Below the pieces are notes generated by a model that was not told where the DNA came from, ran no database searches, and saw nothing but the letters and a program-made list of their open reading frames with translations. A stretch of 64,000 nucleotides of DNA from positions 1 to 64,000 of the forward strand of contig JAFASY010000283.1 of the NCBI GenBank assembly GCA_019244235.1, written 5' to 3'. Positions 1-64,000 of the stretch are shown here, in pieces (positions within the stretch are counted from its first letter, which is position 1; the number at the start of each line of letters is the position of its first letter). This DNA comes from Chroococcidiopsidaceae cyanobacterium CP_BM_ER_R8_30 (GTDB lineage: Bacteria > Cyanobacteriota > Cyanobacteriia > Cyanobacteriales > Chroococcidiopsidaceae). Position numbers and translations under genes: made by a program.

Positions 1-444
1 TTCACAACCTTGGTGCCAAATTTAGGTGTAGTGCGTAAACCGACTGGCGACGGCACCGTTTTTGCCGACATCCCAGGATTGATTGCTGGCGCTCACCAAG
101 GCGCAGGGCTAGGTCATGAATTCTTACGCCACATCGAGCGGACGCGAGTCCTTCTGCACCTGATTGATGCGAATAGTGATGACCCAATAGGCAATTACAA
201 AACAATTCAGCAGGAATTGCAAGCCTATGGGAGAGGTTTAGCAGAACGCCCCCAAATCCTGGCACTCAATAAGATTGATGCCGTTGATCTAGACAAGTCC
301 CAGATTTCAGTCTTAGTAACTCAGTTGAATCAAGTGAGCCAGGCTCCTGTTTTCCCCATCTCTGCTGTGACTCACGCTGGGCTAGAGCCTTTGTTGCAGC
401 AAGTTTGGACGATATTGGAGATGTTTGAACCCCAGAGGAGCTAG
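1..444 (+). CDS. obgE: GTPase Obg/CgtA, C-terminal part
   Basis: This is the C-terminal part of the ribosome-associated GTPase Obg, which acts in large-subunit assembly. The reading frame is open from base 1, so the Obg glycine-rich fold and the P-loop lie before the window. Visible are FTTLVPNLGVV (switch I region), the G3 motif DIPGLI, the G4 motif NKID and a G5-like SAVTHAG. The protein ends shortly after the G domain, as in short cyanobacterial Obg proteins without a long C-terminal extension. Family assignment is firm. Confidence 0.93.
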   Translation, partial: FTTLVPNLGVVRKPTGDGTVFADIPGLIAGAHQGAGLGHEFLRHIERTRVLLHLIDANSDDPIGNYKTIQQELQAYGRGLAERPQILALNKIDAVDLDKSQISVLVTQLNQVSQAPVFPISAVTHAGLEPLLQQVWTILEMFEPQRS

Positions 445-575
445 CGCTATGCGCGAGGGTTTCCGACGCCAGTTTTCTACGCTCCTGTTACCCTGCTACG
501 CGCTACGCGCATGCGTAGCGCATTCGTGAAACTGGCTCCTCCGCAGGCGACTAGCGTGCACGGAGAACACAGAGG
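445..575. repeat. Hairpin-forming intergenic repeat
   Basis: The stretch after obgE is dense in short inverted repeats. Bases 500-521 form a 9-bp stem (GCGCTACGC / GCGTAGCGC) with a GCAT loop. An outer pair, GCCAGTTTT near 468 and GAAACTGGC near 528, can enclose it. GCTACGCG- and GCTAGCGC-rich palindromes are a common class of dispersed intergenic repeat in cyanobacteria. No second copy was found in this window. Confidence 0.6.
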
Positions 576-591
576 GTACGGAGACTAAAGC

Positions 592-2031
592 TTATTTTCC
601 TGTTTTAGCGGCAACTGTAGGTTGGCTAAATTGTTGGTAAACGGCACGGGAGATTTGGCGAATTAACTCTTGAGCGCGACTATCGTTGTGAGAACGCTTA
701 ACAACTGCGACAGCAATGTAGCGCTTGCCGCTGGGCATATCAACCAAACCTACGTCTCCTACAAGTGTGCCAATGTCACCTGTTTTGTGGGCAATGGTCG
801 CTCCTGGTCCTAAACCAGGTGGGAGTAATGTATTAATTGTTGTGTGCCGCATAATATCTAGCAAGCGATCGCGAGATCTCAGCGATATCAATTCCCCTTT
901 ATTCACCGAAGCCATCAAATTTGCTAAATCTCTTGGACTTGTCGTGTTGGTTCCTGATAAATCTGGCAACCAGTTACGAATCTGAGTAGCCGTTAGTCCC
1001 CAACTCTGGAAGCGCTGATTTAGAGCAGCAGCCCCTCCCATCCGCGCAATCAGCATATTAGTTGCCGTATTGTCGCTGATCGTAATCATCTTAGTTAAAG
1101 TGTCCAAAGTGGTGAACTTTGTCCCAGGGGGCTTGTACTGCATCTCCCCAGAGCCTCCACCAATGAGTTTAGGCTCTACGCTTAGCATTTCGTCCAAGCG
1201 AATTTTCCCAGCATCTACATCTTGGAAAAAGGCAACGGCAATGGGAAACTTAATCATGCTGGCGGCAGAAAAGGTTGCGGAGCCATTTACCTCTACATAA
1301 GCGCCAGTATCGAGATCAACAAAAAAAACTCCAGGCACTAACCCCACATTTTTAGCCGCCAACTGCATCAGAGCAGTTTTCAATGGCTTAACTTCTTGAC
1401 TAAGCTTTAAGCCAGATGCGGGAGCTATCACTGAGTTGACTTGTTTAGGTCGCAGGTTTTGAACAGGAGCAGTGACAGAATCAGACACGAGGCGGCTGGC
1501 AGGATCGAAAATAGATAGTAGTGTCCCTGCAATCACACCAATACCAACTCCCAAGATCAGCAGTCGTAGACCATACACGACTGGCGTAAGCAGAGTTATC
1601 TGCCCATGATTTCTATATGCAGGTGGCACAGAGCGATTTAACTTTGAGGAAGTCCTTGGCGTTGCTCTCAAAGGCTCCCTCGGTCCCTTGTTCATTGACT
1701 TAGCAACTCTCTTTGGCTCTTTAAACGCAGGTACAGGCTGAATCAAATTTTTCCGACTGTTTGCCTCTGCTGTGGCTCCTGGCTTCCTAGAACGTCCTGA
1801 ACGGTGTTTGCCACTAGTCGTCCCTACTATGGGTTTACTCCGCAATGCCATTACAGTTTCAGAATCGGCTTCTTGGTGATTTAAGCGTTCACTTAAAGGC
1901 TGGAGCTTAGCTGGCTCCTGACTTCTCGGTTTTGGCTGGGGGCGACGCTGGGAAACTCGCCGACCTTCTTGCCGTGCTGAGAAATATTTCTCGTCAGACT
2001 CTGGCACCGATACTCCTTGCGGCACAATCAA
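592..2031 (-). CDS. Membrane-anchored class A beta-lactamase-fold serine hydrolase
   Basis: A 479-residue protein. Residues 1-145 are a basic, Pro/Arg/Ser-rich, probably disordered cytoplasmic part. One membrane segment spans about 150-175, and a periplasmic beta-lactamase-like domain follows from about 215. The nucleophile motif SMIK is at 258-261, SDN at 319-321 and HKTG at 415-418. Where true class A enzymes have the omega-loop Glu166 motif, this protein reads WLPDLS (354-359), with Leu in the Glu position and Ser in the Asn170 position. Deacylation by the usual route is therefore unlikely. A peptidoglycan-related or penicillin-binding hydrolase role is more plausible than resistance (inference). 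Confidence 0.8.
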   Translation of the reverse strand: MIVPQGVSVPESDEKYFSARQEGRRVSQRRPQPKPRSQEPAKLQPLSERLNHQEADSETVMALRSKPIVGTTSGKHRSGRSRKPGATAEANSRKNLIQPVPAFKEPKRVAKSMNKGPREPLRATPRTSSKLNRSVPPAYRNHGQITLLTPVVYGLRLLILGVGIGVIAGTLLSIFDPASRLVSDSVTAPVQNLRPKQVNSVIAPASGLKLSQEVKPLKTALMQLAAKNVGLVPGVFFVDLDTGAYVEVNGSATFSAASMIKFPIAVAFFQDVDAGKIRLDEMLSVEPKLIGGGSGEMQYKPPGTKFTTLDTLTKMITISDNTATNMLIARMGGAAALNQRFQSWGLTATQIRNWLPDLSGTNTTSPRDLANLMASVNKGELISLRSRDRLLDIMRHTTINTLLPPGLGPGATIAHKTGDIGTLVGDVGLVDMPSGKRYIAVAVVKRSHNDSRAQELIRQISRAVYQQFSQPTVAAKTGK

Positions 2032-2104
2032 CTCAGTTACAGAAGTTTATCTGATTTTCTGACAACTAGGCGGTATTTGGTCAGTAATGTGCATTAATTT
2101 CTGT

Positions 2105-2857
2105 TTATTCCATCGAATCAGTGTTCTTAAGTGCCCATTCTATCTGAGTCAAAATCCCTCGCAGCATTGCCACTTCCACAGTTTCTAGTTGAGTGCGATT
2201 GAATAGTTGTCGAAATTTTGCCATCCGGCTTGCTGCTGTATGCGGATAAAGGTAACCAATCTGAAGCAACAGAGATTCTAGTTGCTGGTAGTATGCTTCT
2301 AGCATGTCCAGTGGAGCAATATCCCTTGTTGATGCTGTTAGTTCAGTATTTGCAGATTTCTTATGGAGATTCACCGCTAAAGAGAGTTCATAACAGCAAA
2401 TTGCTACTGCTTGAGCTAGATTCAGCGATGGATAAACATGACTAGAGGGGATGCGGACGAAACGCTGGGCATAGTTCAATTCCTCGTTACTCAGCCCTCG
2501 ATATTCTGGACCAAAAATGAGAGCAGTATTTGTCTCTGGTGCAATCAACCAGGGTAGTGCCATGTGAGGATGCTCCATGACACCAGCTAAGGTACGATCG
2601 CGAGCTGTTGTGGCAATTGCCCGTTGACACCCCTGCAACGCAACAGGTAGCGTCTCGACTGTCATAGCGGCTTCCAGCACATCTACTGCATGCACTGCCA
2701 TCAGCTTCGCTTCCTCTGAGAGCGGATCGCACTGGGCATTCACCAACACCAGATGTTGCAAGCCAAAATTTTTCATCACCCGTGCGATCGCGCCCACATT
2801 CAGCGGCCCAGCTGGCTCCACTAGCACAATCCGCACTCCAGATAATGACTCCCACAT
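2105..2857 (-). CDS. trmJ: SpoU/TrmH-family RNA 2'-O-methyltransferase (TrmJ-like)
   Basis: A SPOUT-class methyltransferase of 250 residues. Motif 1 is near residues 9-35 ([20 protein letters not shown]). Motif 2 is [14 protein letters not shown], and the knot-forming motif 3 is [10 protein letters not shown]. This layout matches TrmJ, which methylates the ribose of tRNA position 32. Other SpoU rRNA methyltransferases share it, so the substrate is inferred. The gene is divergent from the DUF2256 gene, with only about 40 bases between the start codons. Confidence 0.8.
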
Positions 2858-2899
2858 AACATCACCTGTAGCGAGAAGTTTTTAGAATTGGGAAGATTA

Positions 2900-3109
2900 A
2901 TGTATTGTCAACTTACCACCATGGGACGCGCTCGTGCTAAATCTGAACTGCCAACAAAAATTTGTCCAGTATGCCAACGCCCCTTCACTTGGCGCAAAAA
3001 ATGGGAAGATTGCTGGGATGAAGTGAAGTACTGTTCAGAACGCTGCCGACGGAGAAGAGGGCACGGGGAGGTGGGGAGATGGGGTGGTGGGGAGACAAGA
3101 GGGTTTTAA
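2900..3109 (+). CDS. DUF2256 zinc-ribbon small protein
   Basis: A small basic protein of about 69 residues. Its core has two Cys pairs ([10 protein letters not shown] and [12 protein letters not shown]) around a Trp-rich segment, typical of DUF2256. Function is unknown; a zinc ribbon is likely. I chose the ATG at 2900 because GGGAAG lies just before it. An ATG at 2921 would also give a normal family N-terminus. The last 16 residues (Gly/Trp/Arg-rich) are encoded by a purine-rich tract of the kind found between genes here, so the natural C-terminus may have been extended by repeat sequence. Confidence 0.75.
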
Positions 3110-3141
3110 TTGCTGAGAACGTTAACAGGAGAAAGTATTAA

Positions 3142-4113
3142 GTGGTTTTAGATGGACGGGTGCAGCCAAAGCTGATTATTCATGGAGGGGCTGGCAGTTC
3201 GCTGAAAGGGAAAGGAGGAGTCGAGGTGGTGCGCCATTCACTCTTCAAAGTTGTTGAGGAGGTTTATGCATTTCTCCTATCTGGAGCTAGCGCTTTGGAT
3301 GCGGTGGTGCGGGGGTGCGAACTTTTGGAAGATGATCCTCGGTTTAATGCCGGAACTGGTTCGGTGCTGCAATCTGACGGTCAAATCCGTATGAGTGCGG
3401 CGTTGATGGATGGGGATCGCAGGCGCTTCAGCGGCGTGATTAATGTCTCGCGGGTACAACATCCGATTGATTTGGCTCAGACTTTACAAAATTCCCCTGA
3501 CCGAGTGTTATCTGATTACGGGGCGGCTGAATTGTTGCGAGAACTCCAGATTCCTAGCTACGATGCCTTGACTGACCTTCGGTTGCAAGAGTGGATTCAG
3601 GAGCGGCAGGAGAATTTTGTCAAAACAATGGCGGGAGTGGTAGCAGAACAAGAGCTAGTTGAGCCTAGCAACGCCAGACGTGGCACGATTGGTGTCGTAG
3701 CATTAGATGAGCAAGGACGACTGGCAGCTGGAACTTCAACGGGCGGCAAAGGGTTTGAGCGGATCGGTCGTGTGAGTGACTCTGCGATGCCTGCCGGAAA
3801 CTATGCAACTGCCCATGCTGCTGTCAGCTGCACAGGCATTGGAGAAGACATCATTGATGAGTGTCTTGCAGGGCGAATCGTCGTCCGCGTTACCGATGGA
3901 CTCCCTCTACTGGTTGCGATGAAACGCTCGTTTAGCGAAGCTCAAGAACACCAACGAGATTTCGGTGTGATCGCCATTGATGCCACAGGCGCGATTGCCT
4001 GGGGCAAAACCAGCGAAGTCCTCCTCGCCGCTTATCACGACGGTCAACAGATAGGTGACACTCTAGAAATGTCTGAAGAGCCTATTGTTCAGGGTTTGGG
4101 TGATGGGGGATGA
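3142..4113 (+). CDS. iaaA: Isoaspartyl peptidase / plant-type L-asparaginase
   Basis: An Ntn-hydrolase precursor of 323 residues that cleaves itself before a Thr. HGGAG is at 14-18. The cleavage site [10 protein letters not shown] places the catalytic nucleophile at Thr182. The substrate loop [18 protein letters not shown] follows. These enzymes remove isoaspartyl residues from dipeptides and hydrolyse asparagine. The start is GTG with AGGAGAAAG upstream. The 3' end overlaps the convergent glmU 3' end by 25 bases. Confidence 0.9.
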
Positions 4114-5468
4114 AGCCGCCATCCTGGCTTAATCACCTGTCGGGCACGGGCAATCACCAAGCAATCATCTTGTACGTCTTCTGTCACTACAGAGCCCGCT
4201 GCCACTGTCACATCGGCTCCTAGTGTCACGGGTGCTACTAATGCACTATTAGCACCAACTTTTGTCCCATCACCAATTTCAGTAGAATGTTTATTCACAC
4301 CATCGTAATTGGCGGTGATAGTACCAGCTCCGATATTAACGCGATCGCCCAGCGTCGCATCGCCCAAGTAAGATAAATGAGCAACGTTAGTTCTGGCTCC
4401 CAGCTTGCTATTTTTCAGCTCCACAAAATTCCCCACGCGGCAGCCGGAACCTATCTGAAGTGGACCGCGTAGATGTGTATATGGACCGATCTGCACTCCG
4501 GCTTGGACTATGCTGTCTTTGACTACCGAATATAGCACTGTCACATTCTGGTCCAACTGGCTATTTTCGATTAAACTCCCTGGTCCAATGCGGCTTCCTG
4601 ACTGAATTACTGTGTTGCCCCGTAAATGGGTTTGCGGTTCAATAATCACATCTGGTTGCAACTGCACCGTATCATCAATCGTGATGCTATTAGGGTCAAT
4701 CAGAGTCACTCCCGCCGCCATCCACTCTAATTTCACTCGCTGCTGCAAAATCTCATATGCCGCTGCTAGTTGCTGTCGGTCATTAATACCCAGGATTTCT
4801 CGATTGTCGTCGACATCAACAGCCATCGCTGATGAGAGCTGACCTACGACATCTGTCAAATAATATTCCTGCTGGTCATTGTTTGCTGCTAAATGGGGCA
4901 GCACCTGTACCAAGTCAGACCACCGGAAGCAATAAACCCCAGCATTGATACGGCAATTTTGTTTTTGGGCAGTGGTGCAATCCCTGTCTTCCACAATTTG
5001 CGTAATCTTACCTTGACTGTCGCAGAACACCCGTCCATATCCCTGGGGATTAGGTATTTGGGCCGTCAGGAGCGTGGCGGCATTCTGATGCTCTTGGTGC
5101 TGCTGTAATAGACGTTGGATAGTTTCAGGACGTAGCAGAGGAACATCCCCATTTAATACCAGCAGATCTCCTGTAAAGCTTTTGAGGTAAGGGAGCAATT
5201 GCTGAACAGCATGACCTGTTCCCAGCTGTTCAGTCTGTTCAACAAACTCTAATGCTGGTAATGTGGCGGTGTCTGCCTTTGCGAGTGCTGCTTTTACTTG
5301 CTCAGCCTGATAACCAACAACTATCAAACATCGCGTTGGTGCAATCGACTTTAGACTCCAAAGCACTCGTTCAACTAACGAGCGCCCCCCTAACGAATGT
5401 AAAACCTTGGGCAGCGTCGATTTCATCCGCGTCCCGCGTCCTGCCGCTAGAATTGCTATTGCTACCAT
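4089..5468 (-). CDS. glmU: Bifunctional UDP-GlcNAc pyrophosphorylase / GlcN-1-P acetyltransferase
   Basis: A 459-residue GlmU. The N-terminal uridyltransferase has the nucleotide-binding signature [11 protein letters not shown] at residues 7-17. The acetyltransferase half is a left-handed beta-helix of hexapeptide repeats from about residue 255. It contains RGPLQIG, FVELKNS and [11 protein letters not shown]. It makes UDP-GlcNAc for peptidoglycan and lipopolysaccharide. Length and motifs are those of a full enzyme. It overlaps the convergent iaaA by 25 bases and lies 57 bases after the MnmC-like gene on the same strand. Confidence 0.95.
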
Positions 5469-5525
5469 ATTCCGCTTTTCGCGTATCAGCTATCAGCTAA
5501 AAGGATAAAGGATAAAGGCGCAACT

Positions 5526-6410
5526 TCAATTGTTCAATGGCGAATAATAACGCTTTCTCCAGTGCGAGGCTGGTTCCAGTTGACTAGCACGTTGCTCTTC
5601 CTGTCGCCGTTGCAATATGACAGTAGCGGAATCACATAGGTAGGGGTCGCGGTAAGGAATGGCAGCACGGGTGTGTAAATGCTCTTGTTCTTGTTGTGAT
5701 AGGGCTGGCAAGTCATAAGTCACCCAACTTGCCACTGTACCAGGCGATCGCCTCCCTACTGGTGGCGTCGAGCCAATCTGTAACCCAGTTGCTAACAGTG
5801 CTGTCCTGACGGCGGCGGCAGAGGAATAAGTCGCTATCCTCCCATCCCAGCATAAACACAGAGAAACCCGTTCCAGAAATTCCATCGTCCATAGTTGGGG
5901 ACAGTGAGGAGGTGAAAACGGATCTAAAAAAACTGCGTCTGCTAGGAAGCCAGATTGTTGTACTAGCCCAATTGTTACCCTCGCATCACCAATAAGTAAA
6001 GTCGCCTTAAGGCGATCTGTCCAAGCTTGGTGTTCCATTGCCAGCTTGCTAAAAATTGGGGTAGATTCACCCGCCCAGCTCAAGAATTGATGAGTGATCG
6101 CAGCTTGTGGCACAGCTGGGTTCAACTCTAAACCAACCACTTCTACCCAGCAGTTAGGGTTGATTGCCCAAATAGTTGTCAGAGCAGCCGCCGTATTGTA
6201 ACCAAGACCATAACAGATATCCAATATCCTCAAACTAGGTTTCTTTGCTACTTGAGCCAGAAGAGCGGGCTGCACAAACTTCAACAGCGCCTCCTCACGG
6301 GCCCCACGACTGCTATGAAATAATTCACCATAATCAGCCGAAAAAAAGGTGAACGAACCATCATCTGTCAATTGCGGCACAAAATCTTCAAAGTCTTTCA
6401 TTAACTCCAA
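5526..6410 (-). CDS. MnmC/MnmD-like SAM methyltransferase
   Basis: A 294-residue Rossmann methyltransferase of the Methyltransf_30 type. The segment DYGELFHSSRGAREEALLKF (26-45) and the SAM loop ILDICYGLGYNTAAAL (62-77) match the N-terminal half of MnmC, which methylates the wobble-uridine side chain of some tRNAs. The downstream FLDPFSPPHCPQLW is the family's DPFSP motif. The FAD oxidase half of enterobacterial MnmC is absent, as in stand-alone MnmD proteins. It probably shares a transcript with glmU. Confidence 0.8.
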   Translation of the reverse strand: MELMKDFEDFVPQLTDDGSFTFFSADYGELFHSSRGAREEALLKFVQPALLAQVAKKPSLRILDICYGLGYNTAAALTTIWAINPNCWVEVVGLELNPAVPQAAITHQFLSWAGESTPIFSKLAMEHQAWTDRLKATLLIGDARVTIGLVQQSGFLADAVFLDPFSPPHCPQLWTMEFLERVSLCLCWDGRIATYSSAAAVRTALLATGLQIGSTPPVGRRSPGTVASWVTYDLPALSQQEQEHLHTRAAIPYRDPYLCDSATVILQRRQEEQRASQLEPASHWRKRYYSPLNN

Positions 6411-6509
6411 CCAGAGTTAGCAATCTCAACATCACTGATAATTAGTACGATAATACTCAAATCAAACTCCTCCCACTCCCCCAGCTCAAGAATAGCTCTC
6501 TTACTCCCC

Positions 6510-7328
6510 ATGACCCAATCCCCCTACGTCTCCCCTAAGTGGTTATATGAACACCTTAATGACCCACAAGTGGCAATCGCGGACTGTCGCTTTTCTCTGG
6601 CAAATCCCGATTTAGGGCAACAGCAGTATTTACTTCAGCACATTCCCAAAGCTTTTTACCTGGATTTGAACCAGGATCTTTCCAGCCCAGTTGGCAAGCA
6701 TGGCGGACGTCACCCCTTACCGAACCCAGCCCAGTTGGCTGACAAACTATCCGCTAGTGATGTGGATTCCCAGACATTAGTTGTTGCTTACGACGATTCA
6801 CGCTTTGCCTTTGCTGCTCGTTTATGGTGGCTACTGCGCTATCTAGGACATGACAGAGTCGCTGTACTCAATGGTGGCTTTGCGGCTTGGCTACAGGCAG
6901 GGTATCCGACTACAGATGCTGTTGAAACGTCACACAAGGAAACTCTGTTTGTGCCACAACCTCAACAGTCATGGATTGTAGACATTGAGGCAGTGAAAAC
7001 TCGCAAAGATCTGCCGGGAGTAGCGCTCGTTGATTCCCGAGAGAGCGATCGCTACCGAGGTGAACGAGAACCAATTGATCCAGTTGCTGGTCACATTCCT
7101 GGTGCTGTTAACTACCCTTGGCAAGAAGTCTCTAATGCACAAGGATATTTGCTAGCTGAAACTGAGCAACGCCGACGATGGGAAGAACTGCAGCCAGCAG
7201 AAGAGATTTTGGTTTACTGCGGTTCCGGAGTCACCGCCTGCGTCAATCTACTATCTTTGGAAATGGCTGGAATTTACACTGGCAAGCTATATGCTGGTAG
7301 CTGGAGTGATTGGTGTTCCTATACGTAA
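6510..7328 (+). CDS. sseA: Tandem-rhodanese sulfurtransferase
   Basis: A 272-residue protein with two rhodanese domains, about 1-130 and 150-272. The C-terminal domain carries the active-site loop YCGSGVTA with catalytic Cys237. The matching loop in the N-terminal domain (AYDDSRFAFA) has no Cys, so that half is structural, as is usual. A CGSGVTA loop is closer to 3-mercaptopyruvate sulfurtransferases than to thiosulfate-specific rhodaneses, but substrate cannot be settled from sequence. It starts about 100 bases from the divergent MnmC-like gene. Confidence 0.88.
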   Translation: MTQSPYVSPKWLYEHLNDPQVAIADCRFSLANPDLGQQQYLLQHIPKAFYLDLNQDLSSPVGKHGGRHPLPNPAQLADKLSASDVDSQTLVVAYDDSRFAFAARLWWLLRYLGHDRVAVLNGGFAAWLQAGYPTTDAVETSHKETLFVPQPQQSWIVDIEAVKTRKDLPGVALVDSRESDRYRGEREPIDPVAGHIPGAVNYPWQEVSNAQGYLLAETEQRRRWEELQPAEEILVYCGSGVTACVNLLSLEMAGIYTGKLYAGSWSDWCSYT

Positions 7329-7612
7329 CCGTAAAGGGGTCAAGTGCCCACACCCCGTTCTTGGTCAATCTGTCTATTTTATTGTTAGATTTGAATCATC
7401 GGGCTTGTATTCCAGTGCTATCCCGCTCAAGAGCTACTATTTAAGGATAGTTTTATTGACGACTATATAGTTTCATAGAATAAGGAGAATTCTTTAAAAA
7501 TCTTACTAGACTGACATATTATGCCAAGTTTAGCAAAATAGTGCGGTCATTATTATTGCTATAATCAGTGATTCGACTTATATCTTTACTCAAATTTTAG
7601 GTCTAAGTTTCT

Positions 7613-8134
7613 ATGCCTTTCTTAATGAACCGTCTGTCTATTTTTGTAGACGGAAACAATATGTTCTATGCTCAACAAAAAAATGGCTGGTTTTTCGATC
7701 CTAGGCGAGTTTTGGAATATTTTAAAAAAGAACAGCTAGATACTGTACTAATTAATGCTTTCTGGTACACCGGATTAAAAGATCCCCAGGATCAGCGAGG
7801 ATTTCGAGATGCACTGATTAGTCTAGGATATACAGTTCGATACAAGATTCTAAAAGAATATTATGATGATACTTCTGGTCGCTACTCGCAAAAGGCAAAT
7901 TTAGATATTGAAATTGTGGTAGACATGTTTAATACAGTAGAACAATACGACCGGGTTGTTTTATTTAGTGGCGATGGCGATTTTGAGCGAGCAATCGAAT
8001 TATTACGCTCAAAAAATACTCATATTACAGTAGTATCTACAGAAGGGATGATTGCTCGCGAGTTACGAAATGCGACTGATAGATACATTGATTTAAATGA
8101 TATTCGCGAACACATTGAAAAAGTGGACTATTAG
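7613..8134 (+). CDS. NYN-domain protein, LabA/DUF88 family
   Basis: A 173-residue single NYN (PIN-like) nuclease domain. The acidic start IFVDGNNMFYAQ is at 10-21. LFSGDGDFERAIELL and a C-terminal VVSTEGM...LRNATDRYIDL complete the family pattern. Members include cyanobacterial LabA, which affects circadian output; most others are proposed RNases. An ATG at 7625 (MNRLSIF) is an alternative start. The 284 bases upstream hold no other gene, and base composition there is AT-rich. Confidence 0.82.
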   Translation: MPFLMNRLSIFVDGNNMFYAQQKNGWFFDPRRVLEYFKKEQLDTVLINAFWYTGLKDPQDQRGFRDALISLGYTVRYKILKEYYDDTSGRYSQKANLDIEIVVDMFNTVEQYDRVVLFSGDGDFERAIELLRSKNTHITVVSTEGMIARELRNATDRYIDLNDIREHIEKVDY

Positions 8135-8194
8135 TACGTCCTAGTAAAATCAAAGAAAAGTTGTCAAAACAAGCAAAAATCTGGATTTAGATGT

Positions 8195-9811
8195 ATGGAG
8201 ACTCAATCAAAAGATCGAATCATTATTCTGGATACGACTTTACGCGATGGAGAGCAGTGCCCTGGAGCTACATTAAATGTGGACGAAAAACTGCTGATTG
8301 CACGGCAACTGGCGCGTTTAGGTGTGGATGTAATTGAAGCAGGGTTTGCTTTCGCTAGCCCAGGAGATTTTGAGGCAGTAGAGAGAATTGCGCAAACAGT
8401 GGGCACAGAGGATGGTCCCACAATCTGTAGCTTGGCAAGAGCAATCCGAGAAGATATTCAAGCAGCAGCGAGAGCGATAAAACCAGCTGCTCATGCTAGG
8501 ATTCACACATTTATTTCGACTTCAGACATTCATCTGGAATACCAGCTCAAGAAAACAAGAGCTGAGGTGCTAGCGATCGCAGAAGAAATGGTTGCCTATG
8601 CCAAATCTTTCATAGAGGATGTAGAATTTTCTCCCATGGATGCTGCTCGCACTGATCCGGAGTACCTATACCAAGTCTTAGAGCGAGCAATCGCTGCTGG
8701 GGCTACAACAATCAATATTCCCGACACAGTCGGTTACACGACTCCTAGCGAATTTGGGGCGCTGATTCAAGGCATTAAAGCCAACGTCCCCAATATCAAC
8801 TCCTGCGTAATTTCGGTTCACGGTCATAACGATTTGGGCTTAGCTGTAGCTAACTTTTTAGAAGCCGTCAAACATGGAGCCCGACAACTGGAATGTACCA
8901 TTAATGGGATTGGAGAGCGGGCAGGTAACGCAGCGCTTGAAGAACTTGTCATGGCTCTACATGTACGCAGACAATACTTCAATCCTTATCTGGGGCGTCC
9001 AGTTGATTCTGAGGAACCCCTGACTAAAATTGACACCCGCCAAATTTATAAAACTTCCCGGTTGGTTTCCAACTTAACAGGGATGCTAGTACAGCCAAAT
9101 AAGGCAATAGTAGGGGCGAACGCTTTTGCCCATGAGTCTGGCATTCATCAAGATGGCATTCTTAAGAACAAGCTGACATATGAGATTATGGATGCTCAGT
9201 CAATCGGGTTAACAGATAATCAGATTGTTCTTGGCAAACACTCTGGTCGCAATGCCTTTCGGACTAGGCTGAAAGAATTGGGCTTTGAACTATCAGAAAC
9301 CGAGTTGAATAAAGCATTTCTCAAGTTTAAAGACCAGGCAGATAAAAAGAAAGAGATTTCGGATTGGGACTTAGAAGCGATCGCCAACGACGAAATCCAG
9401 CAAGCCCCAGAGCTATTTCGCCTAGAGTTAGTACAAGTTTCCTGTGGCAGTGGTGCCCGTCCTACCGCCACCGTCACCCTCCGCACCCCAAGCGGTGAAG
9501 AGTTAACTGATGCCGCAATCGGCACAGGACCAGTAGACGCGGTATACAAAGCAATTAATCGGGTAGTCAATGTGCCAAACCAACTCATTGAATTCTCCGT
9601 CCAATCTGTAACAGCGGGAATCGATGCCCTTGGAGAAGTCACTATCCGCCTACGGTATCAAGAGCGAGTCTTTTCTGGGCACGCAGCTAACACAGACATC
9701 ATCGTTGCCTCAGCCCAAGCCTACATCAACGCCCTTAACCGCCTGTATGCTGCATTGCCAGCGAGCGAAGGACCACGAGAGCAAGTGATTGCAGAAGGAG
9801 TAAGCAAGTAG
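8195..9811 (+). CDS. leuA: 2-isopropylmalate synthase
   Basis: This enzyme commits 2-oxoisovalerate and acetyl-CoA to leucine synthesis. At 538 residues it has a full TIM-barrel with [10 protein letters not shown] near the N-terminus, the metal-binding [10 protein letters not shown] and [11 protein letters not shown]-terminal LeuA regulatory domain (about 400-538) binds leucine for feedback inhibition. No leader peptide or T-box-like element is visible in the short upstream gap. Assignment over homocitrate or citramalate synthase rests on length and the full regulatory domain. Confidence 0.93.
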
Positions 9812-9829
9812 CAGCACAACCCACCTCTC

Positions 9830-9905
9830 TCTTCTATATTATATCTTCCCCCTCTGCGTCCTCCGCGCCTCCGCGGTTCAAATCTTCTTGAGATAAAGGA
9901 AACGC
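9830..9905. repeat. CTCTGCGTCCTCCGCG-type intergenic repeat
   Basis: Between leuA and the next gene lies CCCTCTGCGTCCTCCGCG followed by CCTCCGCGGTTC. Very similar strings are widespread between genes in cyanobacterial genomes (established pattern). Only one copy was recognised in this window. It carries no ORF and no clear terminator. Confidence 0.5.
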
Positions 9906-9944
9906 AGGGGAATTCCTCTACGCCCCACAAAATCCATCAATAGC

Positions 9945-10745
9945 ATGCAAGATGACATTTTTGACAAAGAGAAAAGATTCCACGACCAGTGGGCATCTAC
10001 CATTGATGTAGAAGGAATCAAAGTTCAGGACTACTTTGAAGCCTGTACAGCCCCAGAAAATCGGTTCATCCTCAGACATATGGGTGATTTCAAAGGCAAG
10101 CGACTCTTAGATCTAGGATGCGGTGCAGGAGAAAACAGCGTCTACTTTGCCAAAAGAGGGGCGCGATGTGTTGCATCAGACTACTCTCCCGGCATGGTAG
10201 AAGTGGCTCTCCAACTAGCAGCAGCCAACGGCGTCCAGATTGAGGGGCGGACAATGAATGCAATGGCTCTCGATTGCCCTGACAATAGCTTCGATTTCGT
10301 TTACGCCTCAAATCTGCTGCACCACTTACCAGAGCCTAAAACCGCCATCCGGGAAATGTATCGCATACTCAAGCCAGGTGGAAAAGCCTGTTTCTGGGAC
10401 CCCTTGAAGCATAACCCAGTTATTAACGTGTATCGGCGAATTGCAACCAAGGTACGAACTGAAGACGAAACTCCTCTTGACATTAATATCGTTAATTTTG
10501 TCAGAACTCAGTTCTCCAAAACAACTTATGATACATTTTGGCTCTTCACCCTTTGGATATTCTTACGTTTCTATTTAATTGAGAAAGTTGATCCAAACAA
10601 AGAGCGTTACTGGAAGAAAATAATTATTGAACAAGCAAGACTAAAATCAGAATACCGTCGCTTAGAGAAGATAGATGTCATTTTGAAACAATTGCCTTTG
10701 ATGAAGCGGTTTGCCTGGAATTTAGCTGTGGTAGCGACCAAGTAA
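9945..10745 (+). CDS. Class I SAM-dependent methyltransferase
   Basis: A 266-residue methyltransferase. Motif I is LLDLGCGAGENSVYFAKRG, near residues 53-71. The post-motif region NSFDFVYASNLLHHLPEPKTAI resembles the UbiE/Methyltransf_11 family. Near residue 195 a hydrophobic stretch (FWLFTLWIFLRFYLI) suggests membrane association, and the C-terminus is basic. The substrate is unknown; a lipid, quinone or secondary-metabolite acceptor would fit (inference). No operon partner is evident. Confidence 0.75.
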   Translation: MQDDIFDKEKRFHDQWASTIDVEGIKVQDYFEACTAPENRFILRHMGDFKGKRLLDLGCGAGENSVYFAKRGARCVASDYSPGMVEVALQLAAANGVQIEGRTMNAMALDCPDNSFDFVYASNLLHHLPEPKTAIREMYRILKPGGKACFWDPLKHNPVINVYRRIATKVRTEDETPLDINIVNFVRTQFSKTTYDTFWLFTLWIFLRFYLIEKVDPNKERYWKKIIIEQARLKSEYRRLEKIDVILKQLPLMKRFAWNLAVVATK

Positions 10746-10970
10746 AAGAAGGGAATAATAGTTAGTATATTCCAAGGTGAAAAACTTGCTGGAATGGCCT
10801 AAATCTATACTATGTATTGCCAACTTTAAGTGGGTCGATTTTGCGCGATTTCCAGACACCAGATTTTGCCCTTAGCTCAACCTGTGCCTTCAGGTTCACT
10901 GCATCGATTGCATCTTAGAACTTGCACATCGACCTTCAACGTATCTTGAGGCAACCTGAAGCGTCTCCCT

Positions 10971-11729
10971 TCAATGTCCAAAGAGCCAACCTCCATTGAC
11001 ATTGAGAACCTCCCCACTGACAAAACTCGCTTCTGGAGAAGCTAAATAGGCAACGGCGCTGGCAATGTCTTTGACATGCCCCAGTCTCCCAACCGGGATC
11101 TGAGCCACTAACCCTTGCACTTGGGTTTGTGACAGTGGTTCCGCAAAAAATCCTGTGTCTGCTACAAATCCAGGAGCAATCGCATTCACAGTAATTCCTT
11201 GAGAACTGAGTTCCCGCGCCAATGCATACGTGAGTCCTAGTAGTCCGGCTTTGGCTGACGCATAAGCTAAAGCACCGGGACGAATGCCACCTGTAAAAGC
11301 AGCAATTGAACTGATATTGATAATGCGTCCCCCAGGACGAGAGAGATACGGTGTGGCTGCTGTCGCCATCAGGAAGCTACCTTTGAGATTAGCAGTGTGA
11401 ACCTCGTCCCAAAGTCGCTCCGCCTGCTCCAGAGGCATCTGCGTGGTGAATGAGTGAGCAAATCCAGCCGCGTTGACCAGCACATCAATGTGTCCATATT
11501 GCTGAGCAATAGCATTCACTGCCTCAACCACTTGAGTGCGCTGCCCGACATCCGCTTGTTGCCAGCTCGCAGAAGAACCGAGTGCCTCTGCCGTCTCGCT
11601 TAGCCTTAGTTGATTGCGCCCAATAATCACGACTTGAGCATTTTCCTGACTCAATCGTTCAGCAATTGCCCGTCCAATTCCACTACTGCCACCTGTAACG
11701 ACGACAACACGAGAAGTATTAATATCCAT
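10971..11729 (-). CDS. Short-chain dehydrogenase/reductase (SDR)
   Basis: A classical SDR of about 252 residues. The cofactor loop is TGGSSGIGRA near the N-terminus, the structural NAAG-like motif is VNAAGFA, and the catalytic Ser-Tyr-Lys set is in INISSIAAF and YASAKAG. It is probably a FabG-like NAD(P)H-dependent oxidoreductase, but the substrate is not predictable. I chose the ATG at 11729 (MDINTSRVVVVTGG) rather than the upstream start at 11795, which would add 22 non-family residues. It is divergent from a LysR regulator. Confidence 0.85.
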   Translation of the reverse strand: MDINTSRVVVVTGGSSGIGRAIAERLSQENAQVVIIGRNQLRLSETAEALGSSASWQQADVGQRTQVVEAVNAIAQQYGHIDVLVNAAGFAHSFTTQMPLEQAERLWDEVHTANLKGSFLMATAATPYLSRPGGRIINISSIAAFTGGIRPGALAYASAKAGLLGLTYALARELSSQGITVNAIAPGFVADTGFFAEPLSQTQVQGLVAQIPVGRLGHVKDIASAVAYLASPEASFVSGEVLNVNGGWLFGH

Positions 11730-11831
11730 AGTCTTTGTTGCCTTCAAGAATTTTTGAGAGATAGAGGTGTCCTCACTTCTCACGCTAGGAGACAAGTTTC
11801 TCGCTGTCCAATATATATATGAGTAGTAGTA

Positions 11832-11846
11832 ATATTTTAGAAATAT
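11832..11846. promoter_or_regulatory. Inverted repeat between SDR and LysR genes
   Basis: ATATTT-TAG-AAATAT is a perfect 6-bp inverted repeat with a 3-base centre. It contains a T-N11-A arrangement, the minimal LysR-type box. It sits just before the LysR start and within the region shared with the divergent SDR gene. Autoregulation and control of the SDR gene would fit, but this is inference from position and symmetry only. Confidence 0.35.
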
Positions 11847-11851
11847 AATTT

Positions 11852-12787
11852 ATGGAGCTACGACACCTCCACTATTTCATTGCTGTTGCGGAAGAGCTGC
11901 ACTTTAGTCGAGCGGCGGCGCGATTACACATAGCTCAACCCCCGCTCAGTCAGCAGATCCAGAACCTAGAAGCGGAATTAGGGGTCAAACTATTTGAGCG
12001 AACCAAGCGTCAAGTTCAGTTAACGGCAGCAGGACAACTGTTTTTAGAGCATTCCTATCAAGTGCTGGCTCAAATTGAGCAAGCCGTTCAGTCAGCACAA
12101 CGAGTTGGACGGGGGGAAGTTGGGCAACTGGTTATTGGGTTTGTGGGAGGTGCAACTTATGGAATTTTCCCAGACATCCTACGCACCTTCCGCACACGCT
12201 TTCCAGAGGTAGAACTGGTTCTCTACGAGTTGACGACAATCCAGCAAATTCAAGCGCTGCGCGAGCGACGCATTGAGGTCGGCTTTGGAGTTCGTCCTTT
12301 AGTTGAGGATTCTACTCTGCAATTTGAACGCATTGTTCAGGAGCCACTTATGCTTGTATTGCCCCAAATACACCCCCTCGCCAGTCAATCCCAGGTGTCA
12401 CTTCAAGCATTCGCCCATGAACCGTTTGTTCTATTTCCACCTCGATTGGGGCTTGGCTTCTATGAGCAAATCATCAGTCTGTGCGAGGCATCTGGATTTC
12501 GTCCGCAGATAGCACAGGAAGCCATTCAAATGCAGACCATTGTAGGTTTAGTGGCAGCAGGGTTTGGAGTTTCGCTGGTTCCCGCTTCTGTCCAAATGCT
12601 CCATCAACCAGGGGTAGTTTACAAGTCTTTAACCATGCCAGCACCTACTGTAGACTTAGCAGTGATCTGGCAGTGCCACAACGCTTCTCCTGTTCTACAA
12701 GCATTTCTTAATGTGGTTAGAGAACAGGCTTCCCTCAAAGCAGAGGCAGTTACAGACTCACAAGGCAATAGGGTGGACGGGAGATAA
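11852..12787 (+). CDS. LysR-family transcriptional regulator
   Basis: A 311-residue LTTR. The winged HTH covers residues 1-60 (ELRHLHYFIAVAEELHFSRA, then LHIAQPPLSQQIQNLE). The effector-binding domain runs from about 90 to 295, with the typical VGLVAAGFGVSLVPAS near its end. LTTRs often control the gene transcribed divergently from them, here the SDR, about 120 bases away. The effector is unknown. The last 20 residues are hydrophilic and lie outside the fold. Confidence 0.9.
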   Translation: MELRHLHYFIAVAEELHFSRAAARLHIAQPPLSQQIQNLEAELGVKLFERTKRQVQLTAAGQLFLEHSYQVLAQIEQAVQSAQRVGRGEVGQLVIGFVGGATYGIFPDILRTFRTRFPEVELVLYELTTIQQIQALRERRIEVGFGVRPLVEDSTLQFERIVQEPLMLVLPQIHPLASQSQVSLQAFAHEPFVLFPPRLGLGFYEQIISLCEASGFRPQIAQEAIQMQTIVGLVAAGFGVSLVPASVQMLHQPGVVYKSLTMPAPTVDLAVIWQCHNASPVLQAFLNVVREQASLKAEAVTDSQGNRVDGR

Positions 12788-13126
12788 TGAATTTTTTCCG
12801 ATCTAGCTGGTCATAAACTCGAACTTTGTGGTCCCCTATATGAAGCTCTTGTGTAATTTTTAAGTTGCCACTGTTACTATCGTGTAAACTCGGTAGAAAT
12901 GATATTTAACAAAGGTTAGAATGTGTATAACCAGTAAAAACACGGTTGCCAATACAAATGTACTCAATGTAAATACAGTGAGACGCATTGAGAAAAAATG
13001 ATTCACAACCTACCTTACGTATTTTTACGTAAGCTGCTGGTCTAGGAAAGTCAAGATATAACTGATGTTTTGTTAAGCTGTCGTAGAAGTATATATATCA
13101 TTTACGATTTTACGAAAGGCATAAGT
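12788..13126. other. Intergenic region, no gene seen
   Basis: AT-rich region after the LysR gene with no convincing ORF. It holds one perfect stem-loop, listed separately at 13014-13033, and otherwise no structure I can name. It marks the switch from core genes to a small accessory patch of unrecognised ORFs. Confidence 0.5.
13014..13033. promoter_or_regulatory. Perfect 8-bp stem-loop upstream of orphan ORF
   Basis: CTTACGTA-TTTT-TACGTAAG is a perfect 8-bp inverted repeat with a TTTT loop, about 95 bases before the orphan ORF at 13127. It could be an operator or a structured leader. No poly-U tract follows on either strand, so a terminator is unlikely. Confidence 0.35.
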
Positions 13127-13417
13127 ATGGCTGTAAAAGAGAAAAGTGCTGAGATCATAGTTCAAGGAGGCTTCAGTCCTAAACTCTTTTATGAGACACA
13201 AAGACCTAATTTATTTAATGATTTAAATACAAAGAGATTAAAAGTGCTAGTTTCGTATATATCTCATTTACATTTGGAAGGAGAGATTAGCGATGAAGCG
13301 TTTAAATCGATCGTTAGTCATGCTTACTCAACCTATATTGAAGGTAAAGTAAACTTAGAAATCAAAATTATAGAATCAAAACTTCAGGAAATGCTAGAAA
13401 AGTATTTCTTTGAATAG
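13127..13417 (+). CDS. Hypothetical protein, unrecognised
   Basis: A 96-residue protein starting MAVKEKSAEIIVQGGFSP. I chose the ATG at 13127 because GAAAGG lies 8 bases before it. The longer frame from 13070 adds 19 residues without family character. It is mainly alpha-helical and charged, with a long amphipathic C-terminal helix (NLEIKIIESKLQEMLEKYFF) that could dimerise. It has no membrane segment or known motif. Codon use is AT-rich compared with its neighbours, suggesting acquired DNA. It ends 6 bases before the next gene, so the two are probably co-transcribed. Confidence 0.55.
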   Translation: MAVKEKSAEIIVQGGFSPKLFYETQRPNLFNDLNTKRLKVLVSYISHLHLEGEISDEAFKSIVSHAYSTYIEGKVNLEIKIIESKLQEMLEKYFFE

Positions 13418-13423
13418 AGATTT

Positions 13424-13871
13424 ATGGACAACGCCGAATTCAGACCGGAAAAAGAGTTAAGCAAGGAAGAAAAAGAATCTGGAGAGCCACCTTTAGAAGA
13501 TAATCCTACAGAAATTCTTGAAGCATTCCAAGAGCTTCCACCTAGAGAGAAAAAATTTGTCAGCAATCTCGTTGCACAGATTTCCTCTGGACCCTCTCCT
13601 TCTCCTACTTGCCAAACAGGTAACCTCAGAACATATATCGCAAATAATCAGTAACTCAGAGAAAGATAATGAGAGAGCTTTTCAAAGCAGCCTAAGTGCT
13701 GAGACAACCAAAAGATTAGCGATAGCAGCAATATTGATGTTAGTAGTTATCGTACTTGTTTATGCAGCTTATACAAAAGATGGAGTTCTTTCTGAAAAAA
13801 TTATAACTGCTGGAATTAGTGCATTAGGAGGATTTGGCGTAGGTCTAGCTGTTGGAAAACAAAAGGAGTAA
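13424..13871 (+). pseudogene. DUF2335-like membrane protein, frameshifted
   Basis: Two overlapping frames together make one recognisable protein. The first (from ATG 13424) gives an acidic N-terminus ending in ISSGPSPSP near base 13605. The other forward frame continues with LAKQVTSEHISQIISNSEKD, then a membrane segment (LAIAAILMLVVIVLVYAAY) and a second hydrophobic helix (GISALGGFGVGLAVG). The order GPxPxP, then a helix, then two membrane helices is the DUF2335 pattern. Skipping one base at about 13606 restores the protein. This is either an inactivating indel, a sequencing error or a programmed shift; no classic slippery heptamer is visible. Confidence 0.6.
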
Positions 13872-13882
13872 TAGCATTAGTT

Positions 13883-15340
13883 TCATTTACCTTTTAAGCG
13901 ATCGCAATTATCACAGTGACCACACTGCAATTCCTGCGATTCTTTAAAGCCGAACTCATGTAGAAGCATTTGCCAGCGGCATTTCCTCGTCTTAAGGTAG
14001 TCCACCATCTGCTGCACGGCACGAGTATTCGATTGTCCAACAGGTTCAGATTTCCCTGTCTGGAGTTGGTAGTGAAACGGGTCAGACCATTCCAGCCGTC
14101 CTGTACTATGTAGCAAGGAAAGAGCTATCTCTCCATCCTTAAACTGTTTGCTGACAGTTGCAATTTCTCCTTGAGCAGGCAGTTTGCGAACAAGTGTTTG
14201 TGCTGATTGCTGCTGCCTTCGTATCTGTTCTTGAAAAAATTGCCTGCGTCGCTTATCTTCTGGTTCGAGTAGTCCTGTAGTTTCGCTAATTAGGGTGAGG
14301 GTGACAGCAGGCTTCCCATCACGTCCGGCTCGTCCTATCTCCTGTACATACTCACTCAACAAGAACGGGGCGTGAAAGTGAACCACCCACCTGACATTTG
14401 GTTTATTGATGCCCAAACCAAATGCGTTGGTACAAATAACAAACTCGGTATTACCCTGAAGCCAAGATTGTTCAATTTGACGACGTTCAATGGAACTTAA
14501 GCCTGCATGGTAGGCAGAGGTGCTATAGCCCTGCTGCTCTAGCCATGCTGCCAAGTCTTCACTATCTCGACGCGATCGCATGTAAACCAATCCGGTTGTC
14601 TGTTGCTGTGCCCGAATAAACCGGAGTAATTGCTGCCGTCTTCCTCTAGGTGTCCAGACTTGCTGCACTTGGAGATGTAAATTTGGACGATAGGGGTTGA
14701 GACTAAAGACTGCTGGCTCTTGGAGTCGCAAAACTCTCTGGATGGTCTTTTGTACCGGTGGATCAGCAGTGGCAGTGAAAGCAGCAATTGTGATATTTGT
14801 ACCTGGAGGCTTGTGTTTTAGGAGAGCTGGGCGTACCGCTCCTAAACGATAGTATGCTGGACGGAAAGTCTCACCCCATTGAGCTAGACAATGAGCTTCG
14901 TCTAGCGCCAACATAGAAATTTGCAAATCTGGCTGACACAAACGCTCCCAAACAGGCAGGCTTAGAAGTGTTTCTGGTGAAAGATAGAGTAACTTTAATT
15001 GCTGCTGCTCTAACTGCCGCAAAGTCTGTTTTCTTTGCGAGATTGAAAGTTGGCTATGTAATAGTGCAGCAGGGATGCCTCGCCCCAGAAGCTCTTGCAC
15101 CTGGTTTTCCATCAATGCCACCAAGGGTGAGACAACCAGCGTTAATCCAGTTTGTAATAATGCTGGCAGCTGGAAGCAGATTGATTTCCCGCCACCTGTT
15201 GGCATGATAACTAATGTGTCCCTTTGAGCTAAGAGCGTCTGCACAATCTCGCCTTGGGGTGCTCGAAAATCGTGGTATCTCCAGATTTTTTGAAATGCAG
15301 CTTTGACCTTGTGCCAGGATGGTTGGTTGAAGGAATACAT
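13883..15340 (-). CDS. recQ: RecQ-family ATP-dependent DNA helicase, short form
   Basis: A 485-residue superfamily 2 helicase. Walker A is MPTGGGKSICFQLPAL, the DEAH box is LDEAHCLAQWGETFRPAY, and motif VI is QEIGRAGRDG. The C-terminus ends at the zinc-binding cluster CRWQMLLHEFGF...CGHCDNC. There is no HRDC domain and little winged-helix region, so it is shorter than E. coli RecQ (about 610). It unwinds 3'-to-5' in recombination and fork repair. It stands alone, divergent from nothing obvious. Confidence 0.9.
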   Translation of the reverse strand: MYSFNQPSWHKVKAAFQKIWRYHDFRAPQGEIVQTLLAQRDTLVIMPTGGGKSICFQLPALLQTGLTLVVSPLVALMENQVQELLGRGIPAALLHSQLSISQRKQTLRQLEQQQLKLLYLSPETLLSLPVWERLCQPDLQISMLALDEAHCLAQWGETFRPAYYRLGAVRPALLKHKPPGTNITIAAFTATADPPVQKTIQRVLRLQEPAVFSLNPYRPNLHLQVQQVWTPRGRRQQLLRFIRAQQQTTGLVYMRSRRDSEDLAAWLEQQGYSTSAYHAGLSSIERRQIEQSWLQGNTEFVICTNAFGLGINKPNVRWVVHFHAPFLLSEYVQEIGRAGRDGKPAVTLTLISETTGLLEPEDKRRRQFFQEQIRRQQQSAQTLVRKLPAQGEIATVSKQFKDGEIALSLLHSTGRLEWSDPFHYQLQTGKSEPVGQSNTRAVQQMVDYLKTRKCRWQMLLHEFGFKESQELQCGHCDNCDRLKGK

Positions 15341-15523
15341 TGCTTAAAACACCAAAGTATGCATCTTGCTACAGTCCCAAGGCAAACTACATGGTGCTAA
15401 GCAGATGACTCATCCTCAACTCTATGGCAGACCATTTACCGTTCTTTGTTGAACGCTTGTAACTTTCATCAAGAGACTGTGAATCTGGGCTCTATTCCTT
15501 ACGTTAGCTCTTGCTCACACCCT

Positions 15524-16525
15524 CTAAAATTGCTGCAAGAACCGCAGATCGCTGCTGTACAATCGGCGAATATCGTCAATTTGATGCAGCACCATAGCCA
15601 ATCGCTCCACTCCAAAACCTGCGGCAAATCCTGTGTATATTTCTGGATCGTAACCCACTGCCACCAGGACATTGGGATCGACCATCCCACATCCCATCAC
15701 TTCTAGCCAACGTCCGTTCCACTGTACATCCACTTCTGCAGAGGGTTCTGTGAAGGGAAAATAACTGGCGCGAAAGCGGATGGGGACATCGCCAAATAGC
15801 TCCTGCAAAAAGACTTTGACAGTACCCTTCAAGTCGGTGAATGTTAGTTCCTCATCCACAGCCAAAATTTCAATCTGATGAAAAACTGCTGAATGAGTTG
15901 CATCTACGGTATCTCGCCGATAGACTCGACCTGGAGCCGCAATTCGAATCGGTGGCTCATTATCTTCCATGTAGCGAATCTGAACGGTAGAGGTATGGGT
16001 ACGCAGGAGATTGCCATCACTTAGATAGAGGGTATCCTGCATATCACGGGCTGGGTGATCCGGTAGAAAATTGAGTGCCTCAAAGTTATAGTAGTCCGTC
16101 TCCATCTCTGGTCCTTGAGCCACCGTGTAGCCTAAACCAACAAAGATATCCAGCGCTCGGTCAATGGTGCTATTGAGCGGATGCCGCCGACCAATGGGAC
16201 GATAAACTGCTGGCATAGTCACGTCTAGAGTTTCAGCGTCCAGTTGTGTTTGGATTTGGCGCAACTGCAGATTTTGCCGTTGCTGTTCTAGCCCTGTTTG
16301 CAGAACTTCTTTGACTGTATTAACAAGCGCTCCGATGCGAGGGCGCTCCTCTGCACTCAGTTGGCCCATCCCCCGCAGTAACACCGACAGTTGACCCTTC
16401 TTACCGAGGTAAACTACTCTAAGTTCCTCTAGGCGTTCTAGGGTGTCAGTGGCAGCGATCGCGCTTTTCGCTTCCTGCTGCAGCGCCTCTAATTGAGCTT
16501 CTAAATCAATCAGCTGATTCGTCAT
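15524..16525 (-). CDS. pheS: Phenylalanyl-tRNA synthetase alpha subunit
   Basis: The 333-residue catalytic alpha subunit of PheRS, which works as an alpha2beta2 enzyme with PheT; pheT is not in this window. It has an N-terminal coiled coil (about 1-90) that contacts tRNA. The class II synthetase core contains GRRHPLNS, motif 2 [20 protein letters not shown] and motif 3 GFGVERLAM near the C-terminus. Length is normal. Confidence 0.95.
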
Positions 16526-16623
16526 GAAGAATAATGGTCAAATATCAAAGGTGACAGGATACCGTCCGCCCCTACTAGTTTAGAGGTGATCGCCCTTAAA
16601 TAAATTTCGACTAAACTATAAAC

Positions 16624-17421
16624 TTGATGAAATTACTAATCAGTAACGACGACGGAATTTTTGCATTGGGCATTCGCAGTCTAGCTAATGGCTTAGCAGA
16701 AGCTGGTCATGAAGTCACTGTGGTTTGTCCAGACAGAGAGCGGTCGGCAACGGGGCATGGGCTAACACTACATCAGCCTATTCGTGCCGAAGTGGTAGAG
16801 TCAGTTTTTCATCCTGCTGTTAAAGCCTGGGCTTGTTCTGGCACTCCTTCTGACTGTGTCAAACTGGCATTATGGGCGTTACTAGATAGCCCCCCTGATT
16901 TTGTGCTTTCTGGTATTAATCATGGTTCAAATTTAGGCACCGATATTCTGTACTCTGGCACTGTATCAGCAGCAATGGAAGGAGTGATCGAAGGCATTCC
17001 CAGTATCGCCATTAGTCTGGCTAGTTTCTCCTCAGAGAATTTTCAGAGCGCTGTGACATTTGCTCAAAACCTGCTTGCTCAGCTGGTAGCCCAGCCTTTA
17101 CAGTCAGTCGTACTGCTCAATGTCAACGTACCAGCAGTAAAGTCCGAAGATATTGCTGGTGTTGCCCTCACCCGCCAAGGAGTGCGTCGCTATGCCGATG
17201 TTTTTGAGCAGCGGCTCGATCCAAGAGGCAAGACTTACTACTGGCTAGCTGGAGAGCTAGTGGAGGAAGTCGAGCCAGAGCCGAATTTACCTCACCAAAT
17301 CCCTACTGATGTGCAGGCGATCCGCGACAATTACATTACTGTGACGCCCTTACAGTACAACCTGACTGATAAGGCGGCATTGAATTGCTTGCAAAAAAGT
17401 TGGAAATTCAATTGCCTGTAG
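16624..17421 (+). CDS. surE: 5'/3'-nucleotidase SurE
   Basis: A 265-residue SurE phosphatase. The metal site begins with SNDDG at residues 8-12. Also present are [26 protein letters not shown] and [20 protein letters not shown]. It removes phosphate from nucleoside monophosphates and possibly short polyphosphate under stress. The start is ATG just after the divergent pheS promoter region. It lies 54 bases before ribF on the same strand. Confidence 0.94.
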
Positions 17422-17475
17422 AAATCCGTAGCACCTCAATCGCGCTCAAATCCAATTTGTGTCAAAATGTAAAGC

Positions 17476-18459
17476 GTGTGGATTACTTCTTCTCCTACTG
17501 AGACTTTAACGCCTGCCGCTGTGGCCCTCGGAAACTTTGATGGCGTACACCGTGGGCACCAACGGGTCATTCAACCTATTTTGAACTGTGTCGGTGCTGC
17601 CGTTGAAGAGAGCAAAGGAGGGACAAGATTAATGCCACCTGCCCTATCCAGTAAGGCTCCCAACTCGCGGCGGACCTATGCAACGGTTGTTACCTTCAAT
17701 CCCCACCCACAAGAGTTTTTCACTGGGCAAACCCGTGCTTTGTTAACTCCCTTGAATGAAAAAGTTCAACAGTTGATCAATCTAGGAGTGCAACAGCTAG
17801 TACTATTACCCTTCGACCGGGAACTAGCAGCTTTGAGTCCTCAGCAGTTCGTGGAGAAGATTCTCTTGCAGCAGTTGTACGTACAAAAGATTAGCGTGGG
17901 AGAGGATTTCCGCTTTGGTAAGGGCAGGAGTGGAACTGCTACCGAGCTACAGGCAATTGCCGCAACCTACGGCATCCCCACCACTATTATTCCTCTACAG
18001 ACTTGTGCAGGTGAGCGGATTAGTAGTTCATCCATCCGTCAAGCCCTTCAGCAGGGCGATCTTGAATGTGTTAAAGCCCTACTTGGTCGTCCCTACATGT
18101 TAATTGGTTCTGTTGTTAAGGGTCAGCAACTAGGCAGAACCATCGGCTTTCCCACAGCTAACATCCAAATACCACCTGAAAAGTTTTTGCCCCGGCACGG
18201 TGTTTATGCTGTACGGGTTTTGATAGAAGATGCCACCGAACTGGGAGTTATGAACATTGGTGTACGTCCTACAGTCAATGGAACTAGTCCTAGTATTGAA
18301 GTGCATCTTTTAGATTGGCATGGGGATTTGTATGGTAAGACCATACAAGTGCATCTAGAAAAGTTTTTGCGCCCAGAACAAAAATTTGCGTCCTTAGAAG
18401 CACTAAAGCAGCAAATTCAAGCTGACTGTACCATAACTAAATCCTTGTTCAATGGGTAA
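17476..18459 (+). CDS. ribF: Bifunctional riboflavin kinase / FAD synthetase
   Basis: A 327-residue RibF that makes FMN and then FAD. The N-terminal nucleotidyltransferase has ALGNFDGVHRGHQRVI (residues 16-31), TFNPHPQEFF and the SSSIRQAL loop. The C-terminal flavokinase has GRTIGFPTANIQ and GVMNIGVRPTV. About 30 extra hydrophilic residues (near 36-68) separate the first helix from the ATVVTFNPHP strand, longer than usual. The start is GTG (MWITSS), matching the family N-terminus. Confidence 0.93.
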   Translation: MWITSSPTETLTPAAVALGNFDGVHRGHQRVIQPILNCVGAAVEESKGGTRLMPPALSSKAPNSRRTYATVVTFNPHPQEFFTGQTRALLTPLNEKVQQLINLGVQQLVLLPFDRELAALSPQQFVEKILLQQLYVQKISVGEDFRFGKGRSGTATELQAIAATYGIPTTIIPLQTCAGERISSSSIRQALQQGDLECVKALLGRPYMLIGSVVKGQQLGRTIGFPTANIQIPPEKFLPRHGVYAVRVLIEDATELGVMNIGVRPTVNGTSPSIEVHLLDWHGDLYGKTIQVHLEKFLRPEQKFASLEALKQQIQADCTITKSLFNG

Positions 18460-18632
18460 GGGATGAGAGAACCGATGTGTTAAGTCACTTGCCCCTTTCG
18501 TCCTTTCTCACCGCCTGATTCCAGCAAGGGGAAGTAGCTCTAAGACAATCGTGGAACGGCTGTTGCGCTCAGTTCCGATTCCTTAGACATTTAGACAAAA
18601 GTATATGCAAACGATGCCGCGAAGCTTACCGG

Positions 18633-18930
18633 ATGAAAACCACTCGTTACTTTGAAACAGTCGTTCGATTAAAACACCCAGAAGTTGAGCTTGCTCAAAG
18701 CAGCAGCCGGAGTAGAACTCCGGCTGACCTTTGAGTTGGAGTGGGTTGAGCAAGTGCTAGCAAATCCAGTAAAAATGGAAGTACAAGTCAACGGACGAAT
18801 TAGCTATATAGGGAACATTCCAGAATTTGGCGGTCGGGCACTCAGAGTCATTACTGAGAGTGATGGTGCAACTGTTCACAATGCTTTCTTTGATCGCAAC
18901 TTCTTTAAGAGACAACAAAAAGGGCAATAG
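18633..18930 (+). pseudogene. DUF4258-like gene broken by a 46-bp repeat insertion
   Basis: The 5' part from ATG 18633 reads MKTTRYFETVVRLKHPEVE and then runs into a dispersed palindromic repeat (18685-18735), stopping at a TGA inside it. After the repeat another frame continues LEWVEQVLANPVKMEVQVNG and ends TVHNAFFDRNFFKRQQ. Removing 46 bases (18690-18735) rejoins the frames as HPEVELEWVEQV, a normal DUF4258-type sequence. That family is often encoded just before a DUF2283 protein, as here. The insertion therefore looks like a genuine disruption. Confidence 0.75.
18685..18735 (+). repeat. TTGAG-bounded palindromic repeat, copy A (46-nt type)
   Basis: Begins TTGAGCTTGCTCAAAG and ends CTTTGAG. 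The first 14 bases are a near-perfect palindrome. A second stem, AGCCGGAGT / ACTCCGGCT, has a 3-base loop. It is bounded by TTGAG on both sides. It lies inside the DUF4258-like gene. Its sequence is close to copy D at 50829-50879, which is in the opposite orientation. Confidence 0.85.
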
Positions 18931-18935
18931 CCACT

Positions 18936-19178
18936 ATGAAAGTTCAATATTTCTCTGACACAGACACGCTTTATATCAGCTTATCAGACGCAAAAATAGC
19001 GAATACAGATATGATTACGGACAACCTAATTATTGATTTTGATGTTGAAGAGAGAGTCGTAAGTATTACTATTGAACAAGCTTCTGGGACTACGGATTTG
19101 GCGAAACTTGAGGCCATCAACGTGGCAACTCCTACGCTAATCGCTGTGGGCGAACGTGAAAAGATTAGTGAACTATGA
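18936..19178 (+). CDS. DUF2283 protein
   Basis: An 80-residue DUF2283 protein: MKVQYFSDTDTLYISLSD, then a middle strand IIDFDVEERVVSITIEQAS. The function of the family is unknown. Its genes are commonly paired with a DUF4258 gene, and the pair resembles a small toxin-antitoxin-like module (inference). Here the partner is broken by a repeat, leaving this protein as a possible orphan. Its stop codon overlaps the start of the following methyltransferase (ATGA). Confidence 0.8.
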   Translation: MKVQYFSDTDTLYISLSDAKIANTDMITDNLIIDFDVEERVVSITIEQASGTTDLAKLEAINVATPTLIAVGEREKISEL

Positions 19179-19915
19179 GTACAGCAACATTCGATTTTGA
19201 GGCACTGTTCGACAACGACTATCTTTACTTTTACGAACCTAATCTGACAATAGAGCGTACTGAGCGAGAAGTTAACCTAATCTGGCATCTGCTCAATCTC
19301 AAAGCAGGGATGGATGTCTTGGATCTAGCTTGTGGGCATGGGCGTATTGCTAATCAGCTGCAAGCACGTGGTTGCCAGGTAACTGGGCTTGACGCTACAG
19401 ATTTTTTCCTTGCTAAGGCTCGTCATGATGCAGAAGAACAAGGCGTCGCAGTGGAATATGTCAAGGGCGATATGCGATCGCTTCCCTGGGAAGAATACTT
19501 CGACCACATCCTCATCTGGTTTACTGCCTTTGGCTACTTTGAGGATAATGAAAACCGCCAAGTCCTTACTGAAGCTTGTCATGCACTCAAGCCAGGAGGC
19601 AAACTAATCATCGACACAATGAACCTCAATCGCCTCTTAAAGACATTTCTGCCTGCGTCTATTACCGAGCGCAATGACAATCTCATGCTTGACCAAAGCC
19701 ATTATGATGTCCTCAATGGTCGAATCTGCACCGAGCGCACTATCATCCGAGACGGAAAAATTCGACGGATGAAATTCTTTGTCCGCCTCTTCACCTACCC
19801 CGAACTACGTGACTGGCTACTCCAAGCTGGCTTCAGCCAAGTGGAAGGTTACGGCAAAGAAGGTGAGCCATTAGCGCTCGATAGCCGTCGTATGGTTGCG
19901 GTAGCTACAAAGTGA
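19175..19915 (+). CDS. Class I SAM-dependent methyltransferase
   Basis: A 246-residue methyltransferase. Motif I is VLDLACGHGRIANQL, near residues 48-62. An acidic motif II VTGLDATDFFLAKAR and the loop FDHILIWFTAFGYFEDNE follow. It belongs to the Methyltransf_25-like group of small-molecule enzymes. Its ATG overlaps the TGA of the DUF2283 gene, so the two are translationally coupled. The substrate is unknown. The partnership with DUF2283 may be only positional. Confidence 0.75.
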   Translation: MSTATFDFEALFDNDYLYFYEPNLTIERTEREVNLIWHLLNLKAGMDVLDLACGHGRIANQLQARGCQVTGLDATDFFLAKARHDAEEQGVAVEYVKGDMRSLPWEEYFDHILIWFTAFGYFEDNENRQVLTEACHALKPGGKLIIDTMNLNRLLKTFLPASITERNDNLMLDQSHYDVLNGRICTERTIIRDGKIRRMKFFVRLFTYPELRDWLLQAGFSQVEGYGKEGEPLALDSRRMVAVATK

Positions 19916-19963
19916 ATTAGAATTAATTTTGGCAGTCTTCAGCAAAACACACGGTTGTTGGAT

Positions 19964-20512
19964 ATGTCATATCTAGCCAGACAAAAACCACGGCAATTTC
20001 CCGTCCTTGTGTTCTTAGCAATTTTGCTTTGGAGTCTTGCCACAGGGTGGGGGCTGGCCTTAATGGCTAATGCCCAGCCAACAACTAAAGTTTCAATTTC
20101 AGATGCAATTGGTACTGTTGACCCAGTTACCCCGCGCTACAAGTTGGGGGAAGAAACGTATCTAGAAAATTGTGCGTCCTGCCACATTGCCGTACCACCA
20201 GCCGTACTGCCAACGCAAACCTGGCAACATCTATTGCAGGACCCGCAACACTATGGTGTCAGTCTGTCACCTTTGGGTGACCCATCACTCTTGCTGGTGT
20301 GGAATTACTTACGGGCTTACTCCCGTCCCCAAGAACAAGCTGCTGACGAGCAGACGCCGTATAGAGTTAATGACTCTCGCTATTTCAGAGCCCTCCATCC
20401 CAGAGTCAAGCTGCCTCGACCGATCCGGATGAGTAGTTGTGTCAGTTGCCATCCCGGCGCTGCTCAGTACAATTTTCGTCGCCTCACGGCTGAGTGGCAG
20501 AATGCCCCGTAA
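19964..20512 (+). CDS. Dihaem cytochrome c, periplasmic or membrane-anchored
   Basis: About 182 residues from ATG 19964. An N-terminal hydrophobic segment (FPVLVFLAILLWSLATGW) serves as signal or anchor. Two CxxCH haem c sites follow: CASCH after YLEN and CVSCH near the C-terminus (RMSSCVSCHPGAAQYN). The spacing matches the dihaem cytochrome c family found in cyanobacteria. The electron-transfer partner is unknown. An upstream TTG at 19955 is less likely than the ATG. Confidence 0.85.
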   Translation: MSYLARQKPRQFPVLVFLAILLWSLATGWGLALMANAQPTTKVSISDAIGTVDPVTPRYKLGEETYLENCASCHIAVPPAVLPTQTWQHLLQDPQHYGVSLSPLGDPSLLLVWNYLRAYSRPQEQAADEQTPYRVNDSRYFRALHPRVKLPRPIRMSSCVSCHPGAAQYNFRRLTAEWQNAP

Positions 20513-20710
20513 TGGTTGGAACTGGGAGGTTGCTAACTCACCTTGGGGCAAAATGATACTATGGAGATAGTCAAAAAGTCGAAGCGAACAGCGAGAAAAC
20601 TGACTAGAGAAGTTTTGAGTTTGTCCCATTAGCCTCTGTACTCAGTCTTAGGGTAGAAAAAGCTCAAAACTCAACAACAAGTATAAATCCTGAAGTTTCC
20701 CACATCTGCC

Positions 20711-23509
20711 ATGCTGAAAAACTTGCTGGGCGATCCAAACGCTCGTAAGCTGAAAAGATACCAGCCTTATGTTACTGAAATTAACCTGCTGGAAGAAGAG
20801 ATTCAAGCCCTGTCTGATGAGGCGCTAACTGGTAAGACAGCAGAGCTGAAACAGCGACTGGAAGGCGGCGCGTCACTCGACGATGTGCTGCCAGAAGCTT
20901 TTGCTGTAGTACGAGAAGCTGGACGGCGGGTGTTGGGGCTGCGACACTTCGATGTCCAACTCTTAGGCGGTATCGTCCTACATCAAGGTCAAATCGCCGA
21001 GATGAAAACTGGCGAGGGGAAAACCCTAGTTGCCACACTCCCCGCTTACTTAAACGCACTCACGGGCAAAGGAGTGCAGATTGTAACAGTTAACGACTAC
21101 CTGGCGCGACGGGATGCAGAGTGGATGGGACAGATCCATCGCTTTTTAGGTTTATCTGTGGGGCTAATCCAGCAGGGAATGGGACCAGCTGAACGTAAGA
21201 AAAACTATGACTGTGACATCACCTACGTCACGAATAGCGAAATTGGCTTCGACTATTTGCGCGACAACATGGCAACCTCGATGTCAGAAGTCGTGCAACG
21301 CCCGTTCAACTACTGCATTATTGATGAAGTAGACTCGATTTTAATTGATGAGGCTCGGACACCTCTGATCATTTCTGGGCAGGTGGAACGACCAACTGAA
21401 AAGTACATGCAAGCAGCCCAAGTGGCAACAGCGCTAAAACCTGAAGAGCATTACGAAGTTGACGAAAAGGCTCGTAACGTGCTGTTGACTGATGAAGGGT
21501 TTGCTGAAGCCGAACAACTTCTGCATGTAGAAGATTTATACGACCCCAATGATCCTTGGGCACATTACGTTTTCAATGCGATTAAAGCCAAAGAACTATT
21601 TCTCAAAGACGTAAACTACATCGTCCGCAACGACGAAGTGGTAATTGTAGATGAGTTCACGGGACGGGTGTTGCCTGGCAGGCGTTGGAGCGATGGACTG
21701 CACCAAGCTATTGAAGCGAAAGAACGGGTAGAGATTCAACCAGAAACTCAAACCCTAGCAACAATTACTTATCAAAATTTGTTTCTGCTGTATCCCAAGT
21801 TGGCTGGGATGACTGGAACAGCCAAGACAGAAGAGGTAGAGTTTGAAAAAATCTACAAACTGGAAGTGGCGGTCATTCCTACCAACCGAGTCAGAAAACG
21901 CCAGGATATGTCTGACATGGTGTTTAAAACTGAGGAGGGGAAATGGCGGGCAGTTGCAGATGAATGCGCCGAGATGCATGCAGCTGGACGACCAATACTG
22001 GTAGGAACGACCAGCGTTGAAAAGTCAGAATATCTCAGTGAACTCCTTAAAGCGCGAGAGGTGCCTTTCAATCTGCTGAATGCCAGACCAGAGAATGTGG
22101 AGCGGGAGTCAGAAATTGTTGCTCAGGCAGGACGCAAAGGGGCACTGACAATAGCAACGAACATGGCAGGTCGAGGAACAGATATTATTCTGGGTGGTAA
22201 TGCCGAATATATGGCGCGGTTAAAGCTACGGGAATACTTCATGCCCAAGATTGTGCAACCAGAAGATGATGACTCCTTTGGCGCTTTCCGGGCTGCGGGC
22301 TTACCGCCTAGCAGTAGTAACAGTGGGGTAGGCTTTGCACCAAGTAAAAAGGTGAAATCTTGGAAGGCATCGCCGCAGATTTTCCCTGTTCAACCCTCCA
22401 AAGAGGCAGAGCAGTTGCTAAAACAAGCTGTAGAATTTGCTGTGAGGGAATATGGGGAGCGGAGCTTGCCAGAATTAGCGGCAGAAGACCGGGTGGCGGT
22501 AGCAGCAGAAAAAGCCCCAACAGATGACCTCGTGATTCAAAAACTACGGGCAGCTTACAACAAGCTTAAGCAGGAATACGAGCAATTCACGAATCAGGAA
22601 CACGATGAGGTTGTGTCTCTCGGAGGTCTGCATGTAATTGGTACAGAACGTCACGAATCACGCAGGATTGATAACCAGTTACGGGGTCGTGCTGGAAGGC
22701 AGGGTGACCCTGGCTCGACAAGATTCTTCTTGAGCTTACAAGACAATCTGTTACGGATTTTTGGTGGCGATCGCGTTGCGGGTTTAATGAATGCCTTCCA
22801 AGTTGAGGAAGACATGCCGATTGAGTCACGCATGCTAACTCGTAGTTTGGAAGGGGCTCAGAAGAAGGTTGAAACTTACTACTACGACATCCGCAAGCAG
22901 GTGTTTGAGTACGACGAGGTGATGAATAATCAGCGTCGCGCAATCTACGCCGAGCGGCGGCGGGTACTTGAAGGTCGAGACCTCAAAGAGCAGGTTCTCA
23001 AGTACGCCGAAAAAACGATGGATGAGATTGTGGAGTACTACATCAACCTAGAACTGCCCTCGGAAGAGTGGGAGTTGAGCACGATGGTCGATAAGGTGAA
23101 AGAGTTTGTCTATCTCCTTTCTGACCTAGAGCCAAGTCAACTAGAAGACTTGTCAATGGGCGAGATCAAGACTTTCCTGCACGAGCAGGTGCGAATTGCC
23201 TACGATATGAAAGAAGCCCAGATCGAGCAAATCCAGTCCGGCTTAATGCGACAGGCTGAGAGCTTCTTTATTTTGCAGCAGATTGACACTCTCTGGCGAG
23301 AGCATCTGCAACAGATGGATGCCCTACGCGAATCGGTAGGATTACGGGGCTATGGACAACAGGACCCATTAATTGAGTACAAGAGTGAGGGTTACGAACT
23401 CTTCCTGGACATGATGATCAACATCCGACGTAATGTGGTTTACTCCTTGTTCCAATTTCAACCCCAAATTGAACCACCACCAGTACAGGCACAATCGGAG
23501 TTAGTTTAA
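20711..23509 (+). CDS. secA: Preprotein translocase ATPase SecA
   Basis: The motor of the Sec pathway, 932 residues. The N-terminus is [17 protein letters not shown]. The ATP site is [17 protein letters not shown], the DEAD-like motif [22 protein letters not shown], and the second helicase half includes [14 protein letters not shown] and [12 protein letters not shown]. As is usual in cyanobacteria, an insertion of roughly 100 residues (about 510-610) lies after the TDIILGG motif, and the C-terminal zinc-binding tail is absent. Confidence 0.97.
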
Positions 23510-23518
23510 AGCCGTCAG

Positions 23519-24682
23519 TTGGATATTTATCAGCTAGGAATCCGACCTTTGTTATTTGCGGGGCTGAAAACAGACCCAGAATGGTTGCATCAGCAAACAA
23601 TTCGGGCGCTAAGCTGGGTTAGCCATCACAGCGATCACCCACCCGCAAACCAAGTACAGAGTGTCTTACAAAATTCTTTGTGCTTGAACAATGACCGATT
23701 AAAGCAAATGTTGTGGGGTAACTGTTTCCCCAATCCTGTCGGTTTAGCGGCTGGATTCGATAAGGATGGCGTTGCTGCTAGCATTTGGTCAAGTCTCGGT
23801 TTTGGCTTTGCTGAACTAGGTACAGTAACTTGGCAAGCACAGCCAGGAAATCCCCGCCCTCGCTTGTTTCGTCTGCCACAAGATAAAGCCGCTCTCAATC
23901 GGATGGGCTTTAACAATGATGGGGCGGCGACAATGGCACAAAGATTGGCAGCTCAGGCTAAAAAAGCACAACAAATTCCAATTGGAATCAACCTCGGCAA
24001 ATCTAAGGTGACACCATTGGAAGAGGCAGCTGAGGATTATCTTGCCAGCTTTCGCCTGTTAAAAGATTGGGGAGACTACTTTGTGGTCAATGTCTCCTCG
24101 CCCAACACACCAGGATTAAGATCGCTGCAAACGGCAACTTCATTGAGTCAGATTTTAGACAGGTTACAACAGGAAAACCAAAGGGAGAAGCCAATTCTCG
24201 TCAAGATTGCTCCAGACTTGGAATGGGAGGAGATCGCAAACATCCTTCAATTAGCAAAAGCACACCGAATCGCTGGGATTGTTGCAACCAATACCACAAT
24301 CAGTCGTCAAGGACTAAAAACTCAAACGATTCCAGCTGCTAGGATTGCAGGCAGGCACATCCCCCCGCTAAATATTTATAAGGAAGCTGGTGGAATTAGC
24401 GGTGCTCCATTGCGCGATCGCTCTACTGAGGTGATCCGTTTTATCTGGCAACAAACTCAAGGTCAGTTGCCGATTATTGGCGTAGGTGGCATTTTCACAA
24501 GCGAAGATGCCTGGGAGAAGATTGCTGCTGGTGCTAGCCTAGTTCAGGTTTATACAGGCTGGATTTACGAAGGTCCGTGGATGGTGCGTCGCATCCTTCA
24601 AGGGTTGCTGCAAAAGTTGGAGCAGCAGGGTAAGAATTCTATTTCAGAAGCTATTGGTTTAGCAGCGGCACAAAGTCCTTAG
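23519..24682 (+). CDS. pyrD: Quinone-dependent dihydroorotate dehydrogenase (class 2)
   Basis: A 387-residue class 2 DHODH, which oxidises dihydroorotate at the membrane and passes electrons to quinone. The N-terminal helix [20 protein letters not shown] is the membrane-binding region of class 2. FMN-binding and active-site segments include [26 protein letters not shown] and [15 protein letters not shown]. The start is TTG at 23519, which supplies the Met of the family N-terminus. It lies 9 bases after secA, so the two probably share a transcript. Confidence 0.93.
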
Positions 24683-25481
24683 TAGCTGGTGAGTATTTCC
24701 ACGCTATGCCTTCCGGATCTCTGCTCCGGCTCCACTCAGGGAAGTCGGGATCGGCACGCCGTTTATATACGGTGCTGGAATGAACGTCAAGCCGCTTGGC
24801 AAGTTCAGCTTGGATGAGAGAGTCCGAAGGCGTTTGTTTAGATTCAGTTTGAATGAGAGAGTCCGAAGGCATCTGTACCTGTTGTAGTACTTGGGTTCCC
24901 TCTGCTCTCTCTTGGACATTATCAGTCATCGCTGTACTTTGAGCTTGCGCTCTTGAGTCGCCGGAGCCAGATCCGGCGAGCCCTTGAGCTTGCTCAAGGG
25001 AGTCACTAGAGCTACCCCCGGCGAACCGTTGAGCTGGTGAGAGCGAAACTGAAGAGCTATGTGTGACGGAATCTTGAGGTTCGCTATCGTCAAATATGGT
25101 ACCTAAAGTGCTAGCGGTTATAAAGTAATACATTGTGCCCCGATCTTCATGCTCTTGACGCTGGGCACCAAATTCTTCAGCTTTACTATCTAGATATCTT
25201 TTAGCTGTCTCTGCTGAGAAGTTAGCCTTGAGTGCCAAGTCTAAGGGAGTAATGCAACCTCGGTTAGCCTGAATCAACTGATGAAATATGGGGTTGACCT
25301 GCTGGCTCCATTTTTGCCATTGATAGCGTTGCCAAACATTGAAGCTAATACTGAACACAACTAATGCCAGTAGCAATGGCCAAGTTGTGAATAGGAAGAC
25401 GATCGTAACTGCAATTGGCAAAATGAGAATGAGGAAACCACCAGCGTTATTACCTATTGGTTTTTCTGTCATGACTGTCAT
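24651..25481 (-). CDS. Membrane protein with C-terminal HTH and repeat-derived linker
   Basis: A 276-residue protein not recognised as a named family. Two adjoining membrane helices lie at about 14-48. A helical, winged-helix-like region follows ([20 protein letters not shown], about 62-120). The linker (about 135-225) contains two 15-residue units read from a dispersed DNA repeat, [15 protein letters not shown] and [15 protein letters not shown]. It also has a doubled PSDSLIQ. The end has an HTH-like segment, [20 protein letters not shown]. Its 3' end overlaps convergent pyrD by 32 bases. It could be a membrane-tethered DNA-binding regulator (inference). Confidence 0.6.
24939..25033 (-). repeat. 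TTGAG-bounded palindromic repeat, copies B1 and B2 in tandem (45-nt type)
   Basis: Two head-to-tail units share the middle TTGAG. B1 is 24939-24988, with a CGCCGGA / TCCGGCG stem. B2 is 24984-25033, beginning TTGAGCTTGCTCAAGGGAGT. The period is 45 bases, a multiple of three, and both units are read in frame by the host gene. B2 is more diverged in its second stem. Confidence 0.8.
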
Positions 25482-25685
25482 GGCAAATTTTTAAATTGCT
25501 GGCAAAAGAACAATCTTATCTTGGCAAAAATTGGGGCAATTGCTTGCTTTGTTGCAAAAAATTGTGATAAAGTTTTGCCTTACTAGGCAAGCAGAGGATG
25601 GAGGGATAGTCTTTTTGACACACAAGATATGCTTCACCTCAGTCGCAGTTAACAGGATTTCGACCGCTGTGTGCATGTTCTAACG

Positions 25686-26171
25686 TTACCTTACCCTTGA
25701 ACTGAAGCAGTTTTCGCTTGTGATCTCCTGCCATTTCTTTGCAGGGGTATATCGATTGATATCATCTGTGTCAATTGTTGCAACGACAACATAATCCCCA
25801 TATTGGGAAGCAAGCGTAATTGCTTGAGATGCAAGAATAACGTCAATATCAATTTTCTCATCATGAGCAGTTTTTTGCCCTGTCTGTCTTGCCCATGCCC
25901 ATAGTTGAGATGCCTTCAACATGATCTCAGTCGAAAGCGGATAGTAGGCAATTCCCATTTTGCCAACCAAGTCGAGAGATTGAACACTTGCAAGCTTCTT
26001 GCCGAAAACCAGTTTCCTACGCAGTTCGTAGTCGATAATCTCTGGCACGGCTACTACAATGTTGTTACGGACTAACTGTTTGACCCAACGCTGGCAAGCA
26101 AGGGGTTCTTCCTTAGCTGCTGGATTTGTAATCAGAGAAAGTGGATAAGAATCGAGAAGAACAAACGGCAT
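25686..26171 (-). CDS. PIN-domain protein, VapC-like
   Basis: About 161 residues from MPFVLLDSYPLS. PIN-type acidic residues are visible in the first strand (LLDSYP), in PEIIDYELRRKL, and near the C-terminus (DEKIDIDVILASQAI, then VVATIDTDDINRY). This is the fold of VapC-type RNases. The normal antitoxin partner is not obvious; the gene just upstream encodes an unrelated 221-residue protein. A start at 26195 would overlap that gene by 10 bases. Toxin activity is inferred. Confidence 0.65.
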   Translation of the reverse strand: MPFVLLDSYPLSLITNPAAKEEPLACQRWVKQLVRNNIVVAVPEIIDYELRRKLVFGKKLASVQSLDLVGKMGIAYYPLSTEIMLKASQLWAWARQTGQKTAHDEKIDIDVILASQAITLASQYGDYVVVATIDTDDINRYTPAKKWQEITSENCFSSRVR

Positions 26172-26185
26172 TTTGAAGGTTGCAT

Positions 26186-26851
26186 TTACTTCCAACCGAA
26201 TTCTTGCTTCAGATACTCGAAAGTTTCAGACTGCTCCTGCTTTTCCTCTTCGGTCAAGGGTTCTAACTGATCTAACCGATGAATCTGCTGTTTACTTTTC
26301 TCAAGAATCTGCTCTAGCGGTTGCGTCCCAAGAACTAATTGCCACGTTCCGGTAGACAATTGTTCTGCCTCAACGTCACTATTCCGAGCAATTGCCTCAA
26401 AGATAATGTGAGCAAACTTATCTAAGAGTTGGTCTCGTCGAGCACTTTGCCAAAAGAAATTATAAGCTACCATCACGGAGTCATAGGTTAGCCCAACTCG
26501 ATCTAGAAGCGTATAATTTGTGGGTTCTCGCTCAGACAATATCAAAGCCATCTGCCTATACTGCTCACGTTCCTCAGGAAGTAGATTGGTCCAATTTTGT
26601 GCCGCTTCTTCAGCTTGCAGTACCATCCCCTCGTAAAGTGCCAGTTCTAATCGTGCCAGGATGGGAGCTTCCCGCAAGATGGGTTGAAAATTCCGCTCCT
26701 CAAAGTAGGTGTACCACTCTAAGTAAGTTCTGCCTCGAAATCGAGCCATAACCGTGCTGAGGGTCTTAGTCGCACGCTCCAAACCTCGATTGAGAAAGTC
26801 TCGGATTTGAGCTTCGGGAAAAACTTCTTGAACTAAGGCGATCTCACTCAT
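26186..26851 (-). CDS. Hypothetical protein upstream of PIN gene
   Basis: A 221-residue, mostly helical, soluble and acidic protein. I do not recognise a domain. A conserved-looking core is RFRGRTYLEWYTYFEERNFQ (37-56). The C-terminus is rich in Gln, Leu and Glu (KSKQQIHRLDQLEPLTEEEK). It precedes the PIN gene with overlap or a very short gap, so the two are co-transcribed and may form a functional pair. It is larger than typical VapB antitoxins. Confidence 0.6.
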   Translation of the reverse strand: MSEIALVQEVFPEAQIRDFLNRGLERATKTLSTVMARFRGRTYLEWYTYFEERNFQPILREAPILARLELALYEGMVLQAEEAAQNWTNLLPEEREQYRQMALILSEREPTNYTLLDRVGLTYDSVMVAYNFFWQSARRDQLLDKFAHIIFEAIARNSDVEAEQLSTGTWQLVLGTQPLEQILEKSKQQIHRLDQLEPLTEEEKQEQSETFEYLKQEFGWK

Positions 26852-26934
26852 ACGTCGCCTACCTTCGAAATGGTTGCGCTTCTATTATCATCGCACAATT
26901 CTCCATTGAGCTGCTCTGAGAGTGTGTATAACCG

Positions 26935-27903
26935 CTACTGCAACATTGCTAGCAGCGTACATTCCCAAACCAGTCGTGGTTGGGCAAAGCAAAGCAGAGA
27001 CTTGCGGGCTTGCTCAAGCTGTTGTAAGGGAAAGCGCTGAATTTGCCCAAGTGAAACTTGCTGCCAGTAATGGTGCTGTAGATAATCTACTAGCCAGAGC
27101 TGAGCTGCTGTATCTAGAGTTTTATCAATTTGACGAGCGGTTTCTAGCACATCCTTGAGGGATTTGGGCGGGAAAACTATCGCTTGGAGTAAGTCAGGAG
27201 GAATGACTTGGAGCTGCTGCCAGGAGGCGATCGCTGCTCCTGGACTACCTTGAGCAAGCGCCAGGACTGACGGGTGATGCAAAATTTCTGCATGCTCAGT
27301 CTGCTGCAATATCTGAGTCATCCCCTCTAAATCTAGACGGTGGAAGGGAATGCGCTGACACCTAGATACCAGCGTTGGTAACAAGGATTCTGGGGATGGT
27401 GCAATCAATACAATCGTTGCCAGTCCTGGTTCTTCTAACGTTTTTAGTAAAGCATTTGCTGCAGCTTCTGCCATAGCTTCAGCTTGCTCAATGACAACCA
27501 CACTCCTCGGTGCTTCTAATGGCAGGCGGGAGAGAAACTGGGCAATTTCTCGCACCTGCTCTAGCCGAATAAGAGGTGGTGCCTTGCGCTTTAACCCAGC
27601 CGCAGCTGCTTCGGCAGAAGAAAGTCTTTGCCCTTGGTGGAGATAAGTAGGTTCTATCCACAGCAAGTCTGGATGATTGCCTAACTGCAAGCGGTGTTGT
27701 ATCTGTTGCTGCCGCTCTGTTGGCAAAAGAGCACAAAATATCTGTGCCACGAAGCACCTAGCTGCTAGACTGCGCCCTACCCCATCTGGACCAGCAAACA
27801 GATAGGCAGGAGCAATCCGATTCTTAACAATTGCTTGAGTCAGTAGCTCAACCGCTTGGTTTTGCCCTAAAAGGGATACAAAAAAATTGCTCAACTCTCC
27901 CAT
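26935..27903 (-). CDS. holB: DNA polymerase III delta' subunit
   Basis: A 322-residue clamp-loader subunit. The fold is AAA+-like (LLGQNQAVELLTQAI at the start, AYLFAGPDGVGRSLAARCF in place of Walker A). Arg replaces the P-loop Lys, consistent with the non-hydrolysing role of delta'. The arginine-finger segment LVSRCQRIPF is present. The zinc-binding Cys cluster found in many AAA clamp loaders is not evident. Its start overlaps the end of tmk by 13 bases, the common tmk-holB arrangement. Confidence 0.9.
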   Translation of the reverse strand: MGELSNFFVSLLGQNQAVELLTQAIVKNRIAPAYLFAGPDGVGRSLAARCFVAQIFCALLPTERQQQIQHRLQLGNHPDLLWIEPTYLHQGQRLSSAEAAAAGLKRKAPPLIRLEQVREIAQFLSRLPLEAPRSVVVIEQAEAMAEAAANALLKTLEEPGLATIVLIAPSPESLLPTLVSRCQRIPFHRLDLEGMTQILQQTEHAEILHHPSVLALAQGSPGAAIASWQQLQVIPPDLLQAIVFPPKSLKDVLETARQIDKTLDTAAQLWLVDYLQHHYWQQVSLGQIQRFPLQQLEQARKSLLCFAQPRLVWECTLLAMLQ

Positions 27904-28550
27904 CCCTCATACCACTGGGGCAATCGTTGCCACAAAATTGCCTGAATCTGCTCTTGTACAGCAACTTCATCCAAGCTAGCATTGACTCGTACTATTCTTT
28001 GTGGGTGAGCTTTAGCTAACTCTCCATAACCCAGCTGGACTCGTTGATGAAATGTTAGTTCTGCCTGTTCAATCCGATCAAAGAAGCTTCTGCCCTTTGC
28101 CCGTGCTAGCCCTTGCGCAACATCAACATCCAACCACAGCGTCAAATCGCTTTCTAGCCCACTTGTAGCAATCTGGTTGAGCTGCTCAATTAAACCGAGG
28201 CTCAAACCTCGACCGTAGCCTTGATAGGCAATAGTCGAATCGGTGTAGCGATCGCATAAAACTAGCGCTGAATCAGCTAAGTGTGGCTTTAACACCTCTT
28301 CAACATGCTGTGCCCGGTCGGCAGCATATAGCAACAGCTCAGCCAGATCCTGCATTGGTTTTCCTTCTGTTTGCAGCAGCAATTGCCGCAGTTTCAATCC
28401 TAACTCAGTACCTCCTGGTTCACGAGTGACGACAACTTTTGACAAGGGACAAGAGGTAGGGAGACTTTGAAGCCATTGCCAAGACCGCTGTAGTTGAGTA
28501 GTTTTGCCGCAGCCTTCTACTCCCTCAAACACAATCAGTTTACCTCCCAT
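27891..28550 (-). CDS. tmk: Thymidylate kinase
   Basis: A 219-residue dTMP kinase. The P-loop is FEGVEGCGKTTQLQRSW at residues 8-24. VTREPGGTELG carries the DRx-like substrate loop, and LCDRYTDSTIAYQGYGRGL follows. The lid region AKGRSFFDRIEQ is present. It converts dTMP to dTDP for DNA synthesis and is followed directly by holB with overlap. Confidence 0.95.
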   Translation of the reverse strand: MGGKLIVFEGVEGCGKTTQLQRSWQWLQSLPTSCPLSKVVVTREPGGTELGLKLRQLLLQTEGKPMQDLAELLLYAADRAQHVEEVLKPHLADSALVLCDRYTDSTIAYQGYGRGLSLGLIEQLNQIATSGLESDLTLWLDVDVAQGLARAKGRSFFDRIEQAELTFHQRVQLGYGELAKAHPQRIVRVNASLDEVAVQEQIQAILWQRLPQWYEGWES

Positions 28551-28642
28551 CTCTTTCTCCTTAATAGATGATTGCGATCATGACTCGTAGTTGTTGGTTC
28601 GGTATCATAGGATCGACCGTCGTTCCCAGGCGAGGATCTATT

Positions 28643-29038
28643 ATGGCTCGCTATCTTTGTTCGTTTACAGTTGTTGTTCCTTTTGACGAAGTCAACGCAG
28701 CTCCTGCCGTGCCACGGCGGTTCGAGTTCGTTGACTATCTTCGGCAGTTGCTCACAGAAGTTCTACAAGCCTGTAGCCTTGATATTATTTATGACACGGG
28801 CGACTACGTGATGGCGCGTGAGATCCCTGGTGAAGTCCCCTTTACAAAGTTGGTAACAGTAGAAGTTTTGATTGACAAGATTTCAGCCACTGACACAGAA
28901 GCGCGGATGAACTTTGTGATCAAAAACGAGGAATTGCCGCTCCAAGTTAACAACCACTGTCACCAAATGTTTAATCTGGTTTATCAGGCGATCACTAATA
29001 ACCATAACTGGCAATTGGTTGAAAGTGTTGCCGGGTAG
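28643..29038 (+). CDS. Hypothetical protein, conserved-looking
   Basis: 131 residues from MARYLCSFTVVVPFDEVNAA. The upstream start at 28568 adds 25 residues of doubtful value. It is an alpha/beta soluble protein with a Y-D-TGDYVMAREIPGEV segment and VEVLIDKISATDTEARMNFV. I do not recognise a family. It stands alone, divergent from tmk and convergent with the FHA gene, with a bidirectional hairpin after it. Confidence 0.55.
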   Translation: MARYLCSFTVVVPFDEVNAAPAVPRRFEFVDYLRQLLTEVLQACSLDIIYDTGDYVMAREIPGEVPFTKLVTVEVLIDKISATDTEARMNFVIKNEELPLQVNNHCHQMFNLVYQAITNNHNWQLVESVAG

Positions 29039-29042
29039 GCTT

Positions 29043-29063
29043 TTATGGCATTAGCTGCCATAA
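29043..29063. terminator. Hairpin between convergent genes
   Basis: TTATGGCA-TTAGC-TGCCATAA is a perfect 8-bp stem with a 5-base loop, followed on the plus strand by GCTTTTA and on the minus strand by AAAA complement. It lies exactly between the stop codons of the hypothetical protein (29038) and the FHA protein (29068), so it may terminate both. Confidence 0.6.
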
Positions 29064-29067
29064 GCTT

Positions 29068-29481
29068 TTAGTCTTCAGTAACTGGCAGCATATTCGGACT
29101 GATCAATGTGACATCCCATTCGTCCTGCGGTCCTGTTGTCAATGTCTCTCGCCCCAAAAGATAATAGATAGCACGCACTTGAGGTCCAAACACAATCTCA
29201 TCCTCATTTTCTAAGTTGTGAGTTGAGACTTTGCGACCGTTGATTAGCATCCCGTTAGCACTAGGTTTGCCGCTTGAGTCACCATCGTTAATCTGGTAGT
29301 ATGTGCTACCGTCAGACCTCGACATCTGGATGAGTGTTGCATGACGGCGTGAGACAAACTGTGAAAACAGTCGGATATCGGCATGGCTATCTCTGCCAAT
29401 AGTATAGACAGGACCGTCCAAGGGAAATTCCTTACGCCCCTGATCGTCTTGAATGATTAATAAGTGACTTTGTGAAGACAT
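29068..29481 (-). CDS. FHA-domain protein
   Basis: A 137-residue protein consisting of one forkhead-associated domain. It binds phosphothreonine peptides through IGRDSHADIRL, FVSRRHATLIQM and the SANGMLINGRKV loop. It may read out Ser/Thr kinase signalling, but no kinase is nearby. Its membership is clear; its partner is not. Confidence 0.88.
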   Translation of the reverse strand: MSSQSHLLIIQDDQGRKEFPLDGPVYTIGRDSHADIRLFSQFVSRRHATLIQMSRSDGSTYYQINDGDSSGKPSANGMLINGRKVSTHNLENEDEIVFGPQVRAIYYLLGRETLTTGPQDEWDVTLISPNMLPVTED

Positions 29482-29590
29482 TGAATAATCGACTGTAAAG
29501 CTAGTTTACTATTCTGCCAAAACTATCCTACATTTCGACTTTAGAGGTGACGTATCAAGATAAGTTTACTCTTCATTGGCTCGAAACATT

Positions 29591-32071
29591 TCATCCTTTG
29601 CTGTAGTAGTCACCCTTCTCAAAGGAAGCAACATCTACATAGCAAGGTGACTTCGTGAATGCAGAGCGTAATAACAACGAATTTGTGACGACGCTAACGG
29701 AACTAAAAGCCATTAAAGCACCAGCTTCCCCAGGGTTGAGAACGAAACAAAGGCTGGGCAACAGAACACCAGCAGCAACTGGAATCCCAAGCGTGTTGTA
29801 AGCGAAAGCCCAAAACAAATTTTGGCGAATCTTATTAAACGTGGCGCGACTAAGCTGAATCGCTGCGACTACATCGCTCAGGCAATCGCGCATTAACACA
29901 ATCTGAGCCGTTTCCATCGCCACATCAGTTCCTGCACGCAGAGCAATCCCGACATCAGCTTGGGAAAGTGCAGGAGCATCATTAATTCCATCTCCAACCA
30001 TGGCTACTCGACGTTGGTCTGACAACTGAAGTTGTTGGATAGCAGCTGCCTTACCCTCTGGGCGGACATCTGCAAGCACGTCATCTGAATTGAGTTTCAA
30101 AGCCAATGCCACAGCATTAGCTGATTCTAGCTTATCCCCAGTTAGAAGCATGACCCGCAAACCCATCCGACGCAGCTGAGCGACTGCGGCTTTCGCTTCT
30201 GCTCTGAGGGTATCAGTAACAGCAATCAATCCGACCAAGGCACCGCCAACTGCTACATAAACTACCGTTTTCCCTGCTGCTGCCAGTGTACTGCCTTGTG
30301 CTTGATCAGTCTCACCAATAGCAATTGAGTGCTGAGTCAACCAGTCTTTATTGCCCAGCAACACCTGCTGCTCTGCTACTTGCGCCGCCACTCCCAGTCC
30401 TGCTTCTGTATAGAAGCCAGAGGCAGCAAGTGTTTCTACCCCTTGCCGTTGTGCTTCCTGCTGAATGGCTGTTGCGAGGGGATGGGATGTGCCACTTTCA
30501 GCTGTCGCGGCTAATTGCAGCAGTTGAATTGGAGTTAAATCTGAAACTGGGAGGCAATCAGTGACTGTAGGTTGACCAATACGTAAAGTTCCAGTTTTAT
30601 CGAATACCACTGTGTTTAACTGGTGTACCCGTTCTAGAACATCGCCGCCCTTAATTAAGAGTCCCCGCTCGGCACCAACTCCGGTACCAACCAAGATAGC
30701 TGTTGGGGTAGCAAGTCCCAGAGCGCAGGGACAGGCAACAACCATAACTGCCACGCTCAACTTCAAACTCAATAGTATTGGAGAGGGCTGAGTTGGAATG
30801 TGGTGTGCTAAGTGCTGGTTATGGAGTGTTAAGTGTTGGGGACTAGACCAATCTACAACCCCCAGGACATCAGGCCATACATGGGTGCCAACAAAGTACC
30901 AGAAGACAAAGGTCAACGCGGCTGCCGCCAAGACACCGTAGGTAAAGTAGCCCGCTACAGTATCAGCTAATCTCTGCACTGGTGCTTTGCGAGTTTGGGC
31001 TGCTTCTACCAGGGCAACAATCTGAGCGAGTGTTGTATTCTTGCCAGTACGTGTAGCACGTATAGCGATCGCGCCCGACTGATTCAGCGTACCAGCAGTT
31101 ACTAGGTCACCCAGTTGCTTTAAAACTGGCATCGCTTCTCCCGTCAACATTGATTCATCGATTGCCGTTTGCCCAGCCACCACTTCACCATCAACGGGGA
31201 TTTTCTCTCCCGGCAGAACCTGCAAATATTCCCCCACTCGCACTTGTGCAGCGGGGATTTCTACAGATGAGGGAGCAGGGAAGAGAGTCGGGGAAGCGAC
31301 TTCAGACTTTGGCTCGGCAATCAAGTGAGCAATTTGGGGTTGAAGCGCCAAGAGATGCTTAAACGCAGCTGCTGCGCGACCTCTAGCTTGCTGCTCTAAA
31401 GTCCTCCCCAATAGAATAAACCCTAATAGCATGACAGGCTCGTCAAAAAAGCACTCCCAACCCAGTTGGGGAAACAGGAGAGCCACAAGACTAGCAGTGT
31501 AAGCTGTTAACGCGCCCAATCCTACCAGCGTGTTCATGTTAGGTGCATTGTGTCGTAACCCGCGCCCACCATCTATGATGATTGAGCGTCCAGGTCCTAA
31601 CAAAGCTGCTGTTGCCAGCCCACAATGGAACCAAATATTATTTAATACTGGTAACAAGGAGCCACTCCACTGGCTCAGATGTCCCAGGCTAGATAACAGC
31701 AGCAGGACACCAGCCGTGACTAGCTGTAGAATTGCCGATTGTAGTTCCTGGCGCTGCCGACTGGTCTCGTCTAGAGGAGTCTCACCTGCTATACCTGTTG
31801 AATCTTCTTGAAGACAGCGCGGTTGAGTCTTAAACCCAGATGCTGTCAATCCCTGCGCTAGGCTTGCTGGGTCAACCTTGCCAGTTTCACACTCCACGAC
31901 CGCCACTTCTGTCACCAGGTTGACGCAAGCTGATATCACTCCTGGCTGCTGCGCCAGCTGTTTTTCTACGGCCTTTACACAGCCAGCACACTTCATTCCC
32001 CCAACATCTAGCGTAATTGTCTCTGTAGCTGCGGCAGAAGGCGCGATCAGGGTTTTCGGGGCAAGCTGCAT
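29591..32071 (-). CDS. Heavy-metal (copper-type) P-type ATPase
   Basis: An 826-residue P1B-ATPase. One N-terminal HMA domain carries GMKCAGC (25-31). Membrane helices frame the ion site VVACPCALGLATPTAILV. The phosphorylation loop FDKTGTL, the SGTSHPLA motif and the hinge MVGDGINDAPALSQADVGIA are all intact. CPC plus a GMxCxGC-type HMA indicates copper or silver. Cyanobacteria have two such pumps, CtaA (import, plasma membrane) and PacS (thylakoid); this sequence alone does not tell which. A very long periplasmic loop (about 395-440) is present. Confidence 0.92.
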   Translation of the reverse strand: MQLAPKTLIAPSAAATETITLDVGGMKCAGCVKAVEKQLAQQPGVISACVNLVTEVAVVECETGKVDPASLAQGLTASGFKTQPRCLQEDSTGIAGETPLDETSRQRQELQSAILQLVTAGVLLLLSSLGHLSQWSGSLLPVLNNIWFHCGLATAALLGPGRSIIIDGGRGLRHNAPNMNTLVGLGALTAYTASLVALLFPQLGWECFFDEPVMLLGFILLGRTLEQQARGRAAAAFKHLLALQPQIAHLIAEPKSEVASPTLFPAPSSVEIPAAQVRVGEYLQVLPGEKIPVDGEVVAGQTAIDESMLTGEAMPVLKQLGDLVTAGTLNQSGAIAIRATRTGKNTTLAQIVALVEAAQTRKAPVQRLADTVAGYFTYGVLAAAALTFVFWYFVGTHVWPDVLGVVDWSSPQHLTLHNQHLAHHIPTQPSPILLSLKLSVAVMVVACPCALGLATPTAILVGTGVGAERGLLIKGGDVLERVHQLNTVVFDKTGTLRIGQPTVTDCLPVSDLTPIQLLQLAATAESGTSHPLATAIQQEAQRQGVETLAASGFYTEAGLGVAAQVAEQQVLLGNKDWLTQHSIAIGETDQAQGSTLAAAGKTVVYVAVGGALVGLIAVTDTLRAEAKAAVAQLRRMGLRVMLLTGDKLESANAVALALKLNSDDVLADVRPEGKAAAIQQLQLSDQRRVAMVGDGINDAPALSQADVGIALRAGTDVAMETAQIVLMRDCLSDVVAAIQLSRATFNKIRQNLFWAFAYNTLGIPVAAGVLLPSLCFVLNPGEAGALMAFSSVSVVTNSLLLRSAFTKSPCYVDVASFEKGDYYSKG

Positions 32072-32201
32072 ATACTCAGGGGCTACAACACCTCAACATT
32101 TAACACTTTAGCGTTTCTGTAGAGTGTTAAGTTTGACCAGTCGTCTTAGTCTTTCTGCCAAGCTGCCAAAAGCGGCTAAAGCTTGAGAGCAAGTATAGGC
32201 A

Positions 32202-32903
32202 TCAAATTTCATCTGGGTTCACACCCATCGCTCGTAAGCGCTTGGCTAATCGGTCTGCCCGCTCTGCCCCAGTCGGAATAACTGTCCCGACGCGATCGCA
32301 CCATCGCAGCCAAGTAGACGATTGTCCTTCAAACTCGCCATCCCAAAGCGTTAAGCCGAGTCCCACCGTTTGCAGCCAGAAGGGTTCTGGCATCGCCACA
32401 TACTGCCCAGCCGTCAGCGCCCAAGCTTGCAGCAGTTTACCATTTAATTCGTCTTCACCTTGGAGCTGCTGCAATGGATCGAAAACTACATAGTAAGCAA
32501 TGCCAATGCGGGCATAGTCATTCTTCTTTGAGCCCAACTCATTGCCTTTACGATTCGAGACAATCTCGATACACACTTCTGGCACCTTGCCGAATTCCCA
32601 GACAAAATATGAGCGGTTTTGCTTTTGACTCCAATCCGCAGGCATTTGCAGGTTCAAGCTTAAAAAGGTATCAGGCAAGAGCGGGTCTTGCTTAGTAGCA
32701 TAGAACAGCCCAATGTTGGAGTCAACGATAAAAGGTACTCCTGGCAACCACGAAGCGTAGAGTGGTTCGACTAGTAAACGCTGTTGTTTGGCACTCTGAA
32801 AATTGTCCACAGGGGTATCGTCCTCGATGACCAAGTGGCTGATATCAAGCTCGGTAGCGATATCTTCGTTGTTCACGAGTTGTCCAGTCATGACAGTCAC
32901 CAA
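32202..32903 (-). CDS. Uma2-family (DUF820) restriction-endonuclease-fold protein
   Basis: A 233-residue Uma2 protein, a family greatly expanded in cyanobacteria. The PD-(D/E)xK-like core is PEVCIEIVSNRKGNELGSKK followed by DYARIGIAYYVVFDP. DNase activity is predicted for the fold; biological role is unknown. An internal Met five residues in is an alternative start. It is isolated between the P-ATPase and a 347-base gap. Confidence 0.8.
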   Translation of the reverse strand: MVTVMTGQLVNNEDIATELDISHLVIEDDTPVDNFQSAKQQRLLVEPLYASWLPGVPFIVDSNIGLFYATKQDPLLPDTFLSLNLQMPADWSQKQNRSYFVWEFGKVPEVCIEIVSNRKGNELGSKKNDYARIGIAYYVVFDPLQQLQGEDELNGKLLQAWALTAGQYVAMPEPFWLQTVGLGLTLWDGEFEGQSSTWLRWCDRVGTVIPTGAERADRLAKRLRAMGVNPDEI

Positions 32904-33250
32904 ACCCGATGCTTTAATTATCGTCTGAATTTTTAGTGCAAAGCGAACAGAGTATGATTGCGATCATTACAACATCCTCTGCCATTGCTCGCACAGGTCG
33001 AGTCATTCCCAAATTTTCTCGGTAGTCCGACTAAATTCAATCCTAGAATTTGTCCTAGAACACACAGATCTCTTCAGGGATTTCAATCGCTTGGGCCATT
33101 TATATGTAGCAAGCACTAGACCAAATGGTACAGTACGTGGCTTAGCCAAACACTAATCATCAGGAGTTGGCTAAGCCCTTCAATTTGAAGTTTCCGGTTC
33201 TGACCTGCTAGTTTAACTGTCATCGATTTCTACCTGGATGCACTAGCAAC
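32904..33250. other. Intergenic region with gene fragment and palindromes
   Basis: No intact gene. Bases 33038-33063 repeat, in the same orientation, 26 bases of the 3' end of the monooxygenase gene (33772-33797), where they encode VLGQILGL on the minus strand. Bases 33139-33177 are an 11-bp perfect inverted repeat. CTTCAATTTGAAG follows at 33178-33190. The area looks like a rearrangement scar. Confidence 0.55.
33139..33177. repeat. Perfect 11-bp inverted repeat with 17-base loop
   Basis: GGCTTAGCCAA at 33139-33149 pairs with TTGGCTAAGCC at 33167-33177. No U-run follows on the minus strand, so simple termination of the thioesterase transcript is not clearly supported. A recombination site or protein-binding site is possible. 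Confidence 0.6.
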
Positions 33251-33661
33251 TTAGGTTAGTACTAGCCTGTTTTTTTTTAAGATTTGCCGTTGAATTAACT
33301 TTGGGGAGACAATTGCTCTCCGATGCTTGGCTTTGCCCACAGTCTCCATATTATTGACAGCCACTAAGTTATAGTCAATAAAACTGCCTTGAATCTGGGA
33401 AATATTAGCTTCGATATGAAGGATGTCATTTATAGGTGTAAAAGCCAAATGCTCAAGGTCTATCCTGATGCCTACAGTTATGTATCCATCCCGTAGGTAA
33501 GGTTGCACTGCCAGGGCAGCAACCGTTTCCATCCATAGAACTATGACATTTGTCGCTAGAACATCTGGAAGACGCGCATCTAAATGGGATGTCGTGTGTT
33601 CCGGTCTCACTAAAAAATCCAGAGAATGCCTTAAATCAACAGGAATTTGAGCTTTGACCAT
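33251..33661 (-). CDS. FlK-like hot-dog thioesterase
   Basis: A 136-residue hot-dog fold protein. It resembles the fluoroacetyl-CoA thioesterase FlK: RPEHTTSHLDARLPDVLATN, then VLWMETVAALAVQPYL and TVGIRIDLEHLAFTPI. Thr37, Glu45 and His71 have the same spacing as FlK's Thr42, Glu50 and His76 (from memory of the family). Acyl-CoA hydrolysis is likely; the acyl group is unknown. It lies downstream of the FAD monooxygenase on the same strand, suggesting a joint pathway. Confidence 0.72.
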   Translation of the reverse strand: MVKAQIPVDLRHSLDFLVRPEHTTSHLDARLPDVLATNVIVLWMETVAALAVQPYLRDGYITVGIRIDLEHLAFTPINDILHIEANISQIQGSFIDYNLVAVNNMETVGKAKHRRAIVSPKLIQRQILKKNRLVLT

Positions 33662-33762
33662 TGTGTCGTCTCTCTAATAATAGGAACAAGACAAGTAACA
33701 ATGCTTAGACTGATAGTCTATTATTAAGTGGAGCTGCAGCTATAGTGTTGAGGCGGCACACG

Positions 33763-35439
33763 TCACATTGCCAATCCTAGAATTTGTCCTAGAACACCCT
33801 GTAGGTCTGCTTCTGGTTCCTGGCTTGCTTTTTGCCTCCTCCAGGCTATATGCCCATCCGGTCTGATCAGGAGCGCCCCATCCTCACTCAGCTCATAGGT
33901 CGAGAGCCAGTTTCCCTCTAGGTCCTGCAGGTCACCATCATCAGCTATACAATAGGCGTCAAGTGGCAGACCTTTACTGTAGGCAAGTCGTCGGGCTGCC
34001 TCACACCAGCTCTGGCCTTTTGGACCAACCAGCAACACGAAGTGCTGGTCGAATAGGTCTAAAGTGGAGATCAAATGACCATCCCGCATGAGCCATACAT
34101 GGGGTGCCCTACTGCCGGGAACGGTGCTTGGGGTATATTGCGATGGGGAAGTGGCTGTGGGCTCGGTCTGATCGGGGATAATGGCAGCTGAGGTATAGAC
34201 AAAACCAAGGTCGAGACCTTCACTCTCCAGGTGTCGGTGCTGCTCCGAGATACCGGACACAGCAGCTTTTTCATCACCCCTTTTGAGTGCCTCATATACC
34301 TGAACGATACGCTTTGTGTTCTCCAAGCTCCACTCGATATTTGTCCGAGCAACGGGAGCCCGTTCAGCTTCATATGTTTCCAGAAGCGCTGGAGAGGCCC
34401 AGCCCTTAAGAGTTGCCGCCAGCTTCCAAGTCAAGTTGTGAACATCCTGGATTCCTGTGTTCATTCCTAGCCCGCCTGTTGGCGGCAGGCGGTGAGCTGC
34501 ATCACCAGCTAAGAAGACTCGACCTTGCTGGTAAGCGGATGCTACCTGAGCTGCCATTGTCCAAAACCCGATATCTAGAATTTCAGCGGCGATTAATGGA
34601 TCTCCTACCAAGCTGCGAACTACTGCCAAAGCAGTAAGAGAGGTGAAATCTTGCCCTTGATAGCTACCTTTTGGTTGGTAAGGTACACCAAACAACCAAC
34701 GCTTTGCACCATCGACAGAGAGCATATAAGCACCACTAGACCAACTCGGATGAGTGAAAAAGAAACCAACGCAGGGTCTATTGCTAAGCCAAGGCGTTAG
34801 GTCAACCTGGCAGTAAATGCTGCATAAGTGTCTGAGATTATCAGGGCCTTGCATCTCAATCCCAAGAGTCTGACGGACTCCACTATGGGCACCATCAGCT
34901 GCAATTAGGTAATGGGCTCGAACCATCTCTTCCTCACCCGTCTCCCGGTTAACAAGACGGGCAGTTACACCAGTATTATCCTGCTCGAACGCCATCAGCT
35001 CAGTCGAGAATCGCAGCTGGGATGATGGGTATGCTAGCGCGCAACGACAGAGTTCTGCCTCCACCCAGTCTTGGGAAACGAGACAGTACTCCGTGGGGCT
35101 GTGCTGTCCACTTTCATACTGTTGAGCGGAGATTCGGGCAATTTCTTGGGATTGAAGAGATTCTGCCCAGATAAACCGCATTGCCTCTGGTGGCAATGCG
35201 TGGGTACGGAGCTGAGTTTCGATACTCCACTGCCGGAACAACTCCATACTCCTAATATTTACGCCCCGTGCCTTCGGGTGTACGGTGGTTCCTGGATGAC
35301 GCTCAACCAAGAGTGAAGGTATCCCAAATCGCCCGAACAGGACTGAAGCGCTGAGTCCAACGGGACCCCCACCGACGATGAGGGCAGGAACTGTTGCGGT
35401 TGTCGAGTCAGCTGAGGTAGATGAGCGTTTAGGGTTCAT
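33763..35439 (-). CDS. FAD-dependent aromatic monooxygenase (PheA/TfdB class)
   Basis: A 558-residue flavin hydroxylase. The dinucleotide fold is VGGGPVGLSASVLF (about 22-35). The DG motif is LIAADGAHSGVRQTLG and the GD motif VFLAGDAAHRLPPTGGLGMNTGI. A thioredoxin-like C-terminal domain follows. These enzymes hydroxylate phenols or polyketide aromatics using NAD(P)H and O2. It is divergent from a TetR gene across a 141-base region with an inverted repeat, so TetR control is likely. Confidence 0.87.
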   Translation of the reverse strand: MNPKRSSTSADSTTATVPALIVGGGPVGLSASVLFGRFGIPSLLVERHPGTTVHPKARGVNIRSMELFRQWSIETQLRTHALPPEAMRFIWAESLQSQEIARISAQQYESGQHSPTEYCLVSQDWVEAELCRCALAYPSSQLRFSTELMAFEQDNTGVTARLVNRETGEEEMVRAHYLIAADGAHSGVRQTLGIEMQGPDNLRHLCSIYCQVDLTPWLSNRPCVGFFFTHPSWSSGAYMLSVDGAKRWLFGVPYQPKGSYQGQDFTSLTALAVVRSLVGDPLIAAEILDIGFWTMAAQVASAYQQGRVFLAGDAAHRLPPTGGLGMNTGIQDVHNLTWKLAATLKGWASPALLETYEAERAPVARTNIEWSLENTKRIVQVYEALKRGDEKAAVSGISEQHRHLESEGLDLGFVYTSAAIIPDQTEPTATSPSQYTPSTVPGSRAPHVWLMRDGHLISTLDLFDQHFVLLVGPKGQSWCEAARRLAYSKGLPLDAYCIADDGDLQDLEGNWLSTYELSEDGALLIRPDGHIAWRRQKASQEPEADLQGVLGQILGLAM

Positions 35440-35534
35440 ATCTTATTGCCCTCATCAAGGCGTGACGGCTCACATAAAGTTAATAGCCTGAAAACACGAT
35501 AAAATGTTCATATTCCTTTTGAAGGTATGATAGT

Positions 35535-35556
35535 TTACCTAAGTTTGTCAAGGTAA
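35535..35556. promoter_or_regulatory. Candidate TetR operator
   Basis: TTACCT-N10-AGGTAA sits in the divergent region between the monooxygenase and TetR genes. On the minus strand the right arm runs into TTGACA, a possible -35 box for the monooxygenase. Position and symmetry suggest repression by the adjacent TetR protein. This is inference; spacing to a -10 box is not ideal. Confidence 0.4.
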
Positions 35557-35580
35557 GACTAGAAGCAACTCGTCACGCTC

Positions 35581-36513
35581 ATGACTCGTTTACTTTCCAA
35601 GCATTCATTTCTCCGTCGCCGACCACAGCAGACGCGCAGCAGACAGCGAGTCGACAAAATTCTCAAGGCCGCCGCTGAGGTGTTTCTTGAAGTGGGTTAT
35701 GAAGCAGCAACCACACGCTTGATTGCTGACCGCGCCAATACTGCCATCGGTTCGCTCTACCAGTTCTTTCCTGACAAATTAGCAATTTTTCATGCCATCG
35801 AACTACAGCACATGGAGCGAGTCCGTGCCTTGCGAAGCCAACTCTTGCAGCCAAAGAGTGCCCAACTGCCGTTGGAGCAGATGATTGACTACCTGTGGGA
35901 AACCTTTACCCAACTGTACGAACAACCCACCTCACGGGTCATCTTCTTGCAGTACTTCACCTCAAAAGAACTGTTTCAACACATTGATGAACGCTTTACC
36001 CGTGAGTTTATGGCAGGGCTAGCCAACTTACTGCGTTGGCGCAATTCGGCACTAAGTCTCGAACACTGCTACTTACTTGCAGAAGTTTGTACCCAATGTG
36101 GGAACTCACTATTGCTGGCAGGGCTCCGCAGCAATGGAACACACCGTCAACAGATTTTTACTCAAGCTAAAGCGCTGCTTGTCGCTTATCTGCACCCGCA
36201 TGTTGCAGACACTTTTCTGCACACAAAAGTAATGAAGCCGTCGGAATGCCCTCATTGTCATTCCCAGCACCTTTCTAAAAATGGTCATCGTCACGGCAAA
36301 CAGCGTTATTTATGTAAGAACTGTCACAGGCAGTTTCCCGAAACCTATTCCAGTCAGGGCTATCCAGAAGTTGTGAAGCAGCGATGCTTAGAGCTGCATC
36401 GTCAGGGGATGAGCTTCCGAGCCATTGAAAAAACAACTGGAGTTTCTCACAATACAGTCATTCTATGGGTGAGGCAAAGCGATCGAGCTGGTGATACTCT
36501 GCTTGTCAACTAA
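35581..36513 (+). CDS. TetR-family regulator fused to IS1 InsA-like zinc-ribbon/HTH
   Basis: A 310-residue protein. Residues 1-210 are a TetR regulator with the HTH in TTRLIADRANTAIGSLYQFF (44-63). From Met218 the sequence changes to an IS1-type InsA module: CPHCHSQHLSKNGHRHGKQR, a second Cys pair CKNCHRQF, then the HTH segment GMSFRAIEKTTGVSHNTVIL. InsA is the DNA-binding part of IS1 transposase; no InsB follows. The in-frame ATG at 36232 suggests a captured or inserted InsA fragment. Regulation of the divergent monooxygenase is likely. The tail may alter DNA binding. Confidence 0.82.
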   Translation: MTRLLSKHSFLRRRPQQTRSRQRVDKILKAAAEVFLEVGYEAATTRLIADRANTAIGSLYQFFPDKLAIFHAIELQHMERVRALRSQLLQPKSAQLPLEQMIDYLWETFTQLYEQPTSRVIFLQYFTSKELFQHIDERFTREFMAGLANLLRWRNSALSLEHCYLLAEVCTQCGNSLLLAGLRSNGTHRQQIFTQAKALLVAYLHPHVADTFLHTKVMKPSECPHCHSQHLSKNGHRHGKQRYLCKNCHRQFPETYSSQGYPEVVKQRCLELHRQGMSFRAIEKTTGVSHNTVILWVRQSDRAGDTLLVN

Positions 36514-36621
36514 ACAATTTTTACTCCTTTTCATTACTAAATTGTGCAATTTTCTGGCATGCGAGCCGGGACTTTTATCCACTAGTCGCCAGGTGCGCGA
36601 AACACCGACTTGACATGAACT

Positions 36622-36645
36622 ATATTTCTAGTATTTTGGAAATAT
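36622..36645. promoter_or_regulatory. Inverted repeat overlapping the ArsR-Clp_N start
   Basis: ATATTTC-N10-GAAATAT overlaps the ATG at 36644. A TTGACA lies just upstream at 36610. ArsR proteins usually bind such AT-rich palindromes over their own promoter, so autorepression is plausible (inference). Confidence 0.4.
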
Positions 36646-37495
36646 GAAAAATAATGACGTAGCTCGGTTTGCCGATTTGTTTGCTGCCCTCGGCTCTGAG
36701 TCTCGGCTAGAAGTGATGCGACTTCTACTTGCTGCTTATCCGAGAGGGCTAACGGTTGGTGAAATTCAAAGCCAACTCAATATCCCTTCCTCGACGCTTT
36801 CCCATCACCTGGAGAAGCTACGGCATGAGGAACTCGTCACCGCTAGAAGGGATAAACAGTGGCTCTGGTATTCAGCTAATGCGCAAACCTTGGAGGATTT
36901 ACTGGCTTTTCTTTACAATGGTTGCTCCACTCACGAGCGCGTCAAAGAATCGGTTCCGGTCACAGCAACACGGGAGGGATTTGTGTTTGAGAATTTCTTT
37001 AGGTCCATTTTTGAGGGACTGTTCGGTTCTGGCTCTACCTTTGAGCAAATCCTGGAGCGGATTCCCCTACAAAGATTTACCCAGCCAGCCGTCAGGGCTA
37101 TGGAGCTAGCTCAAAACGAAGCTCGTCAGTCAGGACATGATTTTGTCGGCACTGAACATATGTTGTTGGGACTGATTAGCGAAGGCAGTGGAGTAGCGGC
37201 CCAAGTACTAAGGTCTTTAGGAGTCACCTTGGAGCAGGCTCGGACTACAGTTGAGGGATGTATCGGTCGTGGTCGAGGTTCAGTGCTCAGGGATATTCCC
37301 TTCACACCAAGAGCTAAGCATGTTCTCGATTTATCGTTAGAGCAGGTCAGGCAGGTAGGGCAAAACCAGATTGACACAGAGCATTTACTGCTAAGCATTC
37401 TGCAAGAGGGGGGTGGGGTAGCGGTTAGAGTTCTTGCCAATCTTGGGGTAGATCTGCCTCATTTAGAACAGCAACTGCGTGGAGCAACTGGCTAA
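36644..37495 (+). CDS. ArsR-type regulator fused to a double Clp_N domain
   Basis: A 283-residue protein. Residues 1-95 are a winged HTH of the ArsR family (LFAALGSESRLEVMRLLLAA; recognition helix near IPSSTLSHHLEKLR). Residues 145-280 hold two Clp repeat (R) motifs: RAMELAQNEARQSGHDFVGT with EHMLLGLISEGSGVA, and VLDLSLEQVRQ...IDTEHLLLSIL. These N-domains of ClpA/ClpC bind adaptor proteins or substrates, but there is no AAA+ part here. A regulator that senses Clp adaptors or misfolded protein is one reading (inference). A self-binding operator overlaps the start. Confidence 0.82.
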   Translation: MKNNDVARFADLFAALGSESRLEVMRLLLAAYPRGLTVGEIQSQLNIPSSTLSHHLEKLRHEELVTARRDKQWLWYSANAQTLEDLLAFLYNGCSTHERVKESVPVTATREGFVFENFFRSIFEGLFGSGSTFEQILERIPLQRFTQPAVRAMELAQNEARQSGHDFVGTEHMLLGLISEGSGVAAQVLRSLGVTLEQARTTVEGCIGRGRGSVLRDIPFTPRAKHVLDLSLEQVRQVGQNQIDTEHLLLSILQEGGGVAVRVLANLGVDLPHLEQQLRGATG

Positions 37496-37536
37496 GTTTA
37501 GGAGTTGGCAAACATTATCCAAAATAGATATGATTC

Positions 37537-38457
37537 ATGGCTAACCAGCACTTTGCAACTATTGGGGATATCTGGAAACACTTGCCACTTGCCGAGATTC
37601 TTACCATTGAGCGACCCTCCAAGGTGTGGGAGTCTCATGCAGGGTCAGCCCAATATCCGCTTACGTACTCATGGAAGCGCGAGTACGGCGCGTACCACTT
37701 CCTTAAACACGCACAGGAATCACTGCCGCTTGCCCAGTCACAATACAATGCAATTTTGCAACATCTCGCATCTACTAAAGACAATAAGGCTCTCTTCCCT
37801 GGCTCACCACGCCTAGCAATGAGTCTTTTAGGTGACCGAATGCAGTACTTGTACTGTGACCTCGATTGGGAAAGCCTTGAAACAATCAAAGTCTGTGCGC
37901 GTGAACTCGGCGTAGCCTCAGAACATGTTGAAACTGTGTGTGCGGAGGGAATAGCTGTACTCTACGAGCGTTTGCTTATCCTTGACGTTAACAACGCGCT
38001 ATCCGTTCTCGCTTTGCTCGACCCATTCGATCCCTTCAAGCACAACGAACACGGTTATAACTCTATCGACCTTTTCCGCGACTTAACAGCAAGAGGTGTC
38101 AAGGCAGCACTATGGTATGGTTTTGACTCGCTAACTGGCAACGAGTCCGAAACCCATAGCACTAGCCGTGCCGGGAGGCATGAACAACTGCGGAGGGTTC
38201 TACACATCCAGGAAGAAGACGATCCGACCTTATCAAATAAGCTCTGGTGCGGTGAGATCTTCCTCAAGGAGATTGAGCGGCTGCAGTTCAGAGTTAACCC
38301 CAGTGTTCTCGGATGTGGATTTTTGTGTGCAAACCTAAGTTCAGAGTCTGTTCGAGCCTGTGAATTGCTAGCTATGGGACTTGTCGAGATCTACCAAAAT
38401 TCTCGCCTACCAGGTGGCAGCAGTGGTACCCTCCGATTTGAAACTGTCCAGTTCTAA
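37537..38457 (+). CDS. RlmJ-like protein, possibly inactive
   Basis: A 306-residue protein with weak but ordered similarity to RlmJ, the 23S rRNA A2030 N6-methyltransferase. HFATIGDIWKHLPLAEIL matches the start, ESHAGSAQYPL the THAGAG motif, and LLDPFDPF stands where RlmJ has DPPY. The altered catalytic motif suggests a different substrate or loss of activity. It follows the ArsR-Clp_N gene by 41 bases and may share its transcript. Assignment is tentative. Confidence 0.4.
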   Translation: MANQHFATIGDIWKHLPLAEILTIERPSKVWESHAGSAQYPLTYSWKREYGAYHFLKHAQESLPLAQSQYNAILQHLASTKDNKALFPGSPRLAMSLLGDRMQYLYCDLDWESLETIKVCARELGVASEHVETVCAEGIAVLYERLLILDVNNALSVLALLDPFDPFKHNEHGYNSIDLFRDLTARGVKAALWYGFDSLTGNESETHSTSRAGRHEQLRRVLHIQEEDDPTLSNKLWCGEIFLKEIERLQFRVNPSVLGCGFLCANLSSESVRACELLAMGLVEIYQNSRLPGGSSGTLRFETVQF

Positions 38458-38468
38458 CTTTTCTGGCA

Positions 38469-38705
38469 CTACGGCTTTTCTGGAGAGTTTGCCTCCAAAG
38501 CGTCAAGTTTGGCAAGTAGCCTCAACCCCTCTTCCCGACTGCCAGAAGCAGCCATAGCTTTAAAGCGAGTGTAGGCGTCAAACTCAGCAATAGCAATGGT
38601 AGAAAGTTCTTCAACCATTTTGTTGATACTTAGCCCTCTTCGAGCAGCGAGTTCTTTCAATCTAGCGTGTTTATCGTCTGGTAAACGAATGGTGAGAGTA
38701 GCCAC
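38469..38705 (-). CDS. Ribbon-helix-helix antitoxin
   Basis: A 78-residue protein with an N-terminal RHH DNA-binding fold: MATLTIRLPDDKHARLKELA then GLSINKMVEELS. The C-terminus (about 45-78) is charged and would wrap the toxin. Its gene starts 3 bases after the PIN toxin gene stop, so the module is in toxin-first order. It should bind the toxin and its promoter. Confidence 0.82.
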   Translation of the reverse strand: MATLTIRLPDDKHARLKELAARRGLSINKMVEELSTIAIAEFDAYTRFKAMAASGSREEGLRLLAKLDALEANSPEKP

Positions 38706-38708
38706 ATT

Positions 38709-39137
38709 TCACTCCTGCTTGATAATTTGCTCTGGTGTGAGGATAGACAATTGAGGAAACAATAGTTGTGTGTTCTTAAAGTCTTTAACATTATTAGTAG
38801 CAATCAGTCGAGCATTGCCAGCAATAGCTAGCTCAATTAGGTGATTATCAGCTTCATCCTGAAGATTGGGTCTCCATAGGTAGTAAATGGTAATCCACTG
38901 ACTAATGCTCATTAATGCACTGAGTAAATCAAGGATTTCCTCTTGGTTTAACGGACATTGGGCAACAATATCTTTGCGTGTGGTTACCGATTCGTACTCG
39001 CAAAAGAGAGTATTGCCGAACAGGGGTTTGTACTTCCCCTCAAAGCATTGTGTCAAGAGTAATCTTGCTGGGCCTGTGGGTCCAATCAAGGCACTGACAA
39101 AAACACTAGTGTCGATGACAATTCTAGTAGACTCCAT
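38709..39137 (-). CDS. PIN-domain toxin of a type II TA pair
   Basis: About 142 residues from MESTRIVIDTSVFVSALIG. It belongs to the PIN family annotated as putative toxin of TA systems. Acidic residues of the active site are in VIDTSV, in a CEYESV segment, and in EADNHLIELAIAGNARLIAT with NVKDF at the end. It should be an RNase neutralised by the RHH protein encoded just downstream. I used the ATG at 39137; an upstream start at 39173 adds 12 unrelated residues. Confidence 0.85.
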   Translation of the reverse strand: MESTRIVIDTSVFVSALIGPTGPARLLLTQCFEGKYKPLFGNTLFCEYESVTTRKDIVAQCPLNQEEILDLLSALMSISQWITIYYLWRPNLQDEADNHLIELAIAGNARLIATNNVKDFKNTQLLFPQLSILTPEQIIKQE

Positions 39138-39224
39138 GCTTAATGATAGCATATGTGCTATCAGTAGGGTCAAGGTGGTGAAAACGTCTTACCATACTGC
39201 TCATTTCATCTTTTGGGCTGAAAG

Positions 39225-39884
39225 ATGCCTGTGAACCAGTTCAAAGCATTGCTAGTCGAAGGGATTCCTGGAATCGGCAAGAGTACCCTGCTTGACGCTC
39301 TACTGCGCCAGCATGTCGATGCTGCCCAGCCGAGAAGAATTCGGACTCTCCTGCATCTGGCGCAATCCCACACTCATGGTCCACTAGCCTCAGCCGAGGA
39401 TACGGGGACGCTAACAGTCTCTGAAAACCAGCAACATCTTGAACGCATCGTCAGCATCGTTGAATGGTTCCATGCCTGTGTCCAAGAGCAGACCATTCCG
39501 AAGTGCTTCGTCTTGATTGACTGTCTCCACCTTACACATTGCGTTCGTCCAGGTGTTGTGACTTGGTCGGATGTAGCGGGGTTTGATCGCCGACTGGCAG
39601 CACTTGGCTGTAAGCTTCTTTTCCTACAAGTCAGCTTAGAGACGATTTGGGACCGCTCAATTGTGGCGAGGGCAGACTGGCAGTTTATCCGGGTTTACGC
39701 TGCTAAGTTCGGCAAGACTCACGAGGAGCTTCATCGGTACTTCCAAAGCGAGCAAGAGCAGATTGCTAGCATGTTTGAACAGTCGGCGATGCCAAAGCTG
39801 CTGCTTCAAAACGACGGTAGGCTTGAAGATGTCATAACAGAGGCAGAACGATTCTGGCTGGAAGGCTTTGAGGGAGAGCAGTAA
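39225..39884 (+). CDS. P-loop kinase-like protein, unknown substrate
   Basis: A 219-residue protein with a Walker A motif GIPGIGKST at 13-21. It has a nucleoside/dTMP-kinase-like plan: a polypeptide core with VLIDCLHLTH, LLFLQVSLETIWDRS (lid-like) and a C-terminal helix. I do not recognise a family. It may phosphorylate a small molecule. It stands alone, divergent from the TA pair. Confidence 0.55.
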   Translation: MPVNQFKALLVEGIPGIGKSTLLDALLRQHVDAAQPRRIRTLLHLAQSHTHGPLASAEDTGTLTVSENQQHLERIVSIVEWFHACVQEQTIPKCFVLIDCLHLTHCVRPGVVTWSDVAGFDRRLAALGCKLLFLQVSLETIWDRSIVARADWQFIRVYAAKFGKTHEELHRYFQSEQEQIASMFEQSAMPKLLLQNDGRLEDVITEAERFWLEGFEGEQ

Positions 39885-39916
39885 CATCTGTTATAGATGC
39901 CTAAAGTTATGAACAA

Positions 39917-41497
39917 TTAACTAGAACCACTCCCCAAAACAAACAAGCTTAGAAGAGTACCGCTATTCCAAAGACTGTGAATCAGCATCGACGAGAGGAG
40001 ATTGCGCGATCGCGTGTACACCACCCCCAATACTATACCCAACACTGTCAATGGCAGAATCTCAGACAGACTCAAGTGAGCAATAGCAAACAGCAAGGCG
40101 CTCGTGACAATTGCTCCCCGGACTGGTAAGTAACGAGTTAGGGAGGGCAGCAGAAAGCCCCGAAATAGAAATTCCTCAAATAAGGGAGCAGCAACTGCAG
40201 CTGTTAAGAAGAAAATGACACGTGCTACTTGATCTTGAGATTCTAGCGTCAACGGCAGCAACGGGTTGCTACCTCCTTCTCCTTGCCATATCTGTTGGTT
40301 TAGCAGCGAAACAGCAATCACCAGTGGCAGCGCTACGCAGTAACCGCCTAGCCCCCACAACAGCCAACTGCCTCGCCAATCAAAGCGAAACCAACCCTCT
40401 GGCAGCGGGAAAAAGGGCTTCACAGACAAATACAGCACTCCAAATGTACCTAGCGCTAAGAACAGATAGCTGACTAGGATGTAGAATGCCTGTGTCCGCA
40501 TATCGGCTCCGGCTGGCTTGAGCTGAAGCAAAAATAGAGGTGTTAATATTTGTCCAATCAGGAAAAAACCGAAGATAAACACCTGCCACACTGTTTCTCC
40601 ATTCCAAGGTGTTACCCAAGCAACATCCCCATTTTGCGCTAGTAATGACTGCTTTCCCTGTAACAAGCGCTGGCTGACCAAAAAAATCAGTAGTCCCACA
40701 CCGAATAAGCTCCCCAGGGTTGGGATACTGCTGATCGTGACCAACTTCAACAAGGCTTGCTCAGCGACCTTCTGTTCAGCAGCTTGCAAACTCTCTAAGG
40801 CATCTGAGCGTTGTTGTAATTCATAGAGCCGCGCTAAAGCTTGGTAACGAAACCAACCATCTAAATTTTTCTGAATCAACTCTTGAGCAGAAGGGAGCAA
40901 CCGTGCAGGATTGCTCCAGAGCCCAGTCAACACAGTTGCTGTCTCGACCAGAGATACTTGATTCTCGGCAGAAGTACTATGCTCCAAGCCTGTCCAAGTC
41001 TTAATGGCTTGAGCGGTTTGTCCTTGCTGCGCTTGCAGAATCCCAATGCGTAGATCTAACTCAGCGGTTAATTTCTCTAGCTGGTTAATTGATTGCTGTA
41101 GCTGTTGCTGCTGTTGGGGACGGGAAGTTTCGGGAACAGGAGAAAATCTTGTTTGAGGTTTAGGAGGGACCGGGACAGCAACGGGTTGGGACTTAGCTTT
41201 AGCAAGTTGTGACTTAGCTTTCTCTAGGTTAACTTGAGCTGATTCCCGTGCCTCTTGATACTGCTGGGTTGCTGCCTCTAGTGGCTTATCTCCCACTATC
41301 GTGTTGCGGGCAGCAGATACACTCGCTTCTTGACTCACTGCTGGCTGCCACTGAGCCGCATTCAGTAGAATATCAGTCTGGTACAATTCCAAACGACTTT
41401 GAATTTGGGGTTGCTCCAAGCTTTCATACAGAGACACGCCAGTAAAGTAAAGGGCAACTATCGTCAGCGCAATCAAAATCAACCGTTTTATCGTCAT
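39917..41497 (-). CDS. CPBP-family intramembrane metalloprotease
   Basis: A 526-residue membrane protein. The first 250 residues hold one membrane segment and a long periplasmic, coiled-coil-rich region. Several membrane helices follow from about 265. The Abi/CPBP motif EEFLFRGFLLP (glutamate pair plus Arg) and later IAHLSLSEILP and MLIHSLWNSG supply the metal ligands. Family members process prenylated or membrane proteins, or give bacteriocin self-immunity. The long cyanobacterial form has no fixed role. Confidence 0.88.
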   Translation of the reverse strand: MTIKRLILIALTIVALYFTGVSLYESLEQPQIQSRLELYQTDILLNAAQWQPAVSQEASVSAARNTIVGDKPLEAATQQYQEARESAQVNLEKAKSQLAKAKSQPVAVPVPPKPQTRFSPVPETSRPQQQQQLQQSINQLEKLTAELDLRIGILQAQQGQTAQAIKTWTGLEHSTSAENQVSLVETATVLTGLWSNPARLLPSAQELIQKNLDGWFRYQALARLYELQQRSDALESLQAAEQKVAEQALLKLVTISSIPTLGSLFGVGLLIFLVSQRLLQGKQSLLAQNGDVAWVTPWNGETVWQVFIFGFFLIGQILTPLFLLQLKPAGADMRTQAFYILVSYLFLALGTFGVLYLSVKPFFPLPEGWFRFDWRGSWLLWGLGGYCVALPLVIAVSLLNQQIWQGEGGSNPLLPLTLESQDQVARVIFFLTAAVAAPLFEEFLFRGFLLPSLTRYLPVRGAIVTSALLFAIAHLSLSEILPLTVLGIVLGVVYTRSRNLLSSMLIHSLWNSGTLLSLFVLGSGSS

Positions 41498-41853
41498 CCA
41501 TCCCCCGTCCCGATAGAAGTATTACAGCAATTGCCTCAGTGACATAATCGTATCAAACAGCTGTAGATACCTTAGTCATCTTCTCCTCTCCCCATCTCTC
41601 TTGTGTTCCCCATCTCGCCTTGGTTCAAAAGATGACCGAAAAGTATAGAGTTTGACTTTTTAAATCAAGAGTTTTTAAGTATTACCTTTGGTGGTGGATA
41701 GTAGAGTGAACTAGCCGCTATCGCTTGTGCAGTACGACAACTAGCTATTATTTATGAAGCTTTGCCTGCCACTGCAAAACCTTCATCTGGGCTGCCATGG
41801 CTCAAATTGTAGCTAGATATTTAATGTAATGATTTATACCCTTCTGCAGAAAA
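41498..41853. other. Intergenic region, no gene seen
   Basis: No convincing ORF. Bases about 41578-41622 are a pyrimidine-rich tract (CTCCTCTCCCCATCTCTC type) like those found at other gene ends here. The rest is AT-rich without visible palindromes. Confidence 0.5.
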
Positions 41854-42264
41854 TTAGAGATTTTTGGACATGCCCAAGTAAGCGTTATTTAAGTACCCTG
41901 GCAAAATGGCTTGGTCTTCAATCACAGCCTTAACTACATCAGATTCAGCCAATGCATTGACACCTTCGGTTGTAATTTCAACCGGAATAGAACCTAATAA
42001 ATCAGGATGTTCGGCGAGCTGTAGCCCATTAAAGCGTTGGATAATTGGACTAATATCTGCTAAAGCTTCCTCTGCTGACTCACGCAATGCTTTGATCGCA
42101 GCTTGACGCTCCGCACGCGATTGACGTTTTTCGATTGCTTTTTTGGATGGTTGCACTTGCAGTAGGACAATGACACGAACTTTCTGTTGCGGTTCGAGAT
42201 AAGTTAATCGAGCTGCAAACTCAGGGCTAATTTTATTCCGATTGTTTGAATTGTACTCAGGCAT
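41854..42264 (-). CDS. Stand-alone I9-like propeptide/inhibitor protein
   Basis: A 136-residue soluble protein. Its plan resembles the I9 inhibitor or prodomain of subtilases: KVRVIVLLQVQP, a long charged helix with an Ala-rich stretch, IPVEITTEGVNALAES then DVVKAVIEDQAI. Stand-alone I9 proteins can act as subtilase inhibitors or foldases in trans. It is encoded 21 bases after the subtilase, with a GGGGGA ribosome site. Role is inferred. Confidence 0.55.
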   Translation of the reverse strand: MPEYNSNNRNKISPEFAARLTYLEPQQKVRVIVLLQVQPSKKAIEKRQSRAERQAAIKALRESAEEALADISPIIQRFNGLQLAEHPDLLGSIPVEITTEGVNALAESDVVKAVIEDQAILPGYLNNAYLGMSKNL

Positions 42265-42285
42265 TATATTTATCCCCCATTGTAT

Positions 42286-43644
42286 TTAGGTGAGGGCTTT
42301 TAGTGCCTCATCAGGTTGAATCAAACCATGTCCCCACCGATTGCAGGGTCGAAGGTCTTTACCATCTGGATGGTGAGCTGTTTCCTTAAGTACTTTTATG
42401 ATATCGGTTACAGGAGCAGTTGGCTTGGCTGCCATCAAAAGAGACGCAACTCCTGCAACATGAGGTGTTGCCATAGAAGTACCATCCATAAAGTTGTACT
42501 CAAAAGTTCCTTTAGGGTGTTTTATGGGTGGAATACAGGAGTAAATTTGAGCGCCCGGAGCAACAACATCTGGTTTGATCACTAAGCCATTGGGTTCTTT
42601 GCCCGGAAAGACGAGGCTGGCACCACTGCTGAAGAAAGTGACATCAACATCATCGCATCCTGTCTTTTCGATTGCTCCCACTGAAAAGGCATTGTAAGTA
42701 TTGCCGGGAGAACTGCTATTGCCATGATTCTCGTTACCGATTGCCACAACAGGTAAAATGCCATATTGATTGAGTAGAATATCCAGCACTACGGCAAAAC
42801 GTGGTTCATAGTAGTTCAAACCGAGAGACATGTTTATAATGTCTGCTCCTTTTTCAATTGCCCAGGAAATTCCCTCCATTAGAGTTCGCAGTGAGGTGTC
42901 GCCAATCAGGACACCTGCAACGAATAAGTTAGTTTGGGGAGCTACACCGATTGCCACACCGTTAAAGTCTTGACCGCCCGCGATTGTGCCGCAAACGTGA
43001 GTGCCATGCTGTCCACAATCAAATGCGGGTTCTGCCTTAATGCGTCGCCCTAAAGGATCGATAATAATGAATTCTTTGACGCGATCGTTAAGCACTGAAT
43101 GAGCGCCGTACACCCCGGTATCAAGCACGGCAACATTAATCTCTTGACCTTTAGTGGTCTCCCAGAGCTTGGGAATCTCCAGTTGTTTCAAGCCCCAGGT
43201 TAAGCTATCTTGCTTTTCTTGCTCAAGCAGTGCCTCATACTCAACTCTTCGGGGCTGGATAAGATGAATTTTCTGATTGGGCAGAACTGCCACCACATCG
43301 GGTTATTCTGCTAACGCTTCCAAGGTTTTGCGGGTGACTTCGACCGTTGTGACGGGCAGTGTGCTAGAGCCAATGGTGGAAGCTTTTAGAGGTTGTTTGG
43401 TGTAGCCCAAGTCACGACTGGCTTGTTGGTAATGAGTCAAAACCTTCTGCTCAACCGTTTTTTGAAGTCCCGCTTGCTCTTTGACTTCATCCAGCCGTCG
43501 CTTAAGTTCCCGCAGGCGACCGCGTAAGGGTAAACCTTCAATTGGGGGAGCTTGGTGGATCACAATCGCTTCTCGTTTACCATCCTCGCCACTATCGGCA
43601 AGGAAAGGCTCAAAAGCAGGGGAGATTTTTGACTCGGTACTCAA
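42286..43644 (-). pseudogene. S8 subtilase with I9 prodomain, split by in-frame TAA
   Basis: One continuous reading frame of 453 codons including its final stop. The first 113 residues (from TTG 43644) end EVTRKTLEALAE, then TAA at 43303-43305, and the same frame continues PDVVAVLPNQKIHLI. The junction is in the last strand of the prodomain, where a Gln would be normal (CAA to TAA). The catalytic part (from GTG 43296) is complete: VAVLDTGV (Asp59), CGQHGTHVCG (His97), AIGNENHG (Asn188) and DGTSMATPHVAG (Ser274). It may be inactivated, read through, or made as two chains. TTGA overlaps the upstream NTPase stop. Confidence 0.75.
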
Positions 43645-45062
43645 CGCAATTTACCTCTTTTTGGGTTTATTCGGTTAGATCGGCTCTTAATCAATATTGG
43701 TTTACGCGATTGTTTTTCTATGGGTTTTACATCTTCCAAGAAGTTTGCCCAATGGTTTAGAGCTGCAATGGCAGATTTACGAATTTCTAATTTTACTTCT
43801 AATACTTTTAAGGGGTCTTGCACCTTTATAGTCTTCAAGCGAGCTGCTAGTTGTCTTATTAAAGAGGTAAATTCTTGCTTTTCATCAATATTCCTGATGA
43901 GAATCAATATTTCAGGTATTTTATCTTGATAGGTTCGAAGTCGAAGCAAAATTGTCCAGGAAAGACCTTCTACACGGAGTAATACAGAGATCACTCGATG
44001 CAAGGATGCCTTAATCGCTTCTGATCTTGACTCATTTAATTCACTGCGCTTTATCAGCGCAAAAAGGGCAATTTCTGGTACCCGCAACAACAACGGGATT
44101 GCTTGTTGACCTTCTAGAATAAACTTTTCTTCAACCGATGCCACCTTGACTTGTAACCATTCAAAGAACGTAGACTTGCCAGCACCCGGTAAACCAACAA
44201 TCACAGTACGAGAGGAGAGTTTTACTTGCCCAAGTGCTGTAGAAGTCAGTTCATTTACTTTTTCACTATCCTCATTCACCTCTGCCAGCATTATCTTATA
44301 AAGATTGTCGAGGTCTCCGTACAGCCTACGTGCTGCTGCTAAATTCATCAGGGATGACGTGTTTTCCTCTACGCTCTCTGTTGTTTTAGAAAGTTTTCGC
44401 ACTACTACACGAGGCATAACAAATAGCTCTCGCAGATCCACATCTAGATTTGTAGTCATCCGCACAGTTCCCGCTTCAATCCGATGGAATCGTTGTAGTA
44501 AGTAGTCTCGGTGCAAAAGTTCATACCTCTGATCTACTCCAGCTTGATCGGACTGTCCCTGAGCATTAATTTGGTCACTAATTTCATTTAACCGATTAAC
44601 TACTCGGCGAACTAGCTCGAATGTACTGGAGAAGTTGAGTTTTTGCCACTCTGCCATTACCGGACCTACCAGCATCAAAACCTGCACAACGGTATAGAGT
44701 GCTAAACGATATACCGCATCATGGGTTTGCTGCACTACTTGAGGACACGGTAAATGGTTTAGTAAACTTTCAACAATTTCCTCAGTAGTAACATTGGGAT
44801 TCGAGATATCCTCCAGTTGCAGCAGGTTTCTCATCCTTGCAAAACCTGTGAGAATGCCTGCAACCGTCTCCTCACTCAACTTTTGGTTTAAGAAAAAGCG
44901 ACTTAACGACGATGATGCTGCATCTGCCGCTGCCTCAACTTGACGAATAACCTCATTCAACCTTCGTCGCTCGGAGATGCGGGTGTGGAAAGGCTTGGAG
45001 AATATGTGTTCAAAAAGCTCACCGTAAAAGTCCAAAACCCGATCGTCAATTGAGAGTGGCAT
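43641..45062 (-). CDS. NACHT-like P-loop NTPase
   Basis: A 473-residue protein. The N-terminal 270 residues are helical, including the hydrophobic stretch RLALYTVVQVLMLVGPVMAE (119-138) and LRELFVMPRVVV, a pattern seen before cyanobacterial NACHT domains. Walker A is VGLPGAGKSTFFEWL (289-303), followed by IPLLLRVPE. ILILIRNIDE at 385-394 stands where NACHT has a Walker B of the form DGLDE, with Arg for the first acid. The C-terminus is short and basic, without sensor repeats. It may be a degenerate STAND protein whose effector is the downstream subtilase (inference). Confidence 0.6.
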   Translation of the reverse strand: MPLSIDDRVLDFYGELFEHIFSKPFHTRISERRRLNEVIRQVEAAADAASSSLSRFFLNQKLSEETVAGILTGFARMRNLLQLEDISNPNVTTEEIVESLLNHLPCPQVVQQTHDAVYRLALYTVVQVLMLVGPVMAEWQKLNFSSTFELVRRVVNRLNEISDQINAQGQSDQAGVDQRYELLHRDYLLQRFHRIEAGTVRMTTNLDVDLRELFVMPRVVVRKLSKTTESVEENTSSLMNLAAARRLYGDLDNLYKIMLAEVNEDSEKVNELTSTALGQVKLSSRTVIVGLPGAGKSTFFEWLQVKVASVEEKFILEGQQAIPLLLRVPEIALFALIKRSELNESRSEAIKASLHRVISVLLRVEGLSWTILLRLRTYQDKIPEILILIRNIDEKQEFTSLIRQLAARLKTIKVQDPLKVLEVKLEIRKSAIAALNHWANFLEDVKPIEKQSRKPILIKSRSNRINPKRGKLR

Positions 45063-45553
45063 GTTAACTTTTTATCTTCCTCAACCAGTTGCTTGTGCCC
45101 ATTATCACATCACTCCAAAATGATTAATTGGAACATTATTTGACCATCTCGGTAGCTTAGCGCTATGGGTTGTGCGTCGGGGAAGTGCGGGATTGATATC
45201 ACATGAAAGAAGAAAAGGTGGTGTTGAGAGCTGTTGTTAAACCCTAAATTATTACACCAAACTCGTGCTTACTGATATCAGAAAAATAGCAATCCAGGCA
45301 CTCAACGGCAATCCAGACAGTCATAAGTTTGTATGTAACAGCTCAACCCACTCTAGCTTTAGCTGATCTTGGGGATTAGCACACCAACAGAGCGTTGACA
45401 TCACCCTGCTTTTGAGTCTATCTCCATCTCATGAACAGCTCTCTTCTCTTCTCCTCTTCTCTCCCTCTTTGAAAATCGCCTGATTCAGGGGTAAAATGAC
45501 CCTGGCTTGGAACCATAAAAAACTGTCATTTACTGCTGTTGGAGGATAAACCC
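45063..45553. other. Intergenic region, no gene seen
   Basis: Region between divergent NTPase and histidine phosphatase. No ORF with support. A pyrimidine-rich tract covers about 45420-45475 (CTCTTCTCTTCTCC type). An ideal GGAGG ribosome site lies at 45541-45545, eight bases before the proposed CTG start. Confidence 0.5.
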
Positions 45554-46909
45554 CTGGCCACTCGTGTCATCATCGTGCGTCATGGTCAAAGTAGCTACAA
45601 TACAGAGCGGCGCATTCAAGGTCGCAGTGATGCGTCAGTCCTAACAGAGAAAGGCTGCTTTGACGCCCGTAAGGTTGCTGCTGCTCTCAGTGGTCTTTCT
45701 TTTACTGCCATCTACACTAGTCCCCTACAGCGAGCGAAACAAACAGCGGAGATCATTCTGTCTAGCTTATCTCCTGACAACCACACTGCTCCAACGTTTG
45801 CGACCTCAGACAAGCTGTTGGAAATTGATCTGCCTGCATGGGAGGGCATGCTGCTAAGCGAGGTGCGAGAAAAATTTTCACCTACCTATCGCCTTTGGCA
45901 AGAGCGTCCTCACGAGCTGCGGATGGAGGTATCAAAGCCAGAAGGAGCAAGGGAACACCTACCAGTTCCAGCCCTATATGCACAGGCGCAGCAGTTCTGG
46001 CAAGAGGTTCTGCCTTACCACCCAGGGGAAACCATATTGATAGTGGGGCATAACGGCATTAATCGGGCGTTAATTAGTACTGCTTTGGGAATTTCACCCG
46101 CCCGCTATCATTCCATTCAGCAGTCTAACTGCGGTATTAGTGTCCTAAATTTTACTCTTGGTTTGAGACAACCAGTTCAACTAGAATCGCTGAATCAGAC
46201 AGCTCATCTAGGAGAGGTTCTGCCCTCACTTCGACCAAATCATCAGGGACAGCGGATATTACTGGTGCGGCACGGTGAAACTGAGTGGAATCGCCAAACC
46301 CGGTTCCAGGGGCAAATAGATGTGCCTCTCAATGACAACGGTAGGGCACAGTCTAGAAAGGCAGCTGAACTGCTTAAGGATGTTCCGATCGACTTTGCCA
46401 TCAGTAGCCCCATGTTGCGTCCTAAGGAAACAGCTGAAATTATTCTGCAATATCATCCGTCTGTGCAGCTGGAATTGCAGGATGGCTTGAGGGAAATTAG
46501 CCATGGGCTTTGGGAAGGAAAATTAGAAGCAGAAATTGAGCAGGCTTATCCAGGTGAGCTGCGTAGGTGGCGAGAAAACCCAGCTACAGTACAAATGCCA
46601 GAGGGAGAAAACCTACAGCAAGTGTGGCTGCGTGCTGTGGCTGCTTGGCAGACGATTCTAGCATCAGCCGCAGCTGCAGGACTGAAGACAGGTTTAGTTG
46701 TGGCTCATGATGCCACTAATAAGGCTTTGCTTTGTCATGTCCTTGGCTTGGAGCCAGAACATTTTTGGAGTTTCAGGCAAGGTAACGGAGCTGTTAGCGC
46801 GATCGACTATCCCCAAGGTTTGACTGGACTACCAGTGCTACAAGCAATGAATATCACTTCTCATTTGGAGGGGGGCGTCCTCGATCGGACAGCAGCCGGA
46901 GCATTGTAG
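45554..46909 (+). CDS. Tandem histidine phosphatase
   Basis: About 451 residues with two phosphoglycerate-mutase-like domains. The catalytic histidines are in VRHGQSSYNTERRIQGR and, in the second domain from about residue 235, VRHGETEWNRQTRFQGQ. The matching VGHNGINRALI and VAHDATNKALL lie near each domain end. The family dephosphorylates small phosphorylated compounds, some members phosphoserine. I chose CTG at 45554 because GGAGG is ideally placed and homologues begin ATRVIIVRHG. TTG at 45539 lacks this spacing. The following gene begins 5 bases after the stop. Confidence 0.85.
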   Translation: MATRVIIVRHGQSSYNTERRIQGRSDASVLTEKGCFDARKVAAALSGLSFTAIYTSPLQRAKQTAEIILSSLSPDNHTAPTFATSDKLLEIDLPAWEGMLLSEVREKFSPTYRLWQERPHELRMEVSKPEGAREHLPVPALYAQAQQFWQEVLPYHPGETILIVGHNGINRALISTALGISPARYHSIQQSNCGISVLNFTLGLRQPVQLESLNQTAHLGEVLPSLRPNHQGQRILLVRHGETEWNRQTRFQGQIDVPLNDNGRAQSRKAAELLKDVPIDFAISSPMLRPKETAEIILQYHPSVQLELQDGLREISHGLWEGKLEAEIEQAYPGELRRWRENPATVQMPEGENLQQVWLRAVAAWQTILASAAAAGLKTGLVVAHDATNKALLCHVLGLEPEHFWSFRQGNGAVSAIDYPQGLTGLPVLQAMNITSHLEGGVLDRTAAGAL

Positions 46910-46914
46910 AAGTA

Positions 46915-48174
46915 ATGGTAAGCAAACTGCTGCAACAAGTACGAGTCATCGATCCAGTTTCTGAGACTGACCAGATAGCTGATGTGCTAATTGCAGATGG
47001 TGTCATTCAGACAGTACAGGAGAAAATCTCTGACTATCCCGCCGACACACAGTTGCGAGATTGCCGGGGGCTAGTCGTAGGACCAGGGCTGGTAGATTTG
47101 TACAGCCACTCTGGAGAACCAGGATTTGAAGAGCGGGAGACACTGGAATCTCTAGCTAGTGCAGCTATTGCTGGAGGCTTTACGCGGCTAGGAATTCTCC
47201 CAGATACCATGCCGCCATTAGATAATCCAGCAGCGTTAGCACGGATGCAGTCCTTATGGCACCCTAATGCAACAACGTTGCAGGTTTACTACTGGGCTGC
47301 TCTCACTTTGGCAATGCAGGGGCAACAAATGACTGAATTAGCCGAGCTAACCTCTGTCGCTGGTGTTGCTGGCTTCGCAGATGCTCAGCCATTGGACAAT
47401 CTGGTGTTGGTGCGGCACTTATTGGAATACATCAAGCCTTTAGGTAAGCCAGTAGCACTGTGGCCCTGTCATCGGCAGTTGCAGGAGAATGGGGTTATGA
47501 GAGAAGGATTTGATGCGATTCGGTTAGGGTTGCCATCTGTCCCCCCAATTGCGGAAACATCTGCGCTAGCAGCTTTGCTGGAAATAGTTGAATCAATTGG
47601 CACAAGAAACGTGCATATCATGCGCGTTTCTTGTGCTCGCAGCGTTGATTTAATTCGGGATGCTAAGGCACGAGGCTTACCTATCACGGCTAGTACCACA
47701 TGGATGCATCTTCTACTTGACACCAACGCCATCAGTAACTATGACCCTAATCTCAGACTAAACCCTCCTTTGGGCAATCCAGATGATGTAGATGCGCTAC
47801 GGAGGGGAGTACAACAGGGAGTGTTAGATGCAATCGCTATTGACCACACCCCCTATACCTACGAAGAAAAGACAGTCGCTTTTGCCTCAGCTCCTCCTGG
47901 CACTATTGGCTTGGAATTGGCATTACCACTACTCTGGCAAAATTTAGTGGAGACTGGAGAATGGTCAGCTTTGGATCTATGGCGAGTCTTGAGTACCCGT
48001 CCCGCTGAATGTTTGCAGCAAATTCCAGCCGCGATCGCCCCTAGTCGGCAAGCTGAAATAACTTTGTTCTCCCCACATCTGGGCTGGACAGTTGAACGTC
48101 ACACTCTCAAATCCCGCTCTACTAACACCCCTTGGCTAGACCGAAAATTGCGCGGTCGCGTCGTGCAATTCTAG
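46915..48174 (+). CDS. Dihydroorotase-like protein, probably non-catalytic
   Basis: A 419-residue amidohydrolase-fold protein of the dihydroorotase family. The metal site is eroded: the usual HVH before REPG reads YSHSGEPG (63-70); WPCHRQ stands where HAED is expected. HVST becomes RVSCARS, while IDHTPYT keeps the last acid. Such pseudo-dihydroorotases partner aspartate transcarbamoylase in other bacteria. The true pyrC lies about 740 bases downstream. It is co-transcribed with the histidine phosphatase. Its 3' end overlaps lepB by 4 bases. Confidence 0.75.
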   Translation: MVSKLLQQVRVIDPVSETDQIADVLIADGVIQTVQEKISDYPADTQLRDCRGLVVGPGLVDLYSHSGEPGFEERETLESLASAAIAGGFTRLGILPDTMPPLDNPAALARMQSLWHPNATTLQVYYWAALTLAMQGQQMTELAELTSVAGVAGFADAQPLDNLVLVRHLLEYIKPLGKPVALWPCHRQLQENGVMREGFDAIRLGLPSVPPIAETSALAALLEIVESIGTRNVHIMRVSCARSVDLIRDAKARGLPITASTTWMHLLLDTNAISNYDPNLRLNPPLGNPDDVDALRRGVQQGVLDAIAIDHTPYTYEEKTVAFASAPPGTIGLELALPLLWQNLVETGEWSALDLWRVLSTRPAECLQQIPAAIAPSRQAEITLFSPHLGWTVERHTLKSRSTNTPWLDRKLRGRVVQF

Positions 48175-48776
48175 CGGGGTGAGGCATATTGCGGTTTTTG
48201 ATTGAGTTCCCCAATTCGATTAGGAGGCCAGAAGCGGAGAATGGCGTGACCGATGATATGATTGCGTGGTACAAAGCCCCAGTAGTGACTATCCCAGCTA
48301 TCATTGCGGTTATCTCCTAAAACTAGGTAGGATTTTGGTGGAACTATAACTGGACCAAACATATAGTTCGGTTTGTCTTCTATATAATTTTCCTGTAAAG
48401 GACGATTGTTAATATAAACACGTTTCCCCTTGACTTCTACTTTGTCTCCTGGTAGCCCAATTATCCGCTTAATGAACGCGTCTTTAAGATTAGGATTTGC
48501 CTTTTTGATATTGTCTGTGGGTGAGAAGACAACAATATCGCCCCGCTGTGGGTTAGTGAAGTCGTAGCTCAACTTATCTACAATCAAGTTGTCATTAACT
48601 TTGAGAGTAGGCATCATTGATTCAGAAGGAATCCAACGGGCTTCGGCAACGAAGGTACGGATTCCAACAGCTAGGACAACACTTAATACAATTGTTTTTA
48701 CGACTTCTCTCACCCATGAACCCTCATTTTCTTGTGCCGAATTGCAATCGGACGCATGGTTTGGTATGCGAGACAT
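48171..48776 (-). CDS. lepB: Signal peptidase I
   Basis: A 201-residue membrane-anchored signal peptidase. A single N-terminal membrane segment (VKTIVLSVVLAVGIRTFV) precedes the catalytic Ser53 in WIPSESMMPTL. The general base is Lys103 in DAFIKRIIGLPGDKVEV. The final box GDNRNDSWDSHYWGFV is intact. It removes signal peptides at the thylakoid or plasma membrane. A palindromic repeat (copy C) sits just upstream. Confidence 0.94.
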   Translation of the reverse strand: MSRIPNHASDCNSAQENEGSWVREVVKTIVLSVVLAVGIRTFVAEARWIPSESMMPTLKVNDNLIVDKLSYDFTNPQRGDIVVFSPTDNIKKANPNLKDAFIKRIIGLPGDKVEVKGKRVYINNRPLQENYIEDKPNYMFGPVIVPPKSYLVLGDNRNDSWDSHYWGFVPRNHIIGHAILRFWPPNRIGELNQKPQYASPR

Positions 48777-48799
48777 GGTAGCTAAGCCATTAGAGAAAC

Positions 48800-48849
48800 T
48801 TGAGCTTGCTCAAGGAAGTCGCCGGAGCCTCCTCCGGCGAAGCCTTGAG
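48800..48849 (+). repeat. TTGAG-bounded palindromic repeat, copy C (45-nt type)
   Basis: Begins TTGAGCTTGCTCAAGGAAGT, has a TCGCCGGAG / CTCCGGCGA stem, and ends CCTTGAG. It lies in the divergent region between lepB and pyrC, outside any gene. The spacing between TTGAG borders is 45 bases, as in copies B1 and B2. Confidence 0.85.
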
Positions 48850-48918
48850 TTTTTCGATTTTAACTGAAAAAAATTGTCGTCAGTCAAGTCTGTTCTTCAC
48901 TCTAATTAAATACTTACT

Positions 48919-50304
48919 ATGACATCCCCTACTTGCCTCCTCATTCGCCACGCTCAAATTCTCTTACCCAATGGAGAGTTCCTATTTGGGGATGTGCAGA
49001 CCCATGAGCGCAAGATCGTTCAGGTAGCACCGCATATCTCAGCTACCCCGTCCACAGAAACAACATTGACTAGGGAAATCGACGCAGACGGTTTGATTTT
49101 GTTGCCTGGAGTCATCGATCCACAGGTACATTTCCGGGAGCCGGGGCTGGAACACAAAGAAGACTTATTTACAGCGAGCTGTGCTTGTGCCAAAGGTGGA
49201 GTGACCTCATTCTTGGAAATGCCCAACACCCGCCCCTTAACGACTACCCAATTAGCTCTTGATGACAAGCTGAAACGGGCGGCAGATAAGTGCCTAGTCA
49301 ATTATGGCTTTTTTATCGGCGCAACGGGAGATAACTTGTCTGATTTGCTCCAAGCTACTCCCACCCCTGGTATCAAGATTTTTATGGGGTCAATGCACGG
49401 TCCGCTGCTGGTCGATCAAGCAACGGCCCTGGAGTCAATCTTTGCCAGTGGTGACCGCTTAATTGCAGTGCACGCGGAAGACCAAGCCCGGATTAGACAG
49501 CGGCGGCAGGAATTTGCAGGAAGGACAGATCCAGCTGTTCACTCTCAAATTCAGGACAACCAAGCCGCTTTATTGGCGACAGAGCTAGCGCTACAGCTAT
49601 CGAAAAAGTATCAGCGCCGCTTGCATATCTTACATATGTCAACTGCCGAAGAAGCAGACTTACTACGTCGCGATAAACCCAGTTGGGTGACGGCTGAGGT
49701 GACGCCACAGCATTTGCTACTTAATGTTGATGCTTATGCCAAAATTGGGACTTTAGCACAGATGAATCCTCCTTTAAGATCGCCTCACGATAACGCTGTG
49801 CTATGGCAAGCTTTGCTAGATGGCATAATTGACTTCATTGCCACAGATCATGCACCTCACACTTTAGAGGAAAAATCCCAAGAGTATCCAAATACTCCCT
49901 CTGGCATGCCTGGGGTTGAAACATCACTGCCTCTAATGCTGACTCAGGCAAGCCAGGGACGCTGCACAATTGCTCAGGCATCTCACTGGATGTCTACAGC
50001 GGTTGCTCAGGGATACAATATTCCCTACAAGGGTGCGATCGCTCCGGGTTATGATGCAGATCTAGTACTGGTAGACTTAAATACTTATCGCCTAGTCCGG
50101 CGTGAAGAATTATTAACTAAATGTGGTTGGAGTCCCTTTGAAGGCTGGAATCTGACGGGTTGGCCTGTTATGACAATTGTCGGAGGTCAGGTTGTCTACG
50201 ACAGAGGGAAATTGGATACAAGAGTTCGAGGGCAAGCATTAACTTTTGGCGAAGCCTTTAGCGTTGCTCTCGGCGTGCCACGCACAAAAGACGTTGGTCG
50301 TTAG
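48919..50304 (+). CDS. pyrC: Dihydroorotase
   Basis: A 461-residue class I-type dihydroorotase that closes carbamoyl-aspartate to dihydroorotate. Metal and catalytic residues are visible in DPQVHFREPG (65-74), VHAEDQAR, HILHMSTAEE and ATDHAPHT. In the first motif Gln69 replaces the first His, a variant common in cyanobacterial and some other enzymes. The nearby 46915-48174 paralogue has lost more ligands. No shared operon, but pyrD is also in this window. Confidence 0.9.
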   Translation: MTSPTCLLIRHAQILLPNGEFLFGDVQTHERKIVQVAPHISATPSTETTLTREIDADGLILLPGVIDPQVHFREPGLEHKEDLFTASCACAKGGVTSFLEMPNTRPLTTTQLALDDKLKRAADKCLVNYGFFIGATGDNLSDLLQATPTPGIKIFMGSMHGPLLVDQATALESIFASGDRLIAVHAEDQARIRQRRQEFAGRTDPAVHSQIQDNQAALLATELALQLSKKYQRRLHILHMSTAEEADLLRRDKPSWVTAEVTPQHLLLNVDAYAKIGTLAQMNPPLRSPHDNAVLWQALLDGIIDFIATDHAPHTLEEKSQEYPNTPSGMPGVETSLPLMLTQASQGRCTIAQASHWMSTAVAQGYNIPYKGAIAPGYDADLVLVDLNTYRLVRREELLTKCGWSPFEGWNLTGWPVMTIVGGQVVYDRGKLDTRVRGQALTFGEAFSVALGVPRTKDVGR

Positions 50305-50419
50305 AGAAGCCATTCTTGTAAAGATTGTTGCACAACTTAATCGATAACAGCACCTTGGAATTTTAGAATGTGTTTGAAGAAGCAAATTTTACATTGCTAA
50401 GTTTCTGAGGACATAACTT

Positions 50420-50806
50420 ATGACTAGCAGAACAGGTCCTGACAAAGAAACGAATATCAACGAACAAGATGTCGCTCCAGGCACACCCAAGTACGATCCG
50501 GGAATTGTCCCAGCGGAGACTGCCGCACGCATGGATAGGGAGGGGAGTGAGTTCATGCAGCGTCCTGGTCAAGGAGATGCAAAAACTGACGATCAAACAG
50601 ATCGTGAAAGTATTGATGTCACAGGTGGCTACACAGTAGACAAAGAGGGTCTTGCCAATAACTATGCCATTGAACCAGAAATGTACGTTAACGAGCCAGG
50701 AGATTTGCGGCAAGAAGAGACAGAACGCGAAAGTTTGAATCAAGAGGAGCAAGGGAAGCTAACTGAAGAACGTGATGCGCGTGGTAAGGGAACAGGAATT
50801 ATTTGA
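50420..50806 (+). CDS. Hypothetical hydrophilic protein
   Basis: A 128-residue, highly charged, Cys- and Trp-free protein rich in Glu, Asp, Gln and Gly. It is almost certainly disordered. Segments such as PGTPKYDPGIVPAETAARMD and EEQGKLTEERDARGKGTGI recall stress-related or hydrophilin-like proteins, but no family was identified. ATG with AGGACATAACTT upstream. It is convergent with tsaE. Confidence 0.6.
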   Translation: MTSRTGPDKETNINEQDVAPGTPKYDPGIVPAETAARMDREGSEFMQRPGQGDAKTDDQTDRESIDVTGGYTVDKEGLANNYAIEPEMYVNEPGDLRQEETERESLNQEEQGKLTEERDARGKGTGII

Positions 50807-50828
50807 TCGGTCTGGCGATGACTCCCAA

Positions 50829-50879
50829 CTCAAAGGTCAGCTGGAGTAGAACTCCAGATGCTGCTTTGAGCAAGCTCAA
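50829..50879 (-). repeat. TTGAG-bounded palindromic repeat, copy D (46-nt type)
   Basis: On the minus strand it begins TTGAGCTTGCTCAAAGCAGC and ends CTTTGAG. The stem is CTGGAGT / ACTCCAG. It is the nearest relative of copy A. It encodes the last residues and stop codon of tsaE. Confidence 0.85.
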
Positions 50880-51306
50880 ATTCACCTACTGATGCGAGGT
50901 TAGCCTGACGACCAGGAACATCCGAGTAAGTTAGGGAAAGGCTTAGATAACTAAAAGGCTTGTATGGCAATCGCTCTGCCCACTCGATTGCCACAATGCC
51001 CAAAGAGACTTCGCTTCCCTCCCAGTAAGTTTCCAAATGCAAAGGCATGATTTCTGTAGGTTGCAATCGGTACAAATCCAGATGATATAAGGGGAGGCGT
51101 CCTTCCGTGTACTCATTAATCAGAGTAAAAGTGGGACTAACAATCGGCTCTATGATGCCCAACCCATCACCAATGCCTTGTACTAGAGTCGTTTTACCAC
51201 TACCCAAATCCCCCTCTAGCAAAATCACGCTACCTGCTGGCAACAACTGCCCCAAAGTCACCCCCAGTGATCGCGTAGCAGCCGCATCCGGCAAATAAAT
51301 CTCCAT
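50830..51306 (-). CDS. tsaE: tRNA threonylcarbamoyladenosine ATPase TsaE
   Basis: A 158-residue TsaE ATPase, partner of TsaB and TsaD in making t6A in tRNA. Walker A is LLEGDLGSGKTTLVQGI. The family motifs SPTFTLINEY and LPLYHLDLYRL are present, as is VAIEWAERLP. Start at 51306 (MEIYLPDAAATR) matches the family. The last 17 residues (ELAQSSIWSSTPADL and nearby) are encoded by a palindromic repeat, so the natural C-terminus has probably been replaced. Confidence 0.9.
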   Translation of the reverse strand: MEIYLPDAAATRSLGVTLGQLLPAGSVILLEGDLGSGKTTLVQGIGDGLGIIEPIVSPTFTLINEYTEGRLPLYHLDLYRLQPTEIMPLHLETYWEGSEVSLGIVAIEWAERLPYKPFSYLSLSLTYSDVPGRQANLASVGEFELAQSSIWSSTPADL

Positions 51307-51381
51307 TCTGTCATTCCACACTAAAAGCTTCTACTTTTAAGTCTTGGGTTTACTCCCCATCACCCCACCGCCCCATCTCCC

Positions 51382-52770
51382 CTACCTCCCCAAACCGCGA
51401 CCATACCACCGCAACAACACACCTGCCAATCGCTGGGGATTGTGACGTACTAAACCTGTCTTTTCATCCTCATCCATCACATTAGCCAGAACAATACGTC
51501 GTCCTAACTGATTTATAGCTTCCCGATCGAGGAAGACGGGATGGGAGTTTTCCTGGGCATAGCGGATCAAGCTTTGGGCTGAAGGGGCTTTTCTATGAAC
51601 TAGAACTGCACCAAACAACTTTCGCCCACAGGCGGCATCAATCGCTTTGATATGATCAGAGACTGTGTACCCCTGGGTTTCTCCCGGTTGGGTCATAATA
51701 TTACAAACGTAGATGCAAGGAATCGGCGGGGTTTCTCTACCTTGGTATCGTTGAGCGATCGCTTCAGCAATCTCCGGCACTAGCAAATTGGGAATTACGC
51801 TAGTATAAAGGCTACCAGGACCGATGATAATATAATCAGCTTCTTGGATTGCTTGCAACGCTTTAGGTAAAGCGGCAGGATTGGCAGGAGTGCAGCCAAT
51901 TTTGACAATCTTACCTCCAGCTGCAGTAATGTTCGATTCGCCCTCAATCCGACGACCATCAGCTAATTCTGCCCATAGACTAACATCACTGAGGGTTGAC
52001 GGTAGAACCTGACCGCGTACTGCCAAAACTTGGGAGCTAGCAGCGATCGCCCGCTCCAAATCTCCAGTGACTTCGCTCATAGCGGTTAAGAAGAGATTGC
52101 CAAAACTGTGACCAGTCAAACCGTCCCCTGCCCGGAAGCGATACTGAAACAGTTCTGTTAACAACTTCTCCTCTGAAGCTAGTGCCGCTAGACAATTTCG
52201 AATATCTCCTGGTGGTAACACCCCAATCTCTCGCCGTAACCGTCCAGAAGATCCCCCATCATCTGCCACAGTCACAATAGCCGTAATATTAGCGCTATAA
52301 ACCTTTAATCCTCTTAGCAAGGTCGAGAGTCCTGTACCACCCCCGATTGTGACAATTTTCGGTCCTCGATGCAATCGACGATAAGTCAACAGCACATCGA
52401 TTAGATCCTCATCCCCCTCCGACCTCAGCACCTGGGTAATTGACCCTACTGTCCGAGTTTGCCCCCAAAAGATCAACAGTAAACCAGAAGCTAGCACGAG
52501 TGGACCGCTGATATAGCTAGGAAAAATATTTGCGATTGTCTCTACAATGTCCTGAAGTAACTGGATTATATAAAAAATCGGGGTCAGCTTAATCCAAATT
52601 GCTAGACCCAGACCTGTTAGTACAACACCGCTCGCACTGATCAGCAACCACCGCTTCACCGATAGCCCAGGAGATAGCCACTTGAACCACTGGTTAACAC
52701 GATAGGATGTGCGGTTGCGCGACTCCTGAGTCAAGGCATATAAAGCTTGTTTGAAGAAACCGATTGACAT
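51382..52770 (-). CDS. yvcK: YvcK/CofD-like gluconeogenesis-factor protein
   Basis: About 462 residues from [17 protein letters not shown]. Two membrane segments (about 40-65 and 90-110) precede the soluble domain. The UDP-sugar/Lac-phosphate-type fold begins [18 protein letters not shown], followed by [20 protein letters not shown] and [12 protein letters not shown]. YvcK-type proteins affect cell wall and carbon metabolism. The N-terminal membrane part is the cyanobacterial form. The longer frame to 52848 adds doubtful residues. Confidence 0.88.
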
Positions 52771-53036
52771 AGATGATTGGGGCATGGGGATACAAAAATG
52801 TATACCAGACGGTTTTGACTCTAGCAGGGGTGTTCCTGTTTTCAACAATAACTAACTGGCAGTGCGTTGCTATAGTTGTAAGTTACTCGTGAAATCTAAC
52901 CAACATAGTGCTTCTGTTAGCAAGTTTACTGGAGGTAGGATACAAACGTGAGTTTTAGTGTATGGCATGAGAGTTCTTCTTGCGAGTGCTGGCTTTCACA
53001 ATCTAAAAAAGTGATGTTCTAAAGGTGGACGAGTAT

Positions 53037-53564
53037 ATGAAAAGGCGAATTCTGGGATTAGATCCAGGGCTTGCGACTCTGGGGTTTGGAGCGATTTGCA
53101 CTATGGAAGAAACCCCTGCTTGCAGCACTACAAATGTCCCTACTGCGCTTACCACCATAGCGGTCAAGCCAGTAACATTACTAGACTTTGGTGTTATTCA
53201 AACATCAGCTGCTACAGAGATGGGAAAGCGCCTTTGCACCATTTACGAAGATTTACACACATTAATGCAACAATGGCAACCTGATCTCGTAGCAACTGAG
53301 AAACTGTTTTTTTACCGCATGGCTAACACCATTGCTGTAGCTCAAGCGCGAGGAGTGTTGATGCTAGTATTGGCTCAGCACCATGTACCGCTTGTTGAGT
53401 TCACACCAGCTCAAATTAAGCAAGCTTTGACGGGATATGGCAATGCAGATAAATCAGAAGTACAAAAGGCAGTGGCAAGGGAGTTAAGTTTAGACTACAT
53501 TCCTCGCCCAGATGATGCGGCAGATGCTCTGGCAGTAGCACTGACTGCTTGGTTTCAGCTTTAG
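53037..53564 (+). CDS. ruvC: Holliday junction resolvase RuvC
   Basis: About 175 residues from [18 protein letters not shown]. The active-site acids are Asp8 (GLDPG), Glu in [11 protein letters not shown], and the final Asp pair in [14 protein letters not shown] loop after the first strand ([20 protein letters not shown]) is longer than in E. coli RuvC. The ATG at 53037 has AGGTGG eight bases upstream. The in-frame GTG at 53025 is less likely. Confidence 0.94.
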
Positions 53565-53617
53565 ACTTGTGTTGAGAGATGATGAGTTGAAGTGCGGCAA
53601 CGGGAAGTATCGGTAAG

Positions 53618-53953
53618 TTAGGGTTTCCAAAAAGAAATGATTAGCCCTCCTCCGACAATCAATGCTCCCCCAACAATAATGGCAACACTAGGTTTTTGCC
53701 CAAAGCCAAAATAGTTAATGAGTTGGGCGACAAGGAAGAACAGTGTGACATAAACGCCAAGCAGACGACCGAAATCCCAGTCAGGCAAGTTAACAACGAT
53801 ACCATAACTAAATAAGACAAAACCGCCTAAGAGCAAAAACTCAGCGCGTTTCACTAAAAGGGAGCTATGCAAGCCCGTTCGCACCAAGGCATCGCCACCA
53901 GCCTCAAGTACAGCAGCGACGAACAAAAGCAATAGATAAAATCCGCCCTTCAA
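53618..53953 (-). CDS. Small four-helix membrane protein, SMR/EamA-like
   Basis: A 111-residue protein with about four membrane helices: FYLLLLFVAAVLEAGGDAL, LLLGGFVLFSYGIVVN, LLGVYVTLFFLVAQLI and VAIIVGGALIVGGGLIISF. An early Glu (VLEAGGDALVR) sits where SMR transporters have their coupling Glu. Small-multidrug-resistance-like transport is plausible but unproven. It stands alone. Confidence 0.65.
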   Translation of the reverse strand: MKGGFYLLLLFVAAVLEAGGDALVRTGLHSSLLVKRAEFLLLGGFVLFSYGIVVNLPDWDFGRLLGVYVTLFFLVAQLINYFGFGQKPSVAIIVGGALIVGGGLIISFWKP

Positions 53954-54159
53954 TCAGCAATCTCCTTTTTTGAGCAAGCTCTTTACTCCTCCCCAATATC
54001 AACGACGTGCCAGAACCACCACAGGCATTCCCTCTAGTCTTCGTACTTGCCGTATGCTACGAAACTTGATATCTGATTGTAGTATCTATCATGACGTTAT
54101 CTCTCTCGTCCTGAAATTAGGATTATGGCGAAAACTGTTTAATATCCGAGGAATCAAAA

Positions 54160-54978
54160 ATGCCAGAGGGACCCGAAATCAGACAGGCAGCAGATGCGAT
54201 CGCCAAAGCAGTTGTCGACCGACCAGTCACAGAGTTGTTCTTTGCCTTTGAGCATCTAAAGCCATACGAATCCAAGTTGACAGGTACTGTCGTGACTGAT
54301 GTCCAGACCAAAGGAAAAGCTATTCTACTTCACTTTAACAATCAGCTTTGCATTTATAGTCACAACCAACTTTATGGCAAATGGTTAGTTAGAAAGGCTT
54401 ACTCCTACCCAAAAACCAACCGCCAGCTACGTCTAGCTATTCATAACAAGCAGAATTCTGCACTCCTATACAGTGCCTCGGATATTGAGGTAATCAGCGA
54501 GGCTCAAATCGCTACTCATCGATTTCTAAGTCAATTAGGACCAGATGTTCTCGATCGGTCAGTAACAGTGGAACAGGTGAGTGAGCGTTTTCAAGAGCAG
54601 CGCTTTAGAAGACGCCTTTTTACCTCGCTACTGTTGAACCAGCATTTTTTGTGTGGCTTAGGCAATTACCTGCGCAGCGAAGTCTTATTTGTTGCCAGAG
54701 TTCACCCTGAGCGCCGTCCAGTGGATTGCCACCCTGACCAAATTACAAGACTGGCTGCAGCGGTTCTATCAGTCACCTACCAGTCTTATATTACGGGAGG
54801 TATCACTAATGACATAGAGTTAGCCAAGCAACTGCGTCAGCAAGGCTACAACCGTAGTGAATATCGACATTACGTGTTCAACCGCCAAGGGCGGCCTTGC
54901 TTCATCTGCAGTACAGCAATTGTAAAAGCAGTATCAGGTGGACGGCGTTACTACTACTGTCCGGTTTGCCAAATCTAG
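54160..54978 (+). CDS. nei: Endonuclease VIII (Nei)
   Basis: A 272-residue DNA glycosylase/AP lyase of the Fpg/Nei family. The N-terminus MPEGPEIRQAADAI carries the catalytic Pro2 and Glu3. The H2TH region (LLNQHFLCGLGNYLRSEVLF) and a C-terminal zinc finger (CFICSTAIVKAVSGGRRYYY then CPVC) are complete. It removes oxidised pyrimidines. Absence of the Fpg-type N-terminal PELPEVET supports Nei. Confidence 0.92.
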   Translation: MPEGPEIRQAADAIAKAVVDRPVTELFFAFEHLKPYESKLTGTVVTDVQTKGKAILLHFNNQLCIYSHNQLYGKWLVRKAYSYPKTNRQLRLAIHNKQNSALLYSASDIEVISEAQIATHRFLSQLGPDVLDRSVTVEQVSERFQEQRFRRRLFTSLLLNQHFLCGLGNYLRSEVLFVARVHPERRPVDCHPDQITRLAAAVLSVTYQSYITGGITNDIELAKQLRQQGYNRSEYRHYVFNRQGRPCFICSTAIVKAVSGGRRYYYCPVCQI

Positions 54979-55095
54979 AGAGCAGGTACTTGAATGTTCC
55001 TATACTACTGTGCCCTCCTTTGAGCCGCTCTCACGTGAAATTGGTGAGTGATCGCAGGATAGAAAGCGAGTGCTAGAAAGGTCTTTAAGTATTGT

Positions 55096-55968
55096 TTAAG
55101 TCCTGGCTGAAAGTGATTGTGGAAAAGCTTCAAAGGAATCAGTAATGTTAGAAGTTGTAACAAAGACTTCACAAGAGTTGTTAGGGCTTTCAATCAGTTT
55201 CACCTTGTGCAGCTCGACTCCTAGTTCCTGAACTGGTAACTTGAGCAAATTAGAGATATGCAGTGCAATATTTTCAGCAGTGGGAACAACTTGTGCAAAG
55301 TAGGCTATGTCTTTGTTTAAAAACGTATGATCGAATGGTTCGATCACTTGCTCTTCAATTACCCGTTGTAAAGCGCCCAGATCGACAATCATTCCAGTAC
55401 GCGGATCGATTTCGCCTTTAACAGTAACTTCCATATGGTAGTTATGACCATGACCGTTGGGACGAGCGCATTTGCCGTAAATATGATAGTTCTCTTCAGA
55501 ACTGAGGCTAGGATGAGCCAGTCGATGAGCGGCGCTGAAGTGAGTGCTAACAGTCAAATATGCTTCCATGTCATTTCCTCGATAATCGGCCCAGAGTTCT
55601 GGATGTTCAAATAACTGTACGCAAACTAGAGGTAGATGGGGAGACAATCGCTGCCAGATGATGCGGGCAATGTTTTCTGTTGTGGGTAAGGTTTGGTGAA
55701 ATTCTGACCACACATCGTTAAGACAAGAGAAGTCTAACTGACTAGTGATTTCTTGCTTAATCACTCTTTTGACTTCAGATAGGTTCTGCACCATACCATA
55801 CTCATCTAACTCTCCGGCAATGGAGACAAATAGGACATAGTTATGTCCGTGTCCTAGTGCACGGGTACATAATCCAAACCGTTGTACATTTTCTGCTTCA
55901 CTTAATTCTGGCAACCAGTAGCGGTGGCTGGCCGAGAATTGAGCCCGACGATTAATAATACATTTCAT
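55096..55968 (-). CDS. Double-domain 6-carboxytetrahydropterin synthase-like protein
   Basis: A 290-residue protein with two PTPS/QueD domains (about 1-125 and 133-285). Zinc histidines are present in both: FSASHRY plus ALGHGHNY, and FSAAHRL plus PNGHGHNY. The catalytic Cys is Cys34 and Cys167. In domain 2 the Asp-His pair is FDHTFLN (Asp213-His214). In domain 1 the same site reads LDFSCLN, so the catalytic His is lost. QueD makes the queuosine precursor. A working second half and a structural first half is the likely state. Confidence 0.82.
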   Translation of the reverse strand: MKCIINRRAQFSASHRYWLPELSEAENVQRFGLCTRALGHGHNYVLFVSIAGELDEYGMVQNLSEVKRVIKQEITSQLDFSCLNDVWSEFHQTLPTTENIARIIWQRLSPHLPLVCVQLFEHPELWADYRGNDMEAYLTVSTHFSAAHRLAHPSLSSEENYHIYGKCARPNGHGHNYHMEVTVKGEIDPRTGMIVDLGALQRVIEEQVIEPFDHTFLNKDIAYFAQVVPTAENIALHISNLLKLPVQELGVELHKVKLIESPNNSCEVFVTTSNITDSFEAFPQSLSART

Positions 55969-56070
55969 GAGTTTACTAGTGTCAATATATAAAGTTTTAT
56001 AAACCTATCCTCTATCTAGCATAAACTAATTTCCTAAATCATCTTCTCCCCCCTGCCTCCCCTGCTCTCT

Positions 56071-56769
56071 TCAAGCGCTCGCCTCTAGTCCAACTTGGGC
56101 TTTGCAGAGCAGTCCATAAGCAATACGGAACAACTCTTGACCCATGTGTAGATAGTGTTCATCGTAGTTCATAGGGAAAAACTCTAACTGCTCAATTCCG
56201 TCTCCAACTTGATTTAGGCAGTAATAGAGATGGGCTGCCGCTCCTGCTACGCTGGGAGGGTTGGGCATAGAACGAAAGGCGAGATTCGCGCTTTTAAGGT
56301 GCTCGCGGCAAGTCATCAAGTAAGCCTGAAACTCCTCAATCAATTCGTCATCAAAAGGGTCGGCTGATAGCCGATCGATTTGCTCTTCTAGTGAACTTAG
56401 AATGAAATCTAGATGACGATTGACTGGCTGGTAGACCTGCTGCAACCATTGTGCAAGTTGTCGATCAGCATCTCTTCCGGTTTGTCGTGAGGCGCGATGT
56501 TTATTTTGGGCAGATGCTGTTCTTTGTTGCCGCCTACCCGGCTTAATCCGAGAATGAGCACCTAGCTGTCGGTCATAAAACAGTCGTTTCTGAGCATCAC
56601 CGAGGACTTCATAAGCAGTATTAACCCGGACAATCTGTTCGTGATCTGCTGTTTTGCTATTGCTATCTGGATGAAACAACTTTACCAATCGGCGATATGC
56701 TTGCTTAATCTCTGCTTGACTCGCAGCAGTACTGACTTGCAAAGTTTCATAGTGGTTGAGGTCTACCAT
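56071..56769 (-). CDS. DnaJ-domain protein
   Basis: About 232 residues from MVDLNHYETLQVSTAASQAE. The J domain (about 1-70) has the HPD motif in KLFHPDSNSK. The rest is helical with a charged linker and a C-terminal half (LNQVGDGIEQLEFFPMNYDE) of unknown function. It recruits a DnaK partner. It begins 4 bases after cysK, so the two are co-transcribed. The longer start at 56796 would overlap cysK. Confidence 0.85.
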   Translation of the reverse strand: MVDLNHYETLQVSTAASQAEIKQAYRRLVKLFHPDSNSKTADHEQIVRVNTAYEVLGDAQKRLFYDRQLGAHSRIKPGRRQQRTASAQNKHRASRQTGRDADRQLAQWLQQVYQPVNRHLDFILSSLEEQIDRLSADPFDDELIEEFQAYLMTCREHLKSANLAFRSMPNPPSVAGAAAHLYYCLNQVGDGIEQLEFFPMNYDEHYLHMGQELFRIAYGLLCKAQVGLEASA

Positions 56770-56773
56770 AGCA

Positions 56774-57748
56774 CTACAAAGAACCACTACTGACACCAGC
56801 AGCCAATCTCGTTTCCAAATCTTGAAACAAGGGCGTACTCAGATATCGTTCGCCAAAGCTAGGTTGGATAGTCACAATCAAGCGTCCAGCATTTTCAGTC
56901 CGCTGAGCAACGCGAACGGCTGCTGCTAAAGCTGCTCCTGTAGAAATGCCAGAGAGTATCCCTTCTTCTTTCGCCAATCGCCGCCCGTAGGCAATCGCGT
57001 CATCATCACTCACACAGATCACTTCATCTATCAGCTCTATATTTAGCACCTGAGGAATAAATCCTGCCCCAATGCCCTGGATTTTGTGCGCTCCCGGACT
57101 TCCCCCAGACAAAACTGGGCTGTTAGTAGGTTCAACGGCAATCGCTTGAAAACTCGGCTTGCGGTCTTTAATAACTTCTGCCACACCTGTCAACGTGCCA
57201 CCAGTGCCGACTCCCGCCACCAAAATATCTACCATTCCCTCGGTATCTTCCCAGATCTCTTCTGCTGTGGTTTCTTGATGAATCTGGGGATTAGCCGGAT
57301 TGCGGAACTGTTGCAAGAGATACGCCTGCGGCTCAGTTTCCGCGATCGCCTGCGCTCGGCGAATTGCTCCACCCATCCCCTCCATGCCTGGTGTCAGTTC
57401 CAGTTCTGCTCCATAAGCCCGTAACATTGCTCGGCGTTCGCTGCTCATTGTTTCTGGCATGGTCAAGATCAACCGATACCCTTTAGCTGCTGCTACCATT
57501 GCCAACGCAATTCCTGTATTGCCAGAGGTGGGTTCCACTAACGTCGTCTTGCCAGGAGTAATCAACCCCGCCTGCTCTGCCGCATTAATCATGCTGACAC
57601 CGATCCTATCTTTAACGGAAGCAGAAGGGTTCATACTTTCTAGCTTCATTACTATCTGCGCGACACAGCCCTCAGCTTGCGGGATATGATTGAGCTGTAC
57701 TAGGGGGGTGCGACCAATCAGTTCTGTAATATTACGAGCAATGCGCAT
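56774..57748 (-). CDS. cysK: Cysteine synthase
   Basis: A 324-residue PLP enzyme making cysteine from O-acetylserine and sulfide. The PLP lysine is in [12 protein letters not shown]. The PLP-phosphate loop [20 protein letters not shown] and the serine-binding [14 protein letters not shown] are intact, and [17 protein letters not shown] completes it. It follows the Rrf2 gene by 40 bases and precedes dnaJ. Confidence 0.94.
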
Positions 57749-57787
57749 AGCTTTTTTTGAGTTACTTGCAACGGCAAGTTTCTAGAT

Positions 57788-58225
57788 TTAGATGTAATAC
57801 ATAATATCCATCTGGCGTCGGGCTGTTCGCTGTTCGCACAGATCTTGGAGCGTATATTTCTGTAAAACTAAGTTAGCTGCCTGACATGCTTCCTGCCAAA
57901 CTTCCTGAATTACAGACCTTTCTATGGTTTTGGCACTGGAGTCCAACTCAGGCACCGCAGCATCTAATCCTTCTAGGCAGCTGAAAACGTCCAAAAGCGG
58001 TATCTTCCAAGGCTCTCGCGCTAAGACATAACCACCTTTAGCACCGCGTTGGCTCTTGACTAGACCCCCACGTCTAAGTGTTGCTAGTAACTGTTCCAGA
58101 TAGCGATCTGGTATGTCTTGCTGTGCTGCTATTTGTCGAATTTGCAGCGGTTCGCCACTTTGATAGCTAGCCGCTAGCTCTAATAGAGCAAGAATTGCGT
58201 ACTCGGACTTACACGATAGTTCCAC
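57788..58225 (-). CDS. Rrf2-family transcriptional regulator
   Basis: A 145-residue winged-helix regulator: SCKSEYAILALLELAASYQS, recognition helix QQDIPDRYLEQLLATLRRGG and the wing RGAKGGYVLA. The three-Cys Fe-S cluster site of IscR is absent, so it is closer to CymR, the cysteine-metabolism repressor. Being first in a cluster with cysK supports that. O-acetylserine or cysteine synthase binding as signal is inferred. Confidence 0.88.
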   Translation of the reverse strand: MELSCKSEYAILALLELAASYQSGEPLQIRQIAAQQDIPDRYLEQLLATLRRGGLVKSQRGAKGGYVLAREPWKIPLLDVFSCLEGLDAAVPELDSSAKTIERSVIQEVWQEACQAANLVLQKYTLQDLCEQRTARRQMDIMYYI

Positions 58226-58330
58226 TGGGAAGTTTAAACCTAATAGTTCATTAAGGAGGGAGCTAGAGCTAGTTCCTATTGCTATTATACCCCGGTTTTT
58301 TACTGGGGTTTGTGGTTCATACTTTTTAGC

Positions 58331-58354
58331 AAAAAGCCCCGCTGTAGACGGGGC
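58331..58354 (-). terminator. Rho-independent terminator of the porin gene
   Basis: On the minus strand GCCCCGTCTACAGCGGGGC forms a 6-bp GC stem, followed at once by TTTTTGC. It lies about 30 bases after the porin stop codon, in the right orientation for that transcript. Confidence 0.85.
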
Positions 58355-58384
58355 AAACTCTGTAGTTATCGTAATAATGCGTCA

Positions 58385-60205
58385 CTAGAATGTAAATGTG
58401 GTTCTGAGCGTACCAACGACAACATCTTGTTTGGTTTTATCCTGACCAGGAGCGAAGAGAATAATCACACCAGGGGTAATCGAGATATTGTCATTCAGCT
58501 GGTACTTATAAAAAGCTTCAGCATGCCAAGCGTTATTATTCGAGAAAGGTACTCTACCCGCAGCACGCAGACCTTTGAGCGTTGGTTCAACACCACCGAA
58601 GAAGCCTAACACACTCCCCTGCTTGCCTAAATCGGGAAAAGCTACTCCTGCCGCATAGCTCCAAATATCAGCATTACCACGACCAATGATCGTTGCCCTA
58701 GTGTAATCAACCCACCCACTGATTGAAATCTTATCAATTGGTCGAAATGCAAACTCACCACCATAGGAGTTACTGACGATTGGTCTTTGACCTCCTGTTA
58801 ATAGAATTGAAGGATCGTTAGCCTGAACAGTACCCACAACTCCATTGATAGATGTTGCAGCCGCTGATGGCTGCACAATATTTTCTGGCGTACCTAGGTT
58901 AAAGATTCCAGAGCCAGCAGAGTTATAGGCGTTGACGTAAGTTGCACCAAGCGCGAACCTATCAGCGAGATTAAAGTTGATCTGTCCTAGAGCGGCGTAG
59001 TCACCGTTGAATAGACCAGAGCCTCCGGTGGGACTTGAGTTATTTCCTATTGGTCTAAAAGCATTAGACGCCAAGTAACCTCCAGTGATTGAACTAGCAC
59101 CAAGAAGAGTACCAGGCTTGCCAAAAGGTATGGTGATGGCGGCACCCGAACCGCCACCTATTTTGTAGATTGCGTTGTCTTCAGCAAAGACAGACAGCGC
59201 TCCAGTACCACCAGTAAAGCTCTCAAAGTAGGGGCTAGTTGTGGGGGCGTAGTCGTTGTGAAATCCTCCAAAGGCAGAAACATAGGCTTGAGCAGGCCCT
59301 ATAGGGAAGTAGTACGTTAGCCAATCTATGGCAACACTGTTGTTACCAGTTGATGAGACGTTGAAGGTCTGAGTTCCTTCAAATGTGCCAAATGGTAAAT
59401 AGCCACCATTGGCAGTAGAGTTTTGGAAAGTCAAGCGCTGAGCATTACCAGCTGCCAAACGAGTGTTCAAGGTATCTTTACCCGTAAAGCTAGTCTGAAA
59501 ATCTAAACGCACCCGGTCTTGGAACACAGTGTTGGTTCTGACAGGAGCGTTGAATTCATCAGTCACAGCAAAGATACCTTCACCGACCAATTTGGTCGTA
59601 GTGGAAAACTGGTTGGCTTCCAGTTGAGCCGTCTGGGCTTCCAGGTTATCTACTCGACCTCGTAGGGCAGTAAGTTCAGTGGCAAACTCTTGTTGCAACC
59701 TCTGTAGGGTGGCGATGTCTTCTTTACGTACTAAGTCAGATGTCCCTGAAGCGATCAGCTCGTTTACTCTGTCTAGGCAGGCATTTAACCCTGCCGCAAA
59801 CTCGTACCTAGTCAGAGCCCGATTACCGCGATAGGTGCCATCGGGATAGCCAGCAATACAACCGTAGCGTTCGACTAAGGACTGTAGCGCTTGGAAAGCC
59901 CAATCAGTAGGCTGGACATCTCGCAGTTGAGAAACCGATGTGACTTGTCCGATTGAGTCATCTTCTTTGCCAGTACCTTCTTTGCCATAGCGGACTACCT
60001 GGTTGATCTCATTCTCTTGAGATGTGGAATCTGGTTTGTCAGCAACTAGCTGTACCTTTAGGGCTTTGATCTGTCCTGACTGGGACTCAGGAGCCTTAAC
60101 TGTTGTCGAAGTCGGTTCGGCGATCGCTGAAGTGATAGCTACTAACACCGATCCTAAAGTTGCTGCGCTAAGCAGCAGAGACCTCCATAATAGAACATTA
60201 GACAT
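58385..60205 (-). CDS. Iron-uptake-type porin with SLH domain
   Basis: A 606-residue outer-membrane porin. A signal peptide (LLLSAATLGSVLVAITSAIA) ends near residue 29. An SLH domain (VSQLRDVQPTDWAFQALQSL through LTRYEFAAGLNACLDRV) anchors it to peptidoglycan. A coiled coil (DIATLQRLQQEFATELTALR) follows. The rest is an OprB-like beta barrel ending in a Phe (TLRTTFTF). Related cyanobacterial proteins take up iron and other inorganic ions. Start at 60205 chosen; a clear terminator follows. Confidence 0.9.
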   Translation of the reverse strand: MSNVLLWRSLLLSAATLGSVLVAITSAIAEPTSTTVKAPESQSGQIKALKVQLVADKPDSTSQENEINQVVRYGKEGTGKEDDSIGQVTSVSQLRDVQPTDWAFQALQSLVERYGCIAGYPDGTYRGNRALTRYEFAAGLNACLDRVNELIASGTSDLVRKEDIATLQRLQQEFATELTALRGRVDNLEAQTAQLEANQFSTTTKLVGEGIFAVTDEFNAPVRTNTVFQDRVRLDFQTSFTGKDTLNTRLAAGNAQRLTFQNSTANGGYLPFGTFEGTQTFNVSSTGNNSVAIDWLTYYFPIGPAQAYVSAFGGFHNDYAPTTSPYFESFTGGTGALSVFAEDNAIYKIGGGSGAAITIPFGKPGTLLGASSITGGYLASNAFRPIGNNSSPTGGSGLFNGDYAALGQINFNLADRFALGATYVNAYNSAGSGIFNLGTPENIVQPSAAATSINGVVGTVQANDPSILLTGGQRPIVSNSYGGEFAFRPIDKISISGWVDYTRATIIGRGNADIWSYAAGVAFPDLGKQGSVLGFFGGVEPTLKGLRAAGRVPFSNNNAWHAEAFYKYQLNDNISITPGVIILFAPGQDKTKQDVVVGTLRTTFTF

Positions 60206-60612
60206 CTTTCCTCTTATCCTCACACCTTATCAGCTATAACAAGACTCCTTGCCGCTCATCACATAGAAAATGGGATACCTCAACTTCTACTAGGAGCAGG
60301 TAAGGAAGTTTTAATCTTAAAGCCAATGGTTTCTGCTTTAAGTATCTAAAGTTACCATACTATCTACCCTTCGTAAATAGTTTTTGAAGAAAATGTGCTA
60401 AATCTAACAGCTCTTTGGCAAAAGATGCTGCACTAGCACGGGGTTAATAAGTATTGCGTTCAGCCCTGAATTTAATCAAACTTAATTAACTAATATTGCA
60501 ACTCCCAATTTAAACAAATAATAAGTCGTTAAATCTATAAGTTTAAATTAATAGTATGCTCAAATTAAAACAAGTTTATTGTCATATCTCTGTTCAAAAA
60601 TGAGGTCGCCCA
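60206..60612. other. Divergent promoter region, no gene seen
   Basis: AT-rich region between the divergent porin and Usp genes. No ORF or palindrome stands out. Both promoters must lie here; I could not place -10 and -35 boxes with confidence. Confidence 0.5.
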
Positions 60613-61458
60613 ATGATAGCAAAAATTTTGCTCGCTGTCTCTGGACTAGGACACGCAGAAGAGATGCTCAAGGCTTTAGAAGAATTACCATCAATCCAAC
60701 GAGCAACTGTCACGGTACTGCATGTTGTTCCTGCCCGAGCTACTGCCGAAGTGATGACAGCTAAGTGGGAAGAGGGAGGTAAGATCCTTGCAACTGCTAT
60801 TCAGTCTTTACACTTAGATCCTGGTCATGTTTCTGCTATTCTGCGACAAGGTGAACCCAAAGATGTAGTTTGCCAGGTAGCTGAAGAGATCGACGCTGAC
60901 CTGATTATTATGGGATCGCGGGGACTGAAACGTCTACAGTCAATTCTAGCTAACTCAGTAAGTCAGTATGTTTTTCAGTTGTCCTCTCGACCCATGTTAC
61001 TGGTAAAAGACGATATTTACGTTAAAAGAATTAATCGGCTTATGGTGGCGATGGACAATTCTGAGGCAGCAAAAAACTGCTTACAGCTAGCACTGTTTCT
61101 TCTACAAGAGATTAAGGGGGGTCAGTTAATTCTAGTTCATGTCAACAAAGATCTGAGTGGCAAACCTGGTGTAGCATCTTCGGATACAAAAGACCCAATT
61201 CTTACACAAGCAACGGCAGAGGCAAAAAAACACGGCATTCAACCCCGTTGTGTCACTAGTAGCGGTAAACCAGCTGAAGAGATTTGTCGATTAGCAGAAG
61301 AAATGGACGTAGATCTCCTCATTTTAGGTTCACCCGATCGCCGTCCCTCGGTTGCTAAAAGTTTTGTCGATCTCGATCGCCTACTAGGCACTTCTCTATC
61401 AGACTATGTCCGCGTTCACGCGAACTGCCCAGTATTATTAGCACGCACAGTTGCTTAA
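60613..61458 (+). CDS. Tandem universal stress protein
   Basis: A 281-residue protein with two UspA domains (about 1-135 and 139-281). Each ends in the ATP-binding pattern: DLIIMGSRGLKRLQSILANS with LLVK, and DLLILGSPDRRPSVAK with CPVLLA. Domain 1 matches the G-2x-G-9x-G(S) ATP loop better. It is expected to respond to stress by nucleotide binding. The upstream AGGTCGCCC gives a weak ribosome site. Confidence 0.9.
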   Translation: MIAKILLAVSGLGHAEEMLKALEELPSIQRATVTVLHVVPARATAEVMTAKWEEGGKILATAIQSLHLDPGHVSAILRQGEPKDVVCQVAEEIDADLIIMGSRGLKRLQSILANSVSQYVFQLSSRPMLLVKDDIYVKRINRLMVAMDNSEAAKNCLQLALFLLQEIKGGQLILVHVNKDLSGKPGVASSDTKDPILTQATAEAKKHGIQPRCVTSSGKPAEEICRLAEEMDVDLLILGSPDRRPSVAKSFVDLDRLLGTSLSDYVRVHANCPVLLARTVA

Positions 61459-61487
61459 TTTCTTCTTCCAGGGCGATAGAGAGCAAC

Positions 61488-61552
61488 AGCATTAGCAGAG
61501 TTTACCAAATGCGTTTGTCAAAAAACCAATTTGGTTGTACTCTGCTAACGCT
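61488..61552. terminator. Long imperfect inverted repeat between convergent genes
   Basis: AGCATTAGCAGAGTTTACCAAAT (61488-61510) pairs with ATTTGGTTGTACTCTGCTAA and CGCT (61529-61552), with two small mismatches. It lies after the Usp stop and before the psbM stop. It could terminate both transcripts or be a small palindromic repeat; no U-run follows closely. Confidence 0.45.
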
Positions 61553-61640
61553 GCGATAGATAAGGAGAAGAAAAATCCCCATTATAAGAGCTTAAAGCAA
61601 AGCGAACAGCAAGGTAGCTATTCACTTTGCTCCAGACTGC

Positions 61641-61760
61641 TTAGGAATCTTTTTTGCTGCTGTCACGGCTAGCAGTTTGAATGTACAGAATTACTAGGAA
61701 AACAGCAGGAACCAGCACGAACAAGATACTCGCCACAAACCCTAGGTCATTAACTTGCAT
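61641..61760 (-). CDS. psbM: Photosystem II reaction-centre protein M
   Basis: A 39-residue single-helix protein starting [20 protein letters not shown] and continuing [11 protein letters not shown], followed by a short charged tail. PsbM sits at the PSII dimer interface. The N-terminus is practically the family signature. It is too short for ordinary ORF cut-offs. It lies just downstream of a ferredoxin gene, an arrangement known in cyanobacteria. Confidence 0.96.
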
Positions 61761-61893
61761 CGCAAGATAGCCCCTTTCAGCCTTGGAGTCAACAATTCTA
61801 GGATACCATTAAAGGGAGCCTCCAAAAGAGCTGTGTTAGCTGCACCTTATCCTCTTCCTACTCCCCTTGTCTCCTTCGCCCCTAATCCCCACT

Positions 61894-62283
61894 TCATGGG
61901 GACCCCAAGTTCCCCAAGTCGTCCCCGACGTTCTCCTTCTGGTTTCCAGAAGGAGCTGCGTTGGCCTTGCCTTGTCCCTTCCTGGCTGAGGGTTTTGTCA
62001 CTATACTTACTGGTCCGTTGACTAAGGTCTGACAAGCAAGTCGGTAACTTCCCGGCTTTTTCTTCAGCTTCTGGTTTTCTACTTCTGTACGAGGTGAAAG
62101 ATTTTCCATCCCATCCACAACTTCGACGATACAGGTGCCACACTGACCATAGCCTCCGCAATTCATCATCTTACCCTTCAGGGTATAGAGATCAATGCTA
62201 TTTTGGATTGCTTTTAACCTGAGATTGGCTCCATCTGCCGCTATAACTTCTCGATTCTCTTTCACAAATTTAATGTTTGCCAT
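61894..62283 (-). CDS. 2Fe-2S ferredoxin
   Basis: About 129 residues from [20 protein letters not shown]. The cluster cysteines are Cys42, Cys48, Cys51 ([11 protein letters not shown]) and Cys84 (YRLACQT). This is the plant-type fold but with longer spacing than PetF. The last 30 or so residues ([20 protein letters not shown]) come from pyrimidine-rich tract sequence and may not be functional. psbM follows on the same strand. Confidence 0.88.
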
Positions 62284-62410
62284 TCCATTGCTCACCGTTG
62301 CGTCACTGCTTCGTAGTCTATTTTCTATCACCACTTATCACTGATACTAACGACTGTTGGACGTGAGCGGTTCTTGCGGAAGAGGAAGAGAAGCTCGCTT
62401 GCTCCACGCT

Positions 62411-63106
62411 CTAGATACTCGCATCCTGGGTAACCCGACCATCCTCCATATCAATGATCCGATCGGCTACGTCTAAAATGCGATTGTCATGGGTCACCAT
62501 CAATATAGTGCATCCTTGCTCCCTTGCTAGGTATTGCATGAGGTTGACGACATCGCGCCCTGACTGGCTGTCTAAGGAAGCTGTAGGTTCGTCAGCTAAT
62601 ACGAGCTGAGGATGACTGACCAAAGCTCGAGCGATCGCCACTCGTTGTTTTTGTCCACCAGAAAGATTTTCTGGATAGTAATGTGATCGCTCTGCCAACC
62701 CAACTGTTGCCAGCATAGCAGCTGATCTAGCCCGAGCCTCTTGAAGGGAAATATCTTCGTGCAACTCCATTGACATCTGTACGTTTTGCAAAGCTGTTAA
62801 AAACTTGAGTAAATTGTGAGCTTGGAAGATATAACCAATATGTCGTCGGACTTGGATCAGCTCATGTTTACTAGCTCCATAAAGCTCCTGACCAAAAACT
62901 CGGAGACTGCCCTTTTGTACAGACCGTAAACCACCAATTAATGTGAGTAAAGTCGTTTTGCCTGAACCTGATGGTCCCGTCATGATGACAATCTCGCCAG
63001 CACTAACCTCTAGATCGATGTTAAATAAAACCTGCTTCTGTAAAACTCCTTGACCAAAAAAGTGCTTGAGATTTTTGATACTAATTAAAGATTCGGAAAT
63101 CGGCAT
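62411..63106 (-). CDS. devA: DevA-type ABC transporter ATPase
   Basis: A 231-residue ABC ATPase. Walker A is MTGPSGSGKTTLLTLIGGL, the signature ENLSGGQKQRVAIARALVSH, Walker B LVLADEPTASLD, and the H-loop MVTHDNRIL. It matches DevA of the DevBCA exporter, which in heterocystous species sends glycolipids through a TolC-like channel. In other cyanobacteria the cargo is unknown. The permease DevC is not between it and the adaptor gene. Confidence 0.85.
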   Translation of the reverse strand: MPISESLISIKNLKHFFGQGVLQKQVLFNIDLEVSAGEIVIMTGPSGSGKTTLLTLIGGLRSVQKGSLRVFGQELYGASKHELIQVRRHIGYIFQAHNLLKFLTALQNVQMSMELHEDISLQEARARSAAMLATVGLAERSHYYPENLSGGQKQRVAIARALVSHPQLVLADEPTASLDSQSGRDVVNLMQYLAREQGCTILMVTHDNRILDVADRIIDMEDGRVTQDASI

Positions 63107-63215
63107 AAAATCAAAAAAATGATAGAGAATATCAGATGGATTGGTACAACGTCATTCATCACATGCAGCTAAACGCTAATCATTTGACACATTTTGGCTA
63201 TCAAGCAAAGAGGAG

Positions 63216-64000
63216 TCAGATATGAATCCTTACCTGCATCTGCATGTTGGTCAAATTAGCAACCTGCAAACTATCTGCTGGTGCTAAGCGGACTTTGACG
63301 TCAACCACCCTTGCATCGACATCGGCAGCTGGATCTTTATTCACCGTATCTTTTTTGCCAATTTTTAAGCCAATTTGGTCAACAGTACCGTGTAAAGTCC
63401 CTAGGGATGGATTGCCCTCACTTGTAAGTGTTGCCTTTTGCCCTATGTGAACTTTAGTAATATCACTTTCGTACACCTCTGCCACCACATACATCTGGTC
63501 AGTTTGACCCAGCTCCACAATTCCTTGCCCTTTGTCGCTCATCACTTCTCCTGGCAAAATATGAATTTTCAATACCTGCCCATTAATGGGCGAACGTACT
63601 ACAGTTAAATTGAGGTTAGTCTGCGCCTGCTTGACCTCAATCACCGCCTTTTCAACTTCGGCTTGTGCCTCTTGGATATCAGCTGGTCTTAACCGTTTAA
63701 GTGAGTTTAGGGTGTTTCGGGTTTGTACCGTTTGCTGTTGGAAAATTGCCTTTGTACGACGCAGATTTTTCTGTGCTTCATTGATTTCACGTTTGACCTT
63801 TGCGACTGCCAGTCGCTTATTATCGAGAGTTAAAGCTGAGATGGCACCATTGCGATACAACATTAGATAGCGACGATATTCTGTTTCGGCATTGCGCTGT
63901 TCAGGTTCAAGTTGGGCAATTGTTGCCTCTTGGGTATCAAGCTCTCCCTGTAACTGAGCTTTAACGCCATCAATATATGATTGTTGAGATGTAATCTCTA
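63216..64000 (-). CDS. devB: DevB/HlyD-type periplasmic adaptor, partial
   Basis: The 3' part of an adaptor gene; the frame stays open to base 64000. Visible are a long coiled-coil hairpin (DGVKAQLQGELDTQEATIAQ, then AISALTLDNKRLAVAKVKRE), a lipoyl-like strand VRSPINGQVLKIHILPGEVM and the beta-barrel end LVELGQTDQMYVVAEVYESD. It ends NLTNMQMQVRIHI. It links the inner-membrane transporter to a TolC-like duct. The N-terminal anchor lies beyond the window. Confidence 0.85.
   Translation of the reverse strand, partial: EITSQQSYIDGVKAQLQGELDTQEATIAQLEPEQRNAETEYRRYLMLYRNGAISALTLDNKRLAVAKVKREINEAQKNLRRTKAIFQQQTVQTRNTLNSLKRLRPADIQEAQAEVEKAVIEVKQAQTNLNLTVVRSPINGQVLKIHILPGEVMSDKGQGIVELGQTDQMYVVAEVYESDITKVHIGQKATLTSEGNPSLGTLHGTVDQIGLKIGKKDTVNKDPAADVDARVVDVKVRLAPADSLQVANLTNMQMQVRIHI

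Follow-up and report, generated by a model that had tools for sequence, protein, structure and literature searches.

TetR/AcrR regulators composed of a TetR_N and a TetR_C_15 domain (PDB 3bni, 2oer, KstR) and the InsA protein of IS1 are the closest described systems to the gene at 35581-36513 (+) of the 64-kb stretch of DNA analysed here (the window). The TetR/AcrR regulators have the same body fold and domain order, the same divergent gene layout and a palindromic operator inside a promoter, but they end near residue 210, whereas the fusion protein carries a further 93-residue C-terminal ribbon and helix-turn-helix (HTH). IS1 InsA (NF033558 positions 1-81; Zn_ribbon_InsA / HTH_Tnp_IS1) comprises the same complete ribbon and HTH, and the tail shares about 40-60% identity with InsA domains of cyanobacteria. 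Unlike IS1 InsA, the tail is fixed behind a TetR body and has a single-clade history, and neither an InsB catalytic part nor terminal repeats were found with it. Fusions of host genes with transposase DNA-binding domains are known mainly from eukaryotes, for example from ALOG regulators (PMC3537659) and from F-box genes carrying a mariner HTH (PMC12062965). In those cases the DNA-binding part of a mobile element was likewise captured by a host gene; the TetR-InsA protein differs from them in that it is bacterial and unites two apparently complete DNA-binding modules within a single regulator. No description of an InsA-TetR fusion was found in the freely accessible literature searched. Our preferred reading, which we regard as fairly probable, is that of an autoregulated, ligand-released repressor of a divergent oxygenase gene in which the captured InsA would serve as a second DNA-contacting module.

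The reading frame at 35581-36513 was recovered as annotated, encoding 310 amino acids without interruption. Pfam placed TetR_N at residues 27-73 (E 1.8e-15; 56.9 bits, gathering score 24) and TetR_C_15 at residues 97-204 (E 5.7e-19; 69.2 bits, gathering score 26.8). With NCBIfam, residues 223-253 were recognized as the IS1/IS1595 N-terminal zinc domain NF050000 (54 bits, cut-off 28) and residues 223-302 matched positions 1-81 of the 199 positions of the IS1 transposase model NF033558 (7.5e-25). The score of the latter match, 88 bits, lies below the whole-protein cut-off of 100, as expected because InsB is absent. The Pfam InsA ribbon remained sub-threshold (0.037 on the whole protein, 0.0057 on the tail alone), and HTH_23 also matched the InsA-type HTH of the tail. 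The NCBIfam matches therefore put the likeness of the tail to IS1 InsA well beyond chance. In the AlphaFold2 model (mean pLDDT 85, pTM 0.64) the TetR body was predicted confidently, with helices between residues 15 and 213, and the joint at 215-218, with a pLDDT below 50, was read as flexible; ribbon strands were predicted at 231-253 and three HTH helices at 263-308. The best Foldseek matches of the model were TetR-family structures, e.g. 2oer, 5wm9 and KstR. Pfam, NCBIfam and AlphaFold2 thus bore out the initial annotation, which had described a TetR body with a C-terminal InsA ribbon/HTH tail.

Four parts were delimited on the forward strand. The TetR body (35581-36219; Pfam, AlphaFold2, Foldseek) comprises residues 1-213, with the HTH at 27-73 and the TetR_C_15 ligand/dimerisation part at 97-204. 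It is followed by the flexible joint (36220-36246; pLDDT), residues 214-222, in which the InsA-like part starts at Met218. The Cys4 zinc ribbon of IS1 InsA type, residues 223-253 (36247-36339), was assigned from NF050000 and from the cysteines C223, C226, C245 and C248, which were invariant in 35 aligned relatives; the InsA-type HTH, residues 263-305 (36367-36495), was assigned from NF033558, HTH_23 and the three predicted helices. As judged from its sequence, the tail is a complete InsA-type module (Cys4 ribbon and HTH) without InsB. The ribbon presumably binds zinc, and the tail may contact DNA, which would give the protein two working DNA-binding modules.

The initial annotation had noted that neither insB nor IS ends lay nearby, and both statements agreed with our searches: tblastn over the 3 kb downstream of the ORF revealed no frame resembling insB, and the 28-bp end of the resident IS1 of the genome (L004) was absent from the 64-kb window, an absence counted against the preferred reading. 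Likewise, no insB was found by tblastn within 3 kb of 23 full TetR-InsA fusions. A recent IS1 insertion or a pseudogene was ruled out by the intact ORF, the single clade of the tails (see below) and the lack of insB. InsA represses IS1 in E. coli, and the tail might likewise bind IS1 ends or promoters, silencing resident IS1 and coupling the control of IS elements to the signal sensed by the TetR part. Such a role would suit a near-complete InsA in a genome with IS1-family copies; it is highly improbable, since the tail shares just 39-47% identity with the InsA proteins most similar to it in its own genome, no IS-end-like sequence stood beside the gene when the resident IS1 end was sought, and ribbon-only members of the family are without the recognition helix. 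Two IS1/IS1595-like transposases of the same genome (L008, G000:C128; L009, G000:C153) carry a same-frame N-terminal extension that looks membrane-spanning.

The host genome (5.5 Mb in 328 contigs) encodes two further full-length fusions, 59 and 58% identical to the window copy over the whole length. These paralogues (L072, G000:C172; L073, G000:C262) are near-identical to each other and close to contig ends, with a tyrosine recombinase beside one of them and a transposase and a radical-SAM HpnH-like gene near the other; they perhaps derive from a recent duplication. About 44 of the 196 genomes belonging to the host's family or order held a family member at E < 1e-58, and the relatives in this set that matched named records were cyanobacteria. 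Full fusions were present at no fewer than about 20 further cyanobacterial loci. At least about 59-60 relatives had a ribbon-only tail, the protein ending right after the ribbon, and in at least 15 an unrelated winged-helix tail stood in place of InsA. Named members were taken from a scan of one genome per species. Among the matches listed, full InsA tails occurred in Brasilonema, Scytonema, Mastigocoleus, Calothrix, Dulcicalothrix and Chamaesiphon, ribbon-only tails in Nostoc, Trichocoleus, Tychonema, Microcoleus, Leptolyngbya and many others, and winged-helix tails in Coleofasciculus, Pleurocapsa and Myxosarcina. All of the best 80 matches listed were cyanobacterial but for a single MAG that bears the label Gracilibacteria and probably reflects a mis-binned contig. 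Full fusions thus occurred in at least six genera, and because the fusion recurs in independent named genomes, an assembly or frame artefact was rejected.

To reconstruct the history of the tail, a tree of 124 TetR bodies was used, in which the rows L063 and L065 were entered but ignored. The family formed one supported branch (100/99) apart from tail-less relatives. Tail types were clustered on this tree (14 changes vs 57.7 in shuffles), and InsA and ribbon-only members were interleaved at several depths. The TetR-borne InsA tails were monophyletic, apart from 38 IS1 InsA domains (98/95; 100% of bootstrap trees), and a second tree also gave a clade of TetR-borne tails (94/95; 96% of bootstrap trees). 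Because all ribbons share the same linker and sequence signature and the tails form one clade, an early single capture of InsA is the simplest explanation: the whole of InsA would have been captured once, early, and its HTH half then lost repeatedly, this being the presumed direction of change. HTH remnants 3' of the ribbon-only genes, sought as proof of loss, were not found, nor were ribbon remnants in tail-less members. That the HTH half was often lost or never present was counted against the preferred reading.

Twelve pairs were compared for dN/dS, which was 0.04-0.26 for the tail and 0.08-0.45 for the TetR body; values were lowest for the ribbon (0.02-0.16) and ranged from 0.04 to 0.47, mostly below 0.3, for the HTH half. 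The tail is under purifying selection in 12 of 12 pairs, usually as strong as that on the body. Of the initial proposal, the capture of InsA by a TetR regulator stood, but the event does not belong to the gene at 35581-36513 alone, being ancient and common to a large family. The opposite picture, a fusion found only here, recently inserted and broken by stops in relatives, is contradicted by the recurrence, the single clade and the purifying selection.

The winged-helix members (L044, L046, L048-L051, L053-L057, L130, L132-L134 and L138) were located at two separate places in the tree. Their tail is unrelated to InsA and Cys-poor, and its model (pLDDT 83) resembles ArsR/MarR-like winged helices and a Fic-domain protein. 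As this tail is also a DNA-binding type fold, it was counted for the preferred reading. It bears as well on an alternative in which the Cys4 ribbon is the useful part, a zinc/redox switch or oligomerisation patch tuning the TetR body, with the HTH as a decaying passenger. About 59 relatives end right after the ribbon, the four cysteines are invariant and the ribbon has the lowest dN/dS, all of which would fit such a switch; it is nevertheless unlikely, because the HTH half, where present, is also under purifying selection, and a winged helix poor in Cys, as found in the replacement tail, fits a role in DNA contact better than a metal switch.

Directly upstream of the regulator gene and divergent from it, nearly all relatives have a gene for a Rieske [2Fe-2S] oxygenase (about 340 aa); in a Chamaesiphon subgroup and a few others a P450 gene (named from sequence) stands there instead. 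In the window, this position is occupied by a gene for a FAD-dependent aromatic-ring monooxygenase (33763-35439, -; FAD_binding_3 and Rng_hyd_C in Pfam), which is the presumed target in view of the conserved oxygenase layout. The next gene behind it encodes a FlK-like thioesterase (33251-33661, -; Pfam) and is probably co-regulated with the monooxygenase. None of the four neighbours of the window copy recurs beside relatives in other genomes; the oxygenase theme does recur, unlike these individual neighbours. Directly downstream of the fusion gene lies a further regulator gene whose product has an unusual tail: the ORF at 36644-37495 (+) combines an ArsR-type HTH with two Clp_N repeats. A small ribbon-helix-helix-like protein and an adjoining PIN-domain-like protein are encoded at 38469-39173 (-), and the pair, judged by its sequence alone, looks like a toxin-antitoxin system.

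Between the divergent genes, an almost invariant palindrome, AATATGAC-N5-ATTCAnn-TTTGTCAA, was shared by about 88 relatives; its core inverted repeat is ATGA-N8-TCAT. Measured from the conserved start of the TetR body, the element is 13-205 bases away. Many species have it overlapping the start of the regulator, and in others, e.g. Brasilonema, it does not code for protein; it is therefore conserved as DNA. Read on the divergent strand, TTTGTCAA gives TTGACAAA, and TTGACN with a -10-like hexamer at a distance of 16-18 bases in the divergent direction was found at about 92 of 100 loci (at least 9 of 12 matches). As the -10-like hexamer follows TTGACAAA by 16-18 bases, the palindrome would lie inside the spacer of the oxygenase promoter. 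A weaker second copy of the element is usually present 27-35 bp away. Control by a TetR protein at this putative operator is strongly supported by the comparison of the relatives.

A matrix was built from the 88 relatives, the window being left out of training, and 35493-35512 ranked first among all positions of the 64 kb on both strands. This operator-like site 1 (35493-35512, +; AACACGATAAAATGTTCATA) is a near-palindrome and scores on both strands. Site 2 (35525-35552, +), identified by element alignment, still has ATGA as its left half together with TTTGTCAAG, the two being spaced as in the rest of the family. Its right half has diverged, and the loss of one half-site was counted against the preferred reading; a new inverted repeat, AGGTA-N8-TACCT at 35523-35540, overlaps this site. 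TTGACA at 35546-35551 (-) is the presumed -35 of the divergent oxygenase promoter according to the promoter-pair comparison, and the weak -10 of the window (CATACC at spacing 16) was also counted against the preferred reading. A stringent promoter scan of the window reported no site, and the promoter is therefore only inferred here. A genome-wide search with the operator pattern gave no matches other than the sites belonging to the two paralogues. The two Rieske homologues of the genome had no operator upstream of them, and their regulation in trans was rejected.

The operator was identical in relatives with an InsA, ribbon-only or winged-helix tail and in those without a tail. The tail thus does not determine the primary specificity, for which it may even be unnecessary. 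The same identity with and without a tail, together with repeated shortening and even complete loss, would be expected of a harmless C-terminal appendage that is tolerated and has little function. This explanation is very unlikely, since selection on the tail is usually as strong as on the TetR body, one old clade has been retained across many genera, and the tail was replaced by another DNA-binding type fold and not by nothing.

According to the preferred reading, the TetR protein would repress the divergent oxygenase gene and its own gene, binding as a dimer to the ATGA-N8-TCAT palindrome located in the -35/-10 spacer of the oxygenase promoter and overlapping the start region of the regulator. 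As expected from the family, release would follow when the TetR_C_15 pocket takes up a small molecule, probably one that the oxygenase consumes or makes. Early in this cyanobacterial TetR family the C-terminus would have gained a complete InsA from an IS1-type element; the insA frame ends before insB, so that a 3' in-frame insertion yields exactly such a fusion. As a flexibly linked DNA-contacting module, the tail might add affinity, bridge neighbouring sites or recruit the protein to further sites; the fewest assumptions are needed if it strengthens binding or bridges the tandem sites. Some lineages would then have lost the HTH half or the entire tail, a winged helix substituting for it in others, and the window copy would be a diverged paralogue re-targeted to the FAD monooxygenase/thioesterase pair. 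The family is a clear example of how the DNA-binding domain of a bacterial transposase became fixed in a transcription factor. Full, half, swapped and absent tails at one and the same operator are natural controls, with which the contribution of a second DNA-binding module to a one-component repressor is directly testable.

InsA-like tails were also observed on other proteins. In five genomes of the host's family, a GntR/FCD regulator carries a C-terminal InsA ribbon and HTH (L058, L060, L061, L062 and L193 in G003, G008, G009, G014 and G013, respectively); tail-less GntR/FCD paralogues of 234-279 aa, 46-52% identical, were found in the same and in other genomes. No insB was found beside the GntR/FCD fusions or beside those of an ECF-type sigma factor, a SWIM protein and a C5-methyltransferase described below, in all of which the C-terminal InsA-like tail is homologous and the host domains are unrelated. 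A common origin of all fused InsA tails, which would imply shuffling of a single domesticated module, is compatible with the data (AU p 0.42); separate captures per host protein were not demonstrable, as this value does not reject a single origin. We tentatively propose that InsA may be a portable C-terminal DNA-binding cassette in cyanobacteria, acquired by no fewer than five DNA-acting or regulatory proteins that are unrelated to one another, and that in the TetR-oxygenase family it may be an ancient module for bridging, which a winged helix can replace. This would suggest a general route by which IS1 feeds regulatory evolution, with InsA as a ready-made C-terminal cassette. The ECF-type sigma-70 factor (L063, G105:C1, around 70421) has regions 2 and 4 and a C-terminal InsA tail. 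The SWIM zinc-finger protein (L191, G051:C33, around 6063-6299), a 426-aa open frame, ends in an InsA-type ribbon and HTH. A complete C-terminal InsA tail was also present in the C5-cytosine DNA methyltransferase WP_015146124.1, encoded on plasmid pPSE7367.01 of Pseudanabaena sp. PCC 7367 (L220:2032-3261), where it is possibly a natural targeting module.

Follow-up and report, generated by a model that had tools for sequence, protein, structure and literature searches.

A disabled copy of a rare gene trio encoding a NACHT ATPase, a subtilase, and a free propeptide, and its intact relatives

Three co-directional genes on the minus strand of the window (the whole 64,000-nucleotide stretch of a Chroococcidiopsidaceae cyanobacterium contig that was analysed) encode, in this order, an NTPase, an S8 subtilase, and a small I9-like protein. 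Do they form a switch in which the NTPase triggers the protease and the small protein restrains it, as an earlier note made from the letters alone had proposed, and does the arrangement exist elsewhere? The gene layout given in that note was right: the TTG start codon of the subtilase overlaps the NTPase stop codon by 4 bases (TTGA), and the small gene starts 21 bases past the subtilase frame.

When genomes were scanned with the window NTPase, relatives appeared at eight loci (L013–L020), and the three-gene neighbourhood proved to be conserved. Counting the window, seven loci (four intact and three damaged) show this gene order, so the association is far beyond chance. Phormidium tenue (L015, operon at 395–5039), Nostoc sp. 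WHI (L016), a Xenococcus MAG (L017), and a Methylobacter MAG (L019) each carry all three genes undamaged and in the order of the window, the trio being present in Cyanobacteria and in Gammaproteobacteria (the latter as a MAG). At these loci, the subtilase is 451–458 and the small protein 116–137 amino acids long, depending on the start codon, and the NTPase spans 920–949 residues (949 in L015, 947 in L016, 922 in L017, and 920 in L019 with the start used here). Short distances or overlaps between the genes make co-expression probable. When trees of the three proteins were built by maximum likelihood for seven loci, their topologies were identical, with some branches weakly supported, and pairwise distances correlate at 0.976–0.983. 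Co-inheritance of the NTPase, subtilase, and small genes as a unit is therefore well supported by these sequence comparisons.

Two further Nostocaceae hold broken versions of the operon. The NTPase of L013 is out of frame and lacks ~185 residues, and that of L014 (Amazonocrinis nigriterrae CENA67) is joined to the subtilase at subtilase residue 94. L018 joins NTPase residues 1–252 to the final 30 residues of the small protein; at L020 (Oscillatoria), the NTPase is intact (924 amino acids), and a subtilase or small gene is not recognisable. Because several damaged loci are MAGs, faulty assembly could account for some of these breaks; L014 bears a strain name. The end points of the deletions differ (9418–9425 in L013, 9271–9281 in L014, and 3215–3263 in L018), and the three deletions suggest that the locus is unstable or has been inactivated repeatedly. 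Two similar long open reading frames (MRQYARRTDQSGQKDNDSS...) at positions 6033–7460 and 12742–14034 of L020 flank its lone NACHT gene, a duplication that may be linked to the missing subtilase and small genes.

The intact relatives of the NTPase are NACHT proteins. Those of L015, L016, L017, and L019 all pass the curated cut-off of the Pfam NACHT model (PF05729, 7e-14 to 5.7e-17) and share a conserved Walker B motif, LDGLDE. Two of them match NNH1 (8.1e-11 in L017 and 4.3e-8 in L019), and at the N-terminus no fused effector domain other than this helical domain was recognised. The assignment to NACHT/STAND NTPases thus holds for the family but not for the window copy itself, which found no match in the Pfam NACHT search. 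This protein is 473 amino acids long, about half the length of its relatives, and a profile of the full-length protein matches its two ends with nothing between, so that ~472 of 940 positions (~1.4 kb) are missing. The lost part (model positions 339–810) comprises all of NACHT beyond the P-loop and the next helical region. The Walker A motif noticed earlier is genuine. In the alignment, the Walker B motif and the ISSRP sensor region of the relatives are gone, which explains the failure to match the Pfam model. What had been read as a degenerate Walker B, IRNIDE, lies outside NACHT: the tail of the window NTPase aligns with L015 residues 814–932 (blastp, E = 2e-23), where IRNIDEKQEF faces YWSLEEKQEF, and this reading was therefore discarded. 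The AF2 model of the NTPase was poor (pLDDT 58.8), so no domain-level mechanism could be read from it.

The subtilase frame of the window has a lesion of its own. Ahead of the terminal stop it counts 452 codons, one of which is an internal TAA (43305–43303) at a position where four checked relatives read CAA or CAG (Gln). In view of the NTPase deletion and this nonsense codon, we do not take the window copy as working: it is a relic of the trio that cannot make the NACHT ATPase and would not make a full-length subtilase except by readthrough (Table 1). Pairwise dN/dS values among the window, L015, and L016, to be read with synonymous sites near saturation in several pairs, indicate strong purifying selection on the subtilase (~0.06–0.08), moderate selection on NTPase residues 1–335 (~0.09–0.12), and weaker selection on the small protein (0.2–0.3). 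For the window, the values equal those between intact copies, which implies that its lesions are recent or few. The same figures, together with the good conservation of the remaining sequence, are what one would cite for a copy that still functions, through readthrough of the TAA, or with the TAA as a sequencing error, and with the short NTPase acting as a P-loop protein devoid of NACHT. We regard this as very improbable, since there are two independent lesions, one of which removed the Walker B and sensor region, and a search of the genome found no second full-length NACHT of this family. Other NACHT genes are present there.

Table 1. Features of the three-gene locus in the window
Feature	Position	Strand	Basis
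NACHT NTPase gene, internally deleted copy, 473 aa	43641..45062	-	profile match 2-338 and 811-938 of 940
Helical N-terminal region equivalent to NNH1 (NACHT N-terminal helical domain 1)	44580..44984	-	alignment to L017/L019
Walker A / P-loop GLPGAGKST, residues 290-298	44169..44195	-	P-loop conserved in all relatives
Deletion junction IPLLLRV/PEIAL in NTPase	44064..44099	-	alignment and profile comparison with relatives
IRNIDE, C-terminal tail of NTPase	43881..43898	-	blastp to L015
S8 subtilase gene with N-terminal I9-like prodomain	42286..43644	-	Pfam Peptidase_S8, 3.1e-45
In-frame TAA inside subtilase prodomain	43303..43305	-	Gln (CAA/CAG) in relatives
Subtilase catalytic domain	42325..43149	-	Peptidase_S8 match
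Catalytic codons Asp, His, Asn, Ser	43120-43122, 42997-42999, 42733-42735, 42475-42477	-	
Stand-alone propeptide (I9-like) protein, 136 aa, frame intact	41854..42264	-	profile and fold comparison

The subtilase is otherwise recognisable as a member of the S8 family. The full catalytic triad that had been noticed is in place (Asp175, His216, and Ser390), along with the oxyanion residue Asn304. The protein carries a full prodomain of its own in cis, weakly matched by I9 (0.0094 in L015). By eye there is no apparent signal sequence, and the enzyme is probably cytosolic.

The third gene appears to encode a free version of this prodomain. The I9-like label attached to it by the earlier note is supported by both profile and fold. 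When the small-protein profile was aligned to the subtilase prodomain, hhalign gave a probability of 97.2 and E = 3.4e-11 over nearly the whole length of the small protein; the two share a KISPxF-type motif at the start and a similar strand at the end. In genome searches, the same profile also detects prodomains (E ~1e-4 to 1e-7). In an AF2 model of the small protein (pLDDT 78), the core runs strand-helix-strand-helix-strand, as it does in I9 propeptides, and the model's best Foldseek matches in the PDB are the propeptides ProN-Tk-SP, Tk-subtilisin (Tk-propeptide), and subtilisin E, with the PCSK9 prodomain ranking lower; the top matches have a probability of 1.00, but their E-values reach only ~3e-3. 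A PDB sequence search with the small-protein profile gave nothing significant, matches coming from the fold search alone, and Pfam I9 matched neither the window protein nor its intact relatives. The propeptide assignment thus rests on profile-profile and fold comparison, by which the small protein is well supported as a stand-alone homologue of the propeptide of its own subtilase.

A free propeptide would be expected to inhibit the neighbouring subtilase in trans, by analogy with known cases. The yeast proteinase B inhibitor is a stand-alone propeptide-like subtilase inhibitor, eukaryotic and without a NACHT partner or operon. Likewise, SUB1-ProM, a stand-alone propeptide-like protein encoded beside Plasmodium subtilases, inhibits one of them; it too is eukaryotic and, unlike the trio, has no NACHT partner and no operon (PMC6993865). 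The homology of the trio's small protein to the prodomain would equally suit a protein that mainly helps the subtilase to fold in trans, as an intermolecular chaperone (foldase), rather than inhibiting it, and subtilisin propeptides are known to be foldases and inhibitors both (PMC6220982). We nevertheless consider a main role as foldase unlikely: with a complete prodomain in cis a second foldase is unnecessary, and an excess of inhibitor, as in SUB1-ProM (PMC6993865), fits better. The small gene is intact in all three damaged copies that retain the NACHT-linked subtilase (the window, L013, and L014). This is as expected for a protease brake, though three cases are not proof.

Searches of wider samples showed that the genes are rare and that their linkage is not absolute. 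The small-protein profile found matches in 6 of 386 genomes drawn from across the phylum, in part weak ones or ones made via the prodomain, and the prodomain profile in 4 of 292. In a gammaproteobacterial sample of 274 genomes, the prodomain was detected in the already known Methylobacter genome and in no other. At L029, the subtilase and the small gene occur with no NACHT adjacent; the small protein there (5412–6137, minus strand; 241 amino acids) has its I9-like part at the C-terminus, behind an N-terminal extension of ~100 residues. L031 and L032 contain a prodomain-type subtilase without either neighbour gene, and no close NACHT of this family was found elsewhere in the genomes of L029, L031, and L032. 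Conversely, the sister NACHT proteins L072 and L073 (~33% identity) stand alone. The NACHT gene and the protease-inhibitor pair are therefore evolutionarily separable, the trio being one combination of them, and the pair in L029 and the lone subtilases of L031 and L032 imply that the protease does not require NACHT control. In L030, a KISP-type small I9-like protein of 110 amino acids (5220–5552) is encoded near a different S8 protease (7176–8621), with an apparent transposase gene between the two. The arrangement of a protease with a free propeptide may thus be wider than the NACHT trio. Spread by phages or plasmids was set aside, because profile searches of viral contigs and plasmids gave it no support: viral contigs yielded no relative by the small-protein or NACHT profile, plasmids no small-protein relative, and the plasmid matches of the subtilase and NACHT profiles were distant ones only.

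The L029 pair raises the possibility that the core of the system is a toxin-antitoxin-like addiction pair, with the subtilase as toxin, the I9-like protein as antitoxin, and the NACHT protein as a frequent passenger or an extra trigger; retention of the small gene wherever a NACHT-linked subtilase persists would agree with this. We judge it distinctly unlikely, given that the gene trees are congruent, that a NACHT gene, whole or broken, lies upstream of the pair at seven of the eight loci with a full-length small gene, and that the prodomain-type subtilases of L031 and L032 have no small gene nearby.

The surroundings of the loci are not uniform. There is no consistent defence island around them, the flanking genes differing from locus to locus, and the neighbours tested gave nothing beyond generic matches, judged uninformative in this respect, such as PDC-S17 by L015 and PDC-M59B/PDC-S23 by L013, the latter Fic/Doc-like by eye. 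Defence-system models run on the three genes gave nothing but generic matches to the subtilase/IetS catalytic domain, and no PADLOC model matched the NACHT protein. A reading of the subtilase as a RiPP leader protease was dropped, as no precursor or modification genes were recognised beside the loci. In the window, ~3 kb from the operon, a PIN-domain protein (PF13470, 3.2e-20) adjoins a ribbon-helix-helix protein (38469–39173, minus strand); these genes are likely a toxin-antitoxin pair. At 39225–39884 on the plus strand lies a gene for a 219-amino-acid P-loop protein that matches nSTAND3/AAA_16 weakly and looks somewhat like a nucleoside kinase.

The inconsistent context, and the L029 pair without NACHT, would suit a physiological module of intracellular proteolysis in stress, starvation, or cell differentiation, in which NACHT is an ATP-dependent regulator and the I9-like protein a housekeeping brake, much as in the intracellular subtilisins of Bacillus with their inhibitor. 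Intracellular subtilisins with inhibitory propeptides do serve stationary-phase proteolysis (PMC6220982). Such a role seems to us somewhat unlikely, because the very patchy spread in the 386 genomes, the occurrence in a distant phylum, and the repeated loss fit an accessory conflict gene better.

Comparison with described systems shows where the trio may belong. It shares with IetAS the logic of an ATPase plus an S8 protease, and the S8 catalytic domain matches part of the IetS models. However, IetS is much larger than the trio subtilase, the ATPase here is a NACHT protein and not of the IetA type, and the trio adds an I9-like gene. Membership was rejected, as the IetS score was 42.3 against an NCBIfam cut-off of 900, with a match to the catalytic part of the model alone (254–511 of 749); no IetA partner was matched among the three genes. 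In gasdermin operons, the downstream effector is a protease; that of the trio differs in being an S8 enzyme with an I9-like partner. In CARD-NLR/bacterial gasdermin systems such as LypABC, an NLR-like ATPase is proposed to control a downstream effector in an inflammasome-like manner (PMC13236601), as may be the case in the trio. Neither Pfam nor PADLOC matched a CARD, a trypsin-like protease, or a gasdermin in the three genes, and distant CARD-like folds are possible given the poor NTPase model.

Bacterial NACHT proteins are proven phage defences, and antiphage bNACHT proteins have, like the trio NTPase, a central NACHT ATPase between N- and C-terminal regions; in bNACHT25, for example, the effector is a nuclease in the same chain, whereas the presumed effector of the trio is a separate subtilase with an inhibitor gene (PMC12169576). 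S8 domains also flank NucA nucleases, in a different system (Kaur et al. 2020; PMC7159879). The nearest description found in our literature search is the Thiohalocapsa DGR 3 locus, a putative conflict system in which a NACHT STAND protein adjoins an S8 peptidase (PMC10907252). Unlike in the trio, the NACHT protein there forms one chain with a CLec domain diversified by the DGR, and the peptidase has WD40 repeats; a stand-alone propeptide gene, which the trio has, goes unmentioned in the available part of that report (PMC10907252). The search returned no description of a trio of NACHT, subtilase, and free propeptide. The trio is a real, conserved, and rare combination that resembles known NLR-protease systems, is probably a defence or cell-death switch, and is apparently undescribed as such.

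We give about an even chance to the view that the trio is an NLR-like switch over an apparently cytosolic subtilase, which its prodomain and a propeptide inhibitor encoded in trans keep in check. This view builds on the gene order, the co-inheritance, the NACHT and S8 identities, the prodomain homology, and the catalytic residues of the trio; inhibition in trans, activation of the subtilase by the NACHT protein, the trigger, and a role in defence we infer. The NACHT STAND ATPase has NNH1-type helices at its N-terminus, and the helical region at its C-terminus lies where the sensor usually sits. The subtilase would be made as a zymogen, folded and capped by its I9-fold prodomain, and once the prodomain was cleaved, the free I9-like protein would block the mature protease in trans. 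A trigger, most likely a product of a phage or other invader, would be sensed by the C-terminal half of the NACHT protein, which would then oligomerise with ATP, its N-terminal helices recruiting or releasing the subtilase. The freed protease would cut host or phage proteins, so that infection was stopped or the cell killed. In the fuller, inflammasome-like version, a NACHT receptor would set free a cytosolic subtilase that a separately encoded duplicate of its propeptide keeps silent in the manner of an antitoxin, the system occurring intact here and there among cyanobacteria and in one or more gammaproteobacterial genomes. This version is tentative, and we put it a little short of even.

The trio moves as one and yet is often disabled, as would suit an immune or death system that is costly to its host. 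The value of the window copy is as a lead only; the copies worth study are the intact ones of Phormidium tenue, Nostoc sp. WHI, Xenococcus, and Methylobacter. If the switch were confirmed, subtilases would join the proteases under bacterial NLR-like control, and a duplicated, free-standing propeptide would be the brake on such a protease.
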